64,000 bases of DNA from Stenotrophomonas daejeonensis. Its GTDB lineage: Bacteria > Pseudomonadota > Gammaproteobacteria > Xanthomonadales > Xanthomonadaceae. The position numbers and the translations under genes are program-made. A model generated the notes under the pieces. The model did no database searches. It was not told where the DNA came from and saw only the letters and a list, made by a program, of their open reading frames with translations. The stretch's first letter is position 1, and each line of letters opens with the position of its first letter. Below are positions 1 through 64,000 of this stretch, in pieces. The stretch lies in the NCBI RefSeq assembly GCF_001431505.1, contig NZ_LDJP01000011.1, forward strand, positions 1 through 64,000, in the 5' to 3' direction.

Positions 1-20
1 TTCTCCCGGAGGGAGAAGGA
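1..20. repeat. Partial TTCTCCCGGAGGGAGAAG palindromic repeat
   Basis: The first 18 bases form a short inverted repeat (TTCTCCC / GGGAGAA). The same hairpin occurs inside larger intergenic repeats near 9340, 35370 and 50410. It lies just past the end of zur, so it may act as its transcription terminator. The element is cut by the window edge. Confidence 0.6.
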
Positions 21-28
21 GAGAGCAG

Positions 29-517
29 CTACCCCGCGCACTCCGCGCACAGGCCGTGCACTTCCAGCGTCTGCGCCTGCGGCTTGAAGCCCAGCTCGCG
101 GGCGCGGGCTTCGAGCTGGCGGACGATGTCGCGGTCCTCCAGTTCCACCGCGCTGTGGCAGCGGTCGCAGATCAGGAACGGCACCGAGTGCTGGTTGCTG
201 CTGGGGTGGTGGCAGGCGACGAAGGAGTTGACCGACGACAGCTTGTGCACGAAGCCGTTGGCCATCAGGAAATCCAGCGCGCGGTACACCGTGGGCGGGG
301 CGTCGGCGCCCACGCCCTTGCCTTCGCGCACCAGCTCCAGCAGCTCGTAGGCCTTGACCGGCTTGCCGGCCTCGGCGATCAGCCGCAGCACGTTGGCGCG
401 GATCGGCGTCAGCCGCAGGCCGCGCTCGCGGCACACCCGTTCGACCACCGCGATGAAATCCGCCGCGTCGTCGACGTGGTGATGGGGGGCGGTGCAGGCG
501 TGCTCGTGCTCGGTCAT
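29..517 (-). CDS. zur: Fur-family regulator, Zur-like
   Basis: A cytoplasmic metal-responsive repressor of about 162 residues. The N-terminal winged helix is followed by a metal-binding dimerisation domain. Seen: a His-rich N-terminus, a helix-turn-helix stretch (RLTPIRANVLRLI), the region HHPSSNQHSVPFLICDRC and a terminal GLCAEC, which together supply the two Cys pairs of the structural zinc site. The internal ATG at 517 (MTEHEHAC) is preferred to the upstream ATG because it clears the end of gltX. It follows gltX by 18 bp on the same strand, so co-transcription is likely. Assignment to Zur rather than Fur or PerR rests on the Cys-rich tail and overall similarity; target genes are not visible here. 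Confidence 0.85.
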   Translation of the reverse strand: MTEHEHACTAPHHHVDDAADFIAVVERVCRERGLRLTPIRANVLRLIAEAGKPVKAYELLELVREGKGVGADAPPTVYRALDFLMANGFVHKLSSVNSFVACHHPSSNQHSVPFLICDRCHSAVELEDRDIVRQLEARARELGFKPQAQTLEVHGLCAECAG

Positions 518-535
518 ATGGCGGCCTCCCGGCAA

Positions 536-1939
536 TCAGGCGTTCGCTACCTTGATGCGTGCGGCGTCGATGCGTTTCAAGGCTTCCTCGCGCCCGGCCA
601 GGTACACGGTGTGGGAAATGTCCGGGCTGACCTGAGTGCCGGTGATCGCCACGCGCAGCGGCTGGGCGACCTTGCCCATGCCGATTTCCAGTGCGGCGGC
701 GGTGTCGTGCAGCGCCACGCCGACCGCTTCGGCGGTCCACTGCGGCAACGCGGCCAGCAGCTCGCGCGCCTTGCCCAGCGCCACGTCCGCGCCGGGATTG
801 AAGTGCTTGGCGACGGCGGCTTCGTCGTATTCGGTAAGCGGCTGGTACCAGACCACCGCCTTCTCGGCCATCTCCTTCAGGGTCTGCACGCGCTCGCGCA
901 GGGCGACGACCACGTCGGCCGGGGCCGGGCCGGCGGCCACGTCCAGCCCCAGCTTTTCCAGCTGATAGACCAATTGCGGTGCGATGGAAGCCGGATCTTC
1001 GCTCTTCAGGAAGTGCTGGTTGACCCAACCCAGCTTGGCCATGTCCAGCCGCGAGGCCTTGGAATTGCAGTTGGTGACGTCGAACAGGTCGATCAGCTCC
1101 TGCCGGCTGAAGATTTCCTGATCGCCATGCGACCAGCCCAGCCGCGCCAGGTAGCTCAGCAGCGCCTCGGGCAGGTAGCCGGCGTCCTTGTACTGCATCA
1201 CGTCGGCCGCGCCGGTGCGCTTGGACAGCTTGGCGCCGGCCTCGTCGAGGATCATCGGCATGTGGCCGAACTTCGGCACCGCCGCGCCCAGCGCTTCGTA
1301 GATGTTGATCTGGCGCGGGGTGTTGTTGATGTGGTCGTCGCCGCGGATGACCTCGGTGATGCCCATGTCCCAGTCATCGACGACCACCGCGAAGTTGTAG
1401 GTCGGGTAGCCGTCCGGGCGGAAGATCACCATGTCGTCGAGCTCGCTGTTGGCGATCTCGATGCGGCCCTTGATCAGGTCGTCGAACACCACGCTGCCGC
1501 CTTGCGGGTTCTTGAAGCGGATGACGCGGTTCGGGTCGTCGCGGTACGGCAGGTTCAGCTCGCGCGCGGCGCCGTTGTAGCGCGGCTTTTCCTGTTTTGC
1601 CATCGCCGCCTCGCGCATCGCGTCCAGTTCCTCGCGGGTTTCGTAGGCGTAGTAGGCCTTGCCGGCGGCGAGCAGTTGCTCGGCCACTTCCTTGTAGCGG
1701 GCGACGCGGTGGGTCTGGTAGACCGGGCCTTCGTCGTAGTCCAGGCCCAGCCAGTCCATCGCTTCGAGGATGGCGTCTATCGCTGCCTGGGTGCTGCGCT
1801 CGCGGTCGGTGTCCTCGATGCGCAGCACGAACTCGCCGCCGCGGTGGCGGGCCTCCAGCCAGCAGTACAGCGCGGTGCGGGCGCCACCGATGTGCAGGTA
1901 GCCGGTGGGACTGGGGGCGAAGCGGGTACGGACGGTCAT
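536..1939 (-). CDS. gltX: Glutamate--tRNA ligase
   Basis: Cytoplasmic class I aminoacyl-tRNA synthetase that charges tRNA-Glu with glutamate using ATP. It has 467 residues, the usual length for bacterial GluRS. Seen: the HIGH-type signature in [17 protein letters not shown] at residues 8-24, the KMSKS-type loop AKLSKRTGA near residue 237, and the Rossmann catalytic domain followed by a helical anticodon-binding C-terminal half. The start [13 protein letters not shown] is typical. zur follows directly downstream, so the two probably share a transcript. A GTAG palindrome lies upstream, between this gene and the copper chaperone gene. Confidence 0.97.
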
Positions 1940-1976
1940 GACGGGCGCGGAAGTGGGAATCCGCGCATTTTACCGC

Positions 1977-2041
1977 GTAGGCCGGGGCTACGCCCCCGAC
2001 GCCTGGGGTTCATGCTCGTCGGGGGCATGGCCCCGACCTAC
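1977..2041. repeat. GTAG palindromic dimer (CCGGGGCTACGCCCCCG arms)
   Basis: Begins with GTAGGCCGGGG and ends with CCCCGACCTAC. The two arms are near-inverse copies (GCCCCCGACGC and TCGTCGGGGGCATGGCCCC), each with its own small hairpin. GTAG-bordered palindromes of this kind match the SMAG elements known from Stenotrophomonas. It sits between the copper chaperone gene and gltX, both on the minus strand. Confidence 0.85.
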
Positions 2042-2056
2042 CCGCCTGTACAAGCA

Positions 2057-2497
2057 TCAGGGCTTGCGCACCACCAGTTCGCCGCGCACCTCGGTGCCGT
2101 CGGACAGGCCCAGCACCACCGGCACGCGCTGGCCCTCCTGCAACGCCGCCTTGCCATCCATCAGCATCAGGTGCAGGCCGCCGGGCTTGAGTTCGGCATG
2201 CTGCCCGGCCGCCACCGGCAGGCGTTCCACTTCGCGCATGCGGCTGACGCCATCGACCAGCGTCGTCTCGTGCAGGGACACGTCCGCGAACGCTTCGCTG
2301 CGTACCGAAGTCACCGCCACCTCCGCCTTGCAGGCGTTGTCGATGCGGCCGAAGCCGCCGGCCATGTGCGCCATCGCCGGGAAACGGATCCAGCCGTCGC
2401 TGAAACGCACGCACGCAGCCTCCGCCGCCTGCGCCGGGGCCGCCATCACCGAGGCCACCGACATCAACAGTACGCACGCGAATGGTTTGGTTATCAT
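2057..2497 (-). CDS. Periplasmic copper chaperone PCu(A)C family
   Basis: A 146-residue exported protein of the PCu(A)C (DUF461) family, which binds Cu(I) in the periplasm and delivers it to cytochrome oxidase CuA centres. Seen: signal peptide MITKPFACVLLMSVASVMA ending in an Ala-rich cleavage region. The family copper motif H-X10-M-X21-H-X-M is intact: HETTLVDGVSRM, 21 residues, then HLM. The start ATG at 2497 is chosen because the signal peptide begins there. It is divergent from the enoyl-CoA isomerase gene, with 37 bp between starts. No oxidase gene is nearby, so the recipient is unknown. Confidence 0.9.
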   Translation of the reverse strand: MITKPFACVLLMSVASVMAAPAQAAEAACVRFSDGWIRFPAMAHMAGGFGRIDNACKAEVAVTSVRSEAFADVSLHETTLVDGVSRMREVERLPVAAGQHAELKPGGLHLMLMDGKAALQEGQRVPVVLGLSDGTEVRGELVVRKP

Positions 2498-2534
2498 CGA
2501 AACATCGACTCCCTGCCGTATCCGAGGCCGCAGC

Positions 2535-3317
2535 ATGACAACGCTCATCGACACGATCAACCACGGCCCCATCCGCGAACTGCGGCTGGCGCGGCCGCCG
2601 GTCAACGCGCTCGATACCGAACTGTGCCGGGCGCTGATCGCCACGCTCAACCAGTGCATGGCCGAGGACGTGCAGGGCGTGGTGCTGTCCGGCAGCGAGC
2701 GCATCTTCACCGGCGGCATGGACGTGCCCTACCTGCTGCGCCACGGCGAGGACAAGCACAAGCTGCTCGACAGCTGGCAGGCCTTCTTCGGCGCGGCGCG
2801 CACGCTGGCCGAAAGCCGCATCCCGGTGGTGGCCGCGCTCACCGGGCACTCCCCGGCCGGCGGCTGCGTGCTGGCGTTGTGCTGCGACTACCGGGTGATG
2901 GCGCGCAGCGTCGACCAGGCCAAGCCCTACGTGATCGGCCTGAACGAGGTGCAGGTGGGGCTGGTGGCGCCGGAGGGCATCCAGCGGTTGCTGCGGCGGG
3001 TGGTCGGCATGCACCGCGCCGGCGTGCTGTTGGCCGGCGGGCAACTGGTCAGCGCCGAGCGCGCGCTGGAGATCGGGCTGGTGGACGAACTGGCCGATGG
3101 CGCCGGCAACGTGGTCGAACAGGCCATCGCCTGGCTGCAGGCGCAGTTGAAGCTGCCGCGCCAGCCGATGCTGCAGACCCGCGCCATCGCCCGCGCCGAC
3201 CTGCACGAGGCCATGCAGCCCGAGCACATCCAGCTGGAGCGCTTCGTCGAGGCCTGGTATTCGGCCGATGCGCAGGCGGCGTTGCAGGCGCTGGCGGCGA
3301 AGCTCGGGAAAGCCTGA
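2535..3317 (+). CDS. Enoyl-CoA hydratase/isomerase family, ECI1-like
   Basis: A 260-residue crotonase-fold enzyme acting on acyl-CoA in fatty-acid oxidation. The oxyanion-hole region GHSPAGGCVLALCCDYRVMA and the later segment GLNEVQVGLVAPEG resemble mitochondrial delta3,delta2-enoyl-CoA isomerase (ECI1), in which the Glu of the NE motif is the catalytic base. The second hydratase Glu is not evident, so isomerase is more likely than hydratase. The start at 2535 (MTTLIDTI) places the protein at the usual family length. A thioesterase gene lies downstream on the same strand, consistent with acyl-CoA metabolism, but a palindromic repeat separates them. Confidence 0.85.
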   Translation: MTTLIDTINHGPIRELRLARPPVNALDTELCRALIATLNQCMAEDVQGVVLSGSERIFTGGMDVPYLLRHGEDKHKLLDSWQAFFGAARTLAESRIPVVAALTGHSPAGGCVLALCCDYRVMARSVDQAKPYVIGLNEVQVGLVAPEGIQRLLRRVVGMHRAGVLLAGGQLVSAERALEIGLVDELADGAGNVVEQAIAWLQAQLKLPRQPMLQTRAIARADLHEAMQPEHIQLERFVEAWYSADAQAALQALAAKLGKA

Positions 3318-3323
3318 ATTTCC

Positions 3324-3395
3324 GTAGGCGCGCACCTTGGTGCGCGATGAAGCTTTCCCGGCATAGCCCCATCGCGCACCAAGGTGCGCTCCTAC
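3324..3395. repeat. GTAG palindromic dimer (GCGCACCTTGGTGCGC arms)
   Basis: Starts GTAGGCGCGCACCTTGGTGC and ends GGTGCGCTCCTAC. Each outer arm is an inverse copy of the other. The central segment GATGAAGCTTTCCCGGCATA resembles the connector of the other repeats here, although the arms differ completely. It starts 6 bp after the isomerase stop codon. Confidence 0.85.
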
Positions 3396-3440
3396 GGGCA
3401 GGGCCTTGTCCCTCGCAGCAGCCCGCCCGGCACCGCCCGC

Positions 3441-3446
3441 TATAAT
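3441..3446 (+). promoter_or_regulatory. Candidate -10 box of tesB
   Basis: TATAAT, a perfect -10 hexamer, lies 29 bp upstream of the tesB start in GC-rich surroundings. No good -35 hexamer is seen 16-18 bp upstream, so this is a suggestion only. Confidence 0.4.
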
Positions 3447-3475
3447 CGCGGCCTGTCGAAATCAGGCCCGCCCCC

Positions 3476-4375
3476 TTGTCCGCCCATCCCGAACCCGTGG
3501 TCCCCGAACTGATCGACCTGCTGTCGCTGGAGCGGCTGGAAGACAACCTGTTCCGCGGCCAGAGCCGCGACATCGGCACCAAGTACGTGTTCGGCGGGCA
3601 GGTGCTGGGGCAGGCGCTGGCCGCCGCCCAGGCCACGGTCGACAACGGCCGCCACGTGCATTCGCTGCATGCCTATTTCCTGCGCGCCGGCAACATCGAC
3701 CACCCCATCGTCTACGACGTGGACCGCACCCGCGACGGCGGCAGCTTCTCGGTGCGCCGGGTCACCGCGATCCAGCACGGCAAGGTGATCTTCTTCTGCG
3801 CGGCCTCGTTCCAGCAGGCCGAGCGCGGCGCCGAGCACCAGCACAAGATGCCGGAGGTGCCGCAGCCGGAGGACATCGAGCCCAACCGCCCGCTGGCGCC
3901 CGAGGTGCTGGAACGGCTGCCGGTGAAGGTGCAGCGCTGGCTCTCGCGCGGCGGCCCGTTCGAGTTCCGCCACGTCATCGCTCCCGGCGAAAGCCTGCGC
4001 GACGAACTCAACCCGACCAAGCGCCCGCCATACCACCAGGTGTGGATGCGCCTGAGCGAGCGGGTCGGCGAGGCACCGGAGCTGCACCAGGCGCTGCTGG
4101 CCTACGCCTCCGATTTCCATCTGCTCGGCACGGCCACCTTCCCGCACGGCATCAGCTACTACCAGCCGCACGTGCAGATGGCCTCGCTCGACCACGCCAT
4201 CTGGTTCCACCGCCCGTTCCGCGTGGACGACTGGCTGCTGTATTCGCTGGACAGCCCCAGCGCGCAGGATTCGCGCGGGCTGGCGCGCGGCCAGTTCTTC
4301 ACCCGCGACGGCGTGCTGGTGGCCAGTACCGCGCAGGAAGGCCTGATCCGCGTCGCCCCCGGCGACAAGGACTGA
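3476..4375 (+). CDS. tesB: Acyl-CoA thioesterase II
   Basis: Cytoplasmic double-hotdog thioesterase that hydrolyses medium and long-chain acyl-CoA to free fatty acid and CoA. It has 299 residues, close to E. coli TesB. Seen: the N-terminal hotdog (FGGQVLGQALAAA, HSLHAYFLRAG, GGSFSVRRV) and a C-terminal hotdog containing the expected Asp, Ser/Thr and Gln catalytic positions in SLDHAIWFHRPFR, SPSAQDSRG and STAQEGLIR. Translation probably begins at the TTG codon at 3476 (MSAHPEP). The next gene starts 3 bp after its stop, so the two are likely co-translated. Confidence 0.95.
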   Translation: MSAHPEPVVPELIDLLSLERLEDNLFRGQSRDIGTKYVFGGQVLGQALAAAQATVDNGRHVHSLHAYFLRAGNIDHPIVYDVDRTRDGGSFSVRRVTAIQHGKVIFFCAASFQQAERGAEHQHKMPEVPQPEDIEPNRPLAPEVLERLPVKVQRWLSRGGPFEFRHVIAPGESLRDELNPTKRPPYHQVWMRLSERVGEAPELHQALLAYASDFHLLGTATFPHGISYYQPHVQMASLDHAIWFHRPFRVDDWLLYSLDSPSAQDSRGLARGQFFTRDGVLVASTAQEGLIRVAPGDKD

Positions 4376-4378
4376 GGC

Positions 4379-4861
4379 ATGCGCAAGATCTTCAGCAGCC
4401 AGCGCGTGGAGAATGCCGAAGGCGTGGCGCAGATGCTGCGCGAGGCCGGCATCGAGGTGCGCCTCACCAATGGCCGCTCCTACCACAGCAAGCGCCGCGG
4501 CCAGTTCAGCTACCTCGACAACACGCTGGGCGATGACAAATTGCCGACGGTGTGGGTCGTGCGCGCCGACGACCAGACCCGCGCGCGCGAAATCCTGCGC
4601 GACGCACGCCTGCTCGACACCACCCGCCGCGACCATCCGGTCGCCGAATACGCCTTCCGCGAAGCGCCGGGCGAAGGCAACGGCCGCCGCTGGGCATGGC
4701 GCATCCGCATCGCGCTGCTGTTGGTGATCGCCGGACTGGTCCTGATGATGGTGCTGCGCCACCGCGCCGCGCCGGTGCCGCCGGTGCCCGAGCCGGCGCA
4801 GCAGGTGCAACCAGCGCAGGACGACGACGATTTCCGCGTGCGCGTGCAGCCCGCGAACTAA
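4379..4861 (+). CDS. DUF2007-like protein with C-terminal membrane helix
   Basis: A 160-residue protein of unknown function. The N-terminal 85 residues (MRKIFSSQRVENAEGVAQML, LPTVWVVRADDQTRAREIL) resemble the small DUF2007 fold, which has ferredoxin-like topology and is sometimes called a putative signal-transducing domain. A single membrane helix (IRIALLLVIAGLVLMMVL, about residues 105-122) follows, then a Pro/Gln/Asp-rich tail. It starts 3 bp after tesB and is probably in its operon. Related xanthomonad proteins have been labelled pathogenicity-like, but nothing in this sequence demonstrates such a role. Confidence 0.7.
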   Translation: MRKIFSSQRVENAEGVAQMLREAGIEVRLTNGRSYHSKRRGQFSYLDNTLGDDKLPTVWVVRADDQTRAREILRDARLLDTTRRDHPVAEYAFREAPGEGNGRRWAWRIRIALLLVIAGLVLMMVLRHRAAPVPPVPEPAQQVQPAQDDDDFRVRVQPAN

Positions 4862-4862
4862 G

Positions 4863-5015
4863 GTAGTGCCGGCCGCTGGCCGGCATCTGCACGATGGTCA
4901 TGCGGGTGCCGGGCTTTCCCGGCGCGGGGCTTGGCCGGGAAAGCTTCATGCGGGGCAAGCCCCGCATCTACGGAATGGCAGGCATGCGGGGTTGCCGGCC
5001 AGCGGCCGGCACTAC
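4863..5015. repeat. Nested composite GTAG repeat, about 153 bp
   Basis: The outer arms are GTAGTGCCGGCCGCTGGCC and its inverse GGCCAGCGGCCGGCACTAC. Between them lies a complete inner element running from GTGCCGGGCTTTCCCGGC through the GGGGCTTGGCCGGGAAAGCTT connector to GGGGCAAGCCCCGCATCTAC. The same nested design recurs at 33783-33933. It fills the gap between the DUF2007-like gene and the sigma factor gene. Confidence 0.85.
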
Positions 5016-5071
5016 CGGTCACATCCGCTGGCGGCCTTCGTCATGGCCTGCATCCACACGGGAGCTGCTGC

Positions 5072-6262
5072 ATGACCGCCACGACGCTCGAATCCATGCT
5101 GCATCGCGAACTGCCTGCCGCCCGCGGTGGCTGCACGCAGTCCTACGGCCGCATCGTCGTGGCCTGCCAGAACACTGTCACCGCCATCGCGCTGGCCATC
5201 ACCCGCGACGTGCAGGCCAGCGAGGACATCGCCCAGGAGGCCTTCATCAAGGCCTGGCAGCAGCTCAACCAGCTCAACAACGCGGCCAGCTTCCTGCCCT
5301 GGCTGCGGCAGATCACCCGCAACCTCGCCCGCGACTGGCTGCGCGCCAACCGCAACCGGCCGCTCAGCGGCGAGGCGGCCGAAATCGCCATCGGCATGGC
5401 CGCCGATCCCGCGCCCGGCGCCGCCGAGGCGATGGCACGGGTAGAGGAAGAACTGGCCGCCGAGGAAATCATTTCCACCCTGCCCGAAGACAGCCGCGAA
5501 ACTTTGCTGCTGTTCTACCGCGAAGGACAAAGCTCGCAGCAGGTGGCCGCGCTGCTGGGCCTGAGCGACGCGGCGGTGCGCAAGCGCCTGTCGCGCGCCC
5601 GCGCCACGGTGCGCGAGGAAATGCTCAAGCGCTTCGGCGAATTCGCGCGCGGCAGCGCGCCGTCGGCGGCATTCGCGCTGGTGGTGGTCGGCGCGCTGGT
5701 CGGCGCGACCCCGGTGGCCAGCGCCGCCACCGTGATCGGCTCGGGCGTGCTCGGCGGCGGCCTCGGCAAGCTCGGCACCGGTGGCATCACCGGCGGCATC
5801 GCCGGCGGTTCGCTGGGCGCGATCGTCCAGCACCTCACCGATCATCCGGCGGTCCTGCTGGGCATGCTCGGCGGCGTGCTCGGTGGCGTCGTCGGCTATG
5901 GCCTGACCTGGTGGTATCTGGTGCGCTTCTGCGCCGGTGCCCGCGAGCGCGCGCAGGTGCAGCGCTTCATGCTCCTCAACATGACGACCGGCACGACGAT
6001 GCTGTTCTGCATCATGCTCGCGGTGGTGCTCACCCCGGGTTGGCAGGCGACGCTCGCGACCTTCGCCATCGGCATCTCCATCGTCAACTACCAGTACCTG
6101 GTCACGCTGCCGCGGATCATGGACCCGATCCTCGCCCGCGCCGACAACGCCCGGCGCCGTCGCGGATACGCATGGGTGATCGGCAAACCGGCGGTGGTGG
6201 CCAGCACGCTGGTGGCGGGGACCTGCCTGCTGCACGCGCTGCACAATGCCGGGCGGTTGTAG
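5072..6262 (+). CDS. ECF-type sigma factor fused to a multi-pass membrane domain
   Basis: A 396-residue fusion. Residues about 25-190 are a sigma-70 family ECF factor. Region 2 contains ARDVQASEDIAQEAFIKAW-type sequence and LPWLRQITRNLARDWLR. Region 4 contains ETLLLFYREGQSSQQVAALL and SDAAVRKRLSRAR. From about residue 200 to the end there are repeated Gly/Ala-rich hydrophobic stretches (SAAFALVVVGALVGA, MLGGVLGGVVGYGLTWWYLV, TMLFCIMLAVVLTPGW, VVASTLVAGTCLLHAL), giving several predicted membrane spans. The start at 5072 (MTATTLES) follows GGAGCTGCTGC. No separate anti-sigma gene is adjacent, so the membrane domain may hold the sigma factor inactive in cis; this is an inference. ECF factors with C-terminal membrane extensions are known. 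Confidence 0.85.
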   Translation: MTATTLESMLHRELPAARGGCTQSYGRIVVACQNTVTAIALAITRDVQASEDIAQEAFIKAWQQLNQLNNAASFLPWLRQITRNLARDWLRANRNRPLSGEAAEIAIGMAADPAPGAAEAMARVEEELAAEEIISTLPEDSRETLLLFYREGQSSQQVAALLGLSDAAVRKRLSRARATVREEMLKRFGEFARGSAPSAAFALVVVGALVGATPVASAATVIGSGVLGGGLGKLGTGGITGGIAGGSLGAIVQHLTDHPAVLLGMLGGVLGGVVGYGLTWWYLVRFCAGARERAQVQRFMLLNMTTGTTMLFCIMLAVVLTPGWQATLATFAIGISIVNYQYLVTLPRIMDPILARADNARRRRGYAWVIGKPAVVASTLVAGTCLLHALHNAGRL

Positions 6263-6284
6263 CTTCGGTACCGCGACCAGGCGC

Positions 6285-6350
6285 AGGTCGGGGTTACACC
6301 CCCGACGCACGGGACATCGGCATGCCTCTGTCGGGGAGGTAACCCCGACC
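6285..6350. repeat. GTCGGGGTTACACCCCCGAC-type palindromic dimer
   Basis: Inverse arms AGGTCGGGGTTACACCCCCG and GTCGGGGAGGTAACCCCGACC. This is the same family as the repeats at 1977 and 14982, with the connector reduced. It lies between the convergent sigma factor and EF-hand genes. Confidence 0.75.
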
Positions 6351-6377
6351 CGTGATCGATGGCTCGACTCCGCAAGC

Positions 6378-6413
6378 CAGCCCCTCCCACCTGCAAGGTG
6401 GGAGGGGCTGTTT
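6378..6413. terminator. Bidirectional hairpin terminator
   Basis: AGCCCCTCCCACC-TGCA-GGTGGGAGGGGCT followed by GTTT: a perfect 13-bp stem with a four-base loop. It lies between the convergent sigma factor gene and EF-hand gene and could end transcription from either side. The T-tract is short. Confidence 0.7.
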
Positions 6414-6421
6414 CCTCCCGC

Positions 6422-6988
6422 TTACTTCGCGACCGGCGCCGGCGCACGCGGACCGCGCGGGCCAGCCTTGGCGCGGGCGGCATCCAGCTCGGCCTGGCTC
6501 AGCTTGCCGTCCTTGTCGGTGTCGGCGTTAACGAACCATTCGTCGCGGCGCTGCTTGGCACGGGCCTCGCGGTCGGCACGGTCGATGTAGCCGTCCTTGT
6601 TGACGTCCATGCGCTCGAAGAAGGCCTGGTGTTCGGCGGCGCTGATGCGGCCGTCATGGTCGCTGTCCATCATCGGCATGAAGCCTTCGCCGCGATGGCC
6701 GCGGTGATGGCGGCCCATGCCGCGGTGGCCGTCGCCGCCGCGCGCGTGCCAGCGCGGCAGTTCGTCGCGCGAGAGCTTGCCGTCCTTGTTCTTGTCCAGC
6801 TCGTCGAAGCGCTGCGCGAGCCACGGCTGCGCGGCGGCCTCCTGGCGGTCGACCACGCCGTCGCCATTGGCGTCCGGCCGCTGCATGGCGGGCTTCGGCT
6901 GCGGTGCGGTGGCGGCGGCCAGCGCAACGCCGGTGGTGGAGGTCGCCAGCAGCACGGCCAGCAGGATCAGGGATTTGCGGTGGGTCAT
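6422..6988 (-). CDS. Exported EF-hand calcium-binding protein
   Basis: A 188-residue exported protein. Signal peptide [20 protein letters not shown] precedes a mature region with five EF-hand loops of the DxNxDG type: [48 protein letters not shown] and [13 protein letters not shown] His/Gly/Arg-rich linker (about residues 85-100) separates the second and third loops. The ATG at 6988 is chosen because the signal peptide starts there. Probably a periplasmic calcium buffer or sensor; no partner is identifiable. An 18-bp inverted repeat lies in the divergent gap towards bpt. Confidence 0.88.
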
Positions 6989-7014
6989 GGGGTGGCTCCT
7001 GTAGTGGACGAAAG

Positions 7015-7115
7015 GTCGCAGTACCTGCGCCTCGTTGACATCAACGCGCCACCGGTGCCGGCGTTGACCGCGCGGCGGGCGCATTCATCAACCGGACAGG
7101 CGCAGGTACTGCGAC
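7015..7115. repeat. 18-bp perfect inverted repeat with 65-nt loop
   Basis: GTCGCAGTACCTGCGCCT at 7015-7032 is the exact inverse complement of the sequence at 7098-7115. The loop contains further short complementarity around CAACGCGCC / GGGCGCATTCATCAACC. It lies between the divergent EF-hand and bpt genes, so an operator, attenuator-like RNA or mobile palindrome are all possible. Confidence 0.75.
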
Positions 7116-7138
7116 CACGGGCGGCTATGCTTGCGCGC

Positions 7139-7876
7139 ATGGCTTTGCACGGCGACTCCAACGAAGAACTGCGCCTGTTCCAGACCGGCGAGCACCCTTG
7201 CGGCTATTTCCCCGAGCGGCAGGCGCGCGACCTGGTGCTCGACCCGCAGGACAGCCGCCTCGGCGAGCTGTACCCGATGGCGCTGGGCTGGGGCTTCCGC
7301 CGCTCCGGCGACCTGGTCTACCGCCCGCATTGCCAGCAGTGCCGCGCCTGCGTGCCGGTGCGCATCCCGGTGGCGCGCTTCATGCCCGACCGCAGCCAGC
7401 GCCGCTGCCTGGCCCGCAACGCCGACCTCGATTGCCGCGTGCTGCCGGCCGAGCGCAGCGACGAGCAGTTCGCGCTGTACCAGCGCTACCTCGCCGCGCG
7501 CCATGCCAACGGCGGCATGGACGACCACGGCCCGCACGAGTTCGACCAGTTCCTCGTCGGCCGCTGGTCGCACGGGCGCTTCCTCGAAATCCGCACGCAC
7601 GGTGCACAGGGCCGGCTGCTGGCGGTGGCCGTCACCGACGTCACCCCGTTGGGCCTGTCGGCGGTCTACACCTTCTTCGACCCGGACGAACAGGCGCGCG
7701 GGCTGGGCACGCTCGCGATCCTGCAGCAGATCGCCTGGGCACAGCGTGCCGGCCTGCCGCACCTGTACCTGGGCTACTGGATCGACGGCCACCGCAAGAT
7801 GGACTACAAGCGCCGCTACCGGCCGCTGGAATATTTCGACGGCCGCCATTGGCGGGAAGACACCGCGGCCCGGTAG
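7139..7876 (+). CDS. bpt: Aspartate/glutamate leucyl-transferase (Bpt/Ate family)
   Basis: A 245-residue N-end-rule aminoacyl-tRNA-protein transferase. It moves an amino acid (leucine in the bacterial Bpt group) from its tRNA to proteins with N-terminal acidic residues, marking them for ClpAP. Seen: N-terminal ATE domain with [15 protein letters not shown] and the Cys pair [14 protein letters not shown], then the C-terminal GNAT-like domain ([38 protein letters not shown]). The start at 7139 (MALHGDS) matches family members; a second ATG lies 12 bp upstream. The TAG stop is part of a GTAG that opens the following repeat. Substrate specificity (Leu or Arg) cannot be read from the sequence alone. 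Confidence 0.92.
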
Positions 7877-7899
7877 GCCGGGGCTACGCCCCCGGCGTT
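7873..7899. repeat. Single-arm GTAG palindrome
   Basis: GTAGGCCGGGGCTACGCCCC followed by CGGCG: one arm of the palindrome found as a dimer at 1977-2041. Its first four bases include the TAG stop of bpt. Confidence 0.7.
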
Positions 7900-7969
7900 C
7901 ATCGCCGGTTGCGCCGAGGTCATGGCCCCTGCCATGACGGCTTCATCATGCCGATGCGAGAATGCCGGC

Positions 7970-9172
7970 ATGAACAAGCACATCCTGCTCCTGGCCCTGT
8001 CCATGCTCTGCGCCGCCTGCACCAGCACTCCCACCGCCACGCCAAGCGACGCCCCGGCGACGTCCCGCCTGCGGCTGGCCACCTACAACACCTCGCTGTA
8101 TTCGGACGAGGCCGGCGGCCTGATCCGCGAACTGCAGGGCGACAGCGCGCACGCACGCAAGATCGCCGCGGTGCTGCAGCAGGTGCGCCCGGACCTGGTG
8201 CTGCTCAACGAATTCGACTACGACGACGCCCACCGCGCCGCCGACCTGTTCCAGCGCCGCTACCTGGAAACCGCGCAGCCCGGCGGCGGCGAACCGCTGC
8301 ACTACGCCTACCGCTACCTGGCGCCGGTCAACACCGGCGTGCCGAGCGGGCTGGACATCGACAACGACGGCACGGTCGGCGGCGAAGGCCGCGCGCACGG
8401 CAACGATGCGTGGGGCTACGGCCTGCACCCCGGCCAGTACGGCATGCTGCTGCTGTCGCGCTACCCCATCGACGACGCCGCGGTGCGCAGCTTCCGGCTG
8501 CTGAAATGGAGCGCGCTGCCCAACGCGGTGCGCCCGCTCGACCCGGCCAGCGGCCAGCCGTTCTGGAGCGATGCGGTGTGGTCGCAGCTGCGGCTGTCGT
8601 CGAAGTCGCACTGGGACGTGCCGGTGCAGACCCCGCTGGGCACCCTGCACGTGCTGGCCTCGCATCCCACGCCACCGGCCTTCAACGGCCCGGAAAAGCG
8701 CAACGTCGCGCGCAACCACGACGAGCTGCGGCTGTGGAAGGAATACCTGGACGGCGGCGACAAGCCGTGGCTGTGCGACGACCGGGGCCGCTGCGGCGGG
8801 CTGGCCGCCGATGCGCGCTTCGTGATCGTCGGCGACCTCAACAACGACCCGGTCGATGGCGACGGCCGCCACGAGGCCATCCTCGAACTGCTCGAACACC
8901 CGCGCGTGCTGCGCTACCCCACGCCCACCAGCACCGGCGCCGAACAGACCAGCCTGGCCCATGCGGAAAAGGGCGTGGCCCGGCGCGGCGCCCCGCGGCA
9001 GGCCACCGGTGATTTCGGCCCGCGCTCGGGCACGCTGCGGCTGGACTACGTGCTGCCGTCAGCCGGCTTCAGCCACCTCGGCAGCGGCGTGTTCTGGCCG
9101 GCCGATGGCAACCCCGAAGCCGGGATCGCCGATGGCAGCGACCACCACCTGGTATGGGTGGACGTGGATTGA
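7970..9172 (+). CDS. Endonuclease/exonuclease/phosphatase-fold lipoprotein
   Basis: A 400-residue predicted lipoprotein. The signal peptide MNKHILLLALSMLCAAC has a lipobox with the modified Cys at residue 17. The remainder is a DNase I-like metallohydrolase fold: RLATYNTSL at the start of the domain, LVLLNEFDYDD with the metal-binding Glu, VLASHPTPP, IVGDLNNDPVDGDG and the terminal GSDHHLVWVDVD with the catalytic Asp-His. The length exceeds minimal family members through insertions. Substrates of such envelope enzymes range from nucleic acids to phosphoesters; none can be assigned here. The start at 7970 is fixed by the lipoprotein signal. Confidence 0.85.
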   Translation: MNKHILLLALSMLCAACTSTPTATPSDAPATSRLRLATYNTSLYSDEAGGLIRELQGDSAHARKIAAVLQQVRPDLVLLNEFDYDDAHRAADLFQRRYLETAQPGGGEPLHYAYRYLAPVNTGVPSGLDIDNDGTVGGEGRAHGNDAWGYGLHPGQYGMLLLSRYPIDDAAVRSFRLLKWSALPNAVRPLDPASGQPFWSDAVWSQLRLSSKSHWDVPVQTPLGTLHVLASHPTPPAFNGPEKRNVARNHDELRLWKEYLDGGDKPWLCDDRGRCGGLAADARFVIVGDLNNDPVDGDGRHEAILELLEHPRVLRYPTPTSTGAEQTSLAHAEKGVARRGAPRQATGDFGPRSGTLRLDYVLPSAGFSHLGSGVFWPADGNPEAGIADGSDHHLVWVDVD

Positions 9173-9220
9173 GTCGGCCCGTCCCTTGAACCCGCCGTCG
9201 TAGAGCGGAGCCTGCCCGGC

Positions 9221-9353
9221 CAAAGCCCCTCTCCCCTTGGGAGAGGGGTTGGGGAGAGGGTTCGGGCGAAGCCTTCGCGGTGTTTGACTGCACGAGGCTT
9301 CGCCCGAACCCTCATCCGCCCCTTCGGGGCACCTTCTCCCAGAGGGAGAAGGA
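9221..9353. repeat. Convergent CCCTCTCC/TTCTCCC palindromic repeat
   Basis: The outer hairpins are CCCCTCTCCCCTTGGGAGAGGGG and CCTTCTCCCAGAGGGAGAAGG. Inside them GGGTTCGGGCGAAGCCT pairs with its inverse AGGCTTCGCCCGAACCC. It fills the gap between the convergent lipoprotein gene and purT. Related copies lie near 35363 and 50407. Confidence 0.8.
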
Positions 9354-9391
9354 AAAGCCTTCGCTGGGCCACGGTCAGCCAGCGTCCACCA

Positions 9392-10576
9392 TCAGCGCAA
9401 TTCGATGCCGATGGCCGCGGCCGCCTCGCGGGCGATCGCACGCGCCTGCTCCACGTCGGCCGCGCGCGCGAGGGTGACGCCGACCCGGCGGTGGCCTTCC
9501 ACCACCGGCTTGCCGAACAGGCGCAGCGCGGTGTCCGGCGCACGCAACGCGGCGTCGATGCCGTCGAAGAACGGCACGCCGTACCCCTGCGCCAGCAGCG
9601 CGCACGAGGCCGAAGGGCCGTTGTGGCGGATGTGCGGGATCGGCAGGCCGAGGATCGCGCGCGCGTGCAGCGCGAACTCGCTCAGCTCCTGCGAGGCCAG
9701 CGTCACCAGCCCGGTGTCGTGCGGGCGCGGCGAGACTTCGCTGAACCACACTTCGTCCCCCTTCACGAAGAACTCCATGCCGAACACGCCCCAGCCGCCG
9801 AGATCGTCGGCGATGGCGCGCGCCACGGCCTGCGCGCGTTGCAGCGCCTCGGCCGACATCGGCTGCGGCTGCCAGCTTTCGCGGTAGTCGCCGTCCTGCT
9901 GCAGGTGGCCGATGGGATCGCAGAACGACGTGCCACCGGCATGGCGCACGGTCAGCAGGGTGATCTCGTAGTCGAAGTCGATGAAGCCCTCGACGATGCA
10001 GCGGCCGGCGCCGGTGCGGCCGCCGGTCTGCGCGTAGGCCCACGCCGGGGCGATGTCGGCCTCGCTGCGCACCGTGCTCTGGCCCTTGCCCGAGGACGAC
10101 ATCACCGGCTTGACCACGCACGGCAGGCCGATGGCCGCCACCGCGTCGCGGTACTCGGCCTCGGTATCGACGAAGCGGTAGGGCGAGGTCGGCACGCCGA
10201 GGGTTTCGGCGGCGAGCCGGCGGATGCCCTCGCGGTCCATCGTCAGCCGCGCCGCGCGCGCGGTGGGGATCACCCGGGTCGCGCCCTCGGCTTCAAGTTC
10301 CTCCAGCGTGGCGGTGCTGATCGCCTCGATCTCCGGCACCACGATGTGCGGGCGCTCGCGCTCGACCAGTGCGCGCACCGCGGCGCCATCGAGCATGTCG
10401 AGCACGTGGCTGCGGTGCGCCACCTGCATCGCCGGGGCGTCGGCATAGCGGTCGGCGGCGATGACTTCCACGCCGAAACGCTGCAGTTCGAGCGCCACTT
10501 CCTTGCCCAGCTCGCCCGACCCAAGCAGCAGCACGCGGGTGGCGGAAGGCGACAGCGGGGTACCAAGCGAGGTCAT
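9392..10576 (-). CDS. purT: Formate-dependent phosphoribosylglycinamide formyltransferase
   Basis: Cytoplasmic ATP-grasp enzyme (394 residues) of purine synthesis. It makes N-formyl-GAR from GAR, formate and ATP, an alternative to folate-dependent PurN. Seen: N-terminal pre-ATP-grasp domain ([20 protein letters not shown]), ATP-grasp core ([33 protein letters not shown]), metal-binding [17 protein letters not shown] and the C-terminal domain. The start at 10576 (MTSLGTPL) gives the normal length. It is divergent from the SPFH gene, and its upstream region contains the GATATC palindromes that may control one or both genes. Confidence 0.96.
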
Positions 10577-10646
10577 CGGGCGGATCCGGGGCAGGGACGG
10601 GGCCGCACATTCTAGCCGCCGGTCCCCGCCACACCCCTCTTGCACA

Positions 10647-10666
10647 TTGATATCAATTTGATATCT
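10647..10666. promoter_or_regulatory. Candidate GATATC operator pair
   Basis: TTGATATCAATTTGATATC contains two GATATC half-repeats 11 bp apart, the first within a perfect TTGATATCAA palindrome. It is an AT-rich island between divergent purT and the SPFH gene, 30 bp before the SPFH start. The SPFH cluster encodes an Arc-type repressor, and such repressors bind tandem short sites, so autoregulation is a reasonable inference. Confidence 0.55.
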
Positions 10667-10695
10667 TTTATCGCAACCACCACGGAAGACGCGCC

Positions 10696-11562
10696 ATGAA
10701 AGAGAAAGCCCTCGGTTCCCTGCCCGGCATCCCCACCCTGCTCGGCGCAATCGTCCTGATGCTGGCCGGTGCCGGCGCGCTGGTCCTGGCCGCCGCCCAC
10801 GGCGCCGGCGGCCTGTCGGCCATCGCCGGCATCGTGCTGGTGGCGCTGGGCATCTTCACCGTCACCGGCCTGTACATGGTCCAGCCCAACCAGGCCGCGG
10901 TGCTGAGCCTGTTCGGCAAGTACACCGGCACGGTCAAGGACAACGGCCTGCGCTGGAACAACCCGTTCTTCAGCAAGAAGAAGGTCAGCCAGCGGGTGCG
11001 CAACTTCGAGAGCGGCAAGCTCAAGGTCAACGAGCTGGACGGCTCGCCGATCGAGATCGCCGCGGTGATCGTGTGGCAGGTGGTGGACGCCTCCGAGGCG
11101 GTCTACAACGTCGACGACTACGAGAGCTTCGTGCACATCCAGTCTGAATCGGCGCTGCGCGCGATGGCCACCAGCTACCCCTACGACCAGCACGAGGAAG
11201 GCCAGCTGGCGCTGCGCAGCCACGCCAGCGAGATCTCCCAGCACCTGAAGGACGAACTGGCCGAGCGCCTGGCCGACGCCGGCGTGCAGGTGCTCGACGC
11301 GCGCATCAGCCACCTCGCCTACGCCCCGGAAATCGCGCAGGCGATGCTGCAGCGGCAGCAGGCCAACGCGGTGATCGCCGCGCGCCAGCGCATCGTCGCC
11401 GGCGCGGTGGGCATGGTCGAGATGGCGCTGGCCGAACTGCAGCGCAGCGGCGTGGTCGAGCTGGACGAGGAACGCAAGGCGCAGATGGTCGGCAACCTGC
11501 TCACCGTGCTGTGCTCGGACCGCGGCACCCAGCCGGTGGTCAACACCGGCTCGCTGTACTGA
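10696..11562 (+). CDS. SPFH/Band 7 (stomatin-like) membrane protein
   Basis: A 288-residue inner-membrane protein. Two N-terminal hydrophobic segments (about residues 12-35 and 38-60) anchor an SPFH domain. Seen: [25 protein letters not shown] at the domain entry, [31 protein letters not shown], and the C-terminal helical region [24 protein letters not shown] proteins form oligomeric microdomain scaffolds and often modulate membrane proteases or stress responses. It begins a tightly spaced run of genes reaching at least 14,433, including an Arc-type repressor and a CPBP membrane protein. No NfeD partner is adjacent. Confidence 0.88.
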
Positions 11563-11587
11563 CCCCCGCCCCGACAGGAGCAAGGCC

Positions 11588-11707
11588 GTGAATCCCGCCC
11601 ATCCCGCCACCGTCGTCTTCATCATCCCCGCCGTCGCCATCGGCGCGCGCCGCCGCCGGCACCGGCAGGCAGGCCGCAACCACGGGAACGCCGCGCATGG
11701 GCAATGA
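11588..11707 (+). CDS. Small hydrophobic/basic protein of 39 residues
   Basis: A short frame starting at GTG 11588, preceded by ACAGGAG at suitable spacing. It has one hydrophobic stretch ([12 protein letters not shown]) followed by a run of Arg and His. Its stop overlaps the start of the next gene, suggesting translational coupling. No family is recognised. It could be a real membrane micro-protein or a leader peptide for the following small membrane protein. Confidence 0.45.
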
Positions 11708-11987
11708 AGTGATCGCCGCCTTGGTCATCGCCCTCACCGGCGTGCCGGCGCTCGGCATCGCCGCATGGAGCGGCCGCGACGGCAGCGCCCACGCACGCGG
11801 CACCGGGCTGCGCTGGGCATTGATCGCGCTGTGCAGCTTCATCGCCGCGATCGCGCTGTATTTCTCCGGCGGCAACCGCAGCGCGGCGCTGGCCATCGGC
11901 ATCGGCTTCGCGGTGGCGGTCAACGCACTGGCGGTGTCGATGGTGCTGCACCTGCGCCGCGGCAACGGCGGAGCACCGCGCAGGTGA
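11697..11987 (+). CDS. Small two- to three-helix membrane protein
   Basis: A 96-residue hydrophobic protein of unknown function. Three membrane segments are visible: [37 protein letters not shown] and [19 protein letters not shown]. The C-terminus is basic. The stop overlaps the GTG start of the Arc-type gene, so the cluster appears co-translated. It may assist the SPFH protein, but there is no direct evidence. Confidence 0.65.
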
Positions 11988-12163
11988 GCGAGAAAAAGGC
12001 CTACCCGCTGCGCATCAATGCCGAGGTGCTGGCGGCGGCGCAACACTGGGCCGACGACGAGCTGCGCAGCCTCAACGCGCAGATCGAATACGTGCTGCGC
12101 GACGCGCTGCGCAAGGCCGGGCGCCTGCCCAAACCGAAAACCGAGCCAAGGGAAGAGCCATGA
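11984..12163 (+). CDS. Arc-type ribbon-helix-helix DNA-binding protein
   Basis: A 59-residue ribbon-helix-helix regulator starting at GTG 11984. Seen: the beta-strand [11 protein letters not shown], then two helices ending in [18 protein letters not shown], matching the Arc/MetJ fold whose dimers bind the major groove with the strand. It overlaps its upstream neighbour by 4 bp and the downstream DUF4177 gene by 4 bp (ATGA). Its position inside the SPFH cluster suggests autoregulation through the GATATC site at 10647-10666. Confidence 0.85.
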
Positions 12164-12342
12164 ACAAGCAATGGAAGTACCTCGTCGTCAAAGTGAACAC
12201 CAGCGTGTTCGGCGGCTTCAAGATGGAGACGCTGCAGGAGGAACTGGACAAGCACGGCCGGCAGGGCTGGGAGCTGGTCAACGTGGTGCATTCCATGCCC
12301 GGCTATTCCTCGCCGACCCTGCTGTTCAAGAAGGAAGCCTGA
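12160..12342 (+). CDS. DUF4177 domain protein
   Basis: A 60-residue cytoplasmic protein spanned by a DUF4177 domain. It has the family pattern [11 protein letters not shown] near the start, then [18 protein letters not shown] and LLFKKE. The function of DUF4177 is unknown. These small proteins often sit with SPFH or stress genes and in mobile contexts. It overlaps the Arc-type gene by 4 bp and precedes the hydrolase by 1 bp, so it is firmly within the operon. Confidence 0.85.
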
Positions 12343-12343
12343 G

Positions 12344-13639
12344 ATGAAGCGGATGCAGGCATGGCTCGCCGCCGCGGCGATGATGGTTTCGGCCACGGCG
12401 TCCGCCACCGACGCCCCCACCACGCTGGCCACGCGCCTGCTCGACCAGCTCGACGCCGGCCAGTACGCCGCCGCCGAGGCGTCGTTCTCGCCGCAGATGA
12501 AGACCGCCGTGCCCGCCGACAAGCTCAAGGCCGTGTGGGAGTCGCTACCCGCGCAATTGGGCGCGGCCGGCAGCCGCGGCGAGGCGACGACCAGCGAGGC
12601 CGATGGTTTCCGCATCGTGGCCGTCCCGCTGCACTACGCCCACGGCGACGTGCTGGCACGCGTGGTGCTGGACAGGGACGACCGCATCGCCGGCTTCATG
12701 GTGCAACCGGCGCCGCCCCCGCCACCCGTCGCGCCTGCCGATGCGCCCTTCACCGAGCAGGACCTCACCCTGCCCGCGCCCGCCTCGGGCAAGCCGGGGC
12801 TGCCGGGCACGCTCACCGTACCCAAGGGACAAGGTCCGTTCCCGGCCATCGTGCTGGTGCACGGCTCCGGCCCGCAGGACCGCGACGAAACCATCGGCGC
12901 CAACCGTCCGTTCCTCGACATCGCGCGCGGCCTTGCCGCGCACGGCATCGCCACGTTGCGCTACGACAAGCGCACGCAGGCCCGACCGCAGGATTTCACC
13001 AGCGAATCGGGCATTGACGACGAAACCACCGACGATGCCGTCGCCGCGGTCGCCGCGCTCGTCGGCAACCCCCATGTCGACCGCAGGCACGTCTACGTGA
13101 TCGGCCACAGCCAGGGCGGCCTGCTCGCTGGCCGCATCGCCCGCAACAGCCACGGCGAAGTGGCCGGGCTGATCCTGCTGGCCGCGCCCGCGCGCCCGAT
13201 CCTCGACCTGCTCGGCGAACAGAACCGCTACCTCGCCAATCTCGACGGCAGCATCAGCGCCACGGAACAGGCGCATCTGGATGCGCTCGACGCCGCCATC
13301 ACCAAGGTGCGCCACGACCCCGAAGCCAGGCTGCTGGAACTGCCCGGGCGCTATTGGCAGCAGTTGGAAAAAGTCGATCCCGTCGCCGATGCGCGCGACA
13401 GCCAACTGCCGGTCCTGCTGCTGCAAGGCGGCCGTGACTTCCAGGTGGTCGACGCCGACTGGCAACGCTGGCAACAGGGCCTGCAAGGCCCGCGCTACCG
13501 CTTCCATCGCTACCCGGCGCTCAACCACCTCGGCATCGCCGGCGAAGGCAAGGGCACGCTGGACGAATACCAGAAACCCGGCCACGTGGACGCCACGCTG
13601 CTCGACGACATCGCCAACTGGGTGAAGGAACGGCAATGA
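12344..13639 (+). CDS. Exported alpha/beta hydrolase with N-terminal DUF3887-like domain
   Basis: A 431-residue secreted or periplasmic hydrolase. Signal peptide MKRMQAWLAAAAMMVSATASA is followed by a DUF3887-like domain (about residues 25-110, LDQLDAGQYAAAEASFSPQM) and a Pro-rich linker (PAPPPPPV). The serine hydrolase domain contains VLVHGSGPQDRDETIG as the oxyanion region, GHSQGG with the nucleophilic Ser, and the later acid and His around LLQGGRDFQVVD and ALNHLGI. Substrates are unknown; relatives are annotated as esterases or dienelactone hydrolase-like. It overlaps the next gene by 4 bp. Confidence 0.88.
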   Translation: MKRMQAWLAAAAMMVSATASATDAPTTLATRLLDQLDAGQYAAAEASFSPQMKTAVPADKLKAVWESLPAQLGAAGSRGEATTSEADGFRIVAVPLHYAHGDVLARVVLDRDDRIAGFMVQPAPPPPPVAPADAPFTEQDLTLPAPASGKPGLPGTLTVPKGQGPFPAIVLVHGSGPQDRDETIGANRPFLDIARGLAAHGIATLRYDKRTQARPQDFTSESGIDDETTDDAVAAVAALVGNPHVDRRHVYVIGHSQGGLLAGRIARNSHGEVAGLILLAAPARPILDLLGEQNRYLANLDGSISATEQAHLDALDAAITKVRHDPEARLLELPGRYWQQLEKVDPVADARDSQLPVLLLQGGRDFQVVDADWQRWQQGLQGPRYRFHRYPALNHLGIAGEGKGTLDEYQKPGHVDATLLDDIANWVKERQ

Positions 13640-14433
13640 CCCCGTCCTCGCCCGCACCGTGGAAACCCGACCTGAAGCTGGCCGGCGTGCTGGGGCTGGC
13701 CGCGGCGCTGGCCACCGCCGCGCTGTTCCCCTACCTGCTGCAGTTGATGCCGGACAAGCTGGCACGGATTCCACTGCCCTTGCCGGTGGTGGTCGTGGCG
13801 CAGTCGCTGCAGGCGCTGGTGCTGCTCGGCGGCATGTCGTTGCTGGGCCTGCGGATGGGGCACCGTATCGGCCTCGGCGCACCGCTGCTGCAGGCATGGC
13901 TGGGCGGCACGCCGGCTGCGGCACGGCCGCGCCCGCAGCCGTGGCTGGCGGTCGCGCTGGGTGCGGCAATGGCGTTGCTGGTGGTACTGGCAAGCCAATG
14001 GATCGACCCGCTGCTGCCGACCATGCGCAACCCGCCGGCGCACGCCGATGCCGCGGCCTCGGCATTGAACGGCCTGCTGGCCTCGTTCTACGGCGGCATC
14101 GTCGAAGAGCTGCAACTGCGGCTGTTCCTGATGACGCTGCTGCTCTGGCTGGTCGCCCGCGTGCGCGGCCGCATGCCCGGCAACGCCACGTTCTGGCTGG
14201 CGATCCTGCTTGCCGCGCTGCTGTTCGGCGTCGGCCACCTGCCGGCGGCGGCGCACATCTGGGGGCTGGATACCGTCGTCGTGCTGCGCACCCTCGCCCT
14301 CAATGCGGTGGTCGGCATCGCCTGCGGCTGGCTGTACTGGCGGCGCGGGCTGGAGATGGCCATGCTCGCCCACTTCAGCGCCGACCTCGTGCTGCACGTG
14401 CTGATGCCGTTGCTTGGCAGCGGCACACCCTGA
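13636..14433 (+). CDS. CPBP-family intramembrane metalloprotease-like protein
   Basis: A 265-residue polytopic membrane protein of the CPBP (Rce1/abortive-infection) family. Seen: the EExxxR motif in GGIVEELQLRLFLM (about residue 157), FGVGHLPAA and HFSADLVLH, providing the conserved Glu and two His positions of the membrane-embedded active site. Several hydrophobic spans surround these. It overlaps the hydrolase gene by 4 bp (ATGA). The family includes prenyl-protein proteases, bacteriocin-immunity proteins and scaffold-type proteins; the target here is unknown. Confidence 0.85.
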   Translation: MTPSSPAPWKPDLKLAGVLGLAAALATAALFPYLLQLMPDKLARIPLPLPVVVVAQSLQALVLLGGMSLLGLRMGHRIGLGAPLLQAWLGGTPAAARPRPQPWLAVALGAAMALLVVLASQWIDPLLPTMRNPPAHADAAASALNGLLASFYGGIVEELQLRLFLMTLLLWLVARVRGRMPGNATFWLAILLAALLFGVGHLPAAAHIWGLDTVVVLRTLALNAVVGIACGWLYWRRGLEMAMLAHFSADLVLHVLMPLLGSGTP

Positions 14434-14454
14434 CCACAAGGAAGACCCGAGCCG

Positions 14455-14985
14455 ATGACCACCGCGTCCACATCGAAGTCCTACGCCGTTGCTCCCGCTT
14501 CACCGTGGTTGCTGCTGTGGATATGGCTGCCGCTATTGCTGGCCTGCGGCCTGACCCTTGCCAGCGCATGGCGCAATCCGCCCGTGCCGCCCGGCATCTG
14601 GCTGGTGCTGGCGCACCTGCCGGTGGTAGGCATCGTCCTGCAATGGGCCTTCAACCGCCGCCGCATCAACGTGCAGGGCCGGCAGCTGGACGTGGTTTCG
14701 ACCTTCTACCGCAAGCGCGTGGACGTTTCCGAATTGCGGCTGGAACAGGCGCGCGTGGTCGACCTGGCCGAACACCACGAATACCGCCCCGGCTTCAAGA
14801 CCAACGGTTTCGGCATGCCCGGCTTCCAGTCCGGCCACTTCCGCATGCGCGGCGGCGCCAAGGCATTCTGCCTGCTCACCGACCGCAGCCGCGTGGTGGT
14901 GCTGCCCCTGCGCGGCGGCGCGATGCTGCTGCTTTCGCCGGAGCAGCCACGCGCCCTGCTCGACGACCTGAAACGCCTGGCGTAG
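14455..14985 (+). CDS. Membrane protein with bacterial PH-like domain
   Basis: A 176-residue protein with two N-terminal membrane helices (about residues 16-37 and 46-64), followed by a cytoplasmic domain like the bacterial PH domains (RRRINVQGRQLDVVSTFYRKRVDVSEL, AFCLLTDRSRVVVLPLRGG). The function is unknown. It is probably the last gene of the SPFH cluster, 21 bp after the CPBP gene. Its TAG stop is part of the GTAG that opens the next palindromic repeat. Confidence 0.7.
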   Translation: MTTASTSKSYAVAPASPWLLLWIWLPLLLACGLTLASAWRNPPVPPGIWLVLAHLPVVGIVLQWAFNRRRINVQGRQLDVVSTFYRKRVDVSELRLEQARVVDLAEHHEYRPGFKTNGFGMPGFQSGHFRMRGGAKAFCLLTDRSRVVVLPLRGGAMLLLSPEQPRALLDDLKRLA

Positions 14986-15059
14986 GTCGGGGCCACGCCC
15001 CCGACGCTCCGCGCCCTCGCCTCGTGCATCCCGCCGTCGGGGATGTAACCCCGACCTAC
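14982..15059. repeat. GTAG palindromic dimer (GTCGGGG...CCCCGAC arms)
   Basis: Runs from GTAGGTCGGGGCCACGCCCC to GGGGATGTAACCCCGACCTAC. The arms are inverse copies with small internal hairpins. The first GTAG overlaps the stop codon of the PH-like gene. Confidence 0.85.
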
Positions 15060-15155
15060 GTGCCGGGCGGCCGCCGCAGACCCCATCGCGCGGGCAAATC
15101 AGCGAACGCCGTTCAAGCATTAGACAGCCCCGCATCGATGCCCCAAGCTGCCTCC

Positions 15156-15956
15156 ATGCGCAACGCCCCGCACCTGCTGCTCAACACCCCCGACATCGAA
15201 CTCTGGCCCGGCGGCCTGCTGCGCGCGCGCAGCAACCACGACGCGCGCCTGCTCGCCCGCGCCAGCCACGTGCTGCGGCGCAAGCGCGACGGCCGCTACC
15301 TGGCCGTGCAACTGCGCGGTGGTCTGATGCCGCTGGTCACGCGCCTGCCCGAAGAGCCCGGCGTCGAACCGGCACTGGCGCTGCTCGATGCCCGGCTGTC
15401 GCAACCGGCGCGCATGCCCCCGCCCTCCGGTCCGCTGCCGCTGGACGGGTTGCAGCAGCGGCTGGACCGGCTCGGGCTGGATGCCAGCGCCTATGCCGCG
15501 CAGACCGGCCTGCCGCTGGTCGCCGAGCCAGCATGCCTGCAACTGGCCGGCTTCGACCGCTACCGCCGCCCGCTGTGGCTCACCCGCGGCGCCGCGCGCG
15601 CATGGCAGCGCCTGCATGCGGCCGCCGCAATCGACGGCATCGCGCTGGACGCGATCTCCGGCTACCGCAGCCACGCCTACCAACTGGGCATCTTCGAACG
15701 CAAGCTCGCCCGCGGCCTGGACGTGGCCGCGATCCTCACCGTCAACGCCGCGCCGGGCTACAGCGAGCACCACGGCGGCAATGCGCTGGACATCGGCACG
15801 CCGGGCGAGCCGCCCGCGGAGGAATCCTTCGAGCGCACCCCGGCCTTCGCCTGGCTGCAACGCCGCGCGGGCGAACTCGGCTTCCACCTGAGCTACCCGC
15901 GCGACAACCCGCACGGCATCGTCCACGAACCGTGGCACTGGTGTTTCCGTGGCTGA
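15156..15956 (+). CDS. M15-family D-alanyl-D-alanine carboxypeptidase-like protein
   Basis: A 266-residue VanY/M15B-type zinc peptidase that trims peptidoglycan stem peptides. The C-terminal half carries the family signatures SGYRSHAYQLGIF, SEHHGGNALDIG (zinc ligands His and Asp) and HEPWHWCF (third ligand His and catalytic region). The N-terminal half (ELWPGGLLRARSNHD, RRKRDGRYLAVQL) is extra and of unknown function. No signal peptide is seen, which is unusual for a cell-wall enzyme. An alternative ATG lies 18 bp upstream at 15138. The stop overlaps the next gene by 8 bp. Confidence 0.85.
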   Translation: MRNAPHLLLNTPDIELWPGGLLRARSNHDARLLARASHVLRRKRDGRYLAVQLRGGLMPLVTRLPEEPGVEPALALLDARLSQPARMPPPSGPLPLDGLQQRLDRLGLDASAYAAQTGLPLVAEPACLQLAGFDRYRRPLWLTRGAARAWQRLHAAAAIDGIALDAISGYRSHAYQLGIFERKLARGLDVAAILTVNAAPGYSEHHGGNALDIGTPGEPPAEESFERTPAFAWLQRRAGELGFHLSYPRDNPHGIVHEPWHWCFRG

Positions 15957-16710
15957 GGGCGGCCTGCCCGGACTGGCCGACATCGAGACCCTGCTGGCGG
16001 CGTGGCAGGCACTGCACCACGCGCCCCGGCACGAAGCGGCAGGCGCCTTCTTCGCCCTGCTGGCATGCCCGCCGTGGTGCGACACCGGCTACGACCCGGC
16101 CGCCGCGGGCAAAGCCATCGACGACCCGCAGCGGATCGAAGACGCCACGCTGGCCGAACTGCGCCCGCTGCTGACCTGGTGCGAGCGTGGCGAACGCTTC
16201 AACGCAGGCCACCATGCCGCCCTGCTCGCCGATGGCCGCCTGCAACGCCTGATGCAACGCCTGTCGCGCATCGCCGCGGCGATGGCGCAACGGCAAGCGC
16301 ATGTTCCCCTCGAACCGGTGGCCTATGCCGCGCTCAACAGCCGCCAGCGCGAGAACCACAACTTCCAGAAAGTCTCTGCGCGGCTGGCCGACTACGGCTA
16401 CGTCACCCTGCGCCTGAGCGACGACTGGCAGGGCGCCGATTTCATCGCCCAGCACATCGACGGCCGCACCTTCCTGCGCGTGCAGCTGAAAAGCCGCATG
16501 GGTGTGGCGCGCAAATACCGCCACCGCGGGTTGTGGCTATGCTTCCCGCATGCGGGGCAGTGGTACCTGTGCCCGCACGATGGCCTGCTCGAATACCTGC
16601 TGGCCGAGTGCGGCATCGGCCATACCGCGTCATGGAGCGACAAGGGCGAATACACGCAATCCGCGCCCGGCAGGAAGCATCTGGACTACCTGCACCGCTA
16701 TCGGCTGTAA
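15949..16710 (+). CDS. DUF6508-like domain plus PD-(D/E)XK-like nuclease domain
   Basis: A 253-residue protein starting at GTG 15949, overlapping the peptidase gene. The N-terminal half (about residues 8-110) resembles DUF6508 (LRPLLTWCERGERFNAGHHA, GRLQRLMQRLSRIAAAM). The C-terminal half (about 125-253) has a restriction-endonuclease-like pattern: FQKVSARLADYGYVTLRL, then GADFIAQH with an acidic residue, and LRVQLKSRMG supplying a Q-x-K motif, followed by WYLCPHDGLLEYLL. Function is unknown; a DNA-processing or defence role is conceivable but not shown. It ends the plus-strand run; the next gene is convergent. Confidence 0.6.
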   Translation: MAEGGLPGLADIETLLAAWQALHHAPRHEAAGAFFALLACPPWCDTGYDPAAAGKAIDDPQRIEDATLAELRPLLTWCERGERFNAGHHAALLADGRLQRLMQRLSRIAAAMAQRQAHVPLEPVAYAALNSRQRENHNFQKVSARLADYGYVTLRLSDDWQGADFIAQHIDGRTFLRVQLKSRMGVARKYRHRGLWLCFPHAGQWYLCPHDGLLEYLLAECGIGHTASWSDKGEYTQSAPGRKHLDYLHRYRL

Positions 16711-16746
16711 CCCGCCGGGACCGAATCGGGGTTCTTCAGGCACCTT

Positions 16747-16880
16747 GTAGATGCAGGGCTTGCCCCGCATGGAGCCTTCCCGGTGAAGCCGTGCCGGGCA
16801 AGCCCGGTACCTACGAAGCAATCTTGTAGACGCGGGGCTTGCCCCAGCATGAAACCTTCCCGGTGAAGCCCGGTACCTAC
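16747..16880. repeat. Two tandem GTAG palindromic elements
   Basis: The first copy (16747-16814) runs from GTAGATGCAGGGCTTGCCCC to GGGCAAGCCCGGTACCTAC. The second (16826-16880) starts GTAGACGCGGGGCTTGCCCC and ends GCCCGGTACCTAC but has a shortened right arm. Both carry the central CCTTCCCGGTGAAGCC connector. They fill the gap between convergent genes. Confidence 0.85.
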
Positions 16881-16941
16881 GAAACAGAAGGCCATTCCAC
16901 GCGGTACGGGAAAGCACCGTCATCAGCTCCTGCTCCGGAAA

Positions 16942-17616
16942 TCAATCCTGCGAACGATTGGTCTTCGCGCCACCGGCGTCGGCGGCATCGGCGATCCGCC
17001 ACAGGTACAGGCTGGCCCAGGTGCGGTACGGCCCCCAGCGTTCGCCGCGGGCCTGCAGTTCCTTCGGCGTGGGCATCGCGTCGACGCCGTCCACGCGCTG
17101 GGCGCCCTTGCGGATGCCGAGGTCGTCGACCGGCAGGATGTCCGGCCGCCCGAGCCGGAACATCAGCATCATCTCCACCGTCCAGCGGCCGATGCCGCGG
17201 ATCGGGACCAACGCCTCGACGATGGCGTCGTGGTGCATCCACGCCATCTGCCGGGTCGAGGGAATCTCCCCGGCCTGCTCGCGCCGGGCCAGGTCGCGCA
17301 GCGCCAGCGCCTTGTTGCCGGAGACGCCGCAGGCACGCAGGCCGGCGTCGTCGATGCGGGCCAGCGTGTCGGCATGCAGGCGCGGGCTGCCGATGGCCGC
17401 CTCCACCCGCCCGACGATGGTCGAGGCGGCCTTGCCGCTGAGCTGCTGGAACAGGATCGCGCGCGCCAACGCATCGACCGGGTCGAACGGACGGCGCCAG
17501 CCCGCCGGGGCTTCCAGCGGCCCCAGCCGGCGCATCCAGGCGGCCAGCCGCCGGTCGCGGCGCTGCAGGTGCGCCAGCGCCTGCCCGACGTCGAATCCGC
17601 GCGCGTAACGGGGCAT
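16942..17616 (-). CDS. DNA-3-methyladenine glycosylase II, AlkA-like
   Basis: A 224-residue helix-hairpin-helix base-excision glycosylase removing alkylated purines from DNA. Seen: helical core with ILFQQLSGKAASTIVGR, the HhH motif LVPIRGIGRWTVEMMLM and the catalytic Asp segment RPDILPVDDLGIRKG. It is shorter than E. coli AlkA because the N-terminal domain is missing, as in the short bacterial AlkA/MagIII-like group. It ends in a polar tail and is followed by a palindromic repeat. The DUF423 gene lies 7 bp upstream of its reading direction's end on the same strand. Confidence 0.9.
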   Translation of the reverse strand: MPRYARGFDVGQALAHLQRRDRRLAAWMRRLGPLEAPAGWRRPFDPVDALARAILFQQLSGKAASTIVGRVEAAIGSPRLHADTLARIDDAGLRACGVSGNKALALRDLARREQAGEIPSTRQMAWMHHDAIVEALVPIRGIGRWTVEMMLMFRLGRPDILPVDDLGIRKGAQRVDGVDAMPTPKELQARGERWGPYRTWASLYLWRIADAADAGGAKTNRSQD

Positions 17617-17623
17617 CGCCGCG

Positions 17624-17995
17624 TTACCGCCGCAGCGAGCCCAGCGCGAACAGCAGCCAGCCGGCGATCATCGCCATGCCACCGGCCGGGGCCAGCGTGG
17701 TCGGCCAGCCCATCAGCACGCCGCCGGCCACGCTGCCGGAGAACAGCAGCACCCCCAGCAGCAGCACGTACAGCGCCACCCGCCCGAAGCCGTTCAGCGA
17801 GGCCGGGCCCAGCACCGCCAGCACCACGCCGTGGCCGAAGGCGTGCAGCGCGGCGGTTTCCAGCCGGGACTGCAGCAGGGGATCGCCGACGCCATGCGCG
17901 GCATAGGCCGACAGCGCCACCGCGGCGGCGGCCAGCAACGCGCCGCAGAACGCCAGAAACGAAGGTTTGCGTACACGCCGTTCCAGACCCAGCAT
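17624..17995 (-). CDS. DUF423 family membrane protein
   Basis: A 123-residue inner-membrane protein of the DUF423 (YgdD-like) family. Seen: four hydrophobic helices and the conserved AYAAHGVGDPLLQSRLETAALHAFGHG region. The function is unknown. The ATG at 17995 (MLGLERR) is chosen over upstream starts because it precedes the first helix directly. The AlkA-like gene begins 7 bp after its stop, suggesting a two-gene operon. Confidence 0.85.
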   Translation of the reverse strand: MLGLERRVRKPSFLAFCGALLAAAAVALSAYAAHGVGDPLLQSRLETAALHAFGHGVVLAVLGPASLNGFGRVALYVLLLGVLLFSGSVAGGVLMGWPTTLAPAGGMAMIAGWLLFALGSLRR

Positions 17996-18075
17996 CGTCT
18001 TCCCTCGGTTTTTGCGGCGCGGGCCGGGCCCGCGCGGGTGTGGGGCCCGCCGCCGGGCCTTGGTGGGGGCCAAAG

Positions 18076-18106
18076 AAAAACGCGCCGCAGGAGGCGGCGC
18101 GTTTTT
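18076..18106. terminator. Rho-independent terminator, downstream of the SRPBCC gene
   Basis: AAAAACGCGCCGC-AGGA-GGCGGCGCGTTTTT: a strong GC stem flanked by A and T tracts, effective in either direction. It ends transcription from the SRPBCC gene before the DUF423 gene. Confidence 0.85.
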
Positions 18107-18138
18107 CGTCGATCACTGCATTCGTCGCAACCGGTCGG

Positions 18139-19272
18139 TTACTTGATCGACCAATACACGTCGTAGGTGCCGTCGGTGGTGAACGCCTTGTCCACGCCGC
18201 CCGTCCACGATTCGTACGGGCGGTCGGTCACCTCGTTGCCGTTGGTGGTCGCCCACGCACGCAGCGCGTTGCGGGCCACGTCCAGGCCCGCCATGTGGCC
18301 GGTGTAGGACGCGAACGCGGAACGGTGCGGCGCGACGTGGCTGTAGGTGGCCGGGTTGCCTTCCGGGATCTTCACCTTCAGCTCGCCATCGGCGGCGGCG
18401 ACCGGGGCAGCCTCGGCGGCGTCGGCCTTGTCGCCGTCCTTCTTGTCCTTGTCGGCGGCGCTCTTCTTGCGGACCGGCTGGACCACGTCGAAGGCGTACT
18501 TCTCGGCGCCGAAGTCGGTGGTGACGATGCGCACCGGGCCGGCGGCCTCCAGGCCGTTGGCCTCCATCGCGCGCTTGATCCACTCCTGGTTGTCCTGGAT
18601 CGACTTGCGGATGGTCTCGTTGTTGCGGTCGATGTTGCCGGCGTTGACCGCCAGCAGGTCCTCGGCCGGCACGTCCACGATCTTCAGGTCGGTCAGCGGG
18701 GCTTCGGCGGCGCGGTAGTCCACGTTCGGCACCGAGGCCAGCATGTTGGCCATGCGCGACAGGCCCAGCTTCAGGTCGTCGCCGATGTGGCGGCTGACGT
18801 ACAGGCCGGCGTAGCGGCCGAACAGGTCGAAGCCGTACTTGACGCTGTAGTCCTGGGTGATCTTGACGTTGCGGTCGTTCTTGCCGGTCGGCTGCAGGGT
18901 GAAGGTGGTCACCTTGTCATGGCCGCGGGTCTGGTCCTCGATGGCGATGGAGACGCGCCGGTTCTCCTCGCTGTCGGTGATCTCCCAACTGCCCTGGCCC
19001 AGTACGTCGTTCTTCGAATTGAATTCCAGGCGCGCACCCTTGCCGGCGTCCGGACCCTTGAGCGTCAGCTCGACGGCGGGATCGCGCAGCACCAGCGGGT
19101 TCCAATCCTTGAAGCGGCGCAGGCTGTTGACCGTGTCGTACACGATCGTCATCTTGCGGTTGGTCTCGACGCTCTCGGTGATGTGACGCTCGCCCGGCAG
19201 CAGCACGCCGATGAGGACGAACAGGCCAGCCACGATCCCCAAGGCGATCAGGAACTCGATAATACGGGTCAT
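18139..19272 (-). CDS. Membrane-anchored SRPBCC/polyketide cyclase-like protein with GyrI-like domain
   Basis: A 377-residue protein with one N-terminal membrane helix (IEFLIALGIVAGLFVLIGVLL). An SRPBCC-type domain follows (about residues 35-180: TVNSLRRFKDWNPLVLRDP, EFNSKNDVLGQGSWEI). The C-terminal region carries GyrI/AraC-binding-like sequence interrupted by a Lys/Asp/Ala-rich insertion (KKSAADKDKKDGDKADAAEA). The domain pair suggests binding of a hydrophobic ligand near the membrane. No enzymatic residues are evident. It is transcribed alone and followed by a strong terminator. Confidence 0.75.
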   Translation of the reverse strand: MTRIIEFLIALGIVAGLFVLIGVLLPGERHITESVETNRKMTIVYDTVNSLRRFKDWNPLVLRDPAVELTLKGPDAGKGARLEFNSKNDVLGQGSWEITDSEENRRVSIAIEDQTRGHDKVTTFTLQPTGKNDRNVKITQDYSVKYGFDLFGRYAGLYVSRHIGDDLKLGLSRMANMLASVPNVDYRAAEAPLTDLKIVDVPAEDLLAVNAGNIDRNNETIRKSIQDNQEWIKRAMEANGLEAAGPVRIVTTDFGAEKYAFDVVQPVRKKSAADKDKKDGDKADAAEAAPVAAADGELKVKIPEGNPATYSHVAPHRSAFASYTGHMAGLDVARNALRAWATTNGNEVTDRPYESWTGGVDKAFTTDGTYDVYWSIK

Positions 19273-19474
19273 TCAGGAGTCTCCGGGGCCGATCCCACGG
19301 CCGGGTTGATTGAAGCGAAGCCCCCATCCTATCAGGCTTTGCGCGGGTTGTTGACAGGATTGGCGCACCGGTTTCCCTGCCGGATGCGAAACTTCCTCGA
19401 CGGGTTCCAAGGGTAACGCATCACCCCGGCCCCGGCAGCGTGGCCGCGGCGGTTTCCGCCTCCGGCCGGCCCGT

Positions 19475-20116
19475 TCAGACCAACTGCAGCTCGAACGCCT
19501 TGAGCACCGCGCGGGTGCGGTCGCGCACCCCCAGCTTGCTCAATATGTTGGAGACGTGGTTCTTGATGGTGCCCTCGGCCACGCCCAGCGAGTTGGCGAT
19601 CTCCTTGTTGGAGAAGCCCGAGGCCATCAGCCGCAGGATCTCGGTCTCGCGGTCGGTCAGCGGGTCCGGGCGGTCGAGGCTGACGAATTCGTTGCGCATG
19701 TGCTCCAGCCCCGACAGCAGGCGCTGGGTCACCGCCGGCTGCACCAGCGAGCCGCCCTCGGCCACGGTGCGGATGGCGCCGACCAGCTGCTCCAGGGTCA
19801 CGTCCTTGAGCAGGTAGCCCTTGGCCCCGGCCTTGAGCCCGGCCAGCACCAGCTGGTCGTCGTCGAAGGTGGTCAGGATGATCGACGGCGGCAGCTGGCC
19901 GCGCTGGGACAGGGTCTGCAGCGCCTCCAGCCCGGACATCACCGGCATGCGCATGTCCATCAGCACCACGTCCGGCGCCACCTCGGGGATCAGCTCCACC
20001 GCCTGGCGGCCGTCGGTGGCCTCGGCCACCACCTCGATGCCGTCATCGAGCGCCAGCAGCGAGCGGATGCCCTGCCGCACCAGGGTTTGGTCGTCGACCA
20101 GGCAGACGCGGATCAT
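19475..20116 (-). CDS. NarL/FixJ-family response regulator
   Basis: A 213-residue cytoplasmic DNA-binding response regulator. The receiver domain has the acidic pair VDDQ, phospho-acceptor Asp54 in VVLMDMRMPVMSG, and the Thr and Lys of ILTTFDDD and GYLLKD. The C-terminal LuxR-type helix-turn-helix reads LTDRETEILRLMASG and NKEIANSLGVAEGTIKNHVS. The start at 20116 (MIRVCLVDDQ) overlaps the stop of the kinase gene by 4 bp, so the two form a translationally coupled two-component system. It resembles DesR-type regulators, but no desaturase gene is nearby. Confidence 0.93.
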   Translation of the reverse strand: MIRVCLVDDQTLVRQGIRSLLALDDGIEVVAEATDGRQAVELIPEVAPDVVLMDMRMPVMSGLEALQTLSQRGQLPPSIILTTFDDDQLVLAGLKAGAKGYLLKDVTLEQLVGAIRTVAEGGSLVQPAVTQRLLSGLEHMRNEFVSLDRPDPLTDRETEILRLMASGFSNKEIANSLGVAEGTIKNHVSNILSKLGVRDRTRAVLKAFELQLV

Positions 20117-21312
20117 CGGTTCACTCCTTGTGGCCCGGAGGCCAGCATCATGTTGGTTGCCACCGGCAGCCACAGGCGAAGGCGGAAGCCCCCGCCGCGC
20201 GGTGCCGACACGTCCAGGTCGCCGCCATGCTGGGCCAGCCGTTCGCGCATGCCGCGCAGTCCGTTGCCGGGCAGTATCCGCTCCACCTCGCCGCCAATGC
20301 CATCGTCATGCGCGTCGATGACGATGCGCTCGCGCTCTCGCCCCACTTTTATCCACAGATTGCGGGCGCCGGCATGACGAACGGCGTTGGTGATGATCTC
20401 CTGGGTGCAGCGCAGCAGCACGTGGGCGCGCTCGGGGTCTTCCACGCTCAGCGGGTCGTCCATGTCCAGGTGGATGTGCAGCGAGGGCACCCGCTCGGCC
20501 AGCGGCCGCAGCGCCGCGGCCAGGTCGATCGCGCCGCTCTCGCGCAGTTGGCTGACCGCCTCGCGCACGTCGGTGAGCAGCAGCTTGGCCAGCGTGTGCG
20601 CCTGCCGCACGTGGTCCTGTGCCCGCCCCTCGGTGATGTGCCCGGCCACCTCCAGGTTCAGGCTCAGCGCGGTCAGGTGGTGGCCGAGCAGGTCATGCAG
20701 CTCGCGGGAGATGCGGGTGCGTTCGTTGACGCGGGCGCTCTCGGCCAGCAGCAGGCGGGTGGCGCGCAGCTCGGCATTGAGCCGGCGCTGCTCCTCGCGG
20801 GCCTGGGTCTGCTGCCGCGCGACCAGGCTGGTCACGAAGATGAACATCGAGAAACCGCCGTACAGCAGCGACTGCATCAGCGCCTCGAACAGCGAGAAGC
20901 CCAGCGCGAAATACACCGGAAGCACCGCCAAGTGGCTCACCAGCAACCAGAACACGCCCAGCCGCACCGGCAGCAGCCACGGGATCACCCCGGCCGCGAC
21001 CATCAGCAGGATGCTGCCCAGCCCCGAGCCGTTGAGGTAGCTCACCGCCAGCGCGCAGATGGTCAGCACCACCAGCAGCAGGCGGTCGTACCAGTGCGCG
21101 TGGCCGCCGCTGTTGAGCCGCCGGGTCAGCCAGAAATAGCAGCCGCCGAAGGCCACGTAGAACGCGAACAGCCACAGCTCCTCGCCCGGCCGGCCGGGCA
21201 CGGCTTCTTCGTCCAGCGCGTACTGGCTGTAGATCAGCGGCAGGCTGACGATGGCCCAGGTGAACAGGCCGGCCAGGCGCAGGACGCGGGTATGACTGAG
21301 TTTTCCCAACAT
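20113..21312 (-). CDS. Membrane sensor histidine kinase, DesK-like
   Basis: A 399-residue inner-membrane kinase. Five or six membrane helices occupy about residues 10-165, followed by a HisKA_3 dimerisation helix with phospho-acceptor His in RISRELHDLLGHHLTAL. The ATPase domain shows the N-box EIITNAVRHAG and G-box GNGLRGMRERLAQHGG. This layout matches DesK-type sensors of membrane state. The partner response regulator is encoded immediately downstream with a 4-bp overlap. The start at 21312 (MLGKLSHT) precedes the first helix. The signal sensed is unknown. Confidence 0.92.
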   Translation of the reverse strand: MLGKLSHTRVLRLAGLFTWAIVSLPLIYSQYALDEEAVPGRPGEELWLFAFYVAFGGCYFWLTRRLNSGGHAHWYDRLLLVVLTICALAVSYLNGSGLGSILLMVAAGVIPWLLPVRLGVFWLLVSHLAVLPVYFALGFSLFEALMQSLLYGGFSMFIFVTSLVARQQTQAREEQRRLNAELRATRLLLAESARVNERTRISRELHDLLGHHLTALSLNLEVAGHITEGRAQDHVRQAHTLAKLLLTDVREAVSQLRESGAIDLAAALRPLAERVPSLHIHLDMDDPLSVEDPERAHVLLRCTQEIITNAVRHAGARNLWIKVGRERERIVIDAHDDGIGGEVERILPGNGLRGMRERLAQHGGDLDVSAPRGGGFRLRLWLPVATNMMLASGPQGVNR

Positions 21313-21452
21313 GCGTGCATGGTAAGGAGCCCGGCGCGCGCGCGCCCTCCCACGGAAGTCATGGCTCGCCGGGCTCCGGCCGGCCATGCGATAATCGCCG
21401 CCCTGCCCCCTTCCCCCATCCGGGGCCGACTGTTTCACCCCACGGAGTCACA

Positions 21453-22043
21453 ATGTCGATCGTCATCCGCGACGTGCGCGAGCACGAGCTCGATTCCGTC
21501 CTGGCACTGAACAACAACGCCGGCCTGGCCATCCTGCCGCTGGATGCCGCCAAGGTCCGCCGCTTCTACGAAACCGCCGAGTATTTCCGTATCGCCGAGC
21601 GCGACGGCAACATGGCCGGCTTCCTGGTCGGCTACGGCAGCGACAGCGCGCACGACAGCTGCAACTTCGCCTGGTTCCAGCAGCGCTACCCCAGCTTCTT
21701 CTACATCGACCGCATCGTGGTCGCCAGCCGCCGCCGCGGCGGTGGCGTCGGCCGCGCGTTCTATGCCGACGTGCAGAGCTACGCCGAACTGCGCTACCCG
21801 CAGATGGCCTGCGAGGTGTTCCTCGACCACGGCGCCGACGCCGCCCTGCTGTTCCACGGCAGCTTCGGCTTCCGCGAGGTCGGGCAGAACACCATGCCGG
21901 AAGTCGACGTGCGCACCAGCATGCTGCTCAAGGACCTGTGCAGCCATGAATGGGTAAAGGAGACCTATGGCGACAACCTGCCCGACGTCCCGTGGGTGGG
22001 CCATGCACGCCGGCCCCTGCAGCAGCGGCCGACGGGAACCTGA
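21453..22043 (+). CDS. GNAT-family N-acetyltransferase
   Basis: A 196-residue GCN5-related acetyltransferase. Seen: a central core with FFYIDRIVVASRRRGGGVGRAFY, which contains the Q/RxxGxG/A acetyl-CoA-binding loop, then CEVFLDHGADAALLFHGSFGFREVG. The C-terminal tail beyond residue 165 is polar. A GATAAT-like -10 box lies near 21388. It is followed by minC after 1 bp, so it probably leads the minCDE operon. The acceptor substrate is unknown. Confidence 0.85.
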   Translation: MSIVIRDVREHELDSVLALNNNAGLAILPLDAAKVRRFYETAEYFRIAERDGNMAGFLVGYGSDSAHDSCNFAWFQQRYPSFFYIDRIVVASRRRGGGVGRAFYADVQSYAELRYPQMACEVFLDHGADAALLFHGSFGFREVGQNTMPEVDVRTSMLLKDLCSHEWVKETYGDNLPDVPWVGHARRPLQQRPTGT

Positions 22044-22044
22044 G

Positions 22045-22794
22045 ATGGCAGCGAATCCGGATTACGAACAGGCAGGCGAACTGAAGATCGGCCAGGTGGG
22101 CGTGGCCAACCTGCGCATCCGCACCCTCGACGTGGCGCGGCTGGTCCAGGAAATGCGCGAACGCGTGGCCCGCGCGCCCAGGTTGTTCGGGCGCGCGGCG
22201 GTGATCCTCGATTTCGGCGGCCTCAGCCACACCCCGGACACCGCCACCGCGCGCGCCCTGCTGGACGGCCTGCGCGAGGCCGGCGTACTGCCGGTGGCGC
22301 TGGCCTACGGCACCAGCGAGATCGAGCAGCTCTCGGTGCAGTTGGGCCTGCCGCTGCTGGCCAAATTCCGCGCCCAATACGAATCGATCGACGCCGCGCC
22401 CGCCGCGCCGCCGCGCCGCGCACCTGAACCGGCACCGCCGCCCCCCGCCCCGGCCGCCGCACCGCAGCCCGGGCGCATGCAGCTGGGCACGGTGCGTTCG
22501 GGCCAGCAGCTGTACGCCGAGAACTGCGACCTGACTGTCATCTCAACGGTGGGTGCCGGCGCCGAGGTCATCGCCGATGGCAGCATCCACATCTACGGTA
22601 CGCTGCGGGGCCGCGCCCTGGCCGGCGCCAAGGGCAACGAGGGCGCGCGCATCTTCTGCCGCGACTTCCATGCCGAGCTGGTCGCCATTGCGGGACGTTA
22701 CAAGGTACTGGACGATATTCCCGACAACCTGCGCGGCAAGGCCGTGCAGGTCTGGCTGGAGCAGGACCAGGTCATGATCGCCGCGCTGGATTGA
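22045..22794 (+). CDS. minC: Septum site-determining protein MinC
   Basis: Inhibitor of FtsZ assembly at cell poles (249 residues). An N-terminal FtsZ-binding domain (about residues 8-115: LRIRTLDVARLVQEMRERV, AAVILDFGGL) joins a Pro/Ala-rich linker (about 118-145). The C-terminal beta-helix domain reads VRSGQQLYAENCDLTVIST, GSIHIYGTLRGRALAGAKG and IFCRDFHAELVAIAG, the surface that dimerises and binds MinD. The start at 22045 follows the acetyltransferase by one base. minD and minE follow on the same strand. Confidence 0.96.
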   Translation: MAANPDYEQAGELKIGQVGVANLRIRTLDVARLVQEMRERVARAPRLFGRAAVILDFGGLSHTPDTATARALLDGLREAGVLPVALAYGTSEIEQLSVQLGLPLLAKFRAQYESIDAAPAAPPRRAPEPAPPPPAPAAAPQPGRMQLGTVRSGQQLYAENCDLTVISTVGAGAEVIADGSIHIYGTLRGRALAGAKGNEGARIFCRDFHAELVAIAGRYKVLDDIPDNLRGKAVQVWLEQDQVMIAALD

Positions 22795-22826
22795 CGCGGC
22801 CCACCCGAACATTCAGGAGAAATCCT

Positions 22827-23636
22827 TTGGCTGAAATCATCGTAGTCACTTCCGGCAAGGGCGGCGTGGGCAAGACCACCTCCAGCGCCAGCATCGCCTG
22901 CGGCCTCGCGCGCCGCGGCAAGAAGGTCGCCGTCATCGACTTCGACGTCGGCCTGCGCAACCTCGACCTGATCATGGGCTGCGAGCGCCGGGTGGTGTAC
23001 GACTTCGTCAACGTCGTCCACGGCGAGGCCACGCTGAAGCAGGCCCTGATCAAGGACAAGCGCTTCGACAACCTGTTCGTGCTGGCCGCCTCGCAGACCC
23101 GCGACAAGGACGCGCTGAACAAGGAAGGCGTGGAGAAGGTGCTCAAGGACCTGGCCGCCGACGGCTTCGACTTCATCATCTGCGACTCGCCGGCCGGCAT
23201 CGAGAAGGGCGCGTTCCTGGCGATGTACTTCGCCGACCGCGCGGTGGTGGTGGTGAACCCGGAAGTGTCCTCGGTGCGCGACTCGGACCGCATCATCGGC
23301 CTGCTCGACTCCAAGACCGCCAATGCCGAAGCCGGCAAGAGCGTGCCTGCCTTCCTGCTGCTCACCCGTTACAGCCCGGCGCGGGTGGAGAGCGGCGAGA
23401 TGCTCAGCATCACCGACGTGGAGGAAGTGCTGGGGCTGAAGGCGATCGGCGTGGTCCCCGAGTCCGGCGACGTGCTCAACGCCTCAAACAAGGGCGAACC
23501 GGTGATCCTGGACACCGAATCGCCGGCCGGCCAAGCCTATGAAGACGCCGTGGGGCGCATCCTCGGCGAAGAGCGCCCGATGCGCTTCACCACCGTGGAC
23601 AAGAAGGGCTTCTTCAGCAAGCTGTTCGGAGGGTGA
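22827..23636 (+). CDS. minD: Septum site-determining ATPase MinD
   Basis: Membrane-cycling ParA-type ATPase (269 residues) that recruits MinC to the membrane and oscillates with MinE. Seen: deviant Walker [12 protein letters not shown] at residues 8-18 with the signature Lys11, switch segments [13 protein letters not shown] and [11 protein letters not shown], and a C-terminal amphipathic helix [11 protein letters not shown] for membrane attachment. Translation starts at TTG 22827, supported by AGGAG 7 bp upstream. It lies between minC and minE. Confidence 0.97.
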
Positions 23637-23638
23637 CG

Positions 23639-23899
23639 ATGGGCATTTTCTCCGACCTGTTCAAGAGCAAGAAGACCACCGCGGAAACCGCCAAGAACCG
23701 CCTGCAGATCATCATCGCGCAGGAGCGCAGCGCCCGCGGCGGCCCGGACTACCTGCCGCTGCTGCAGCGCGAACTGCTGGACGTTATCAAGAAGTACGTC
23801 AACATCGACGCCGACGCGGTCAAGGTGGACCTGGTCAAGGACGGCGAGCACGACGTGCTCGACATTTCCGTGGCCCTGCCCGAAGGCCCGCAGAACTGA
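23639..23899 (+). CDS. minE: Cell division topological specificity factor MinE
   Basis: An 86-residue protein that stimulates MinD ATPase and confines division inhibition to the poles. Seen: the N-terminal membrane-targeting segment [12 protein letters not shown], the MinD-interacting helix [20 protein letters not shown] and the C-terminal dimer domain ([38 protein letters not shown]). Start ATG 23639 lies 2 bp after the minD stop. It closes the operon. Confidence 0.97.
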
Positions 23900-23907
23900 A
23901 CCACCAC

Positions 23908-23928
23908 GGGGCCGCCGGCGCGGCCCCG
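23908..23928. terminator. GC hairpin after minE
   Basis: GGGGCCGC-CGGC-GCGGCCCC, an 8-bp perfect stem 9 bp beyond the minE stop, without a T-tract. It may end or attenuate the min operon transcript, or protect its 3' end. Confidence 0.4.
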
Positions 23929-23941
23929 GACGTCTCCGCCC

Positions 23942-24427
23942 ATGCCCTCCTCCACCTCCGCCGATGCCCCCGCCGTGCTGTGCGTGGGCGATATCCAGTG
24001 GGATGACGCCGCCGCGCTGCTGGCCCGCCACGGCCTGCGCCTGAACCGCGTCGCCGATGGCGCCGCCATCCCCGGAAGCTACTGGGGCGAGCCCGAGGCC
24101 GGCATCATCGCCAGCGACGTCCATGTGCGCGCCGACACGCCGGTGCATTCGATGCTGCACGAGGCCTGCCACCTGATCGTGCTGCCGCCCGAGCGCCGCG
24201 CCCAGGTGCATACCGACGCCACCGACTCGGTGCCGGAGGAAGACGCCACCTGCTACCTGCAGATCGTGCTGGCCGGGCAGTTGCCCGGCGTCGGCAGCGC
24301 GCGGTTGATGGCCGACATGGATGCCTGGGGTTATACGTACCGGCTGGGGTCCACCAAAGCCTGGTTCGAGCAGGATGCAGAAGACGCCAAGGCATGGTTG
24401 ATCGAACGCGGGCTGCTGGCTACGTAA
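23942..24427 (+). CDS. Small protein with HEACH zincin-like motif
   Basis: A 161-residue protein of unknown function, apparently soluble. It contains an HExxH motif in VHSMLHEACHLIVLPPERR (about residues 68-86), followed by DSVPEEDATCYLQ, which could supply the third (Glu) zinc ligand, so a metallopeptidase-like active site is plausible. The C-terminus reads KAWFEQDAEDAKAWLIERGL, a segment repeated in the sequence just downstream. It begins 42 bp after minE but probably lies outside the min operon because of the intervening hairpin. No signal peptide is seen. Confidence 0.7.
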   Translation: MPSSTSADAPAVLCVGDIQWDDAAALLARHGLRLNRVADGAAIPGSYWGEPEAGIIASDVHVRADTPVHSMLHEACHLIVLPPERRAQVHTDATDSVPEEDATCYLQIVLAGQLPGVGSARLMADMDAWGYTYRLGSTKAWFEQDAEDAKAWLIERGLLAT

Positions 24428-24497
24428 AGCCGCAAGCGCGGCACGACTTGGGCGCGTGGCGACGCGCCAAACATCCTCGGCGCCTTCCGGCCAGCTT

Positions 24498-24605
24498 GGC
24501 GCGGTTCGAGCAGGACGCCGCGGACGCGAAGCAGTGGCTGCTCGAACGCGGCCTGTTGCCGGCTCCTGATGGCCAACCCCGCCATGCCGCGGCTGCCTCT
24601 GCGTA
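24498..24605 (+). pseudogene. Duplicated C-terminal fragment of the HEACH gene
   Basis: This stretch encodes ARFEQDAADAKQWLLERGLL, nearly the same as the last 20 or so residues of the upstream protein (AWFEQDAEDAKAWLIERGLL). The intervening bases 24428-24497 show no homology to the gene. It has no start signal of its own, so it looks like the remnant of a tandem duplicate or of recombination with a paralogue. It ends at a TAG that belongs to the next GTAG repeat. Confidence 0.6.
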
Positions 24606-24723
24606 GATGCGGGGCTTGCCCCGCATGAAGCTTTCCCGGTAAATCCCCATACCGGGCAAGCCCGGTACCTACGCGGTGGAACCTTCCCCGCCAACCCCGT
24701 GCCGGGCAGGCCCGGCACCTGCG
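24603..24723. repeat. GTAG palindromic dimer plus extra arm
   Basis: The main element (24603-24672) runs from GTAGATGCGGGGCTTGCCCC via GCATGAAGCTTTCCCGGTAA to GGGCAAGCCCGGTACCTAC. A further half-element with GTGCCGGGCAGGCCCGGCAC follows to 24723. It fills the convergent gap before the kinase gene. Confidence 0.85.
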
Positions 24724-24732
24724 GGAACAGCG

Positions 24733-26004
24733 TCACGGCAGCGAACTGCCCATGTCCAGGGTGACGCGGGTGCCGCGCTCCGGGCCGGAATGGATGTCCA
24801 GCTTCCAGCCCAGGTGCTCGCACAGGCGGCCGATCAGCTCCAGCCCGATCCCCGCGCCCATGTTGCGCTCGCCGCGGGCGACCTTGGCGTAGGCGGCGGC
24901 CACTTCCTCCGGGTTCATGCCGTGGCCCGGGTCCTCGATCGTCACCACCGCGCGCGGTGCGAGCATCATCCGGATCACGCCGCGGTCGCTGTTCTCCATC
25001 GCGTTACGCAGCAGGTTGCCCACCGCCGCCTGCACCACCCCCACCGGCGCCAGGATCGTGCAGGCCGCCAACGCCGCCGTTTCCACGGCCAGTTCCTTGC
25101 CGGCGGCCAGGTGCTCATGGTCGGCGGCGATTTCCGGCAACAATTGCTCCAGCGCCACCGGCTCGCTCAACGCGGCCAGCCGCGCCGGGTCCCGCGCCAG
25201 CATCAGCAACAACTGGATCAGCTGCTCCACCCCCAGCGCGGTGGCGCGCACGCGCTGCAACTGCTGCTGCGCGCGCGGTGGCAGCCCCGGTTGCTCCAGC
25301 GCCAGCTCGGCGGCGCCGCTGATCACCGCCATCGGCGTGCGCAGCTCGTGGCTGGCGGCGCCAATGAAGGCCTGCTCGCGCGCGACGAAACGCTCGTTGC
25401 GTTCCAGGTAGTCGTTGACCGAACCGGCGATCACCTCCAGTTCGACGCTGCCGCGGGCATCGACCTGCAACCGCTGCCCGCTGCGCTCCGGCTGCAGCCG
25501 GGCGATGGCCGCGGCCAGGCTCGACAACGGCCGCACCAGCCGATTGCTGCCCACCCACGCCATCAGCAGGGTGACGACCGCCATCGCGATGCCGGCCAGC
25601 ACCGCCCAGCGGGTGATGAAGTTTTCCAGTTCGGCGAAATCGCCGATGTCCAGCGCCAGCATCACCCGCCCGAAATCATCGGTATCGCGCACCATCACCG
25701 CGCTGTTGCGTCCCTCCAGCCATACGTCGTCGTGCAGCCCCGGGGCCAGTTCGGCGGGCAGGCCGCGTGCGTCGCGTGCGCTGAAGAAACGCAGGGTGTC
25801 CGAATCCTGCCAGCGGTAGTCCGGCCCGCTGCGCGCGTTGTGGAGGATGCTGTCCAGCTCGGAATTGAGCAGCGCGCGCCATACCGCATGCTCGGCGCGT
25901 TCGTGCACGTAGTTGGCGGCGCTGAACACCACCAGCGTCAGCAGCGCCAGGTACAGCGCCAGCCAGCCCAGCAGCTTGCGGCGCAGGGTCCGGCGCGCCC
26001 TCAC
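24733..26004 (-). CDS. Sensor histidine kinase of a lipid A/envelope two-component system
   Basis: A 423-residue inner-membrane kinase. Membrane helices near residues 12-32 and 135-158 flank a periplasmic sensor of about 100 residues. Then come a HAMP-like linker, HisKA with phospho-acceptor His in GAASHELRTPMAVISG, and the ATPase domain (N-box VGNLLRNAMENSD, G-boxes EDPGHGMNPEE and GAGIGLELI). The GTG start at 26004 overlaps the regulator's stop (GTGA), so translation is coupled. The genes divergent from its partner encode lipid A modifying enzymes, suggesting a PhoQ/PmrB-like role; this is inferred from position. Confidence 0.9.
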   Translation of the reverse strand: MRARRTLRRKLLGWLALYLALLTLVVFSAANYVHERAEHAVWRALLNSELDSILHNARSGPDYRWQDSDTLRFFSARDARGLPAELAPGLHDDVWLEGRNSAVMVRDTDDFGRVMLALDIGDFAELENFITRWAVLAGIAMAVVTLLMAWVGSNRLVRPLSSLAAAIARLQPERSGQRLQVDARGSVELEVIAGSVNDYLERNERFVAREQAFIGAASHELRTPMAVISGAAELALEQPGLPPRAQQQLQRVRATALGVEQLIQLLLMLARDPARLAALSEPVALEQLLPEIAADHEHLAAGKELAVETAALAACTILAPVGVVQAAVGNLLRNAMENSDRGVIRMMLAPRAVVTIEDPGHGMNPEEVAAAYAKVARGERNMGAGIGLELIGRLCEHLGWKLDIHSGPERGTRVTLDMGSSLP

Positions 26005-26693
26005 CGCGCTTCGCCCGCCGCCGGCGCGCACAGCCGGTAGCCCACGCGCGGCAGGGTGTGCAGCAGCTTCTGCTCGAACGGGCCATCGACGCTGCGGCGC
26101 AGTTCGTAGATGTGGGAACGCAGCATGTCGCCGTCCGGCGGCTCATCGCCCCACAGCGCGTATTCGAGCTGGCCGCGCGGCACCGCCGCCGGGCTGGCGC
26201 GCATCAGCACCTCCAGCAGCTTGCGGCAGGCCGGGTACAGGTGCAGCGGCTTGCCGGCGCGCTGCGCCTCCAGCGTGGCCAGGTCCAGCCGCAGGTCGTG
26301 CACTTCCAGCAGCTTGTGCGGGTTGCGGCCCCGGGTGCGCGCCAGCACCGCCTCCAGCCGCACTTCCAGCTCGGGCAGGGCGAACGGCTTGGTCAGGTAG
26401 TCGTCGGCGCCGGCGCGGAAGCCGGCGATCTTGTCGGGCAGCTCGTCGCGCGCGGTGAGCATGATTACCGGCACCTCGCTGCGGTGCTCCTCGCGCAGCC
26501 GCCGCAGCACCTCCGGGCCGTCCATGCGCGGCAGCATCCAGTCCAGCAGGACCGCGTCGTGGGCCTGGCTGGCGGCCAGGTGCAGCCCGGTCACGCCGTC
26601 GGGCGCGACGTCCAGCACATGGCCGCGCGCCTCGAAATAATCGAAGAGGTTGGCGACCAGGTTGCGATTGTCCTCGATGACCAGCAGCCGCAT
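26001..26693 (-). CDS. OmpR/PhoB-family response regulator
   Basis: A 230-residue winged-helix response regulator. The receiver has acidic pair IEDN, phospho-acceptor Asp51 in AVLLDWMLPRMDG, Thr in IMLTARDE and Lys in DDYLTKPFALPELEVRL. The DNA-binding domain ends HIYELRRSVDGPFEQKLLHT. Two ATGs are possible; 26693 is preferred over 26699 because GGAGG then lies 8 bp upstream. It overlaps the kinase gene by 4 bp. A perfect inverted repeat GTTTCCCG-N4-CGGGAAAC lies just upstream and may be its own binding site. Confidence 0.93.
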   Translation of the reverse strand: MRLLVIEDNRNLVANLFDYFEARGHVLDVAPDGVTGLHLAASQAHDAVLLDWMLPRMDGPEVLRRLREEHRSEVPVIMLTARDELPDKIAGFRAGADDYLTKPFALPELEVRLEAVLARTRGRNPHKLLEVHDLRLDLATLEAQRAGKPLHLYPACRKLLEVLMRASPAAVPRGQLEYALWGDEPPDGDMLRSHIYELRRSVDGPFEQKLLHTLPRVGYRLCAPAAGEAR

Positions 26694-26711
26694 GCGCATG
26701 CCCTCCGTCCG

Positions 26712-26731
26712 GTTTCCCGTGAGCGGGAAAC
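26712..26731. promoter_or_regulatory. Candidate operator GTTTCCCG-TGAG-CGGGAAAC
   Basis: A perfect 8-bp inverted repeat with a 4-bp spacer, 19 bp upstream of the response regulator start. Related half-sites (GTCGGAAACG near 26771, ACGTTTCCCA near 26801) occur in the same 160-bp divergent gap. It is suited to binding by a dimeric regulator controlling both directions. Confidence 0.55.
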
Positions 26732-26854
26732 ACGCTCCGGCCATCGTAGCGGCATGGCTGTCGCAGGAACGTCGGAAACGGCGACAATCCGCGCCACGAC
26801 ACGTTTCCCACGGCGGCGGCGTGATGATTTCCCTTTTCCCCAAGCGAGCCGCGC

Positions 26855-28582
26855 GTGCGCCCATCCAGCCCCCGCCTTTCGATCAAATCCCCGTGGTTCC
26901 CGTTGCTGCTGGCGCTGGTCGCCCTGAGCCTGCTGGCCGGGCTGGGCATGCGCCAGCCCTCGCCGCCGGACGAGCCGCGCTTCGTGCTGGCCGCGCGGCA
27001 GATGGTGGAAACCGGGCAATGGCTGCTGCCGCACCGGGGCAGCGAGCTGTACGCGGAAAAGCCGCCGACCTTCATGTGGATACAGGCCGCCACCTACAAG
27101 CTGGTCGGCGACTGGAACCTCGCCTTCCTGCTGCCGTCGCTGCTGTCGGCACTGCTGACCCTGTGGTTGACCTGGGACCTGGCGCGGCGGCTGTGGAACC
27201 GGCAGGTGGCGCGCTACGCGGTGCTGGGCCTGTTCGTCATCGTCCAGTTCGGGCTGATGGCCAAGCGCGCGCAGATCGACATGGTGCTGGTGGGCATGAC
27301 CACGCTGTCGCTGTGGGCGCTGCTGCGGCACCTGCTGCTGGGGCCGGACTGGAAACTGCTGGCGCTGGGTGCGTTCGCCGCCGGCCTCGGCACCGTGACC
27401 AAGGGCGTGGGCTTCCTGCCGCTGCTGGTGCTGCTGCCGTGGCTGGCATGGCGCTGGCGCCACCCCGCCGCGGCCGGGCCGGGGCGCAGCTGGAACTGGT
27501 GGCTGATCCTGCCGCTGTTCGTCGCCGGCGCCGCGGTATGGCTGGCGCCCCTGGGCATCGCGCTGCTGCGCAACCCGGACCCGCACCTGCAGGGCTATGC
27601 CCATGAACTGCTGTTCAAGCAGACCGGCACCCGCTACGCCAACGCATGGCACCACCACAAGCCGGCCTGGTATTACCTGCAGGTGATGGCCACGCTGTGG
27701 CTGCCGGGCAGCCTGCTGCTGCCGTGGCTGTTGCCGGCATGGTGGCGCCGCCTGCGCCGCGCCGACCCGCGCTACGTGCTGCTGCTGGGCTGGGCACTGT
27801 TGGTGCTGCTGTTCTTCAGCGCCAGCCCCGGCAAGCGCGAGGTCTACATCCTGCCGATGCTGCCGGCGCTGGCGGTGGCCGCAGCGCCGCTGCTGGCGGG
27901 CCTGCTGCGGCGCACCGGCGTGCGCCGGGTGCTGCTGCTGTACGTGCTGCTGCTGGCCGCGGCGACGCTGGCCATCGGCTACGGCGCGCTGCATGGCGAC
28001 GGCTGGGCGCAGCAGCACGCGGCCAGGCGGGCGATCGATGCATGGGTGCTGCCGCGGGTCGGTGCGTGGCTGCTGGGCTTCGGCATCGCCGCACTGGCGC
28101 TGGTGGCGTGGCTGCGCCTGCGCCGCGCCGGGCTGGCGGTGGTGCTGGCCAGCGTGCTGCTGTGGGCGATGTACGGCGTCGGGCTGATGCCGGCGCTGGA
28201 CCCCTACAGCTCGGCATCGGCGGTCATGGACAAGGTGCGCCAGCGCATCGGCGATGCCGAGCTGGGCATGGTCGCCTGGCGCGAGCAGAACCTGTTGCAG
28301 ACCCATCCGCAGGCGCTGGACTTCGGCTTCAAGCGTCCCGTCGCCGAACAGTGGGAACAGGCCGCACGCTGGGTCGCCGCCGCACCCTCGCACCGCTGGC
28401 TGTTCGTGCGCGACACGGCAATGACGCCCTGCGCCGACCGCGCGCAGGTGATCGACATCGGCAGCGCCAACCGCAACAACTGGCAACTGCTGCCCGGCAC
28501 CGCGCTGGACACCGCCTGCGTGGCGCGCAGCCACGGTGGCGTGGCCGACGTGGCGCCCGCCGATGCGGACGAAGAGGACTGA
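26855..28582 (+). CDS. ArnT-like polyprenyl-phosphate glycosyltransferase (GT-C/PMT_2)
   Basis: A 575-residue polytopic membrane glycosyltransferase using lipid-phosphate sugar donors on the periplasmic face. Seen: the N-terminal catalytic loop SPPDEPRFVLAARQMVETGQ with acidic residues after the first helix, then GSELYAEKPPTFMWIQA, resembling ArnT, which adds 4-amino-arabinose to lipid A. About eleven further hydrophobic spans precede a short soluble C-terminus. The start is GTG 26855. No arnBCAD genes are nearby, so the sugar donor is uncertain. Its neighbours (PAP2 and EptA-like enzymes plus a two-component system) suggest lipid A remodelling. Confidence 0.85.
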   Translation: MRPSSPRLSIKSPWFPLLLALVALSLLAGLGMRQPSPPDEPRFVLAARQMVETGQWLLPHRGSELYAEKPPTFMWIQAATYKLVGDWNLAFLLPSLLSALLTLWLTWDLARRLWNRQVARYAVLGLFVIVQFGLMAKRAQIDMVLVGMTTLSLWALLRHLLLGPDWKLLALGAFAAGLGTVTKGVGFLPLLVLLPWLAWRWRHPAAAGPGRSWNWWLILPLFVAGAAVWLAPLGIALLRNPDPHLQGYAHELLFKQTGTRYANAWHHHKPAWYYLQVMATLWLPGSLLLPWLLPAWWRRLRRADPRYVLLLGWALLVLLFFSASPGKREVYILPMLPALAVAAAPLLAGLLRRTGVRRVLLLYVLLLAAATLAIGYGALHGDGWAQQHAARRAIDAWVLPRVGAWLLGFGIAALALVAWLRLRRAGLAVVLASVLLWAMYGVGLMPALDPYSSASAVMDKVRQRIGDAELGMVAWREQNLLQTHPQALDFGFKRPVAEQWEQAARWVAAAPSHRWLFVRDTAMTPCADRAQVIDIGSANRNNWQLLPGTALDTACVARSHGGVADVAPADADEED

Positions 28583-28633
28583 ACGCGGGTCACTGCGCCA
28601 CGGCCACGGCGCCCTTGCGCGGGCGCCGCGGCT

Positions 28634-28651
28634 GAACCGTTAACACGGTTC
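28634..28651. promoter_or_regulatory. Inverted repeat GAACCG-TTAACA-CGGTTC
   Basis: A perfect 6-bp inverted repeat between the ArnT-like and PAP2 genes, next to another GC hairpin (GGCGCCC...GGGCGCC, about 28608-28626). It could be a terminator of the upstream gene or a regulator site for the PAP2 gene. There is no T-tract. Confidence 0.4.
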
Positions 28652-28724
28652 GGACATCCCTCCGACCCACCTCCGACAACGGCATCATGACGATGCGCCC
28701 ACCTCCCGTCGGCGTATCCGTTCC

Positions 28725-29486
28725 GTGTCCGTTTCGCCCCCTTCGTCACAAGTTCTGCCCATCACCGGCAGCACCGGCCATCGGCACGGCTTCCTCGCCC
28801 GCCACCTGCTGCTTCCCGCCTTCGCGTTGACCGCCGCCAGCCTGCTGCTGATGGCCGGCAACGGCGACCAGTGGCTGGCCGACCTGATCTTTCGCGCCGA
28901 GGGCGGCCAATGGGCGCTCCGGGATGCGTGGTGGACCAGCCATGCGCTCCATCGCGGCGGCAAGCACCTGAGCACCTTCGCCGCCGGGCTGGTGCTGCTG
29001 GCGCTGCTGCGCGCCTGTATCGACCGCCGCTGGAAGCCGCTGCGGCGACCCCTGCTGTACCTGCTGCTGGCGGTGGGCCTGTCCACCGGCATCGTCGCCC
29101 TGCTCAAGTCGTGGACGCAGATGGATTGCCCATGGGACCTGCAGCGCTATGGCGGCCTGCGTCCGTTCATCGGCCTGTTCCAATCGCGCCCGGCTGCGCT
29201 CGGCCACGCCGCCTGCTTCCCCGCCGGCCACGCCAGTGCCGGCTACGGCTGGGTGGCGCTGTACTTCTTCGCCCTGCGGCTGCGCCCGCAATGGCGCTGG
29301 CCGGCACTGGCGGCGGCACTGGCCGCCGGGCTGGTGTTCGGCATTTCCCAGCAGCTGCGCGGCGCGCACTTCCTCTCGCATGACCTGTGGTCGCTGATGA
29401 TCAGCTGGACGGTTGCGGCGCTGCTCTACCTGGCGATGTTCCCGCCGGCGCAGGCAGGTGCAACCTCTGCAGGGGGCCGGGCATGA
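28725..29486 (+). CDS. PAP2-family membrane phosphatase
   Basis: A 253-residue polytopic phosphatase of the PAP2/LpxE-like type, acting on lipid phosphates at the periplasmic membrane face. Seen: C1-region KSWTQMDCPWDL (Lys of the KxxxxxxRP motif, with the RP replaced by a Pro-Trp variant), C2 FPAGHASAG in place of PSGH, and C3 RGAHFLSHDLWS containing the catalytic His and Asp. It starts at GTG 28725. It overlaps the phosphoethanolamine transferase gene by 4 bp (ATGA), so the two are translated together. Likely substrates are lipid A or undecaprenyl pyrophosphate. Confidence 0.87.
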   Translation: MSVSPPSSQVLPITGSTGHRHGFLARHLLLPAFALTAASLLLMAGNGDQWLADLIFRAEGGQWALRDAWWTSHALHRGGKHLSTFAAGLVLLALLRACIDRRWKPLRRPLLYLLLAVGLSTGIVALLKSWTQMDCPWDLQRYGGLRPFIGLFQSRPAALGHAACFPAGHASAGYGWVALYFFALRLRPQWRWPALAAALAAGLVFGISQQLRGAHFLSHDLWSLMISWTVAALLYLAMFPPAQAGATSAGGRA

Positions 29487-31138
29487 ACGCCACCGCCCCG
29501 TACCTGCCGGCACCGGCCGCGCTGTTCGCGCGCCTGCGCCAGTGGCGCCCCCGGATCACCACCGAGGCATTGATCCTGCTCGCCAGTACCTTCTTCGCGC
29601 TGGCCTGCAACGGGCTGTTCTGGCGCAACGCGATGGCGACCAACCCCGGCAGCGTGCTGTTCGCATTGTCGCTGTTCGTACTGCTGGCGGGCGTGCACGC
29701 CCTGCTGCTGGGCCTGCTGCTGTGGCACTGGAACGCGAAGGTGGTGCTGGCGGTGCTGTTCATCGCCACCGCCTTCGCCACCCATTACATGGACAGCTTC
29801 AACGTCTATCTCGATGCCGACATGCTGCGCAACGTGCTGGCCACCGACCACAAGGAGTCGCGCGAGCTGATGACGCCGGCGCTGCTCCTGCCGCTGCTCG
29901 GCCATGCGCTGCTCCCATGCATGCTGCTGTGGCGGTTGCGGCTGCGCCGGCATGCGTGGGGCCGCGCGCTGGCGCGGCGGGCGTTGTTCCTGCTCGGCGT
30001 GGCCGTGGTCACCGCCGCCGGCACGCTGGCCTCGTTCCAGGACGTGTCGGCATTGATGCGCAACCACCGCGAAGTGCGCTACCTCGCCACGCCGATCAAT
30101 TACCTGGTCGCGCTGAAGCAGAACCTGTCCGCCTCCAACCCGATCGGGAACCCGCCAAAACTGCCGCTCGGCACCGACGCCACGGCCACGCCGCGCGCGG
30201 CCGGCGGCAAGCCGCGCCTGCTGGTGCTGGTGGTCGGCGAAACCGTGCGCGCACGCAACTGGGGCCTGAACGGCTACGCGCGCCAGACCACGCCCGAGCT
30301 GGCGCAGGCCGGCGTCATCAATTTCCCCGACATGCACGCCTGCGGCACCAGCACCGAGGTGTCGCTGCCGTGCATGTTCTCGCCGTTCGGCCGCCACGAC
30401 TACGACGCGAAGAAGATCCGCGCGCACCAGTCGCTGCTGCACGTGCTCGAACACGCCGGCATCGCCACGCTGTGGCGCGACAACCAGTCCGGCTGCAAGG
30501 GCGTGTGCGACGGGCTGGAAATCCAGCGGCTGGACGACGCCACCACGCCTGGCCTGTGCGCCGACGGCCGCTGCATGGACGAAATCCTGCTCGACGACCT
30601 GCCCGCGCAGGCCCGCGCCAAGCCCGGCGACCGCGTCATCGTCCTGCACCAGCTGGGCAACCACGGCCCCAGCTATTTCCAGCGCTACCCGGTGCAATTC
30701 CGCCAGTACATGCCGACCTGCGACACCCCGGACCTGGGCAAGTGCAGCCGCGCGCAGATCGTCAACAGCTACGACAACGCCGTGCGCTACACCGACCACT
30801 TCCTCGCCCGCACCATCGCCACCCTGCGCGGCATGGACGACTACGACACGGCGATGGTCTACCTCTCCGACCACGGCGAATCGCTGGGCGAGAAGGGCCT
30901 GTACCTGCACGGCATGCCGTATGCGATCGCGCCGGAAGAACAGGCCCGGGTACCGATGGTGATGTGGTTCTCGCCGCAGTTCGCCGCAGCCCGTGGGTTG
31001 GACCTGGCCTGCCTGCGCCAACGCGCTACGCAGCGCACCGACCACGACAACCTGTTCCCCTCGGTGCTGGGGCTGATGCAGGTCCGCACCTCCGTGCATG
31101 CGCGCGAGCGCGACCTGTTCGCCGGCTGCGCAGGGTAA
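29483..31138 (+). CDS. eptA: Phosphoethanolamine--lipid A transferase, EptA/MCR-like
   Basis: A 551-residue inner-membrane enzyme that transfers phosphoethanolamine from phosphatidylethanolamine to lipid A phosphates, reducing surface negative charge. Five N-terminal membrane helices (about residues 27-175) precede the periplasmic alkaline-phosphatase-fold domain. Zinc-site and catalytic elements are visible: VVGETVRARNWGLNG (Glu ligand), ACGTSTEVSLPCMFS (nucleophilic Thr near residue 289), HQLGNHGPSYFQRYP and YLSDHGESLGEKG. Cys residues suggest several disulfides. It overlaps the PAP2 gene by 4 bp. Membership of the family that includes EptA and MCR is clear; any effect on polymyxin susceptibility is inferred. 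Confidence 0.93.
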   Translation: MNATAPYLPAPAALFARLRQWRPRITTEALILLASTFFALACNGLFWRNAMATNPGSVLFALSLFVLLAGVHALLLGLLLWHWNAKVVLAVLFIATAFATHYMDSFNVYLDADMLRNVLATDHKESRELMTPALLLPLLGHALLPCMLLWRLRLRRHAWGRALARRALFLLGVAVVTAAGTLASFQDVSALMRNHREVRYLATPINYLVALKQNLSASNPIGNPPKLPLGTDATATPRAAGGKPRLLVLVVGETVRARNWGLNGYARQTTPELAQAGVINFPDMHACGTSTEVSLPCMFSPFGRHDYDAKKIRAHQSLLHVLEHAGIATLWRDNQSGCKGVCDGLEIQRLDDATTPGLCADGRCMDEILLDDLPAQARAKPGDRVIVLHQLGNHGPSYFQRYPVQFRQYMPTCDTPDLGKCSRAQIVNSYDNAVRYTDHFLARTIATLRGMDDYDTAMVYLSDHGESLGEKGLYLHGMPYAIAPEEQARVPMVMWFSPQFAAARGLDLACLRQRATQRTDHDNLFPSVLGLMQVRTSVHARERDLFAGCAG

Positions 31139-31150
31139 ATCCCCTCTTTC

Positions 31151-31220
31151 TGCAGGAGCGACGCCAGTCGCGACGGGGCACTCCCGGCAAAGCCCCATCG
31201 CGACTGGCGTCGCTCCTGCA
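31151..31220. repeat. Palindromic dimer with GCAGGAGCGACGCCAGTCGC arms
   Basis: Runs from TGCAGGAGCGACGCCAGTCG to the inverse CGACTGGCGTCGCTCCTGCA. The middle ACTCCCGGCAAAGCCCCATC resembles the connector of the GTAG repeats. It is bordered by GCAGGAG rather than GTAG. A similar element lies at 59442-59511. Confidence 0.85.
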
Positions 31221-31280
31221 CTTGCGGGGGCCGCGGCGGCCCTCTAGCCTTCCGCCGGTCCATCACCACCGGGGAATCGC

Positions 31281-33281
31281 GTGAAACATCGTCACCTGCT
31301 GCTGGCCCTTGCCGTGAGCGCAGGCGTGCTGTCGCTGGCCGCCTGCCAAAAGGAAACCGCGTCCGAAACCACCGCCACCGGTGCCGCCGCACCCGCCCCG
31401 GCGGAAACCGCCGACCAGTTCATCGCCCGCGTCAACGCCGAATACAAGGCCATGTACCCGGAGATGACTTCGGCGCAGTGGCTGTCCTCCACCTACATCA
31501 ACGACGACTCCGCGCGCGTGGCGGCCAAGGCCAACGAACGCTGGCTGACCACGCTCAACGGCTGGATCGAGCAGGCCGGCCAGTACGATGGCCAGCCGAT
31601 GAGCGAGGACAGCAAGCGCGCCCTGCAGCTGCTCAAGCTGATGACCGCGATGCCGGCCCCGCGCGACCCCGCCAAGCTGGCCGAGCTGGCCACCATCGCC
31701 ACCAAGCTGGAAGGCGACTATGGCGCCGGTACCTACTGCACCGGCGAAGGCGACAAGCAGAACTGCCGCCAACTCGGCGACCTGGAGCAGGTGCTGGCGC
31801 GCTCGCGCGACTACGACAAACAGCTCGATGCCTGGCAGGGCTGGCACTCCACCGCCGTCGCCTCGCGCAAGCCATACCAGCGCTTCGCCGAGCTGGTCAA
31901 CGAAGGCGCGCGCGAACTGGGCTACGACGACGCCGGGCAGATGTGGCGCAGCGGCTACGACATGCCCGCCGAACAGGTTGGCCCGGAGACCGATCGCCTG
32001 TGGGAGCAGGTCAAGCCGCTGTACGAGCAACTGCACTGCTACACCCGCGCGAAACTGGACAAGGCCTACGGCAAGGACAAGGCCGAAGTGGGCGGCGGCA
32101 TGATCGCCGCGCACCTGACCGGCAACATGTGGCAGCAGGACTGGAGCAACCTGTGGGACATGCTCGAGCCCTACCCCGGCGCCGGCAGCCTGGACATCAC
32201 CGCCGCGCTGGAAAAGCAGTACCAGGACAACCTGAGCGCGGCGCTGCGCAAGCTCGACGGCAACGCCGACGTCGCCGCCCGCTTCAAGGCCCAGCGCGAG
32301 GCCGAGCTGGCCACCGCCCGGCAGATGACCGAGCGCGCGCAGGATTTCTACGTGTCCCTCGGGATGCCCAAGCTGCCGCAGGGCTACTGGCAGAACACCC
32401 AGTTCATCAAGCCGCTGGACCGCAACGTGGTCTGCCACGCCAGCGCCTGGGACATGAACATGGGCGGCGACGGCAAGGACGCCGGCGCGGACGTGCGCAC
32501 CAAGATGTGCATCACTCCTACCGAAGAAAACTTCACCACCATCTACCACGAGCTGGGCCACATCTATTACGACCTGGCTTACAACCCGCTGCCGCCGCTG
32601 TTCCAAGGCGGCGCCAACGACGGCTTCCACGAGGCCATCGGCGACACCATCGTGCTGGCGATGACGCCGAAGTACCTCAACTCCATCGGCCTGGTCGGGC
32701 AGCCGCAGGAAAGCCGCGAGGCCACCATCAACGCGCAGATGCGCATGGCGCTGAGCGGCGTGTCGTTCCTGCCGTTCGGCCTGATGATCGACCGCTGGCG
32801 CTGGGGCGTGTTCGACGGTTCGATCAAGCCCGAGCAGTACAACCAGAAGTGGTGGGAACTGAAGGCGCAGTACCAGGGCGTGGCCCCGGCCAGCGCGCGC
32901 GGCGAGGACTACTTCGACGCCGGCGCCAAGTACCACGTACCGGGCAACACCCCGTACCTGCGCTACTTCCTGGCCCGCATCCTGCAGTACCAGTTCTACA
33001 AGGGCCTGTGCGACGCTTCCGGTTACACCGGCCCGCTCAACGAATGCACCTTCTACGGCAACAAGGAAGCCGGGCAGAAGTACTGGGCCATGCTCAGCAA
33101 GGGCGCCAGCCAGCCGTGGCAGGCCACGCTGAAGGAGCTGACCGGCACCGGGAAGCTCGACGCCGCGCCGATGCTGGAATACTTCGCCCCGCTGCAGGAA
33201 TGGCTGAAGCAGCAGAACGAAGGGCAGATGTGCGGCTGGCAGGCCGACGCCGCGGCGCCCGCCGGGCCGGCGGCACCGTAA
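31281..33281 (+). CDS. M2-family peptidyl-dipeptidase lipoprotein (ACE-like)
   Basis: A 666-residue envelope metallopeptidase of family M2, homologous to angiotensin-converting enzyme, which removes C-terminal dipeptides. The signal peptide MKHRHLLLALAVSAGVLSLAAC has a lipobox Cys at about residue 22, so it is probably a lipoprotein. Zinc site: HELGHIYYDLAY near residue 423 and a third ligand Glu in FHEAIGDTIVLAM about 27 residues later. The helical fold and length fit the family. Start is GTG 31281. It is transcribed alone and followed by a terminator. Xanthomonads commonly carry such genes; natural substrates are unknown. Confidence 0.94.
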   Translation: MKHRHLLLALAVSAGVLSLAACQKETASETTATGAAAPAPAETADQFIARVNAEYKAMYPEMTSAQWLSSTYINDDSARVAAKANERWLTTLNGWIEQAGQYDGQPMSEDSKRALQLLKLMTAMPAPRDPAKLAELATIATKLEGDYGAGTYCTGEGDKQNCRQLGDLEQVLARSRDYDKQLDAWQGWHSTAVASRKPYQRFAELVNEGARELGYDDAGQMWRSGYDMPAEQVGPETDRLWEQVKPLYEQLHCYTRAKLDKAYGKDKAEVGGGMIAAHLTGNMWQQDWSNLWDMLEPYPGAGSLDITAALEKQYQDNLSAALRKLDGNADVAARFKAQREAELATARQMTERAQDFYVSLGMPKLPQGYWQNTQFIKPLDRNVVCHASAWDMNMGGDGKDAGADVRTKMCITPTEENFTTIYHELGHIYYDLAYNPLPPLFQGGANDGFHEAIGDTIVLAMTPKYLNSIGLVGQPQESREATINAQMRMALSGVSFLPFGLMIDRWRWGVFDGSIKPEQYNQKWWELKAQYQGVAPASARGEDYFDAGAKYHVPGNTPYLRYFLARILQYQFYKGLCDASGYTGPLNECTFYGNKEAGQKYWAMLSKGASQPWQATLKELTGTGKLDAAPMLEYFAPLQEWLKQQNEGQMCGWQADAAAPAGPAAP

Positions 33282-33298
33282 CCGCCACACACGCAGGA

Positions 33299-33330
33299 CG
33301 AAGGGCACCGCAAGGTGCCCTTCGTTGTGG
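33299..33330 (+). terminator. Rho-independent terminator of the M2 peptidase gene
   Basis: CGAAGGGCACC-GCAA-GGTGCCCTTCG followed by TTGTGG: an 11-bp perfect stem with a four-base loop, 17 bp beyond the stop codon. Confidence 0.8.
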
Positions 33331-33371
33331 CGCCCCTGCATCTTGAACACATGGCCTGACGGACGACGCCC

Positions 33372-33770
33372 ATGCCCGACATCTCCACGAAAACAGTTCC
33401 CGAATTGCCACCTATCGCCGCAGCGCGAGCATCCTCACCTGGCATCGCCTGGCTGATTGTCGGGCTGGCGTGCAGCATCGTCGCCGCCAGCGCCATCACC
33501 CTGATCGGCTTGCTGATATTCCCGCAGTTTGCCGAGGTGTTCGCCGGCTTCGGCATCGACCTGCCGCTGTTCACCCGGTTGGTCACCCGCTATTACCCAG
33601 CCATCTGGCTCGCGCCCCTGCTGGTCATGCTGCTCTATCTGTTCTGGCCCCAGCGCAGGCACCGCGCACGGGCTGCAGGCATCGTCGGCCTGCTCGCGTT
33701 TGTCGCCGGAATACCGCTGGCCTTTCTCAGCGTGTACCTGCCGATCTTCAACCTCGCAGCAACGGTGTGA
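33372..33770 (+). CDS. Small three-helix membrane protein
   Basis: A 132-residue membrane protein not assigned to a family. Three hydrophobic segments are seen: IAWLIVGLACSIVAASAITLIGLLIF, AIWLAPLLVMLLYLF and IVGLLAFVAGIPLAFLSVYL. A region between the first two (FAGFGIDLPLFTRLVTRYYP) resembles the membrane-proximal loop of type II secretion F-like proteins, but the rest does not. It lies alone between the M2 peptidase terminator and a composite repeat. Confidence 0.65.
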   Translation: MPDISTKTVPELPPIAAARASSPGIAWLIVGLACSIVAASAITLIGLLIFPQFAEVFAGFGIDLPLFTRLVTRYYPAIWLAPLLVMLLYLFWPQRRHRARAAGIVGLLAFVAGIPLAFLSVYLPIFNLAATV

Positions 33771-33782
33771 CTCAGGGTATGG

Positions 33783-33933
33783 GTAGTGCCGGCAGCTGGC
33801 CGGCAATTGCACCATGTTACGTAGGTGCCGGGCTTGCCCGGCACGGGGCCTGATCGGGAAAGCTTCATGCGGGGCAAGCCCCGCATCTACGGGATGGCGA
33901 TGTGCGGGGTTGCCGGCCAGCGGCCGGCGCTAC
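33783..33933. repeat. Nested composite GTAG repeat, about 151 bp
   Basis: Outer arms GTAGTGCCGGCAGCTGGCC and GGCCAGCGGCCGGCGCTAC surround an inner element from GTAGGTGCCGGGCTTGCCCG to GGGGCAAGCCCCGCATCTAC, with connector CTGATCGGGAAAGCTTCATG. Its architecture and length match the repeat at 4863-5015. Confidence 0.88.
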
Positions 33934-33934
33934 G

Positions 33935-35287
33935 CTACCGTTGCAGCGCCCGCAACAGGCCGCGCGCCTTGGCGCGGGTTTCGTCCAGTTCCTTCTGCGG
34001 ATCGGAATCGGCGACGATGCCGGCGCCGGTGCGGAAGCTGGCGCTGTCGCCCCCCACTTCGGCGGTGCGGATCAGGATGTTCAGGTCCATGTCGCCATCG
34101 CGGTTCAACCAGCCGAATGCGCCGGTGTAGGCACCGCGTACCTGCCCTTCCAGTTCGGCGATGATCTGCATGCAGCGCACCTTGGGGCAGCCGGTGATGG
34201 TGCCTCCCGGGAACGTGGCGGCAATCACCTGCCCCGGCGTCACCTCCGGCCGCAGCCGCGCGCGCACATTGCTGACGATGTGGTGGACGTGGGCATAGCT
34301 CTCCACCGTCATCAGTTCATCGACTTCGACACTGCCCGGTGCGGCGATGCGGCCCAGGTCGTTGCGCTCCAGGTCGATCAGCATCACGTGCTCGGCACGC
34401 TCCTTGGGATGGCCGACCAGCTCGCTGATGCGCGCGGCATCGTCGTCGCCATCGAAGCGCGGGCGGGTGCCGGCGATCGGGCGGGTCTGTACCACCTCGC
34501 CGCAGACCGACACCAGCCGCTCCGGCGAGGAGCTGACCACCGCACGCCCGGCGGCATGGAACAGGCCGGCGAACGGCGCCGGGTTGGCCTGCCGCAACCG
34601 CGCATACAACGCAGCCGGATCGAGCGGCTGGGCAAAGCACGCCTGCCAGCGGCGCGACAGGTTGACCTGGAACACGTCGCCGGCGCGCAGGTAGTCGATG
34701 ACGCGGGCCACGCCATCGGTGAAACGCACGCCATCGTCTTCGTCGATCCGCGTGGGCGGCTGCCATTCCGGTAGCGCTGGCAACGCGGCCGCGTCATGCA
34801 GGTCGCGTTGCAGTTGTTCGAGCAGTGCGGCACCGGAGTCTTCCAGCACCGCGAAGCAGCGGCCATCGCCGCGATCACGCAGCACCGCCGCCGGGCAGCG
34901 CAGGGCCAGCGCCTGCGGCAGGCCGTCGCCGCGCACCGGCAGCGACAGCACCGGCTCGACCTGCGTGGCCAGTTCGTAATCCAGCAGCAGCGCCCAGCCG
35001 CCCCGGAACGGCACGTCGTCCGCGTTCGCGTCACGCGGCAGGCGCCGCGCCTGCCATTCGCGGTCCAGCGCGGCGAGGAAGTCGCCCTCGACCAAAGCAC
35101 CATCCTCGCGCCGGACCCGGCCATCGGCGTCCAGCCGCAACTGGCCGCCATCGGCCATCAGCAGCATGTCCCAGCGGCCCTGCCGGCCGGCGGCGGTGGA
35201 TTCGAGCAGCAGCGGGTAACGCTGCGGGGCGAGCCGGTGCAGCGCCAGCAGGTCGGTGTCGGCGTGCAGGGGGATCAGGCGGGTCAT
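33935..35287 (-). CDS. pabB: Chorismate-utilising enzyme, PabB/TrpE-like (aminodeoxychorismate synthase component I)
   Basis: A 450-residue chorismate-binding enzyme that probably forms aminodeoxychorismate for folate synthesis. Seen: N-terminal domain, then VFQVNLSRRWQA, SSSPERLVS, GHPKERAEHVMLIDLERNDL and PGGTITGCPKVRCMQII, all typical of the family. The motif that in E. coli PabB is PIKGT, with a nucleophilic Lys, reads PIAGTRPR here, as in TrpE; some PabB-like enzymes also lack the Lys. Its place after fabF favours folate synthesis, because pabB/pabC genes often follow this operon. The start is 35287 or the ATG 6 bp earlier. No glutaminase subunit is adjacent. Confidence 0.8.
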   Translation of the reverse strand: MTRLIPLHADTDLLALHRLAPQRYPLLLESTAAGRQGRWDMLLMADGGQLRLDADGRVRREDGALVEGDFLAALDREWQARRLPRDANADDVPFRGGWALLLDYELATQVEPVLSLPVRGDGLPQALALRCPAAVLRDRGDGRCFAVLEDSGAALLEQLQRDLHDAAALPALPEWQPPTRIDEDDGVRFTDGVARVIDYLRAGDVFQVNLSRRWQACFAQPLDPAALYARLRQANPAPFAGLFHAAGRAVVSSSPERLVSVCGEVVQTRPIAGTRPRFDGDDDAARISELVGHPKERAEHVMLIDLERNDLGRIAAPGSVEVDELMTVESYAHVHHIVSNVRARLRPEVTPGQVIAATFPGGTITGCPKVRCMQIIAELEGQVRGAYTGAFGWLNRDGDMDLNILIRTAEVGGDSASFRTGAGIVADSDPQKELDETRAKARGLLRALQR

Positions 35288-35362
35288 CGGCATGGGGCGG
35301 CACAGACCGCTGGTGGTTTTCCGCCCGGATCTGGCGAAGAAAGCCGGATGAGCAGAGTTTGT

Positions 35363-35567
35363 TTCCTTCTCCCTCCGGGAGAAGGTGCCCGAAGGGCGGA
35401 TGAGGGGCGAACGGAGCCAGTGCAACCTGGACGATCATGACTTCGCTCGCCCCCAACCCCCGCTTCGCGCCCCGGCCCTTGCGCTGGCGCAAGGGCGTTC
35501 GAGGGGCAGCGAACCAGTGGTTCGCAAACTGCCCCTCTTACCCCGCAGGGAGAGGGACTCAAGCAAA
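35363..35567. repeat. CCTTCTCCC/CCCCTCT-type palindromic repeat, long spacer
   Basis: Begins CCTTCTCCCTCCGGGAGAAGG and ends with a degenerate CCCCTCTTACCCCGCAGGGAG hairpin. The interior holds CGAACCAGTGGTTCG and GCCCTTGCGCTGGCGCAAGG hairpins. It lies between fabF and pabB on the minus strand and is related to the repeats at 9221 and 50407. Confidence 0.75.
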
Positions 35568-35575
35568 AGCAAGCG

Positions 35576-36838
<1,263 letters not shown>

Positions 36839-36981
36839 TGCGGATTCTCCTGGTCCCGTTCGTGGGGGACGTTCCCGGGGATTGTGGAATTGAAGCGGAA
36901 ATACACGGGGCCGCATTCCGCGGCCCCATGAGTGCGGCGCGGCCCGGCGCACAGCCCGGCCACGCCTGCGTCAGGCATGGA

Positions 36982-37221
36982 TCAGGCCTTGACGTGGGCC
37001 TTGATGTAATCGATGGCAGCCTGCACGGTGCTGATCTTCTCGGCCTCTTCGTCCGGAATCTCGCACTCGAATTCCTCTTCCAGCGCCATCACCAGCTCGA
37101 CGGTGTCCAGCGAGTCTGCGCCCAGGTCATCGACGAACGATGCGCTGTTGGTGACTTCCTCTTCCTTGACGCCAAGCTGTTCGACGACGATTTTCTTGAC
37201 GCGTTCTTCGATGGTGCTCAT
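36982..37221 (-). CDS. acpP: Acyl carrier protein
   Basis: A 79-residue four-helix carrier that holds fatty acyl intermediates on a phosphopantetheine arm. The attachment Ser37 is in [15 protein letters not shown]. The protein is highly acidic ([16 protein letters not shown]), as usual. It is flanked by fabG and fabF in the conserved fatty-acid operon. The moderate gaps either side (142-147 bp) allow a separate, stronger promoter, as is common for acpP. Confidence 0.98.
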
Positions 37222-37368
37222 TGGATATCGCTCCAGATGGAGTAGTGGTTCAAAAGGCGCCATCGGATTGATGGCCGTGGGATAGTGTAGTGGAAACCGC
37301 CGGACCCATGCATTCTGGCAAAAAGCCACGGCGATCAACCACTTGGGCGCAGTCCCTGCGCCACACGC

Positions 37369-38112
37369 TTACGGCATGTACATGCCGCCGTTCACGTGGA
37401 GGGTTTCGCCGGTGATGTAGTTGGCCGATGGACCGGCCAGGAACGCCACCGCGCGGGCGATGTCCGCCGGCTCGCCGAGGCGGCCCAACGCGATCTGGCC
37501 GAGCATCGCGGTCTTGGCGTCCTCGGGCAGATCCTTGGTCATGTCGGTGTCGATGAAGCCCGGCGCGACCACATTGACGGTCACGCCGCGGCTGCCGATT
37601 TCCTTGGCCAGCGACTTGGAGAAGGCGATGATGCCGGCCTTGGCCGCGGCGTAGTTGGCCTGGCCGGCGTTGCCGGTGACACCAATGACCGAGGCGATGT
37701 TGACGATACGGCCCTTGCGCGCCTTCATCATGCCGCGCATCACCGCCTTGGAGGTGCGGTAGACGCTGGTCAGGTTGGTGTCGAGGATGGCCTGCCAGTC
37801 CTCGTCCTTCATCCGCATCAGCAGGTTGTCGCGAGTGATGCCGGCGTTGTTGACGAGAATGGTGATGGCGCCGAACTCCTTGCCCACCGCGTCGATCAGC
37901 GCCTCCACCGCGCCCGGCTCGGTCACGTTCAGCGCGCGGCCGTGGCCGCCCTGCGCGGCCAGGCGCCCGCCGATGGCGGCGGCACCGGATTCGGTGGTGG
38001 CGGTGCCGATCACGGTCGCGCCCTGCGCGGCCAGTTCGTCGGCGATGGCCGCGCCGATGCCGCGGCTGGCGCCGGTGACGAGCGCGATTTCACCCTGCAA
38101 TGGCTTGCTCAT
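37369..38112 (-). CDS. fabG: 3-oxoacyl-ACP reductase
   Basis: NADPH-dependent short-chain dehydrogenase (247 residues) reducing 3-oxoacyl-ACP in each elongation cycle. Seen: nucleotide-binding TGASRGIGAAIADEL at residues 14-28, NNAG, catalytic Ser in NIASVIGVTGNAG and Tyr-Lys in ANYAAAKAG, and the C-terminal PSANYITGETLHVNGGMYM. The start at 38112 is MSKPLQGEIALVTG. It lies between fabD and acpP. Confidence 0.97.
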   Translation of the reverse strand: MSKPLQGEIALVTGASRGIGAAIADELAAQGATVIGTATTESGAAAIGGRLAAQGGHGRALNVTEPGAVEALIDAVGKEFGAITILVNNAGITRDNLLMRMKDEDWQAILDTNLTSVYRTSKAVMRGMMKARKGRIVNIASVIGVTGNAGQANYAAAKAGIIAFSKSLAKEIGSRGVTVNVVAPGFIDTDMTKDLPEDAKTAMLGQIALGRLGEPADIARAVAFLAGPSANYITGETLHVNGGMYMP

Positions 38113-38193
38113 GCATTTTCCTCGATGGCGGGCGGCCGAACGGCCACCGGAGGCGATGCGGCACGCGCGGTGCCCCATCGCGGCTCGCATTGT

Positions 38194-39138
38194 TTAGTGG
38201 GTCCACTCGTCCAGCGCGGCGTCGAAATCGGCGGGCGTGCCCAGCGGACGGGCTTCCAGCGACTTGTCGATGCGCTTGACCAGCCCGGTCAATACCTTGC
38301 CGGGGCCGCATTCGGCCACGCTGGTGACGCCGCGCGCGGCCAGCGCCTGCACGCACTCGGTCCAGCGCACCGGCAGGTACAGCTGGCGCACCAGCGCGTC
38401 GCGGATGGCCTCGACGCTTTCATGCACCTGCGCATCGACGTTCTGCACCACCGGCAGCACCGGCAGGCGCCAGTCCAGCCCGGCCATCGCCTCGGCCAGG
38501 CGATTGGCGGCCTCGCGCATCAGCGGTGTGTGCGAGGGCACGCTGACGGCCAGCTTGACCGCCTTGCGCACGCCCTTTTCGGCCAGCAGCGCCAGCGCGC
38601 GATCGACCGCGGCGGCATCGCCACCGATGACGATCTGGCCGGGCGAGTTGTAGTTGGCCGGCACCACCACCTGGCTGCCCGAGGCCTGCCCGCAGACCTC
38701 CTGCACCAGCGCATCCTCGGCGCCAAGCACGGCCGCCATCGCACCGACACCGGCCGGTGCGGCTTCCTGCATCAGTTGCCCGCGCAGGCGCACCAGGTGT
38801 GCGCCCTCGCGCAGCGACAATGCGCCAGCCGCGACCAACGCGGTGTATTCGCCCAAGCTGTGCCCAGCCAGTACCAGCGGGCGCTGCACGCGCTGCCCGG
38901 CCCACAGCCGCCACACCGCGACACCGGCGGCCAGCAGCGCCGGCTGGGTGTATTCGGTGCGATTGAGTTGCTCTTCCGGTCCGCCCTGCGACAGCGCCCA
39001 CAGGTCGACGCCGGCACCGTCGGAAGCCTCGGCGAACGTCTCGCGGACCTGCGGGTGCAGTTCGGCCAGTTCGGCCAGCATGCCCAGCGATTGGGAGCCC
39101 TGGCCGGGGAATACGAAAGCGAGTCGGGAATCGGTCAC
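38194..39138 (-). CDS. fabD: Malonyl-CoA--ACP transacylase
   Basis: Loads malonyl groups from CoA onto ACP. It has 314 residues; nucleophile Ser94 is in LAGHSLGEYTAL, preceded by the FVFPGQGSQSLGML entry motif. The Arg-binding segment RLRGQLMQEA and catalytic His in SVPSHTPLM are present. The GTG at 39138 is preferred over the GTG at 39150 because family members begin M-T-x-S-x-L-A-F-V-F. A kinase-like gene separates it from fabH. Confidence 0.96.
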   Translation of the reverse strand: MTDSRLAFVFPGQGSQSLGMLAELAELHPQVRETFAEASDGAGVDLWALSQGGPEEQLNRTEYTQPALLAAGVAVWRLWAGQRVQRPLVLAGHSLGEYTALVAAGALSLREGAHLVRLRGQLMQEAAPAGVGAMAAVLGAEDALVQEVCGQASGSQVVVPANYNSPGQIVIGGDAAAVDRALALLAEKGVRKAVKLAVSVPSHTPLMREAANRLAEAMAGLDWRLPVLPVVQNVDAQVHESVEAIRDALVRQLYLPVRWTECVQALAARGVTSVAECGPGKVLTGLVKRIDKSLEARPLGTPADFDAALDEWTH

Positions 39139-39232
39139 GCGGTCATTCACTGCATGAATCAAGACCGCCCATGATAATCGCGAATGTCGCCACCCGTCTG
39201 TACTGCCGCGTATGCAGGTGCGGCGGCACGGC

Positions 39233-40015
39233 TCAGCCGATGAGGTCGAACAGATCCAGCTCGCCGTCGCCCAGCAGGTCCAGGCACAGCACCGCCAGCA
39301 CCACGAAACCGAAGGTGCTGGCCCCGTGCACGACCAGGATGGCATGGGCCAGCGCGCGCCCCGACTTGCCGGCACGGCGCAGCATGCGGGCCAGCCGCCG
39401 CAGGCGCCCGGTCACCGCATGCGCATGCTCGACCACCGGCTTGCCGGCCTGTTCCATCGCCGCGGCCAGCATCGCTTCCAGCGCCTGCGGCCGGTCGTCG
39501 TAATACCTGGCCACGCCGTAGCCGAACATCAGCCAGTCACGGGCCTGCGCCTGGGCCTGGTCCATCACTTCCAGCGGGTCTTCCTCGAAGTCGATGAAAC
39601 CCACGCGCTGCCCGTCCCAGGTCATGTTGCGCGGCAGCGGTTGACCGAAATAGGCGCCGTTGCGGTGCGCCTCGGCGATCGCGGCGATGGCCGCACCCAC
39701 CAGGCGGTCGCGTCCGGCCATGTCGGCCTTGCGCAGGCAGGCGTTGAACGAATCACCGGTGTGCTCGAGCACCAGCACGGTATCGCCTTGGCCGATCACT
39801 TCCGGCACGTGCACGCCCTGCGCCTTCAACTCGAGCAGGCGCCGCGCCTCGATCCCGCACGCACCGGCACCACCGCGATGTGGCGGCGGCCGCAGGGCAT
39901 CGAGATGGAAACGGCGCGCGACGAAGTTGAGCAGCCCGAGGGCCACGGCCCGGCTGCCTTCACCGTAATGCTTGAGCCATGCGCGCTGTCCTTCGATGAC
40001 GATGGGTTCAGCCAT
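39233..40015 (-). CDS. Kinase-fold (BUD32/RIO-like) protein within the fab operon
   Basis: A 260-residue protein with remnants of the protein-kinase fold: VLVLEHTGDSFNACL as the hinge region, HRNGAYFGQPLPRNMTW in the catalytic-loop position (His...Asn), and VGFIDFEEDP as the metal-binding DFE. The C-terminus has hydrophobic helices (LAHAILVVHGASTFGFVVLAVLCL), suggesting membrane association. The substrate is unknown; small-molecule or sugar kinases such as those of LPS synthesis share this fold. It lies between fabH and fabD on the same strand, a place where no kinase is usual in the fab operon. Confidence 0.7.
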   Translation of the reverse strand: MAEPIVIEGQRAWLKHYGEGSRAVALGLLNFVARRFHLDALRPPPHRGGAGACGIEARRLLELKAQGVHVPEVIGQGDTVLVLEHTGDSFNACLRKADMAGRDRLVGAAIAAIAEAHRNGAYFGQPLPRNMTWDGQRVGFIDFEEDPLEVMDQAQAQARDWLMFGYGVARYYDDRPQALEAMLAAAMEQAGKPVVEHAHAVTGRLRRLARMLRRAGKSGRALAHAILVVHGASTFGFVVLAVLCLDLLGDGELDLFDLIG

Positions 40016-40087
40016 GACGATATCTCCCGGAATCGACGGCCTTGCGGCCACGCCGGGAGCCTCGTGCCCCCGGCCATATCCGGTGGA

Positions 40088-41053
40088 TCAATAGCGCAGC
40101 AACGCCGAACCCCAGGTGAAGCCGCCGCCGAAGGCTTCCAGCAGCAGCAGCTGGCCGCGCCCGACGCGCCCGGAGCGGATCGCCGCGTCCAGCGCCAGCG
40201 GCACCGAGCCGGACGAGGTGTTGCCATGCTTGTCGACGGTGACGATCACCTGCTCCATCGGCATGTCCAGCCGCCTGGCGGTGGCTTCGATGATGCGCAG
40301 GTTGGCCTGGTGCGGGATCAGCCAGTCCAGGTCGGACTTGTCCAGGCCATTGGCGTGCAGGGCCTCGTCGACGACCGAGTCCAGCGCCTTGACGGCGTAC
40401 TTGAACACGTCGTTGCCCTTCATCAGGATCTTGCCGGGCTGGTCCAGGCCGGTGGACACGCCGATCGGGTTCCACAGCAATTCCTTCTTGCTGCCGTCGG
40501 CATGCAGGTGGGTGCTGAGGATGCCGGTTTCCTCGTCGGCCTTGAGCACGACGGCGCCGGCGCCATCGCCGAACAACACGCAGGTGGTGCGGTCGCTCCA
40601 GTCGACGATGCGGGTCAGGGTTTCCGCACCGATCACCAGCACGTGCCTGGCGTCACCGGAGCGGATGAATTTGTCGGCCGTGCTCAGCGCGAACAGGAAG
40701 CCCGAGCATGCCGCGTTGACGTCGAACGCCGCCGCGCCGGCCGCGCCGAGGCGCGCCTGGATCAGGCAGGCGGTGGACGGGAAGATCAGATCCGGCGTGG
40801 TGGTGCCCACGATGATCATGTCCAGCTGCGACGGCTCGATGCCAGCCGCTTCCAGCGCGCGCAGAGCGGCGTTGTAGCCGAGGTCGCCGGTGGTCTCGCC
40901 TTCGGCGGCGATGTGCCGCTCGCGGATGCCGGTGCGCGACTGGATCCACTCGTCGCTGGTGTCGACGATCTTGGTCAGATCATCATTGGTCAACACCTTC
41001 TCGGGCAAATAGCTGCCGGTGCCCGCGATCCTCGAGTAGATCCGCTTGCTCAT
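40088..41053 (-). CDS. fabH: 3-oxoacyl-ACP synthase III
   Basis: Initiates fatty-acid synthesis by condensing a short acyl-CoA with malonyl-ACP. It has 321 residues. Catalytic Cys116 is in [12 protein letters not shown], His in [11 protein letters not shown] and Asn in [12 protein letters not shown]. The start at 41053 ([17 protein letters not shown]) is typical. It follows rpmF; plsX, often found between rpmF and fabH, is absent here. Confidence 0.97.
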
Positions 41054-41101
41054 GCTGGTTCCTGTTGCGCGGGCCGCCGCAGGCGGCCCTGAAGAAACGA
41101 G

Positions 41102-41133
41102 TGAAGCCGCCACCCTTGCGGATGGCGGCTTTC
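41102..41133. terminator. Hairpin between rpmF and fabH
   Basis: AAGCCGCCA-CCCTTGCGGA-TGGCGGCTT: a 9-bp perfect stem immediately after the rpmF stop on the minus strand. With no T-tract it is more likely a partial terminator or processing site that lowers fabH expression relative to L32. Confidence 0.5.
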
Positions 41134-41138
41134 ACCGA

Positions 41139-41333
41139 TCAATCTTCTTCGACGACCGAGGACTTGGTCGTGATCACCTTCTTGCCGCGGTAGAAGCCGT
41201 CGGCGGTGATGTGGTGGCGCAGGTGCACTTCACCGGTGGTCGGATCGGTGGACAGCTGCTTGGCGCTCAGCGAATCGTGCGAACGGCGCTGGCCGCGGCG
41301 GGACGGGGTGACACGGGATTTCTGCACAGCCAT
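41139..41333 (-). CDS. rpmF: Large ribosomal subunit protein bL32
   Basis: A 64-residue ribosomal protein. The N-terminus [20 protein letters not shown] is diagnostic. It lacks the zinc-binding Cys pairs present in some L32 proteins and so is the Cys-free form. The start at 41333 is fixed by this N-terminus. The DUF177 gene lies upstream and fabH downstream, the usual yceD-rpmF-fab order. Confidence 0.97.
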
Positions 41334-41444
41334 TGGGGTTGCTCCAAACTTCGGTTCGTTTGCTTCGTCGTTGCAGTGCATGCGGACGCCAATGTCCGGC
41401 ACTGTTTTTTCGCTTTCGCCGCAGCCGCCGACGACAACCGGCCG

Positions 41445-41954
41445 CTATTGTTTCTTCAATGCCGCCAATGCCGCGAACGGATTGGCCTTGTCCAACTCTT
41501 CACTGGTCGCGGAGAAGTCGCGCTCGACCGCCTCGCTTCCCGGCGCCAGCGGTACCACGGGCACCGCCAGCACCAACTCGTCCTCCACCAGGTCCAGCGG
41601 CCGCAGGTTGCCGTCCTCGGGCACCAGCAGCGCTTCGTAATCCGGCGGAAGCGCCTGTTCCTCGTCTTCGTCGCGGATCAGGCCCAACCGCTGCACCAGC
41701 GACACCGGCAGCAGGAAACGCTGCATGCTGCGCTGGCAGGTCAACGGCAGCGCGGTTTCGATGGTCAGTTCGACATAGGGTACCTGCAAAGCCTCGTCGC
41801 GACCGAATTCCAGTGCATACGCGCACTCCCCTTCGGTATCGGCGACCAGCCCCTGCAGGCGCTCCAACCCGGACAACGGCACCCGGCCGTCAAAGCGCCT
41901 GCGCGCTGCGACCATCCGCCAAGCATCCAGCAATTCGGGCACGTTCGCGGACAT
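41445..41954 (-). CDS. yceD: YceD/DUF177 family protein
   Basis: A 169-residue protein of the DUF177 family, which in other bacteria and plants is linked to 23S rRNA accumulation. Seen: conserved TCQRSMQRFLLPVSLVQRL (central Cys) and an acidic middle (RDEDEEQALPPDYEALL), with LVEDELVLAVPVVP before the C-terminus. The start at 41954 (MSANVPELL) is preferred. It is the first gene of the rpmF-fab operon and is divergent from maf. Confidence 0.9.
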   Translation of the reverse strand: MSANVPELLDAWRMVAARRRFDGRVPLSGLERLQGLVADTEGECAYALEFGRDEALQVPYVELTIETALPLTCQRSMQRFLLPVSLVQRLGLIRDEDEEQALPPDYEALLVPEDGNLRPLDLVEDELVLAVPVVPLAPGSEAVERDFSATSEELDKANPFAALAALKKQ

Positions 41955-42068
41955 AAGCCGCAGAATGTTAGGGCCCGCCCCGGCCGCTGTCAAACCCGCC
42001 CCGGCCGCCGTTGCCATGCCGGCAACCGCGCCGCAGACTCGGCGGCGCCTTCACGCCGGGATTTTCGC

Positions 42069-42641
42069 ATGTCCACCCTCGTCCTCGCCTCCACCTCCCG
42101 CTACCGGGCCGAACTGCTGGCACGGCTGCGGCTGGCGTTCGACTGCGCCAAGCCCGAGGTGGACGAGACGCCACTGCGGGGCGAGGCACCCCGCGCACTG
42201 GCCGTCCGCCTGGCCCGCGCCAAGGCAATGGCGGTGGCCGCGCAACATCCCGGCGCCTGGATAATCGGCTCGGACCAGGTCGCCGAACTGGACGGCCGGC
42301 CCCTCGGTAAACCCGGTAGTCGCAATGCCGCCTGCGCGCAGCTGGCGGCGATGTCCGGCCGTGAAGTGGCGTTCCATACCGCCGTGTGCGTGGCCGGCGC
42401 GGGCATGCAACGGGAAGCCTGCGACCTGACCCGGGTGGCGTTCCGCCGGTTGCGGCCGGAGGAGATCGAACGCTACGTCGATGCCGAGCTGCCGCTGGAC
42501 TGCGCCGGCAGCTTCAAGTGCGAAGGCCTGGGCATCGCACTGTTCGAGGCGATCCACAGCCAGGATCCCACCGCGTTGGTCGGCCTGCCGCTGATCGCCA
42601 CCGCCGGGCTGTTGCGCGAGGCCGGCTTCGCCTTGCCCTGA
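42069..42641 (+). CDS. yceF: Maf/YceF-type nucleoside triphosphate pyrophosphatase
   Basis: A 190-residue house-cleaning enzyme that hydrolyses modified nucleotides; the YceF subgroup prefers 7-methyl-GTP. Seen: N-terminal LVLASTSRYRAELLARL, GSDQVAELDGRPLGKP and CAGSFKCEGLGIALFEAI, matching YceF more than the Maf/YhdE group. The start is ATG 42069. It is divergent from yceD, a conserved neighbourhood, and convergent with the GT39 gene only 24 bp away. Confidence 0.9.
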   Translation: MSTLVLASTSRYRAELLARLRLAFDCAKPEVDETPLRGEAPRALAVRLARAKAMAVAAQHPGAWIIGSDQVAELDGRPLGKPGSRNAACAQLAAMSGREVAFHTAVCVAGAGMQREACDLTRVAFRRLRPEEIERYVDAELPLDCAGSFKCEGLGIALFEAIHSQDPTALVGLPLIATAGLLREAGFALP

Positions 42642-42665
42642 TCCGGCCTGAACGACGCTGCACGG

Positions 42666-44519
42666 CTATCGGTCCGGAATTTCGAACGGCTGCTCCTTCC
42701 AATCCTCCACGCTGCCATCCGCACCATGCAGGCGCAGCCCGAGCCAGTGCCTGCCGGGTGCCAGCGCGGTGGTATCGAAGCGGGCGGTGAAGCCGGTCTT
42801 CGGATGGTTGGGATCGGTGGATATCTTCCAGTAGCCGGAGACATCGTATTCGGCGCCGTAATCGGCAGTAGCCATCACCCGGCCATCCACCAGCACCTCG
42901 ACGCCGCTCAGGCCCACCCCGTCCTTGAAAGCCCAGCCCTGCATCTCGACGACCTTGCCCACTTCTTCGTGCGGCAACGGCGTGTCGATCCACGCCATCG
43001 CCGGCGTCACACAGGGGCCGGGCTGCTTTTCGGCCGGCAGCTGGAACAGCAGAAAACGCTGGTTGCCGTGGTCGAGCGCCACCACCCGCGGTGGCGGCAG
43101 CGGCCCGACCAGGTCGCAGACCTGGTGATAGCGCTGGAGCAGGTCGCGATAGCGCTGGTCGCCCGGCGCGAGCACCAGCAGCCGCGGCGTCGAACGGCCG
43201 CCGTCGCTGATCAGCCCCCACAGTGCCAGCTGCGCGGTGCGCCCATGCTTGTCGTTCAACGCATGCGGCAGCACCTCGATGGAGGCATCGCCCAGCCGGA
43301 AACCGAGCTCCGCGCCGATCTTGAAATTGCCGGCCAGCACCTTGGTATCGGCCGGCATGTCCGCCAGTTCCTCGCGCACCGCCACCGCCAGTGGCCGCCA
43401 GCCGGCGAAATTGCGCGGATAGAACTTGTTGCCGGCCAGTTCCTCGCGCAGCGACGGTGTCGCCGCCATCACGTAATAGGCAAGCGCCAGCAGCAGGCCA
43501 ACCGAGGTCAGGCCCCAGGTGATACGGCGCCAGTGCCGCGGCCAGCGGCTCAGCACCACCGGTGCGGCCACCAGCAGGGCGAAGTAGCCCGGCAGCGGCC
43601 AGTGGAAGCTGATGCGCTCCACGTCGGTGAAGAAGCCGAACAGGAAGATCGCCAGCGTGGAAACGCCGCCCACCAGCGCGAAATAGCGCCATTGCACCCG
43701 GTAGGTGTCGCCATGATTCGGGCGGAACCCGGCAACGCCCACCTGCCACATCGCCAGGCACAGCAACGGCGTCACCAGCAGCGGCTGGATCACCAGGAAC
43801 CACAGCCCGGTGGCCTGGAAGGACCACGGGTGGCGCTCGACCAGTTGGAAACGCAGGCCGGCATCCTGGTTGCCCAGATTCCACGCCAGCAGCGGCAGCC
43901 AGGCGACGATGCCGACCGTCAGCGCCATCCACACCCGCGCGTCGCGCAGCATCCGCCGTCCTTCCGGCAACAGCAGCAACGCGATGAAACCGAAGCCGAT
44001 CACGCCGATGAAGCGGTAATGGCTCAGCGCCCCGACCAGCAGCCCGGCGGCCAGCAGCAGCGCGCCACCGGCATCGACGTCGCGCAGCAGCTTCGCCCCG
44101 GCCCCCAGGCACAGCACCGAGGTGAATGCCATCGGTACGTCCGGCACCGCGAGGATGCCCAGCGTCGCCGACAGCGGCATCAGCAGGGTCAGCGAGCCGG
44201 CCAGCCAGCCGATCCTGCCGCCGAACCAGCGCGCGGAAATCCGCGCCACCATCCACGGCAACAGCGCGCCCAGCAGCAGGAACGGCAGGCGCAGGCCCAG
44301 CCGGTGGCCGCCGCCGATTTCCACGCCCAGCCGCGTCAGCCACGCGGTCAGCCCCGGCAGGTCCGAATAGGCCGCGGCCAGGTGCTGCCCTTCCTGCCAG
44401 TAAAACGCCTCGTCGACGAACAACGGCAGCCGCCAGGCCACGAATGTCTTGATCGCCGTGACAATCACCCACAACGACAGGAAGATCGCCCGCGCCCGCT
44501 GTTCGCCCTGCATTGCCAC
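42666..44519 (-). CDS. GT39/PMT-like membrane glycosyltransferase with C-terminal soluble domain
   Basis: A 617-residue polytopic enzyme of the dolichyl-phosphate-mannose/ArnT superfamily. The first helix is followed by WRLPLFVDEAFYWQEGQHLA, which holds the acidic catalytic site, then about ten membrane spans to residue 350. The soluble part contains FAGWRPLAVAVREELADMPA and an unusual C-terminal beta-rich region (about residues 505-617: VVEMQGWAFKDGVGLSGVEV, ALAPGRHWLGLRLHGADG) like an Ig-type module. Acceptor and donor are unknown; envelope glycan or lipid is likely. It lies 24 bp from the convergent maf gene. Confidence 0.85.
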   Translation of the reverse strand: MAMQGEQRARAIFLSLWVIVTAIKTFVAWRLPLFVDEAFYWQEGQHLAAAYSDLPGLTAWLTRLGVEIGGGHRLGLRLPFLLLGALLPWMVARISARWFGGRIGWLAGSLTLLMPLSATLGILAVPDVPMAFTSVLCLGAGAKLLRDVDAGGALLLAAGLLVGALSHYRFIGVIGFGFIALLLLPEGRRMLRDARVWMALTVGIVAWLPLLAWNLGNQDAGLRFQLVERHPWSFQATGLWFLVIQPLLVTPLLCLAMWQVGVAGFRPNHGDTYRVQWRYFALVGGVSTLAIFLFGFFTDVERISFHWPLPGYFALLVAAPVVLSRWPRHWRRITWGLTSVGLLLALAYYVMAATPSLREELAGNKFYPRNFAGWRPLAVAVREELADMPADTKVLAGNFKIGAELGFRLGDASIEVLPHALNDKHGRTAQLALWGLISDGGRSTPRLLVLAPGDQRYRDLLQRYHQVCDLVGPLPPPRVVALDHGNQRFLLFQLPAEKQPGPCVTPAMAWIDTPLPHEEVGKVVEMQGWAFKDGVGLSGVEVLVDGRVMATADYGAEYDVSGYWKISTDPNHPKTGFTARFDTTALAPGRHWLGLRLHGADGSVEDWKEQPFEIPDR

Positions 44520-44555
44520 TTACACTCCTTCCGGATATCCCCTGCGAGACACCAC

Positions 44556-45503
44556 ATGTCCCCGGCATCCACCGAAATGCTACCCGAAGTCACGTTGCAG
44601 GCCTTGCATCGCGCGCAGGCGCAGGTCAACGCCCTGCTGCTGGGCAAGGCCGACGAGGTGCGGCTGGCCTTCGTCGCCCTGCTCTGCGGCGGCCACCTGC
44701 TGATCGAGGACCTGCCGGGGCTGGGCAAGACCACCCTCGCCCATGCGATGGCCTCCGCGCTGGGGCTGCAGTTCCAGCGCGTGCAGTTCACCTCCGACCT
44801 GCTGCCGGCCGACGTGCTGGGCGTGTCCATCTACGAAGCGGACAGCCGCAGCTTCCGCTTCCACCCCGGCCCGGTGTTCAGCAACGTGCTGCTGGCCGAC
44901 GAGATCAACCGCGCGCCGCCGCGCACGCAGAGCGCGCTGCTCGAGGCGATGGCCGAACAACAGGTCACCCTGGACGGCACCACCCACGCCCTGCCCGACC
45001 CGTTCTTCGTCATCGCCACGCAGAACCCGGTGGACCTGTCGGGCACCTTCCCGCTGCCCGACTCGCAGTTGGACCGCTTCCTGCTGCGGCTCACCCTCGG
45101 CTACCCCGACGCCGCCACCGAACGCACCCTGCTGGCCGGCAGCAGCCGCCGCGAGCTGATCGCGCAGACGCTGCCGTGCCTGTCCGAGCAGGACATCCGC
45201 GCGCTGCGTGCGGCGGTGGAGCAGGTGCATGCCAGCGATGCTCTGGTCGATTACGTGCAGCGCCTGCTCGCGCGCAGCCGCCAGCATCCGGGCATACGCG
45301 TGGGCCTGTCGCCCCGGGCCGGCATCGCGCTGCTGCGCGCGGCGCGGGCGCATGCGCTGCTGGCGGGCCGCAACCACGTGTTGCCGGACGACGTGCAGGC
45401 GTTGTTCGTCGCCGTCGCCGCGCACCGGTTGGTGGCCGAGGCCGAGGCCACCGCCGCACCGGCGCTGGCCCAGGCCATCCTGCACGGCGTGCAGGTCGAT
45501 TGA
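44556..45503 (+). CDS. MoxR-family AAA+ ATPase
   Basis: A 315-residue AAA+ chaperone-like ATPase. Seen: Walker A EDLPGLGKTTLAHAMA, Walker B VLLADEINRAPPRTQSALLE, sensor 1 VIATQNPVDLSGTFPLPDS and Arg-finger region DRFLLRLTLGYP. The start at 44556 (MSPASTEM) gives the family length. It is followed after 1 bp by a DUF58 gene and then a transglutaminase gene, the common MoxR-DUF58-TgpA arrangement associated with envelope stress or complex assembly. Confidence 0.93.
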   Translation: MSPASTEMLPEVTLQALHRAQAQVNALLLGKADEVRLAFVALLCGGHLLIEDLPGLGKTTLAHAMASALGLQFQRVQFTSDLLPADVLGVSIYEADSRSFRFHPGPVFSNVLLADEINRAPPRTQSALLEAMAEQQVTLDGTTHALPDPFFVIATQNPVDLSGTFPLPDSQLDRFLLRLTLGYPDAATERTLLAGSSRRELIAQTLPCLSEQDIRALRAAVEQVHASDALVDYVQRLLARSRQHPGIRVGLSPRAGIALLRAARAHALLAGRNHVLPDDVQALFVAVAAHRLVAEAEATAAPALAQAILHGVQVD

Positions 45504-45504
45504 G

Positions 45505-46461
45505 ATGCCCGGTTGGCTGCATGTCCAATCGCGGAGGCTGCAGTTGCTGGCGCGCCCGCGGCGGCCCGAAGCGCTGCCGGTCACGCTCGACCGCCACCGC
45601 ATCTACGTGCTGCCCACCGGCTTCGGCCTGTTCCTCGGCACCCTGCTGGCGGTGATGCTGCTCGGCGCCCTGAACTACAACAACAACCCGGCGCTGCTGC
45701 TGGCGCTGGTCTTGGCGACCAGCGCACTGGCCAGTGCGCTGCATGCGCACCTGCAGTTGTCCGGCTTGCGCCTGCGTGCGCTGTCCGCCGAACCGGTGGC
45801 CGCCGGCCAACCGCTGCGGCTGCGGCTGGCCCTCGCCCGCGACGACCACCGCCCGCGCCGCGGCCTGCAGCTGTCCTACGGGACGGCCAGCGCCTGCGTG
45901 GACCTGCTGCAGGGCGAGCAGGTGGAAGCCGACCTGTGGCTGCCCACCGAGCGGCGCGGCTGGTTGCCGTTGCAGCGCATCCGCCTGTCCACCCTGCAAC
46001 CGCTGGGACTGGTGCGCGCCTGGGGCTGGGTCTGGCCGGCCACGCCGGTGCTGGTCTATCCCGCTCCCGAGCGCAATGCGCCGCCGCTGCCCGATACCGG
46101 CAACCCCGGCACCCACACCCGCCCCGATCCGCTCGGCGACGACCTGCAGCAGCTGCGTCCGTACCGCCACGGCGACGCCCGCCGCGCCATCGCGTGGAAG
46201 CACTCCGCCCGCCGCGACAGCCTGCTGGTGCGCGAGCACGAACACGCCACCGGCAATGAACTGCTGCTGGACTGGCACGCCCTCGGCCCGTTGCCGCACG
46301 AACGCCGCATCGCGCGGCTGGCGCGCTGGGTCGACGACGCCGAACACGAGGGCCGCCGCTACCGCCTGCTGCTGCCCGGGCAACCGGCGCTCGGCCCGTC
46401 CAGCGGCGACGCCCACCGCCACCAGTGCCTGCGCGCGCTGGCACTGATGCCCACCGCATGA
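45505..46461 (+). CDS. DUF58 domain membrane protein
   Basis: A 318-residue protein with two N-terminal membrane helices (about residues 37-80: GFGLFLGTLLAVMLLGALNY) and a cytoplasmic or periplasmic DUF58 domain. Seen: the conserved DDLQQLRPYRHGDARRAIAW followed by LLVREHEHATGNELLLDW, typical of the vWA-like DUF58 family that partners MoxR ATPases. It starts one base after the moxR stop. Its own stop overlaps the first of two repeated 24-codon frames before tgpA. Confidence 0.88.
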   Translation: MPGWLHVQSRRLQLLARPRRPEALPVTLDRHRIYVLPTGFGLFLGTLLAVMLLGALNYNNNPALLLALVLATSALASALHAHLQLSGLRLRALSAEPVAAGQPLRLRLALARDDHRPRRGLQLSYGTASACVDLLQGEQVEADLWLPTERRGWLPLQRIRLSTLQPLGLVRAWGWVWPATPVLVYPAPERNAPPLPDTGNPGTHTRPDPLGDDLQQLRPYRHGDARRAIAWKHSARRDSLLVREHEHATGNELLLDWHALGPLPHERRIARLARWVDDAEHEGRRYRLLLPGQPALGPSSGDAHRHQCLRALALMPTA

Positions 46462-46532
46462 AAAAACGACAGGACAGTCGTTTTTCACGGCGAAGCCGCC
46501 CGAAGGGTGGCGCGCATGGATGTGCGACATGA
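46458..46532 (+). CDS. Tandem micro-ORF 1, 24 codons
   Basis: A 24-codon frame whose ATG overlaps the DUF58 stop (ATGA) and whose TGA overlaps the next micro-ORF. The translation begins MKKRQDSRFSRR and contains RRSRPKGGA, strongly basic. The DNA is a copy of the next 71-bp unit. It may be a leader peptide keeping ribosomes moving into tgpA, or only a consequence of a repeated DNA element. No strong ribosome-binding site is seen. Confidence 0.35.
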   Translation: MKKRQDSRFSRRSRPKGGAHGCAT

Positions 46533-46603
46533 AAAAACGACAGGACAGGCATTTCCCACGGCGAAGCCGCCCGAAGGGTGGCGCACGGGGATGTGCGCCA
46601 TGA
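46529..46603 (+). CDS. Tandem micro-ORF 2, 24 codons
   Basis: The second copy begins MKKRQDRHFPRR and keeps RRSRPKGGA. Its TGA overlaps the tgpA start at 46600 (ATGA). It differs from copy 1 at several codons, only two of the changes being synonymous, so selection on the peptide is not obvious. It is listed because of the perfect ATGA chaining; expression is unproven. Confidence 0.35.
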   Translation: MKKRQDRHFPRRSRPKGGARGCAP

Positions 46604-48558
46604 ACAGGTCCACCACTCTGCCAACGACCGCACGCGGCTGGCTGCTGCTGACCACCGCGCTGGCCCTGCTGCCGCTGCTGCTGCAACTGCCCCACGTACT
46701 GGCCGCCATATTCGCCACCAGCGCGCTCGCGGTCGGGGCGCTGGCGTGGCGGCGCGTGCTGCCTGCGCCATTGCGGCTGCTGCTGGTCGTCGCGCTGCTG
46801 GCGGTCATCTACTGGCAGATGGGCGCCACGCCCGGCCGTGACAGCGGCTGCGCGTTGCTGGCGGCGATGCTCGCGCTCAAGCCCGGCGAGCTGCGCACGC
46901 TGCGCGACGCCCGCAGCCTGCTCGGCTTCGCCCTGTTCGCCCCGTTCGCCGCCTTCCTGCTCGACCAGGGGCCCGGCTCCCTGTTGCTGGCCGTGGCCGC
47001 GGTGGTCGCCGCCCTGCTCGCCCTGCAACGGCTGGCCGATGCCGACACCGGTACCGCGCCACTGCCGGCACCGCACCAGTTGCGCACGGTCGGCCGGTTG
47101 ATGCTGGTGGCGCTGCCGCTGGCGTTGTCGGCCTTCTGGCTGGTGCCGCGCCTGCCCACGCCGCTGTGGGGCATCCCGCAGCGGGCCGTGGCGCTGCCGG
47201 GGTTGTCGGACACGATGCAGCCGGGGCAGTGGCTGGACCTGATGACCGACGACAGCCCGGCGCTGCGCGTGCAGTTCTCCGGCGCCGCACCGGCACCGGA
47301 GCAGCGCTACTGGCGTGGTCCGGTGCTGACCCGTTTCGACGGCCGCCGCTGGAGCCGCCTGGACTACCAGCGTGGCGCACCACCACCGCCGATCAGCACC
47401 GGCGCGGCGCAGTGGGATTACCAGGTCGAATACGAAGCCAGCGAACGCCGCGAGCTGGTCGCGCTGGACCTGCCGCTGGCCGCCCCGGGCCAAACCCGGC
47501 TGGACGCCGACTACACCCTGACCAGCAACCGCCCACTGACCACGCTGACCCGCCTGCAACTGCGCTCGGCGGCCCCGGCCCGGTTCCAGCCGGAACTGCC
47601 TGCCCTGCTGCGGCGGCAGGCCCTGCAACTGCCGCCCGGCTACAACCCGCGCACGCTGGCGCTGGCCCGGCAGTGGCGCCATGACGCGGGCGACGACGAT
47701 GCCGCCATCGTCGAGCGCGCGCTGCAATGGATCAGGCGCGACTTCAGCTACACCCTGAGCACGCCGCTGCCGGGCCGGCATGGCACCGACGAATTCCTGT
47801 TCGACTGGAAGGCCGGCTTCTGCGAGCACTTCAGTTCGGCCTTCGTGGTGCTGATGCGCAGCGCCGGCATCCCCGCGCGCGTGGTCACCGGTTATGCCGG
47901 CGGCACCCGCAACCCCTATGGCGACTACTGGCTAGTGCGCAAGATGGACGCGCACGCCTGGGCCGAAGTGTGGCTGCCCGAGCGCGGCTGGACCCGCGTC
48001 GATCCCACCGCCGCGGTGGCGCCCGAGCGCATCCGCGACACGCTGGAGGACCGGCTGGCGCAGGCCCGCGCCGGCGGCGGCACGCTCGACCTCGGCACGC
48101 GCTGGCTGCAGGTGGCGCAGGTGGGCGACTGGCTGCGCCGCAACTGGAACGGCATGGTGCTGTCCTTCGACGCCCGCCGCCAGCAGCAACTGCTGCGCGC
48201 GTTCGGCGTCGAGCGGTTGCAGCCGGCGCAACTGGTCGGCCTGTTCGCCACCTTCGCGCTGCTTGCCATCGGCATGATGGCCTGGCTGCTGGCGCGCGGG
48301 GAACGCGAGCGCGATCCGCTGCTGCGTGCCTGGCGCCGGCTGGACCGCCGCTATGCCCGCCTCGGCCTGGGCCGCCTGCCGCACGAAACCGCCGGCCGCT
48401 GGGCCGCACGCGTGGAAGCGGCGCGCCCCGGCGGCAGCCTGCCGGCGCTCAGCCGCCGTTTCACCGATGCACGCTACGCTGGCGCCGGTCTGGACAGCGC
48501 ATTATTGTCGGACCTGCGCAGGCATCGCCCCCAACGCGGAGCACGAACCGGAGCATGA
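46600..48558 (+). CDS. tgpA: TgpA-like membrane transglutaminase (DUF3488 + transglutaminase)
   Basis: A 652-residue inner-membrane protein. Six N-terminal helices (about residues 10-185, DUF3488 region) are followed by a periplasmic transglutaminase-like domain with catalytic Cys in WKAGFCEHFSSAFVVLMRSAG, His in MDAHAWAEVWLPERGW and Asp in RVDPTAAVAPERI. One further helix near residue 560 and a cytoplasmic DUF4129-like tail complete it. The start at 46600 (MNRSTTLP) overlaps the preceding micro-ORF. It shares the MoxR-DUF58 context of Pseudomonas TgpA. Confidence 0.9.
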   Translation: MNRSTTLPTTARGWLLLTTALALLPLLLQLPHVLAAIFATSALAVGALAWRRVLPAPLRLLLVVALLAVIYWQMGATPGRDSGCALLAAMLALKPGELRTLRDARSLLGFALFAPFAAFLLDQGPGSLLLAVAAVVAALLALQRLADADTGTAPLPAPHQLRTVGRLMLVALPLALSAFWLVPRLPTPLWGIPQRAVALPGLSDTMQPGQWLDLMTDDSPALRVQFSGAAPAPEQRYWRGPVLTRFDGRRWSRLDYQRGAPPPPISTGAAQWDYQVEYEASERRELVALDLPLAAPGQTRLDADYTLTSNRPLTTLTRLQLRSAAPARFQPELPALLRRQALQLPPGYNPRTLALARQWRHDAGDDDAAIVERALQWIRRDFSYTLSTPLPGRHGTDEFLFDWKAGFCEHFSSAFVVLMRSAGIPARVVTGYAGGTRNPYGDYWLVRKMDAHAWAEVWLPERGWTRVDPTAAVAPERIRDTLEDRLAQARAGGGTLDLGTRWLQVAQVGDWLRRNWNGMVLSFDARRQQQLLRAFGVERLQPAQLVGLFATFALLAIGMMAWLLARGERERDPLLRAWRRLDRRYARLGLGRLPHETAGRWAARVEAARPGGSLPALSRRFTDARYAGAGLDSALLSDLRRHRPQRGARTGA

Positions 48559-49076
48559 CCATGAACATCCGCATTTTCCTGACCCTCGGCGCCAGCCTCG
48601 CACTGGCTGCCTGTGCCACCGCCCCCAAGCCGTTGCAGGGGCAGTTCAGCACCGTTTCGCCGCGTGATTCCGTCGCGCAGCAACAGACCGGCACGCCGGT
48701 GCGCTGGGGTGGCCGCATCATCGAGACCCTGCCCGGCCAGGGCGAGACCTGCTTCCAGATGATCGCCCGCCCGCTCAACGGCACCGGCCGCCCGAGCACG
48801 ACGTCCGCCGATGCCAGCGACGGTCGTTTTCTGGCCTGCCGCGCCGGCTTCTACGACCCGGCGGTGTTCGAACCGGGCCGCGACGTGACCTTCATCGGCC
48901 GCATCGACGGCTACCAGTCGACCAAGATCGGCGACTACGACTACCCATTGCCGAAGATCGCCGCCGACGTGGTCTACCTGTGGCCGGTGCAGCGCGAGGT
49001 GGAAGTGGTGCCGGCCTACCCTTATGGCCCGCGGGGTCCGGGCTGGGGCCGCTGGGGTTATTACGGCTGGTGGTAA
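48555..49076 (+). CDS. slp: Slp-family outer membrane lipoprotein
   Basis: A 173-residue lipoprotein of the Slp family. The signal peptide MTMNIRIFLTLGASLALAAC has a lipobox LAAC (Cys near residue 20). The mature domain has VRWGGRIIETLPGQGETCFQ and GRDVTFIGRIDGYQSTKIGDYDYPLP, typical Slp blocks, and ends in a Tyr/Gly/Trp-rich tail. It starts at ATG 48555, overlapping the tgpA stop by 4 bp; an alternative ATG is at 48561. Slp proteins are induced by starvation or acid in enterobacteria; the role here is unknown. Confidence 0.88.
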   Translation: MTMNIRIFLTLGASLALAACATAPKPLQGQFSTVSPRDSVAQQQTGTPVRWGGRIIETLPGQGETCFQMIARPLNGTGRPSTTSADASDGRFLACRAGFYDPAVFEPGRDVTFIGRIDGYQSTKIGDYDYPLPKIAADVVYLWPVQREVEVVPAYPYGPRGPGWGRWGYYGWW

Positions 49077-49096
49077 GCCCGCGCAGCGCCTGATGC

Positions 49097-49123
49097 AAAA
49101 CGCCGCCCGATGGGCGGCGTTTT
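49097..49123. terminator. Bidirectional rho-independent terminator
   Basis: AAAACGCCGCC-CGAT-GGGCGGCGTTTT: a strong GC stem with flanking A and T tracts between the convergent slp and hinT genes. Confidence 0.85.
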
Positions 49124-49175
49124 CGTTTGCACCCACATTGGCGAAAAGGCTCCACGTCGGGCACGCCATGAAAGC

Positions 49176-49200
49176 CCCGTGCAGGGCTTGCCCCGCATGC
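49176..49200. repeat. Single palindromic arm GTGCAGGGCTTGCCCCGCAT
   Basis: One arm of the GGGGCTTGCCCC-type repeat without GTAG borders, near the end of hinT. A degraded or solitary member of the dispersed family. Confidence 0.5.
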
Positions 49201-49208
49201 AGCAGCAG

Positions 49209-49562
49209 TCAAGCCGCGCCGAACTGCCCCAGCGGTGCACCGGCCAGCAGGTGCAGGTGGATGTGGAACACGGTCTGCCCGGCATCCTCGCGGCAGTTCA
49301 TCACGATGCGGTAGCCATTCTGCGCAAAGCCTTCCCGGCGCGCGTACCCGGCCGCAGCCAGCGCCAGCTTGCCGATCAGGTGCGCCTGCGCCGGCTGCAG
49401 GTCGTCCAGGGTCGGGATCAGCTCGTTCTTCGGGATGAACAGCACGTGCACCGGCGCCTGCGGGGCGATGTCCTTGAAGCCCAGCACCTCCTCGTCCTCG
49501 TAGACGATGGTGGCGGGGATCTCGCGGCGGATGATCTTGCCGAAAAGGGTGTCGTTGCGCAT
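49209..49562 (-). CDS. hinT: HIT-family nucleotide hydrolase, HinT-like
   Basis: A 117-residue histidine-triad protein that hydrolyses purine phosphoramidates such as acyl- and aminoacyl-AMP. The catalytic triad is in TVFHIHLHLLAG, and the N-terminal DTLFGKIIRREIPATIVYED block is typical of HinT/PKCI proteins. The start at 49562 (MRNDTLF) gives the standard length. It is transcribed alone, convergent with slp across a strong terminator. Confidence 0.94.
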   Translation of the reverse strand: MRNDTLFGKIIRREIPATIVYEDEEVLGFKDIAPQAPVHVLFIPKNELIPTLDDLQPAQAHLIGKLALAAAGYARREGFAQNGYRIVMNCREDAGQTVFHIHLHLLAGAPLGQFGAA

Positions 49563-49756
49563 GGTCTGCCTCGGCGGAATGTCCAAGGCATTGTATGCAA
49601 TGCCGATACCCGCCCGACCGTTTCCCGGTAGCGCCCGACCGTTGGTCGTGGCGGCGGTGCGCAGCACCGTGCGGTTCGATGGATGGCGAACAGCCGTGCC
49701 GGCCAACGGTCAGCACCCACCGGCATCCGGCAACCTCGGCCACCGGCAATGAACCG

Positions 49757-50353
49757 TCAGTCGCGGATTTCGCTGCGGCTGCCGAAGGCGTGCGACAGCG
49801 TGCCGCGGTCCACGTATTCCAGCTCGCCGCCCAGCGGCAGGCCCTGCGCCAGCCGGCTCGGGCGCACGCCGTGGCGGCGCGCCAGCTGCGCCAGGTAGTG
49901 CGCGGTGGCCTCGCCTTCGACGGTGGAATTGGTGGCGATGATCAACTCGTTGACCTCGCCCTGCGCCAACCTTGCTTCCAGTTGGTCGAGGCCGAGCTCG
50001 CGCGGGCCGATGCCATCCAGTGGCGACAACCGCCCCTGCAGCACGTAGTAGAGGCCGCGGTAGCTGGTGGCATGTTCGATCGCCAGACGGTCGGCCGGTG
50101 ACTCCACCACGCACAGGGTCTGCCGCTCGCGGCTGCCGCTGGCGCACACCGGGCACACCTCGGTCTCGCTGAAATCGCGGCACTGCGTGCAATGCCCGAT
50201 CTTCTCGATCGCATCGGCCAGCGCCACCGACAGGCGCTGGCCGCCCTCGCGCGCGCGTTCGAGCACGTGGTAGGCCATGCGTTGCGCGGTCTTCTGGCCG
50301 ACGCCGGGCAGTACCCGGAAGGCGTCGATCAGTTGTTCGAGAAGTGAGGACAC
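49757..50353 (-). CDS. recR: Recombination mediator protein RecR
   Basis: A 198-residue protein that with RecO/RecF loads RecA at gaps. Seen: the N-terminal HhH ([19 protein letters not shown]), the Cys4 zinc finger [16 protein letters not shown], and the Toprim domain with [15 protein letters not shown] and [19 protein letters not shown]. The start is GTG 50353 (VSSLLEQL). It follows ybaB and dnaX on the minus strand, the conserved dnaX-ybaB-recR order, although a long palindromic repeat separates it from ybaB. Confidence 0.97.
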
Positions 50354-50406
50354 GGGGAGTCGGGAAGGCTTGGCTGGACGTGATCGGCGTCGAATGCCGG
50401 CTGTTT

Positions 50407-50625
50407 CCTTCTCCCTCCGGGAGAAGGTGCCCCGCAGGGGCGGATGAGGGTACGGGCGAAGCCGCGCCGCAGGGAACTGACGGTGGTCCTGACGATGAAC
50501 GCGTCGCCACGCGCCCGTGGAGAAAACAATCGAGATACCGCTGTTTGCATACACAGGGTGCGCAAGGCTTCGCCCCCGAACCCTCACCCCAACCCCTCTC
50601 CCGGCGGGAGAGGGGCTTGATGGCT
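50407..50625. repeat. CCTTCTCCC/CCCCTCTCCC palindromic repeat with long spacer
   Basis: Starts CCTTCTCCCTCCGGGAGAAGG and ends CCCCTCTCCCGGCGGGAGAGGGG. Inner inverse segments GGGCGAAGCC and GGCTTCGCCC recur as in the 9221 element. About 100 bp of unrelated sequence sits in the centre. It lies between ybaB and recR. Confidence 0.8.
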
Positions 50626-50639
50626 GGCGTCCGCTGCCG

Positions 50640-50960
50640 TCAGAACGGCAGCTTCATGCCCGGCGGCAGCTTCATGCCGGCGGTGGCCGAGCCCATGCGC
50701 GCCTGCGATTCGGCGTCGATCTTGTTGGAGGCGTCATTGAACGCCGCCGCGATCAGGTCCTCGACCATTTCCTGGTCGGACAGGATGCTAGGATCGATGC
50801 GCACCTTGCGGCACTCCTTGGTGCCGGTGAGGGTGATGTTGACCATGCCGCCGCCGGCGCTGCCGGTGACTTCCAGCTTGGCGATTTCTTCCTGGGCCTT
50901 CTGCAGGTTTTCCTGCATTTTCTGGGCCTGTTGCATCATCTGGGCGATATTGCCGCGCAT
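50640..50960 (-). CDS. ybaB: YbaB/EbfC nucleoid-associated protein
   Basis: A 106-residue dimeric DNA-binding protein. Seen: [19 protein letters not shown], a typical Met/Gln-rich N-terminal helix, and the conserved core [20 protein letters not shown] with [20 protein letters not shown]. It starts 6 bp after the dnaX stop, so it is co-transcribed with dnaX. The C-terminus is Gly/Met/Pro-rich. Confidence 0.96.
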
Positions 50961-50966
50961 GCTTGC

Positions 50967-52868
50967 TTACTCTTCAAAGGGACGGATGGAATCGGCCACG
51001 ACCCGTGCGCCCTGCGCGAGCAGGTGCTGTACCTGCGGGTCGGCCATGAAGGCGGCCTCGGCCGCGGTCTGTCGTTCGCCACGCTGGCGGTCGGTGCGGG
51101 CGTGCAGGGTCTCGGCCTGCGCCTCCTGCCCGGCCTCGACCACGATCTTCGGCGCGCTGCCCAGCGCCTGCGCCAGGGTCTGCGCCAGCGCCGCCAGCGA
51201 GCGCTCGGACTGCAGGTATTCGAAGCCCGGCGGCAGCGCCAGGCGCAGCACGCCATTGCGGTAGCTGACGAAGGCGGCGTTGGCCGCCAGTTCGCGCGAC
51301 GGCCCGGACAGGCCGCTGGCGGCAACCAGGTCCAGCCATTGCCCGGCGCTTTCCAGCGCACGCGTGGCGGCGGCGCTGCGTTCGACGGCGGGCGGCGGCG
51401 CAATCGCGATGCCGTCGGCGCGGAACGGCGAAGGCGGCGCCTGGCGAACCGGGGCCGGCAGGGCGTCGGCCGCGTCGTCGCGCGCCTGCGCGGCGGCGGT
51501 TTCTTCCATCCACGGCGGCAGGTCGTCGTCGCGGTGGGCTGCTGTCGGGGCCGGCAACGGGGAAGCCACCGGCTCGGACCGGGGTTCGCGCACGCGCAAA
51601 GGCTCGGGCGCGGCGGTCACCGGGTTCGCTGCCGCATAAGCCCCCGGGGAAGGATCTGCGGGCGTGGCATTCGCCCGCCGCACCGGCGCGGCCATGGCCG
51701 CGGCCGACGCCACAGGCGCGGAACCGCTTGCCGACGACGCTCCAGCGCCCGCCTCCGGGCCGGCGCCTTCCGGCACCGCCGGCACGCTGCCGGCCGGGCG
51801 GAAGGCCAGCATGCGCAGCACGGTCATTTCGAACCCGGCGCGCGGGCTCGGCGCCAGATGCAGGTCGCGGCGGCCGCCCAGGGCCATCTGGTACCACAGC
51901 TGCACCACTTCCGGGCGCAGGCGCGGCGCGAACGCCACCGCGTCGATGCCGTCGCCCGGCACCAAAGCGCCCGGCACCAGTTGCTGCACCTGGATGCGGT
52001 GCAGCGCCTCGGCCAGCGCATCGAGCACGCCGCTCCAGTCCGGCGAGAAATCGGCCAGCGCGGCCACCACCTGCAACAGCCGCGCGCCATCACCCGCGGC
52101 CAGCGCATCGAGCATCGCCGCCACCTGGGTACGGTCCACGGTGCCGAGCATCGCCCGCACCACCTCGTCGCCCAGCACGCCGCCGGCATAGGCGATGGCC
52201 TGGTCCAGCAGCGACAGGCCGTCGCGCAGCGAGCCATCGGCGCCGCGCGCCAGCTGCGCGATGGCACCGTCCTCGAATTCGATCTGCTCGGCGCCGAGGA
52301 TGCGGGTCATCTGCCCGCGGATCTGTTCCTCGTCCAGCCGCTTCAGGTTGAACTGCAGGCAGCGCGACAGCACGGTCACCGGCAGCTTCTGCGGGTCGGT
52401 GGTGGCCAGCAGGAACTTCACGTGCTCCGGCGGCTCCTCCAGCGTCTTCAGCAGCGCGTTGAACGCCGCCTTGGACAGCATGTGCACCTCGTCGATCAGG
52501 TACACCTTGTACTTGCCGCGCGAGGGCATGTACTGGGCGTTCTCGATCACCTCACGCACGTCGTCCACGCCGGTGTTGGAGGCCGCGTCGATCTCCAGCA
52601 GGTCGATGTAGCGGCCGGCATCGATGTCCAGGCAGGCCGCGCACTGGCCGCAGGGGTCGGCGCTGGTGCCGTGCTCGCAGTTCAGCGACTTGGCGAAGAT
52701 GCGGGCGATGGTGGTCTTGCCGACGCCGCGGGTACCAGTGAACAGGAAGGCATGGTGGACGCGGCCGCTGTCCAGCGCGTTGCTCAGCGCGCGGACCACG
52801 TGTTCCTGCCCCACCAGCTCGGCGAAACGCTTGGGGCGCCACTTGCGGGCGAGGACGAGGTAGGACAT
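50967..52868 (-). CDS. dnaX: DNA polymerase III subunit tau
   Basis: Clamp-loader ATPase (633 residues) of the replicative polymerase. Seen: MSYLVLARKWRPKRFAELVG, Walker A FTGTRGVGKTT, zinc-binding CEHGTSADPCGQCAAC, Walker B YLIDEVHMLS and sensor TTDPQKLPVTVLSRC, then domain III. A Pro/Ala-rich linker from about residue 365 joins the C-terminal tau domain that contacts polymerase and helicase. No obvious A-rich slippery sequence for making the shorter gamma form is seen. It heads the dnaX-ybaB-recR group. Confidence 0.97.
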   Translation of the reverse strand: MSYLVLARKWRPKRFAELVGQEHVVRALSNALDSGRVHHAFLFTGTRGVGKTTIARIFAKSLNCEHGTSADPCGQCAACLDIDAGRYIDLLEIDAASNTGVDDVREVIENAQYMPSRGKYKVYLIDEVHMLSKAAFNALLKTLEEPPEHVKFLLATTDPQKLPVTVLSRCLQFNLKRLDEEQIRGQMTRILGAEQIEFEDGAIAQLARGADGSLRDGLSLLDQAIAYAGGVLGDEVVRAMLGTVDRTQVAAMLDALAAGDGARLLQVVAALADFSPDWSGVLDALAEALHRIQVQQLVPGALVPGDGIDAVAFAPRLRPEVVQLWYQMALGGRRDLHLAPSPRAGFEMTVLRMLAFRPAGSVPAVPEGAGPEAGAGASSASGSAPVASAAAMAAPVRRANATPADPSPGAYAAANPVTAAPEPLRVREPRSEPVASPLPAPTAAHRDDDLPPWMEETAAAQARDDAADALPAPVRQAPPSPFRADGIAIAPPPAVERSAAATRALESAGQWLDLVAASGLSGPSRELAANAAFVSYRNGVLRLALPPGFEYLQSERSLAALAQTLAQALGSAPKIVVEAGQEAQAETLHARTDRQRGERQTAAEAAFMADPQVQHLLAQGARVVADSIRPFEE

Positions 52869-53047
52869 CAGGCAACCGTCTTCATCTGGACCGTCATTGT
52901 GCCGGTGCCGGCCGGCCGGTGCCACACCCGCGCCGCCGGCCCGGTTAAAGATCCGGCCGCCGGGGGCGATATCTCCAGCAACGGGGCCGGCATTGCCGCC
53001 CAGCCTTGTGCTGACTGCGCTCCGGCAACATTCCAGAGGTTGGACCA

Positions 53048-55732
53048 ATGCAAGTTCGCCGAACGGGTTTGAAATCGGTGGTGGCGCGTACCGCGCTGGT
53101 GCTGGGACTGGTGGCCGCGGCCTGCTTCGCCGGCGCGGCGTGGCTGATCCAGCAGAAGGCGGCGGCGGTGCAGGAGGCGGCCGCCCTGAACGAGCTGGAG
53201 CACTTGGCCCAGGCCGAGGCCGCCAAGGTCCGCGGCGACGCCACCGAGACCCTGTCGCGCGTGCGCGGCCTGGCCGACGCCACCCAGGCGCTGATGGCCC
53301 GCGGCGACGCCAGCCGCGGCGAGGTGTCCGCACTCACCCGGCGCTTCACCGCCGCGGACGCGGCGGTGCTGGGCTACTGGCTGGAATTCGAGCCCAATGG
53401 CTACGACGGCCGCGACGCCGAGTTCGCCCGCAGTTGGCCCGAGGGCGAACCCGAGGGCGACGAACTGCAGGCCTTCATCGCCGGACTGGACCCCGACCAG
53501 CAGGTCAGCAGCGACGCCGGCCGCATCTCCATCTACTGGACCCGCCAGGGCGACGCCGAACCGGCGTTGCAAGACACCGTCGGCAGCAGTAACGAGATCA
53601 AGATCGACGGCCCCGACGCCGAGAAGTACTACGTGGCGGTGAAGGAGCGCGGCGACGAGCTGATGTTCGAGCCGTACCTGGACGACGTGGGTACCACCAA
53701 GGTGCTGATGACCAGCCTGATGGTGCCGATCAAGCTGGACGGCCAGTTCCACGGCGTGGCCGGCGCCGACATCGCCCTGTCCGCCATCCAGGCCAACCTC
53801 GCCAAGGTGCGCCCCTACCAGCGCGGCGTGGTGCGCCTGCTCTCGCCCACCGGCGCCGTGCTCGCCGCGCCGGAGCAGCAGAGCCTGGGCAAACCGTTCG
53901 CCCCGGACCTGGCGCCGCTGCTGGCGCGGCTGGCCAAGGGCGAAATCGTCCACCAGCGCACCGTCGACGCCAGCGTCGGCGGCGAGGTCTTCCGCGTCTA
54001 CGTGCCGATCACCGTCGGCCATGCCCCCGACGCCTTCGCGCTGATGGTCTCGGCCCCGGTCGATGCGGTGATGGCCGGCGTGGTGCAGATCCGCAACCGG
54101 GTAATCTGGGTCGGCGTGGCCAGCGTGCTGGCGCTGGTGACGGTGGTCGTGCTGCTGCTGCGGCAGTTGGTCGGCACCCCGCTGCGCGGCATCGTGCAGG
54201 GCGTGGACGCGGTGGCCGCCGGGCAGTTGGACTACCCCATCGCCGCCGGTGGCGACGACGAAGTGGGACAAGTCTCGCGCGCCCTCCGCAAGATGCAGGC
54301 CGACCTGAAGGCGCGGCTGGACGCCGAGCGCCGCATCGCCGCGGAGAACCTGCGCGTGCGCATCGCCCTGGACAACGCCGGCACCGCCATGCTGATCGCC
54401 GATGCCGGCGGCCTCGTCGCCTATGCCAACCCGGCGATGCGGCAACTGCTGGCACAGCACCGCGCCGAACTGGCCCGGCACCTGCCCGATGCCGATCTCG
54501 AGCATCTCGAGGAACAACCGCTGGCACAGCTGCAGCCCGACGATGGCGACGCGCTGGCCCACATCGAAGGCATCGTGCAGCGCGAACTGGCCTTCGGCAG
54601 CGCCGTGTTCGCGCAGACCGCCGCGCCGGTGGTTGCCGGCGACGGGCAACGGCTGGGCGTGGTGGTGGAATGGCGCGACCGCAGCCAGGAAGTGGCGGTG
54701 GAGGCCGAAGTGGGCAGCGTCATCGACGCCGCCGCCGACGGCGACCTGTCCCGGCGCATCGGCCGCGACGGCAAGACCGGCTTCTTCCGCCGCCTGGCCG
54801 ACGGCGTCAACGGCATGCTCGACGCCAACGCCGGCACCATCGGCGACGTGCAGCGCGTGCTCGGCGCGCTGGCGCAGGGCGACCTCACCCAGCGCATCAC
54901 CGCCGACTACCGCGGCGTGTTCGGGCAGATGCGCGACGACACCAACGCCACAGTGGAGCGCCTGACCGGCATTATGCAGGGCGTGCGCGGCGCGGTGGAC
55001 GCCATCGGCACCGCCGCCCACGACATCACCGCCGGCAACAACGACCTGGCGGCCCGCTCCGAGCAGCAGGCCGCCAGCCTCGAGGAAACCGCCGCGTCGA
55101 TGGAGGAGCTCACCTCCACCGTGCGCAACAACGCCACCACCTCGCAGCAGGCTCGGCAGCTGGCCACCGGCGCGGCCGACATCGCCGGCCGCGGCGGCGC
55201 GCTGGTCGGGCAGGTGGTCGAGCAGATGGACGGCATCAGCCACGCCTCGCGGCAGATCGAAAGCATCATCGGCGTGATCGACGGCATCGCCTTCCAGACC
55301 AACATCCTCGCCCTGAACGCCGCGGTGGAAGCCGCCCGCGCCGGCGAGCAGGGCCGCGGCTTCGCCGTGGTCGCCAGCGAAGTGCGCCTGCTGGCGCAGC
55401 GCTCGGGCGAGGCCGCGCGGCAGATCAAGGGCCTGATCGGCGACTCGGTGCAGCGCGTGGGCCAGGGCGCGGCGCTGGTCGGCGACGCCGGCGACACCAT
55501 GCGCGAGATCATCGCCTCGGTGCAGCGCGTCAGCGACCTGATGGCCGAGATCGCCGCCGCCTCGCAGGAACAGAGCGCCGGCATCGAGCAGGTCAACCAG
55601 ACCATCGTGCAGATGGACGGCGCCACCCAGCAGAACGCGGCGATGGTGGAGGAAGCCAGCGCCGCGGCCCGCTCGCTGCAGGAGCAGGCCGACGAACTGG
55701 CGCAGATGGTGGCGGTGTTCCGGCTGGCCTGA
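53048..55732 (+). CDS. Methyl-accepting chemotaxis protein with Cache, PAS and HAMP domains
   Basis: An 894-residue transmembrane chemoreceptor. Order: membrane helix near residues 12-35, a large periplasmic double-Cache-like sensor to about residue 345, a second helix near 358-378, HAMP (about 380-435), a PAS-like domain (about 450-545: [20 protein letters not shown]), a further HAMP-like segment, and the signalling domain with hairpin tip [20 protein letters not shown]. It ends MVAVFRLA without a CheR-binding pentapeptide. The ligand is unknown. It stands alone, 129 bp before the tRNA-Ser gene, with no adjacent che genes. Confidence 0.93.
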
Positions 55733-55796
55733 ACAGGCCGTCGCCACCGGGCGGCGCACGGCGGCGGACTGCCGCCCGACTCCGCGTTCCCGACTT

Positions 55797-55821
55797 GTGG
55801 CCGCCGCGCCGCCCCTATAGA
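55797..55821 (+). promoter_or_regulatory. Candidate promoter of tRNA-Ser(GGA)
   Basis: TATAGA at 55816-55821 lies about 40 bp before the tRNA, with a CTTGTG/TTGTGG -35-like hexamer 15-16 bp further upstream. It is an AT-leaning pocket in GC-rich sequence, reasonable for a tRNA promoter. Confidence 0.45.
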
Positions 55822-55861
55822 ATTCCCGCCCTTGCCACCGCCCAAAGTGGCGGCAAGTCCC

Positions 55862-55954
55862 GGAGAGGTGTCCGAGTGGTTGAAGGAGCACGCCTGGAAA
55901 GTGTGTAAGCGTCTAAACCGCGCTTCGGGGGTTCGAATCCCCCTCTCTCCGCCA
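55862..55954 (+). tRNA. tRNA-Ser (anticodon GGA)
   Basis: A 93-nt type II tRNA including CCA. Acceptor GGAGAGG pairs with CCTCTCC followed by G and CCA. The anticodon loop CTGGAAA carries GGA (reads UCC/UCU), and the long variable arm and GGTTCGAATCC T-arm are present. Its 3' end is the left attachment site of the adjacent island, and its original terminator now seems to lie at 58903-58927. Confidence 0.96.
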
Positions 55955-55955
55955 G
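55938..55955. repeat. attL core, 18 bp
   Basis: TCCCCCTCTCTCCGCCAG, covering the tRNA-Ser 3' acceptor strand. It is identical to 58877-58894. Confidence 0.85.
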
Positions 55956-56045
55956 TTATCCAATAGGTAGTGGCTCCGGCCAAGCAGTTCCGGAACTACC
56001 CTACTAAAAGACCTACTACGCCTGATGCGCTGGGCTAGGTAGGCG

Positions 56046-56076
56046 AAAAGGCCACCCGTCGAGGTGGCCTTTTTGT
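56046..56076. terminator. Terminator at the island's left end
   Basis: AAAAGGCCACC-CGTCGA-GGTGGCCTTTTT: a strong stem with T-tract. It may now terminate the tRNA-Ser transcript, or may have ended a lost integrase gene. Confidence 0.8.
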
Positions 56077-56118
56077 TGTCTCGACATAGGCGCGAGACGC
56101 ACTGTAGCGTAGCCCCCT

Positions 56119-56622
56119 ATGGATAAATTAGCCGAAAGTCTTGGCCTTCCCGTCTATGTCGGCGTGATCCTAGAACTCGTCGCTGGCCTGCTGCTCGCCT
56201 TGTTCGCCGCTTGGATAGCCGTCTGGCTGACGCGCAACAAGTTCCGCTCGGAGCGATGGTGGGAGAAGAAGGCCGCGGCCTACGAGCGCGTAATCGACGC
56301 CTTTCATAAAGCAAAGCGATACGACGACGAGCATCTGCGCGCAGAAGAGTTGGATATTGCGTTCGATGATGCCCGCAAAGCTCAACTCAATGCCGGCGCT
56401 GCGGAAGCCCGGGACGAGATTCTGCGCTCCGCGGACATCGGCAGCTTCATCCTCTCACCCAAAGCGCTGGAGATTCTGAGCAAATACAAAGATGCATCTG
56501 AGAACATGCCAAGACAGGAATCTTGGTATGAACACCTCGACATGTCATGGTCGATTGCCAACGATCATATGAAGCAGTTCGTCGCCGAAGCGAAGGCAGA
56601 CTTGAAGCGAAAAGCAGACTAA
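56119..56622 (+). CDS. Membrane-anchored hypothetical island protein
   Basis: A 167-residue protein. One membrane helix (VYVGVILELVAGLLLALFAAWIAVWL, about residues 12-38) is followed by a soluble helical region beginning FRSERWWEKKAAAYERVIDA and KRYDDEHLRAEELD. Proteins with this WWEKKAxAYERxI-type pattern occur in prophages and islands, without known function. Codon use is less GC-biased than in the core genes around it. The ribosome-binding site is weak. It is the only plus-strand gene in the island. Confidence 0.65.
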   Translation: MDKLAESLGLPVYVGVILELVAGLLLALFAAWIAVWLTRNKFRSERWWEKKAAAYERVIDAFHKAKRYDDEHLRAEELDIAFDDARKAQLNAGAAEARDEILRSADIGSFILSPKALEILSKYKDASENMPRQESWYEHLDMSWSIANDHMKQFVAEAKADLKRKAD

Positions 56623-56676
56623 CAACAGGCTCCAACACGACCAAGAAAGAGGACTGCCATTGGCAGCCCCCTTGAT

Positions 56677-56955
56677 TTAACGGACCATCCGCTTGTCAGG
56701 CGGATCAGACTCGCGGCGTTGCCGCCACGTCTGCGAACTCCGACTCCACACCACGTCGTCAGGCGTCAACTTTCGGAACTCCTCAAGGATGCCCTTATTG
56801 ATTCCCCAGTTTCGCTGGCGGTTCTTGTACACGTGTTGCTCGCCGAAGGTCATGCGTATGCCGCGCGCAGCGGACGATTGCACCAAACGGTTCTGCCGCC
56901 TGTACTGATCGAGCATCCACCGCGCCACGGCCTTCTCGTCTTCCGAAGGGTTCAT
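56677..56955 (-). CDS. DUF6953-like protein
   Basis: A 92-residue soluble protein resembling DUF6953. Seen: KAVARWMLDQYRRQNRLVQ, SSAARGIRMTFGEQHVYKN, NWGINKGILEEFRKLTPDDV and VWSRSSQTWRQR, the pattern of this small family found in phages and islands. The start at 56955 has a strong GGAGGTGGT ribosome-binding site. Its function is unknown. It is convergent with the membrane protein gene. Confidence 0.7.
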   Translation of the reverse strand: MNPSEDEKAVARWMLDQYRRQNRLVQSSAARGIRMTFGEQHVYKNRQRNWGINKGILEEFRKLTPDDVVWSRSSQTWRQRRESDPPDKRMVR

Positions 56956-57033
56956 ACCACCTCCGATGGCTTGTAGAGGTCCTCGCCCAAGGGGAACGGG
57001 AGGCGCCCCAAAGGGCGCTCCCGGGTGCTGCGC

Positions 57034-57132
57034 TTAGCCCGGAGGGCTGCGCCAATGCTGGCAGACGTACTCCAGACGGCCCTTACGGACCCGGGTATAC
57101 GCGCACACATGCACCGTCTTGGCGTGGGACAT
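57034..57132 (-). CDS. 32-residue hypothetical protein with strong ribosome-binding site
   Basis: The frame MSHAKTVHVCAYTRVRKGRL... ends in QHWRSPPG and is preceded by AGGAGGACTT just before the ATG at 57132, a near-ideal ribosome-binding site. The YTRxRxGRxExVxxHWRSP layout resembles short proteins common in phages and integrative elements. Two Cys residues are present. The function is unknown; the site and composition argue that it is real. Confidence 0.55.
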   Translation of the reverse strand: MSHAKTVHVCAYTRVRKGRLEYVCQHWRSPPG

Positions 57133-57449
57133 AAGTCCTCCTGCAAGCCGGGTTTGTGAGGGCGATATCGGAATTCCAGGTCCCAGGGCGCTATACTCCC
57201 TGTGTTGTACGGGCCGCGGAATCGGCAGAGGGACACCCTCAACTGCCATGCCGTGATGCCGGTACGGAGGTTCGGAACATCGTTGTAGGCACCCTTGCCG
57301 GGGTGTTTCCAACTCCGAACCAACCGCACCAGCGTTTTGCCTACCTAGCGCCTCAACTCAAGCCTGTTTCGCGACGGGGAACTTGAGTTGGGGCGTTGCT
57401 TTGTCTGGGCCACCCGCGGCGGTAGTCAGAGGGTGGCCGCGATCTAATG
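57133..57449. other. Island intergenic region, no confident gene
   Basis: 317 bp. It contains a long inverted pair GTTCGGA (57270) / TCCGAAC (57314), the element GCCTACCTAGC at 57339 (inverse of 56034-56044), and CAACTCAAG / CTTGAGTTG arms near 57353 and 57382. A TATACT-like hexamer lies near 57191. Frames here are short and of biased composition, and none is credible as a protein. Confidence 0.5.
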
Positions 57450-58202
57450 TCATGACGATTCATCCTCCTCTTCCGCTTCCTCCGGGACCTCTTCGGCCAT
57501 CGTGTCGCGGTAGTTCTTCAAGATGAACTCCGTCATCTTGATGACGTTCTCCCACTGCTTCTCCGTCATCTGTCCCGGGAGGTAGATGACGCCATCTTGA
57601 CCGCCGAAGATCGGGATGGGGATGGCCACCATGTCGGCGCGCGGGGGCTTCGGCTTTGCGGGGTCCTGAGACTCTGGAGGCGATTGCGCCGGGGGGATCG
57701 GCGGCAAAACAACCGACTTTGTTTTGCGCTTGCTCGCGCCATTCGATGGCGCCGGGGGAGCCTTCGCGTGCGGACTGATCTTGATACCCGCCTCTTTGGC
57801 CGCCGACAGGAAAAAGCTGATCGACTTCGACAAGGTCGAGCCACTGATTTCGTACTCGCGGAATTTGTCCGCGAGCATGTTCGTCGTAGCACGCTCCAAT
57901 GCAAACGTGCCGTCCGTGATAGCCCTGTAAGAGCCCTCAATCATCCTCTTGAGCATCGCCTTTGCCGACGCCTCGTCGGCAGCGACATACTCATTGAGCA
58001 GCTTGGTCGGGGCGCCAGCCTCATCAATCAGGCCAAACCACTTCATGGTCGCAATCAACGCAGACTGCTCAGAGCCAGAGCGCTTGCTGAGAAAGCTGCG
58101 GTCGATAACCCCGGGCAACACCTCATGGCTGCGCAATTCCTCGATCAAAGCCGTAAAGCTCCGATAGGTCGAGTACGGCGGCTTGATGGTCTTCTCATTC
58201 AT
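57450..58202 (-). CDS. DUF5343 family protein
   Basis: A 250-residue soluble protein with a DUF5343 domain in residues about 7-145 (PYSTYRSFTALIEELRSHEV, LPGVIDRSFLSKRSGSEQSA, MKWFGLIDEAGAPTKLLNEY). A Pro/Lys-rich linker (about 150-195) leads to a C-terminal segment VAIPIPIFGGQDGVIYLPGQ and an acidic tail (EEVPEEAEEEDE). DUF5343 proteins are frequent in mobile and defence-associated regions; the function is unknown. The start at 58202 has GGAAGGA 8 bp upstream. The region before it is unusually AT-rich. It is the largest cargo gene of the island. Confidence 0.8.
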   Translation of the reverse strand: MNEKTIKPPYSTYRSFTALIEELRSHEVLPGVIDRSFLSKRSGSEQSALIATMKWFGLIDEAGAPTKLLNEYVAADEASAKAMLKRMIEGSYRAITDGTFALERATTNMLADKFREYEISGSTLSKSISFFLSAAKEAGIKISPHAKAPPAPSNGASKRKTKSVVLPPIPPAQSPPESQDPAKPKPPRADMVAIPIPIFGGQDGVIYLPGQMTEKQWENVIKMTEFILKNYRDTMAEEVPEEAEEEDESS

Positions 58203-58523
58203 TGTGCCGATCCTTCCTCAGGCCAAAGGTGGCGCGAGTGGCACAAAGATGGCACGCCACGCGGTACAGTGCAACCCCATTCGTTCGCAAATATTGTTAA
58301 TAGATTGTTATTTGTATCTGAATGGACTTGACATAATTTATTTTATGTTTATGCATCAGATACTTACAATTCATTTATCTTTTTCATGTGAAACATGGTC
58401 TAGACCGATTTTTCAAGAGACCCATGCTTCTCGTGACTCAGGCACACGGCTCTCATGGTGTGAGACAACCAGCGAGTAGGCGCCTAGGACCTATTCTCGG
58501 GATCAGGAACGCTATTTGTCTGT
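58203..58523. other. AT-rich region upstream of the DUF5343 gene
   Basis: 321 bp with very low GC (especially 58280-58400), containing runs such as TTATTTTATGTTTATG and a TTGACA at about 58327. No coding frame is supported. It includes the palindrome GGTCTAGACC near 58398. Probably the promoter region of the minus-strand gene plus foreign DNA. Confidence 0.5.
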
Positions 58524-58778
58524 TTACGGAAAAATCCACCGCGGGCTCTCGCCCAGCAGGGAGTGCGGTGCGAAGCGCCAGCCCCGGGAGGTCTGGATAC
58601 GCCCCGCCACGAGGCCGTCAAGCGACGCGGGCCGCAGGCCGTACTCCTCGCGCATTTCGAGCTCGGTCCGCGAGACGATCCGCCCGGACGCGACGTGCTG
58701 CCAACGGTAGGTCCGTTCGTCGCGGTGGAAGCCCCGGGCGCGCTCCCGGTAGGCGGGGTCCACCCACCTGGCCTTCAT
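58524..58778 (-). pseudogene. Homing-endonuclease-like C-terminal fragment
   Basis: The frame from 58778 (MKARWVDPAYRERARGFHRD) contains YRWQHVASGRIVSRTELEMR and GLVAGRIQTSRGWRF, which resemble the DNA-recognition modules (NUMOD-like) found at the C-terminus of phage HNH homing endonucleases. No HNH catalytic region and no ribosome-binding site are seen upstream, so this is most likely a remnant. It lies next to the right attachment site. Confidence 0.45.
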
Positions 58779-58876
58779 CTGCGCGGATACACTGCGCACC
58801 CCGTGGCACACAGCAGGGCACAATTCGGTTTGTGTTTTGCCAGCGAGAACAGGGGGTTAGGCTGGACTCAACTGCC

Positions 58877-58894
58877 TCCCCCTCTCTCCGCCAG
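58877..58894. repeat. attR core, 18 bp
   Basis: TCCCCCTCTCTCCGCCAG, identical to the tRNA-Ser 3' end at 55938-55955. It is followed by the hairpin that probably served as the tRNA terminator before integration. Confidence 0.85.
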
Positions 58895-58902
58895 ATCATG
58901 CG

Positions 58903-58927
58903 AAACCCCTGACTCGTCAGGGGTTTT
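58903..58927 (+). terminator. Displaced terminator of tRNA-Ser(GGA)
   Basis: AAACCCCTGA-CTCG-TCAGGGGTTTTT: a strong stem with T-tract 9 bp after the attR core. At this distance from an intact tRNA 3' end it would be the native tRNA terminator, now separated from the gene by the island. Confidence 0.75.
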
Positions 58928-59031
58928 TCTTTACGCGGAATCCGTATCGGGGCACATGCCAATCAGTGGGAAATCATCGGCCCGGCACGTTGGCCGCTAC
59001 ACTCCCCATCATCGTTTCAATGGTACCCGTC

Positions 59032-59430
59032 ATGTCCGAAATCCTGGTCCCCGTCTCCTTCGGCGAGCTGCTCGACAAGATCACGATCCTGCAGATCAAG
59101 TCCGAGCGCATCAGCGACGCGGCCAAGCTGGCCAACGTGCGCAAGGAACTGGCTGCGCTGGAGGCCACCTGGTCCGCGCATCCGGCCGCGGCCGCGGACA
59201 TCGGTGCCCTGCACGCGGAGCTGAAGGCGGTGAACGAGCAGCTGTGGGACATCGAGGACGACATCCGCCTGAAGGACAAGGCGCAGGCCTTCGACGACGG
59301 CTTCGTCGAACTGGCGCGCAGCGTGTATTTCCGCAACGACGAGCGCGCGCGTATCAAGAAGGCGATCAACCTCGCGCTGGGCTCGGGCTACGTCGAAGAG
59401 AAGTCCTACGCCGACTACGCCGCGCGTTGA
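59032..59430 (+). CDS. DUF6165 family protein
   Basis: A 132-residue soluble protein matching DUF6165: [38 protein letters not shown], then [17 protein letters not shown] and [20 protein letters not shown]. Family members often sit near LPS core or glycosyltransferase genes, as here. The function is unknown. The start is ATG 59032; an upstream in-frame ATG at 59020 is less likely. It is convergent with the GT9 gene. Confidence 0.85.
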
Positions 59431-59441
59431 ACCACCCGTTT

Positions 59442-59511
59442 TGCAGGAGCGACGCAAGTCACGACCTGGCTTTGTCGGGAAAGCCTCGTCGCGACTTTCG
59501 GCGCTCCTACA
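59442..59511. repeat. Palindromic dimer with GCAGGAGCGACGCAAGTCAC arms
   Basis: Left arm TGCAGGAGCGACGCAAGTCA and right arm TCGCGACTTTCGGCGCTCCT are imperfect inverses. The centre GGCTTTGTCGGGAAAGCCTC is the shared connector, itself palindromic. It is a diverged relative of 31151-31220, located between convergent genes. Confidence 0.8.
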
Positions 59512-59518
59512 GGGGGTT

Positions 59519-60565
59519 TCAGGCCAGATGGTCGGCCACGTAACGCTCGAACGCGGCGATGGCATCGTCTACCGTCACCAGATCCATCACCCCGTCGAAC
59601 TCGACCTTGGCGCCCCATTTCAGCGCGCTGGCCGGCTTGTGCAGGAAACGGCGGGCCGCATCGTCGTAGCGGTCCACGCAATAGCGGCGGTCCGAATACG
59701 GGCCGCTGCGCTCGGGGTTGCTGGCCGCATGCAGGCCCAGCACCTTGGTGCCGACGGCGTTGGCAATGTGCATCGGCCCGGAATCGGGCGTCACCAGCAG
59801 GTTGGCGCGGGCCAGCAGCGCCGGCAACTGCTTGAGCGTGTCCTTGCCGACCAGGTCCAGTGCCGGCCCGCGCATCGCCGCGCGGATCGCATCGGTGGTG
59901 CTGCGTTCCAGTTCGCTGCGGCCACCGCACAGCACCACCTTCCAGCCGCGCGCGGCGGCATGGTCGGCCACGGCGGCGTAGCGGTCGGCGCGCCAGTTGC
60001 GGCGGGCATGGCTGGAACAGGGGGAAATCATCAGCACCGGGCGGCCATCGTCCTCCCATTGCGCGCGCGCCCATGCGTGTGCTTCCGGCGGTGTCCCCAT
60101 ATCCCACGCGACGTCGGTCTGCTTCAGGCCCAGCGGTTCGCAGAAGCTGCCGATGGCATCGAGCACGTGGATGCCCGGGCGGTCGGGGATGCGTTCGTTG
60201 ATGAAAAGGCCGTGCAGGTCCTTCGAGCGCGACTTGTCGTAGCCGACGCGTCGCCGCGCCGGGATGAACGCCGACAGCACGTTGGCGCGGAACGCCACCT
60301 GCATCTGCAACAGCGCGTCGAAACCACCCGCCGGCAATTCGCGGCGCAGCGCGCGCATGCCGGCCAGCCCGCTGTTCTTGTCGTAGACGTGGAAGCCGAC
60401 GCCCGGCAGGCCGTCGAGCAGCTTGTGCCCGGCCTTGTCGATCACCCAATGCAGCTCGGCGCCCGGCAGGCCGCGTTGCAGCGTGCGCACCAGCGGCAGC
60501 ACATGGGTCACGTCGCCCAGCGCCGACAGGCGCAGCAGGCACAATGGGGAGGACGTTGCGGGCAT
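59519..60565 (-). CDS. GT9 family glycosyltransferase, heptosyltransferase-like
   Basis: A 348-residue cytoplasmic enzyme of LPS core synthesis (family GT9, WaaC/WaaF-like), probably transferring heptose from ADP-heptose. Seen: the N-terminal [19 protein letters not shown], acceptor-side [18 protein letters not shown], and the donor site [20 protein letters not shown] with the conserved Asp. The start at 60565 (MPATSSPLC) is 21 bp from the divergent kdkA start. Pairing with a Kdo kinase supports a role in the inner core. Confidence 0.9.
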
Positions 60566-60586
60566 GGTGTTGTTAGACTCGCCGGA

Positions 60587-61336
60587 ATGGTCGCTTTCGA
60601 CGCCACTGAAGCGCTGACGCCTTGCCGCGAAGGCCGCGGCCAGGGCGCCATTCTGTTCGACCGCGAATATCTGCGGCAAGCCGAAGCCGCGATGTTCTCG
60701 CCCCCTTGGTGGGGCGACAAGGCGCGGCCGGTGGGTGCCGGCGGCCGCGGCGGCGCATGGTTCGTCAACGCGCCCTTCGGCCAGTGCGTGCTGCGCCACT
60801 ACCTGCGCGGCGGGCTGGCGGCGCGGATCAGCCATGCGCATTACCTGTGGCATGGCGCCAACCGCACCCGCAGCTTCGCCGAATTCCGGCTGATGCGGAA
60901 ACTGATCGCGCAGAAGCTGCCGGTGCCGCGGCCGGTGGCGGCGTTCTACATGCGCGACGGGCTGCGCTACCGCGCGGCCCTCCTGATGGAGCGGCTGGAC
61001 GACGTGCGCTCGCTGGCCGACCGCGCGCTGGTCGCCGGGCGCGGCGCGCCGTGGGAGGAAGCCGGGCGCCTGATCGCGCGTTTCCACCGCGCCGGGCTGG
61101 ACCATGCCGACCTCAACGCCCACAACATCCTGTTCGACGCCAATGGCCGCGGCTGGCTGATCGACTTCGACCGCGGCGTGCTGCGCATCCCCGCCACGCG
61201 CTGGCGCGAGCGCAACCTCAAGCGCCTGCTGCGCTCGCTGCTCAAGCTGCGCGGCGAGCGCAGCCGCGAGGACGTGGAGAAGGATTTCGCGCGCCTGCGC
61301 CGCGCCTACGACCTGGCCTGGAACCGGGGCGTGTGA
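60587..61336 (+). CDS. kdkA: 3-deoxy-D-manno-octulosonic acid (Kdo) kinase
   Basis: A 249-residue kinase-fold enzyme that phosphorylates Kdo in the LPS inner core. Seen: [20 protein letters not shown] as the nucleotide loop, [20 protein letters not shown], the catalytic loop [15 protein letters not shown] and metal-binding [13 protein letters not shown], characteristic of KdkA. A start at 60587 (MVAFDATEA) is consistent with the family. It is followed after 1 bp by the MBL hydrolase gene and is divergent from the GT9 gene. Confidence 0.93.
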
Positions 61337-61337
61337 A

Positions 61338-62105
61338 GTGAGCTGGGCACTGCGTTTCCTTGGCGTCGGCAACGCATCGGCGGTCGAGCTCGGCTCGCCG
61401 ATGGCGGTGATCGAGCGCGACGGCCGGCCGTGGCTGACCATCGACTGCGGCGGCGAGGGCCTGACCGCCTACCACGCGCACTACGGCGCGATGCCCGATG
61501 CCGTGTTCGTCACCCACGTGCACCTGGACCACGTGGCCGGGTTCGAGCGCCTGTTCGTCGATACGTACTTCAACCCGCAACGGCGCGGCAAGGTCCGCGT
61601 TTACGTGCCGGCGCCGGTGGTGCCGCTGCTGCACCGGCGCGTGGCCGACTACCCGAACGTGCTGGCCGAGGGCGGCGCCAATTTCTGGGACGCGTTCCAG
61701 CTGGTCGTGGTCGGCGAGGCGTTCTGGCACGACGGCCTGCGCCTGGAGGTGTTCCCGGTGCGCCACCACTGGCCGGAAACCGCCTGGGGCCTGCGCCTGC
61801 AGGGCGCGCTGGCATGGAGCGGCGACACCCGCCCCATTCCGGAAATGCTGGCCCGTTACGCGGACGATGGCGAACTGGTCGCGCACGACTGCGGCCTGCA
61901 CGGCAACCCGTCGCATACCGGCATCGACGACCTCGAACGCGAATACTCGCCGGAGCTGCGCGCGCGGATGATGCTCTACCACTACGCCAGCGCCGCCGAT
62001 GGCGCCGCCCTGCGCGCGCGCGGGCACCGCGTGGCCGAGCCGGGGCAGTGCGTGGTGCTGGCCGCACCCACTGCAGCGCAGGCGGAGCCATTCGCTTCCC
62101 CGTAG
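61338..62105 (+). CDS. MBL-fold metallohydrolase
   Basis: A 255-residue cytoplasmic metallo-beta-lactamase-fold protein. Seen: the metal motif TVH-type FVTHVHLDHVAGFERL (HxHxDH), a later HDGLRLEVFPVRHHWPET, AWSGDTRPIPEML (Asp ligand) and GNPSHTGIDD. It resembles the RNase Z/phosphodiesterase-like branch but lacks tRNA-binding arms. The substrate is unknown. It starts at GTG 61338, one base after kdkA, suggesting co-transcription. Its TAG stop is part of a GTAG repeat border. Confidence 0.85.
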   Translation: MSWALRFLGVGNASAVELGSPMAVIERDGRPWLTIDCGGEGLTAYHAHYGAMPDAVFVTHVHLDHVAGFERLFVDTYFNPQRRGKVRVYVPAPVVPLLHRRVADYPNVLAEGGANFWDAFQLVVVGEAFWHDGLRLEVFPVRHHWPETAWGLRLQGALAWSGDTRPIPEMLARYADDGELVAHDCGLHGNPSHTGIDDLEREYSPELRARMMLYHYASAADGAALRARGHRVAEPGQCVVLAAPTAAQAEPFASP

Positions 62106-62171
62106 ATGTCGGGCTTGCCCGGCACGGGGCCTTGCCGGGAAGGCTTCATGCGGGGCAAGCCCCGCATCTAC
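62102..62171. repeat. GTAG palindromic dimer (CGGGCTTGCCCGGCA/GGGGCAAGCCCC arms)
   Basis: Runs from GTAGATGTCGGGCTTGCCCG through GGGGCCTTGCCGGGAAGGCT to GGGGCAAGCCCCGCATCTAC. The GTAG includes the stop of the MBL gene. It lies before the minus-strand SRP RNA gene and may terminate both transcripts. Confidence 0.88.
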
Positions 62172-62222
62172 AGCATGCCCAATAGCACATGCTACGGCAG
62201 TTGGCAGGCCCGAAAAGGTGGC

Positions 62223-62324
62223 GGCCCCGCCGGCTGACCTCGGCGCCCGCGTCAGTCGATACCGTTGCTGCCTTCCGGCCCTGGCGGGATTTTCGACCTA
62301 GCGTCGCGAGGGGCCGACGGGGCC
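62223..62324 (-). ncRNA. ffs: Signal recognition particle RNA (4.5S)
   Basis: On the minus strand the sequence contains GCCAGGGCCGGAAGGCAGCA, the conserved SRP RNA apical loop and Ffh-binding symmetric loop. The ends GGCCCCGTCGGC and GCCGGCGGGGCC pair as the terminal helix. About 102 nt in hairpin form, the normal bacterial size. It functions with Ffh in membrane targeting of nascent proteins. tRNA-Ser(CGA) lies upstream in the same orientation. Confidence 0.92.
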
Positions 62325-62408
62325 ACCATAGACGCAGGCCGCGCAGTGCGCGGCCCGGTTTCGATGTTCCGCGCAGCATTGCGCGGGGTTGCGAGAAACT
62401 CGCGTGTC

Positions 62409-62499
62409 TGGCGGGAAGGGGGGGATTCGAACCCCCGATGCGCTATAAACGCATGCCTGATTTCGAGTCAGGTACATTCAACCACTCTGCCACCTTCCC
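62409..62499 (-). tRNA. tRNA-Ser (anticodon CGA)
   Basis: A 91-nt type II tRNA including CCA on the minus strand. Acceptor GGGAAGG pairs with CCTTCCC followed by G and CCA. The anticodon stem-loop CCTGA-CTCGAAA-TCAGG gives anticodon CGA (reads UCG). The long variable arm and GGTTCGAATCC T-arm are present. It lies 84 bp upstream of ffs; the palindrome CCGCGCAGCATTGCGCGG near 62369 could separate the transcripts. Confidence 0.95.
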
Positions 62500-62656
62500 G
62501 GCGGTTCCCGGCGAACCGGGCTGCGAATGATAAGGGGCGCGGGCGGCGTGGACAAGCGGTTTCTGCCCTTCCACCCTGGCAAGACGCTTGCCGTGCACCG
62601 GCCGCGGACGCGATGATGCAGGCCGCTTCCGCTGAAAACCGCCCCCGCCGGCGCCC

Positions 62657-63361
62657 ATGATCGAATTCGGACACCTCAGCCACGTCGGCCTGCGCCGCCA
62701 GCTCAACGAGGACACCTACCACGGTGACAGCGAACTGGGGCTGTGGCTGGTGGCCGACGGCATGGGCGGCCATGCCTGCGGCGAGGTCGCCAGCGCGCTG
62801 GCGCGCGAGGCCATCGTCCGCGAGGTCCGCGGCGGCACCACGCTGCCGCAGGCGATCCGCATCGCCGACGAGGACATCATCCGCGCCTCGCGCCACCGCA
62901 ACGACAGCCTGCCGATGGGCACCACGGTGGTTGCCGCGCGCGTGCTGGGCAACCGCTTCGAGGTGGCCTGGGTCGGCGACAGCCGTGCCTACCTGTGGCG
63001 CGACGGCAAGCTGGCCCAGCTCAGCCAGGACCACAGCTACGTGCAGGAGCTGATCGCACAGGGCTCGTTGACCGCCGAGCAGGCCCGCGCCCACCCGCAC
63101 CGCAACGTCGTCACCCAGGCACTGGGCGTGACCGACCCGGCGCACCTGAACGTGGCGACGATGACCGGCGAGCTGCGGCCGGGCATGCAGTTGCTGTTGT
63201 GCAGCGACGGCCTGACCGAGGAAGTGGACGACACCGGCCTCGCCGACACCCTTGCCCAGCACGACTGCAGCGCGCAGGAATGCGTGGACATGCTGGTCGC
63301 CGCGGCGCTGGACGGCGGCGGCTCGGACAACATCACCGCCATCCTGGTGCGCTGCCATTGA
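62657..63361 (+). CDS. PP2C-family protein serine/threonine phosphatase
   Basis: A 234-residue soluble metal-dependent phosphatase of the Stp/PppA type, opposing Hanks-type kinases. Seen: VGLRRQLNEDTYHG and LVADGMGGHACGEVAS with the metal-binding Asp residues, GTTVVAARV, VAWVGDSRAYLWRDG, LCSDGLTEEVDD and GSDNITAILV. All catalytic positions appear intact. The start is ATG 62657. No kinase gene is adjacent. It is convergent with dnaQ across a palindromic repeat. Confidence 0.92.
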   Translation: MIEFGHLSHVGLRRQLNEDTYHGDSELGLWLVADGMGGHACGEVASALAREAIVREVRGGTTLPQAIRIADEDIIRASRHRNDSLPMGTTVVAARVLGNRFEVAWVGDSRAYLWRDGKLAQLSQDHSYVQELIAQGSLTAEQARAHPHRNVVTQALGVTDPAHLNVATMTGELRPGMQLLLCSDGLTEEVDDTGLADTLAQHDCSAQECVDMLVAAALDGGGSDNITAILVRCH

Positions 63362-63391
63362 GCAACGCCGTCATGTCGGAACCCGCACCGC

Positions 63392-63467
63392 AGGTGCCGG
63401 GCTTGCCCGGCACTGGGCCTTCCCGGCGTCGCCTGCCACGAGCATGTGGGGCAAGCCCCGCATCTAC
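63392..63467. repeat. Palindromic dimer (CAGGTGCCGGGCTTGCCCGG ... CTAC)
   Basis: Left arm AGGTGCCGGGCTTGCCCGGC, connector GGGCCTTCCCGGCGTCGCC, right arm GGGGCAAGCCCCGCATCTAC. The terminal CTAC (63464-63467) is GTAG on the minus strand and includes the TAG stop of dnaQ. Confidence 0.85.
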
Positions 63468-64000
63468 GCGCTGACCGTTTCTTCCGCCTTCGCGCCGTCC
63501 CACAGCGCATGGCCGGCCTTCTTGCGCAGGCGTTCCAGCCGCGCCGCATGCGCCTCCAGCTCGGAAGCGGTGACCAGCACGCGCGGGCGCGGCAGCAGCA
63601 CGGCGGCGTCGAACACCTGCACCACGCCGCCGGCACTCGCCATTTCCGCCTCTGGCAGGCCGAAGCCGATCTCCTCCTGCCCCGAGGTCAGCGCGATGTA
63701 GACGTCGGCCAGGATCTGCGCATCGAGCAGGCCACCGTGCAGGTGGCGGTGCGAGTTGTCCACGCCCAGCCGCTTGCACAGCGCATCCAGCGAGTTGCGC
63801 TGGCCGGGGAAACGCTCGCGCGCCATCGCCAGGGTGTCGGTCACCGTCACCCGTTCGTCCAGCCGTCCCTTGCCCACGAGCAGCATCTCGTTCTCGAGGA
63901 AGCCCATGTCGAACGCGGCGTTGTGGATGATCAGCTCGGCGCCGTCGACGTAGGCGAGGAATTCGTCGACGACCTCCTCGAAGCGCGGCTTGTCGGCGAG
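63464..64000 (-). CDS. dnaQ: DNA polymerase III epsilon subunit (partial)
   Basis: The C-terminal 178 residues of the 3'-5' proofreading exonuclease; the 5' part including the Exo I motif is beyond the window edge. Seen: Exo II-type ELIIHNAAFDMGFLENEM and Exo III-type HRHLHGGLLDAQILADVY with the catalytic His and Asp. The tail contains the polymerase-binding segment with basic residues (ARLERLRKKAG). The frame is open to base 64000. The TAG stop lies in the border of the preceding repeat. It is convergent with the PP2C gene. Confidence 0.94.
   Translation of the reverse strand, partial: LADKPRFEEVVDEFLAYVDGAELIIHNAAFDMGFLENEMLLVGKGRLDERVTVTDTLAMARERFPGQRNSLDALCKRLGVDNSHRHLHGGLLDAQILADVYIALTSGQEEIGFGLPEAEMASAGGVVQVFDAAVLLPRPRVLVTASELEAHAARLERLRKKAGHALWDGAKAEETVSA

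What the first reader, a model, noticed from the sequence alone, without database searches (positions are those of the whole stretch)
55938..58894. tRNA-Ser(GGA) island with exact 18-bp att repeats but no integrase
TCCCCCTCTCTCCGCCAG at the tRNA 3' end recurs exactly at 58877-58894. The tRNA's likely native terminator now lies just beyond the right copy, as expected after site-specific integration. The 3-kb interior has lower GC and carries a membrane protein, DUF6953, a 32-residue protein, DUF5343 and an endonuclease-like fragment, but no recombinase. It may be a decayed island or a satellite-type element mobilised in trans; the cargo is uncharacterised and of the kind often found in defence or phage-satellite contexts.
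Basis: partly seen in the sequence, partly recalled or inferred. Interest (0 to 1): 0.68.

Follow-up and report, generated by a model that had tools for sequence, protein, structure and literature searches.

The report
Decayed phage satellite with conserved RNA
A 2.9-kb stretch next to a serine tRNA gene is the stump of a 12-13 kb mobile element that seems built to travel in other viruses' particles; it has lost its integration and packaging genes but keeps an intact protein, structured-RNA and micropeptide cassette that looks like a phage-exclusion device.

Summary
tRNA-Ser(GGA) and two exact 18-bp copies (55938-55955, 58877-58894) bound a low-GC 2.9-kb insert. A close relative has the empty site. 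The insert is the cargo end of a larger element. In another Xanthomonadaceae genus an intact-looking 12.8-kb relative sits in the same tRNA with matching att repeats and a nearly identical attL arm. It carries a tyrosine integrase, AlpA, VapE-type primase, resolvase and large terminase subunit, but no recognisable capsid or tail gene. This suggests a phage satellite with its own terminase. In the window a deletion runs from inside the gene next to DUF5343 to attR, removing the mobility genes; no related integrase was found in the genome.

The retained cargo (DUF5343, about 210 nt of divergently oriented structured RNA, 32-aa p32, DUF6953) is open and DUF5343 is under purifying selection. It recurs at tRNA ends in at least seven other genomes of two families. 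In the intact relative the same slot holds a Type II restriction-modification system. DUF5343 matches a PADLOC defence candidate. p32 recurs in lambdoid phages between cI and N, again beside a structured segment. I infer a phage-exclusion or immunity cassette with an RNA component. Function, transcription and helper phage are untested.

The parts
55862..55954 (+). tRNA-Ser(GGA), integration target, reconstituted by the insert
   Evidence: ARAGORN; identical 94-mer in most of 61 genus genomes
55938..55955 (+). attL core, TCCCCCTCTCTCCGCCAG, tRNA 3' end
   Evidence: the same tRNA 3' end forms the repeats of G103 and G224
55956..56080 (+). attL arm with repeated TAGGTA/CCTACT motifs (probable integrase arm sites) and a GGCCACC hairpin with a T run
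   Evidence: 94% identical in G103, 93% in G540, 85% in G224
56119..56622 (+). ORF1, 167-aa predicted membrane-anchored protein; variable cargo slot
   Evidence: phrog_17948 E 2e-7; replaced by ParA, a 253-aa protein, a Zn-type protein or HNH-like p119 in other elements
56677..56955 (-). DUF6953 protein, 92 aa
   Evidence: PF22266 E 7e-26
57034..57132 (-). p32, 32-aa basic micropeptide (VHVxAYxRxRxGxLExVxxHxRSxP)
   Evidence: phrog_21154 E 1.6e-8; alignment A4; lambdoid phage homologs
57185..57201 (.). palindrome AGGG-N-TATA-N-CCCT over a -10-like box; probable operator/promoter of the RNA
   Evidence: covarying arms, e.g. AAAGAGTTATACTCTTT in G298
57198..57408 (+). putative structured small RNA, divergent from p32, convergent with DUF5343
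   Evidence: fold z -5.0; 80-83% identical where DUF5343 synonymous sites are saturated; no Rfam match
57347..57403 (+). long terminator-like hairpin ending the RNA
   Evidence: stem kept in all six sequences
57450..58202 (-). DUF5343 protein, 250 aa; helical (winged-helix-like) N domain, linker, beta-beta-alpha C domain
   Evidence: PF17278 E 5.7e-8; PADLOC PDC-M34A E 7e-7; model pLDDT 70.6
58524..58790 (-). 3' remnant of the parent element's 144-aa gene; 5' 40% deleted
   Evidence: 88% nt identity to G103 and G119 copies
58791..58876 (.). 86 bp of unmatched sequence at the deletion junction
   Evidence: no match in any fetched locus
58877..58894 (+). attR core, exact copy of attL core
58896..58926 (+). 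native tRNA terminator displaced by the insert
   Evidence: follows the tRNA directly in the empty site of G042

Best explanation
The segment is the cargo end of a 12-13 kb integrative element of Xanthomonadales that uses tRNA 3' ends, here tRNA-Ser(GGA), as attB. Shown by comparison: it inserted site-specifically; relatives carry integrase, AlpA, primase, resolvase and their own large terminase subunit but no recognisable capsid or tail gene; the window copy lost everything from inside the 144-aa gene to the right arm and cannot supply its own integrase. Inferred: intact relatives are phage satellites that replicate their own DNA, cut and package it with their own terminase and borrow a helper phage's capsid. 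Inferred: the retained DUF5343 / structured RNA / p32 / DUF6953 cassette is the satellite's phage-exclusion or immunity cargo. In that model DUF5343 is a nucleic-acid-binding protein, and the RNA, transcribed toward it from an operator-controlled promoter, restrains or guides it together with p32 until a competing phage disturbs the balance. The integrase loss fixes the remnant in place; selection keeps the cassette. I put about 0.85 on the decayed-element part, 0.7 on satellite ancestry and 0.45 on the exclusion role.
For: Empty site colinear with the joined flanks. Same tRNA and att core in G224 and G103; attL arm 93-94% identical in G103 and G540. Synteny of G103, G119 and Arenimonas elements. 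TerL E 1e-27, AlpA, VapE-type primase, integrase, DUF5906 primase. No capsid or tail family among scanned proteins. Integrase relative absent from own genome with positive controls. DUF5343 open with dN/dS 0.07-0.26 in repeated remnants. R-M genes in the same slot in G103. PDC-M34A hits for five DUF5343 homologs. RNA fold z -5.0 and constraint. p32 neighbours structured segments in 7 of 9 loci, against 2% of background windows.
Against: No helper phage, excision, packaging or transcription was shown. TerS is named from position only (no family hit). p252 and p144 have no known fold and could be structural. PDC-M34A is itself only a candidate and the hits are weak (18-30 bits). Structural matches are below Z 6. 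No -35 box matches the consensus near the RNA. The 86-bp junction matches nothing, so the right att copy could come from a second, different element.
Confidence: 0.6

Rival explanations
1. It is the remnant of an ordinary small temperate prophage, not a satellite; the intact relatives are themselves deleted prophages that lost head and tail genes.
For: Terminase, primase, integrase and HTH genes are also prophage genes; G105 (L087) has a related TerL element with a Gp13-like major capsid gene.
Against: G103, G119 and Arenimonas keep the same compact 12-13 kb gene order with conserved TerL (80-97%) and no recognisable structural gene; a random deletion would not be shared across genera.
Confidence: 0.15
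2. The DUF5343 / RNA / p32 cassette is a lysogeny or replication control module of the satellite (an immunity RNA like that of P4), not anti-phage cargo.
For: The RNA has a terminator and an operator-like palindrome; lambdoid relatives of p32 lie between cI and N; DUF5343 has a DNA-binding-like N domain.
Against: G103 has an intact-looking element without it, with R-M genes in that slot; it is kept when replication and integration genes are lost.
Confidence: 0.3
3. The insert is non-functional debris; retention of the tRNA-proximal end reflects only deletion bias.
For: The p144 copy is truncated; some remnants elsewhere carry further damage: the DUF5343 frame is split in Arenimonas and p144 is broken in G540.
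Against: DUF5343, p32 and DUF6953 are open in the window and DUF5343 dN/dS is 0.07-0.26; RNA identity stays 80-83% at saturated synonymous divergence. Selection could however have acted mostly in intact elements before decay.
Confidence: 0.15

Closest known systems
Phage-inducible chromosomal islands (PICI) of Gram-negative bacteria
   Same: Integrase, AlpA-type regulator, primase, 12-13 kb, site-specific att repeats, no tail genes, anti-phage cargo
   Different: Relatives carry a large terminase subunit and a serine resolvase; no TerS family was recognised; helper unknown
Capsid-forming PICI (cfPICI)
   Same: Encode their own packaging genes
   Different: No capsid, portal or head-tail gene was found in G103 or G119; a related TerL element in G105 does carry a capsid gene
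P4-like satellites
   Same: Integrase, AlpA, primase-helicase, an RNA beside regulatory genes, cargo slot
   Different: No Psu, Sid or delta hit in the proteins scanned; own TerL; the RNA matches no Rfam family
PADLOC phage defence candidate PDC-M34
   Same: DUF5343 proteins match the A component
   Different: No match to a second component in the window; the match is weak and the candidate is untested
Region between cI and N of lambdoid phages (Salmonella phage Oslo, Escherichia phi-8)
   Same: Protein gene, then about 178 nt of conserved structured spacer, then the p32 relative, in the slot that in lambda holds rexAB (from memory)
   Different: The protein (AMBK_51) is not demonstrably related to DUF5343 and the spacers share no detectable sequence
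svsR, prophage sRNA limiting coliphage infection (PMC12803456)
   Same: A lambdoid prophage RNA that protects against phage
   Different: svsR is co293-like and lies at the 3' end of cI; it is not this RNA

Membership tests
tRNA-targeted site-specific integrative element | Direct repeat made of the tRNA 3' end flanking the insert | tested here: met
tRNA-targeted site-specific integrative element | Empty site in a relative | tested here: met
   G042
tRNA-targeted site-specific integrative element | Integrase inside the element | tested here: not met
   absent in the window copy and no relative in the own genome; present in G103 and G119, so the window is a remnant
Phage satellite (parent element, G103/G119) | Integration plus replication genes, 7-20 kb | tested here: met
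Phage satellite (parent element, G103/G119) | Packaging gene or signal | tested here: met
   TerL
Phage satellite (parent element, G103/G119) | No virion structural genes | tested here: inconclusive
   no structural family found, but p252, p144 and p100 are of unknown fold
Phage satellite (parent element, G103/G119) | Transfer in a helper phage's particles | not testable with these tools
   needs induction with a helper
Capsid-forming PICI | Own capsid morphogenesis genes | tested here: not met
   none recognised in G103 or G119
P4-like satellite | Sid/Psu/delta genes | tested here: inconclusive
   no PHROG hit of that kind in scanned proteins; not every ORF was scanned
PDC-M34 defence candidate | A component (DUF5343-like) | tested here: met
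   E 1.4e-7 to 9e-4
PDC-M34 defence candidate | Second component next to it | tested here: not met
   no other window protein matched PADLOC
PDC-M34 defence candidate | Protection against phage | not testable with these tools
   needs plaque assays
Known Rfam RNA family | Match at gathering score | tested here: not met
   no Rfam match at 57198-57408 even at E up to 5

The most novel reading that the evidence does not exclude
A three-part device made of a DNA-binding-type protein, a divergently transcribed structured RNA and a 32-41 aa micropeptide is carried by phage satellites of Xanthomonadales and, with a different protein partner, by lambdoid phages between cI and N. It would be a new class of RNA-containing phage-exclusion system, in which the micropeptide and RNA form a portable core and the protein is exchangeable.
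Probability: 0.25. Interest if true: 0.85.

Novelty: new variant of a known kind. Interest (0 to 1): 0.58.

Why it matters
It defines a family of Xanthomonadales elements that look like phage satellites with their own large terminase subunit, and shows that their cargo end repeatedly outlives their mobility genes. If the DUF5343 / RNA / p32 cassette excludes phages, it links a structured RNA and a micropeptide conserved between satellites and lambdoid phages to immunity, and makes the function of several unknown families (DUF5343, DUF6953, phrog_21154) directly testable.

Tried and rejected
Phage records: no match to the insert DNA, DUF5343, DUF6953 or the RNA; plasmids: none for DUF5343. DUF5343 in viral contigs: none. 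NCBIfam: no hit. DUF5343 versus AMBK_51: not significant whole or for the C-terminal domain, where shuffled controls score as high, so the resemblance by eye is not used as evidence. Foldseek PDB and viral libraries: nothing at E<=0.001; the VIA second look gives BrxA, N.BspD6I, 3bhw and PaqCI at Z 4.7-5.7, taken only as a hint of a tandem winged-helix arrangement. Complementarity between the RNA's CCUACCUAGC loop and the attL arm was considered; it is not conserved in G224 and was dropped. The 100% RNA identity with Pseudoxanthomonas was first read as constraint; the adjacent p32 is also 100% identical at the DNA level, so recent recombination explains it, and only the 80-83% comparisons are used for constraint. 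svsR (PMC12803456) was checked and is a different RNA. No paper in the held library mentions DUF5343 or DUF6953.
Full report
OBSERVATION. tRNA-Ser(GGA) lies at 55862-55954. Its 3' end TCCCCCTCTCTCCGCCAG recurs exactly at 58877-58894; even with three mismatches only 0.08 matches are expected in the window. GC drops from about 70% to 49-62% between the copies. DUF6953, DUF5343 and a 32-aa ORF are present and there is no recombinase.

EMPTY SITE. In G042, a genome of the same genus, the joined flanks of the window align colinearly over 477 columns at 89%, with one tRNA and the AAACCCCTGACTCGTCAGGGGTTT terminator directly behind it. The insert is therefore an addition and the terminator is native.

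PARENT ELEMENT. DUF5343 relatives occur in 8 of 247 family genomes, own genome included. In Xanthomonas sp. GPE 39 (G224, L044; name) a related insert lies at the same tRNA with a second CCCCTCTCTCCGCCAG copy 6 kb away; it has a truncated integrase fused into terminase sequence. In G103 (L085), another genus, the same tRNA carries a 12.8-kb insert between AACTGGCGGAGAGAGGG repeats. It holds a full integrase (Arm-DNA-bind_3, Phage_int_M, Phage_integrase), AlpA, a VapE-type primase, a resolvase and TerL relative (phrog_2 E 1.6e-27), then p100, p252 and p144, and finally a cargo slot. In Pseudoxanthomonas broegbernensis (G119, L065) a 12.5-kb element between 46-bp tRNA-end repeats has the same block plus DUF5343, RNA, p32 and DUF6953. 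Arenimonas daejeonensis (L093) has the full order at tRNA-Thr with a broken integrase frame. No scanned protein matched a capsid, portal or tail family. TerL is at most 30% identical to phage records.

WHAT HAPPENED IN THE WINDOW. The attL arm (55956-56080) is 94% identical to G103's and 93% to that of G540 in another family, where the element uses tRNA-Ser(TGA). The p144 homolog is cut at about 58790, followed by 86 bp without a match and attR. The segment missing relative to the parent includes p252, TerL, primase, AlpA and integrase. The own genome has no relative of the cognate integrase at E<=0.001, while five of six other genomes searched with the same query gave hits. Self-mobility is lost; mobilisation in trans by a resident integrase of this family is unlikely.

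THE RETAINED CASSETTE. Remnants in the window, G540, G566, G208 and G298, and the partly deleted G224 element, all keep the tRNA-proximal end: a variable gene, p32, the RNA-like segment and DUF5343, four of the six with DUF6953 as well. DUF5343 has dN/dS 0.07-0.26 with synonymous sites near saturation. At that divergence the non-coding segment 57198-57408 is still 80-83% identical, more than the DUF5343 coding sequence at 66-73%. It folds with z -5.0 on the plus strand and -3.3 on the minus strand. It ends in a long hairpin with a T run and begins at a palindrome whose arms covary (AGGG..CCCT, AAAG..CTTT). Covariation inside the RNA is otherwise modest: the whole-alignment covariation term is slightly unfavourable. 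Short forms lack the middle domain. It has no Rfam match. The near-identity with Pseudoxanthomonas (100%) extends into p32 and reflects recent recombination, not constraint. Transcription is not shown and no -35 consensus was found.

LINKS TO DEFENCE. The intact G103 element carries a Type II methyltransferase (E 1.5e-101) and a restriction enzyme (E 1.2e-30) in the same slot. All five DUF5343 homologs tested match PADLOC PDC-M34A, E 1.4e-7 to 9e-4. The predicted DUF5343 N domain (mean pLDDT 70.6) resembles BrxA and restriction/nickase DNA-recognition domains at Z 4.7-5.7, below the level that would establish a fold. In another gammaproteobacterium the p32 relative sits beside an RmrA-type gene and a PIN-type gene. 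These are associations.

p32 ELSEWHERE. p32 relatives (15 invariant positions) occur in Salmonella phage Oslo and Escherichia phi-8 between cI and N. All 15 viral contigs found have the same 172-173 aa gene upstream. The spacer between them is nearly invariant, including a hairpin loop present in both orientations, while the protein is 78% identical. In nine diverse p32 loci, the 250 nt upstream fold with z<=-3.5 on the strand leading away from p32 in seven; only 2% of 90 control windows do. The opposite strand is often structured too, so a structured leader of the p32 mRNA is a live alternative. Clear terminators on the strand leading away from p32 were seen in three loci besides the window family. 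A homology between the lambdoid protein and DUF5343 was tested and not supported.

MECHANISM. Shown: site-specific insertion, shared ancestry with 12-13 kb elements carrying terminase and integrase, deletion of mobility genes, purifying selection on DUF5343 across elements. Inferred: helper-dependent packaging with an own terminase, and a phage-exclusion role of the cassette. The most likely working is that DUF5343 acts on nucleic acid, the RNA (convergent with its gene) and p32 modulate it, and the palindrome sets RNA output. The alternative that the cassette is a satellite lysogeny switch remains open, but the intact G103 element lacks it.

NOVELTY. Satellites, tRNA islands and their decay are known (PMC11389934). 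New here, as far as the searches reach, are a Xanthomonadales element family with its own TerL and no recognised structural gene, and a conserved protein/RNA/micropeptide cassette without any description in the held literature.

Noticed in passing
55862-62499: The interval between tRNA-Ser(GGA) and tRNA-Ser(CGA) is inverted in the window and G042 relative to 12 other genus members and Xanthomonas; the two tRNA genes lie in opposite orientation and may be the recombination points.
   Followed up: partly
tRNA-Ser(GGA) locus, genus-wide: The distance between the two tRNA-Ser genes ranges from 3.4 to about 79 kb among genus members, so the locus looks like an insertion hotspot.
   Followed up: no
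L027, L029, L030: A second copy of the att motif lies about 190 bp from the tRNA in three genomes, possible minimal scars.
   Followed up: no
G119:C1:691823-717300: Two elements sit in tandem, sharing three tRNA-end repeats.
   Followed up: partly
L087:8039-9034: A related TerL element in G105 carries a Gp13-like major capsid gene, possibly capsid-forming.
   Followed up: no
L131:3131-4911: The p32 relative lies beside an RmrA-type gene and a PIN-type gene.
   Followed up: partly
L132:3217-3490: The spacer upstream of p32 contains a tRNA-like segment on the minus strand and a strong terminator.
   Followed up: no
62207-62361: A stretch 90-97% conserved across the genus and in Xanthomonas near tRNA-Ser(CGA) looks like a 4.5S/SRP RNA gene (identification from memory).
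   Followed up: no
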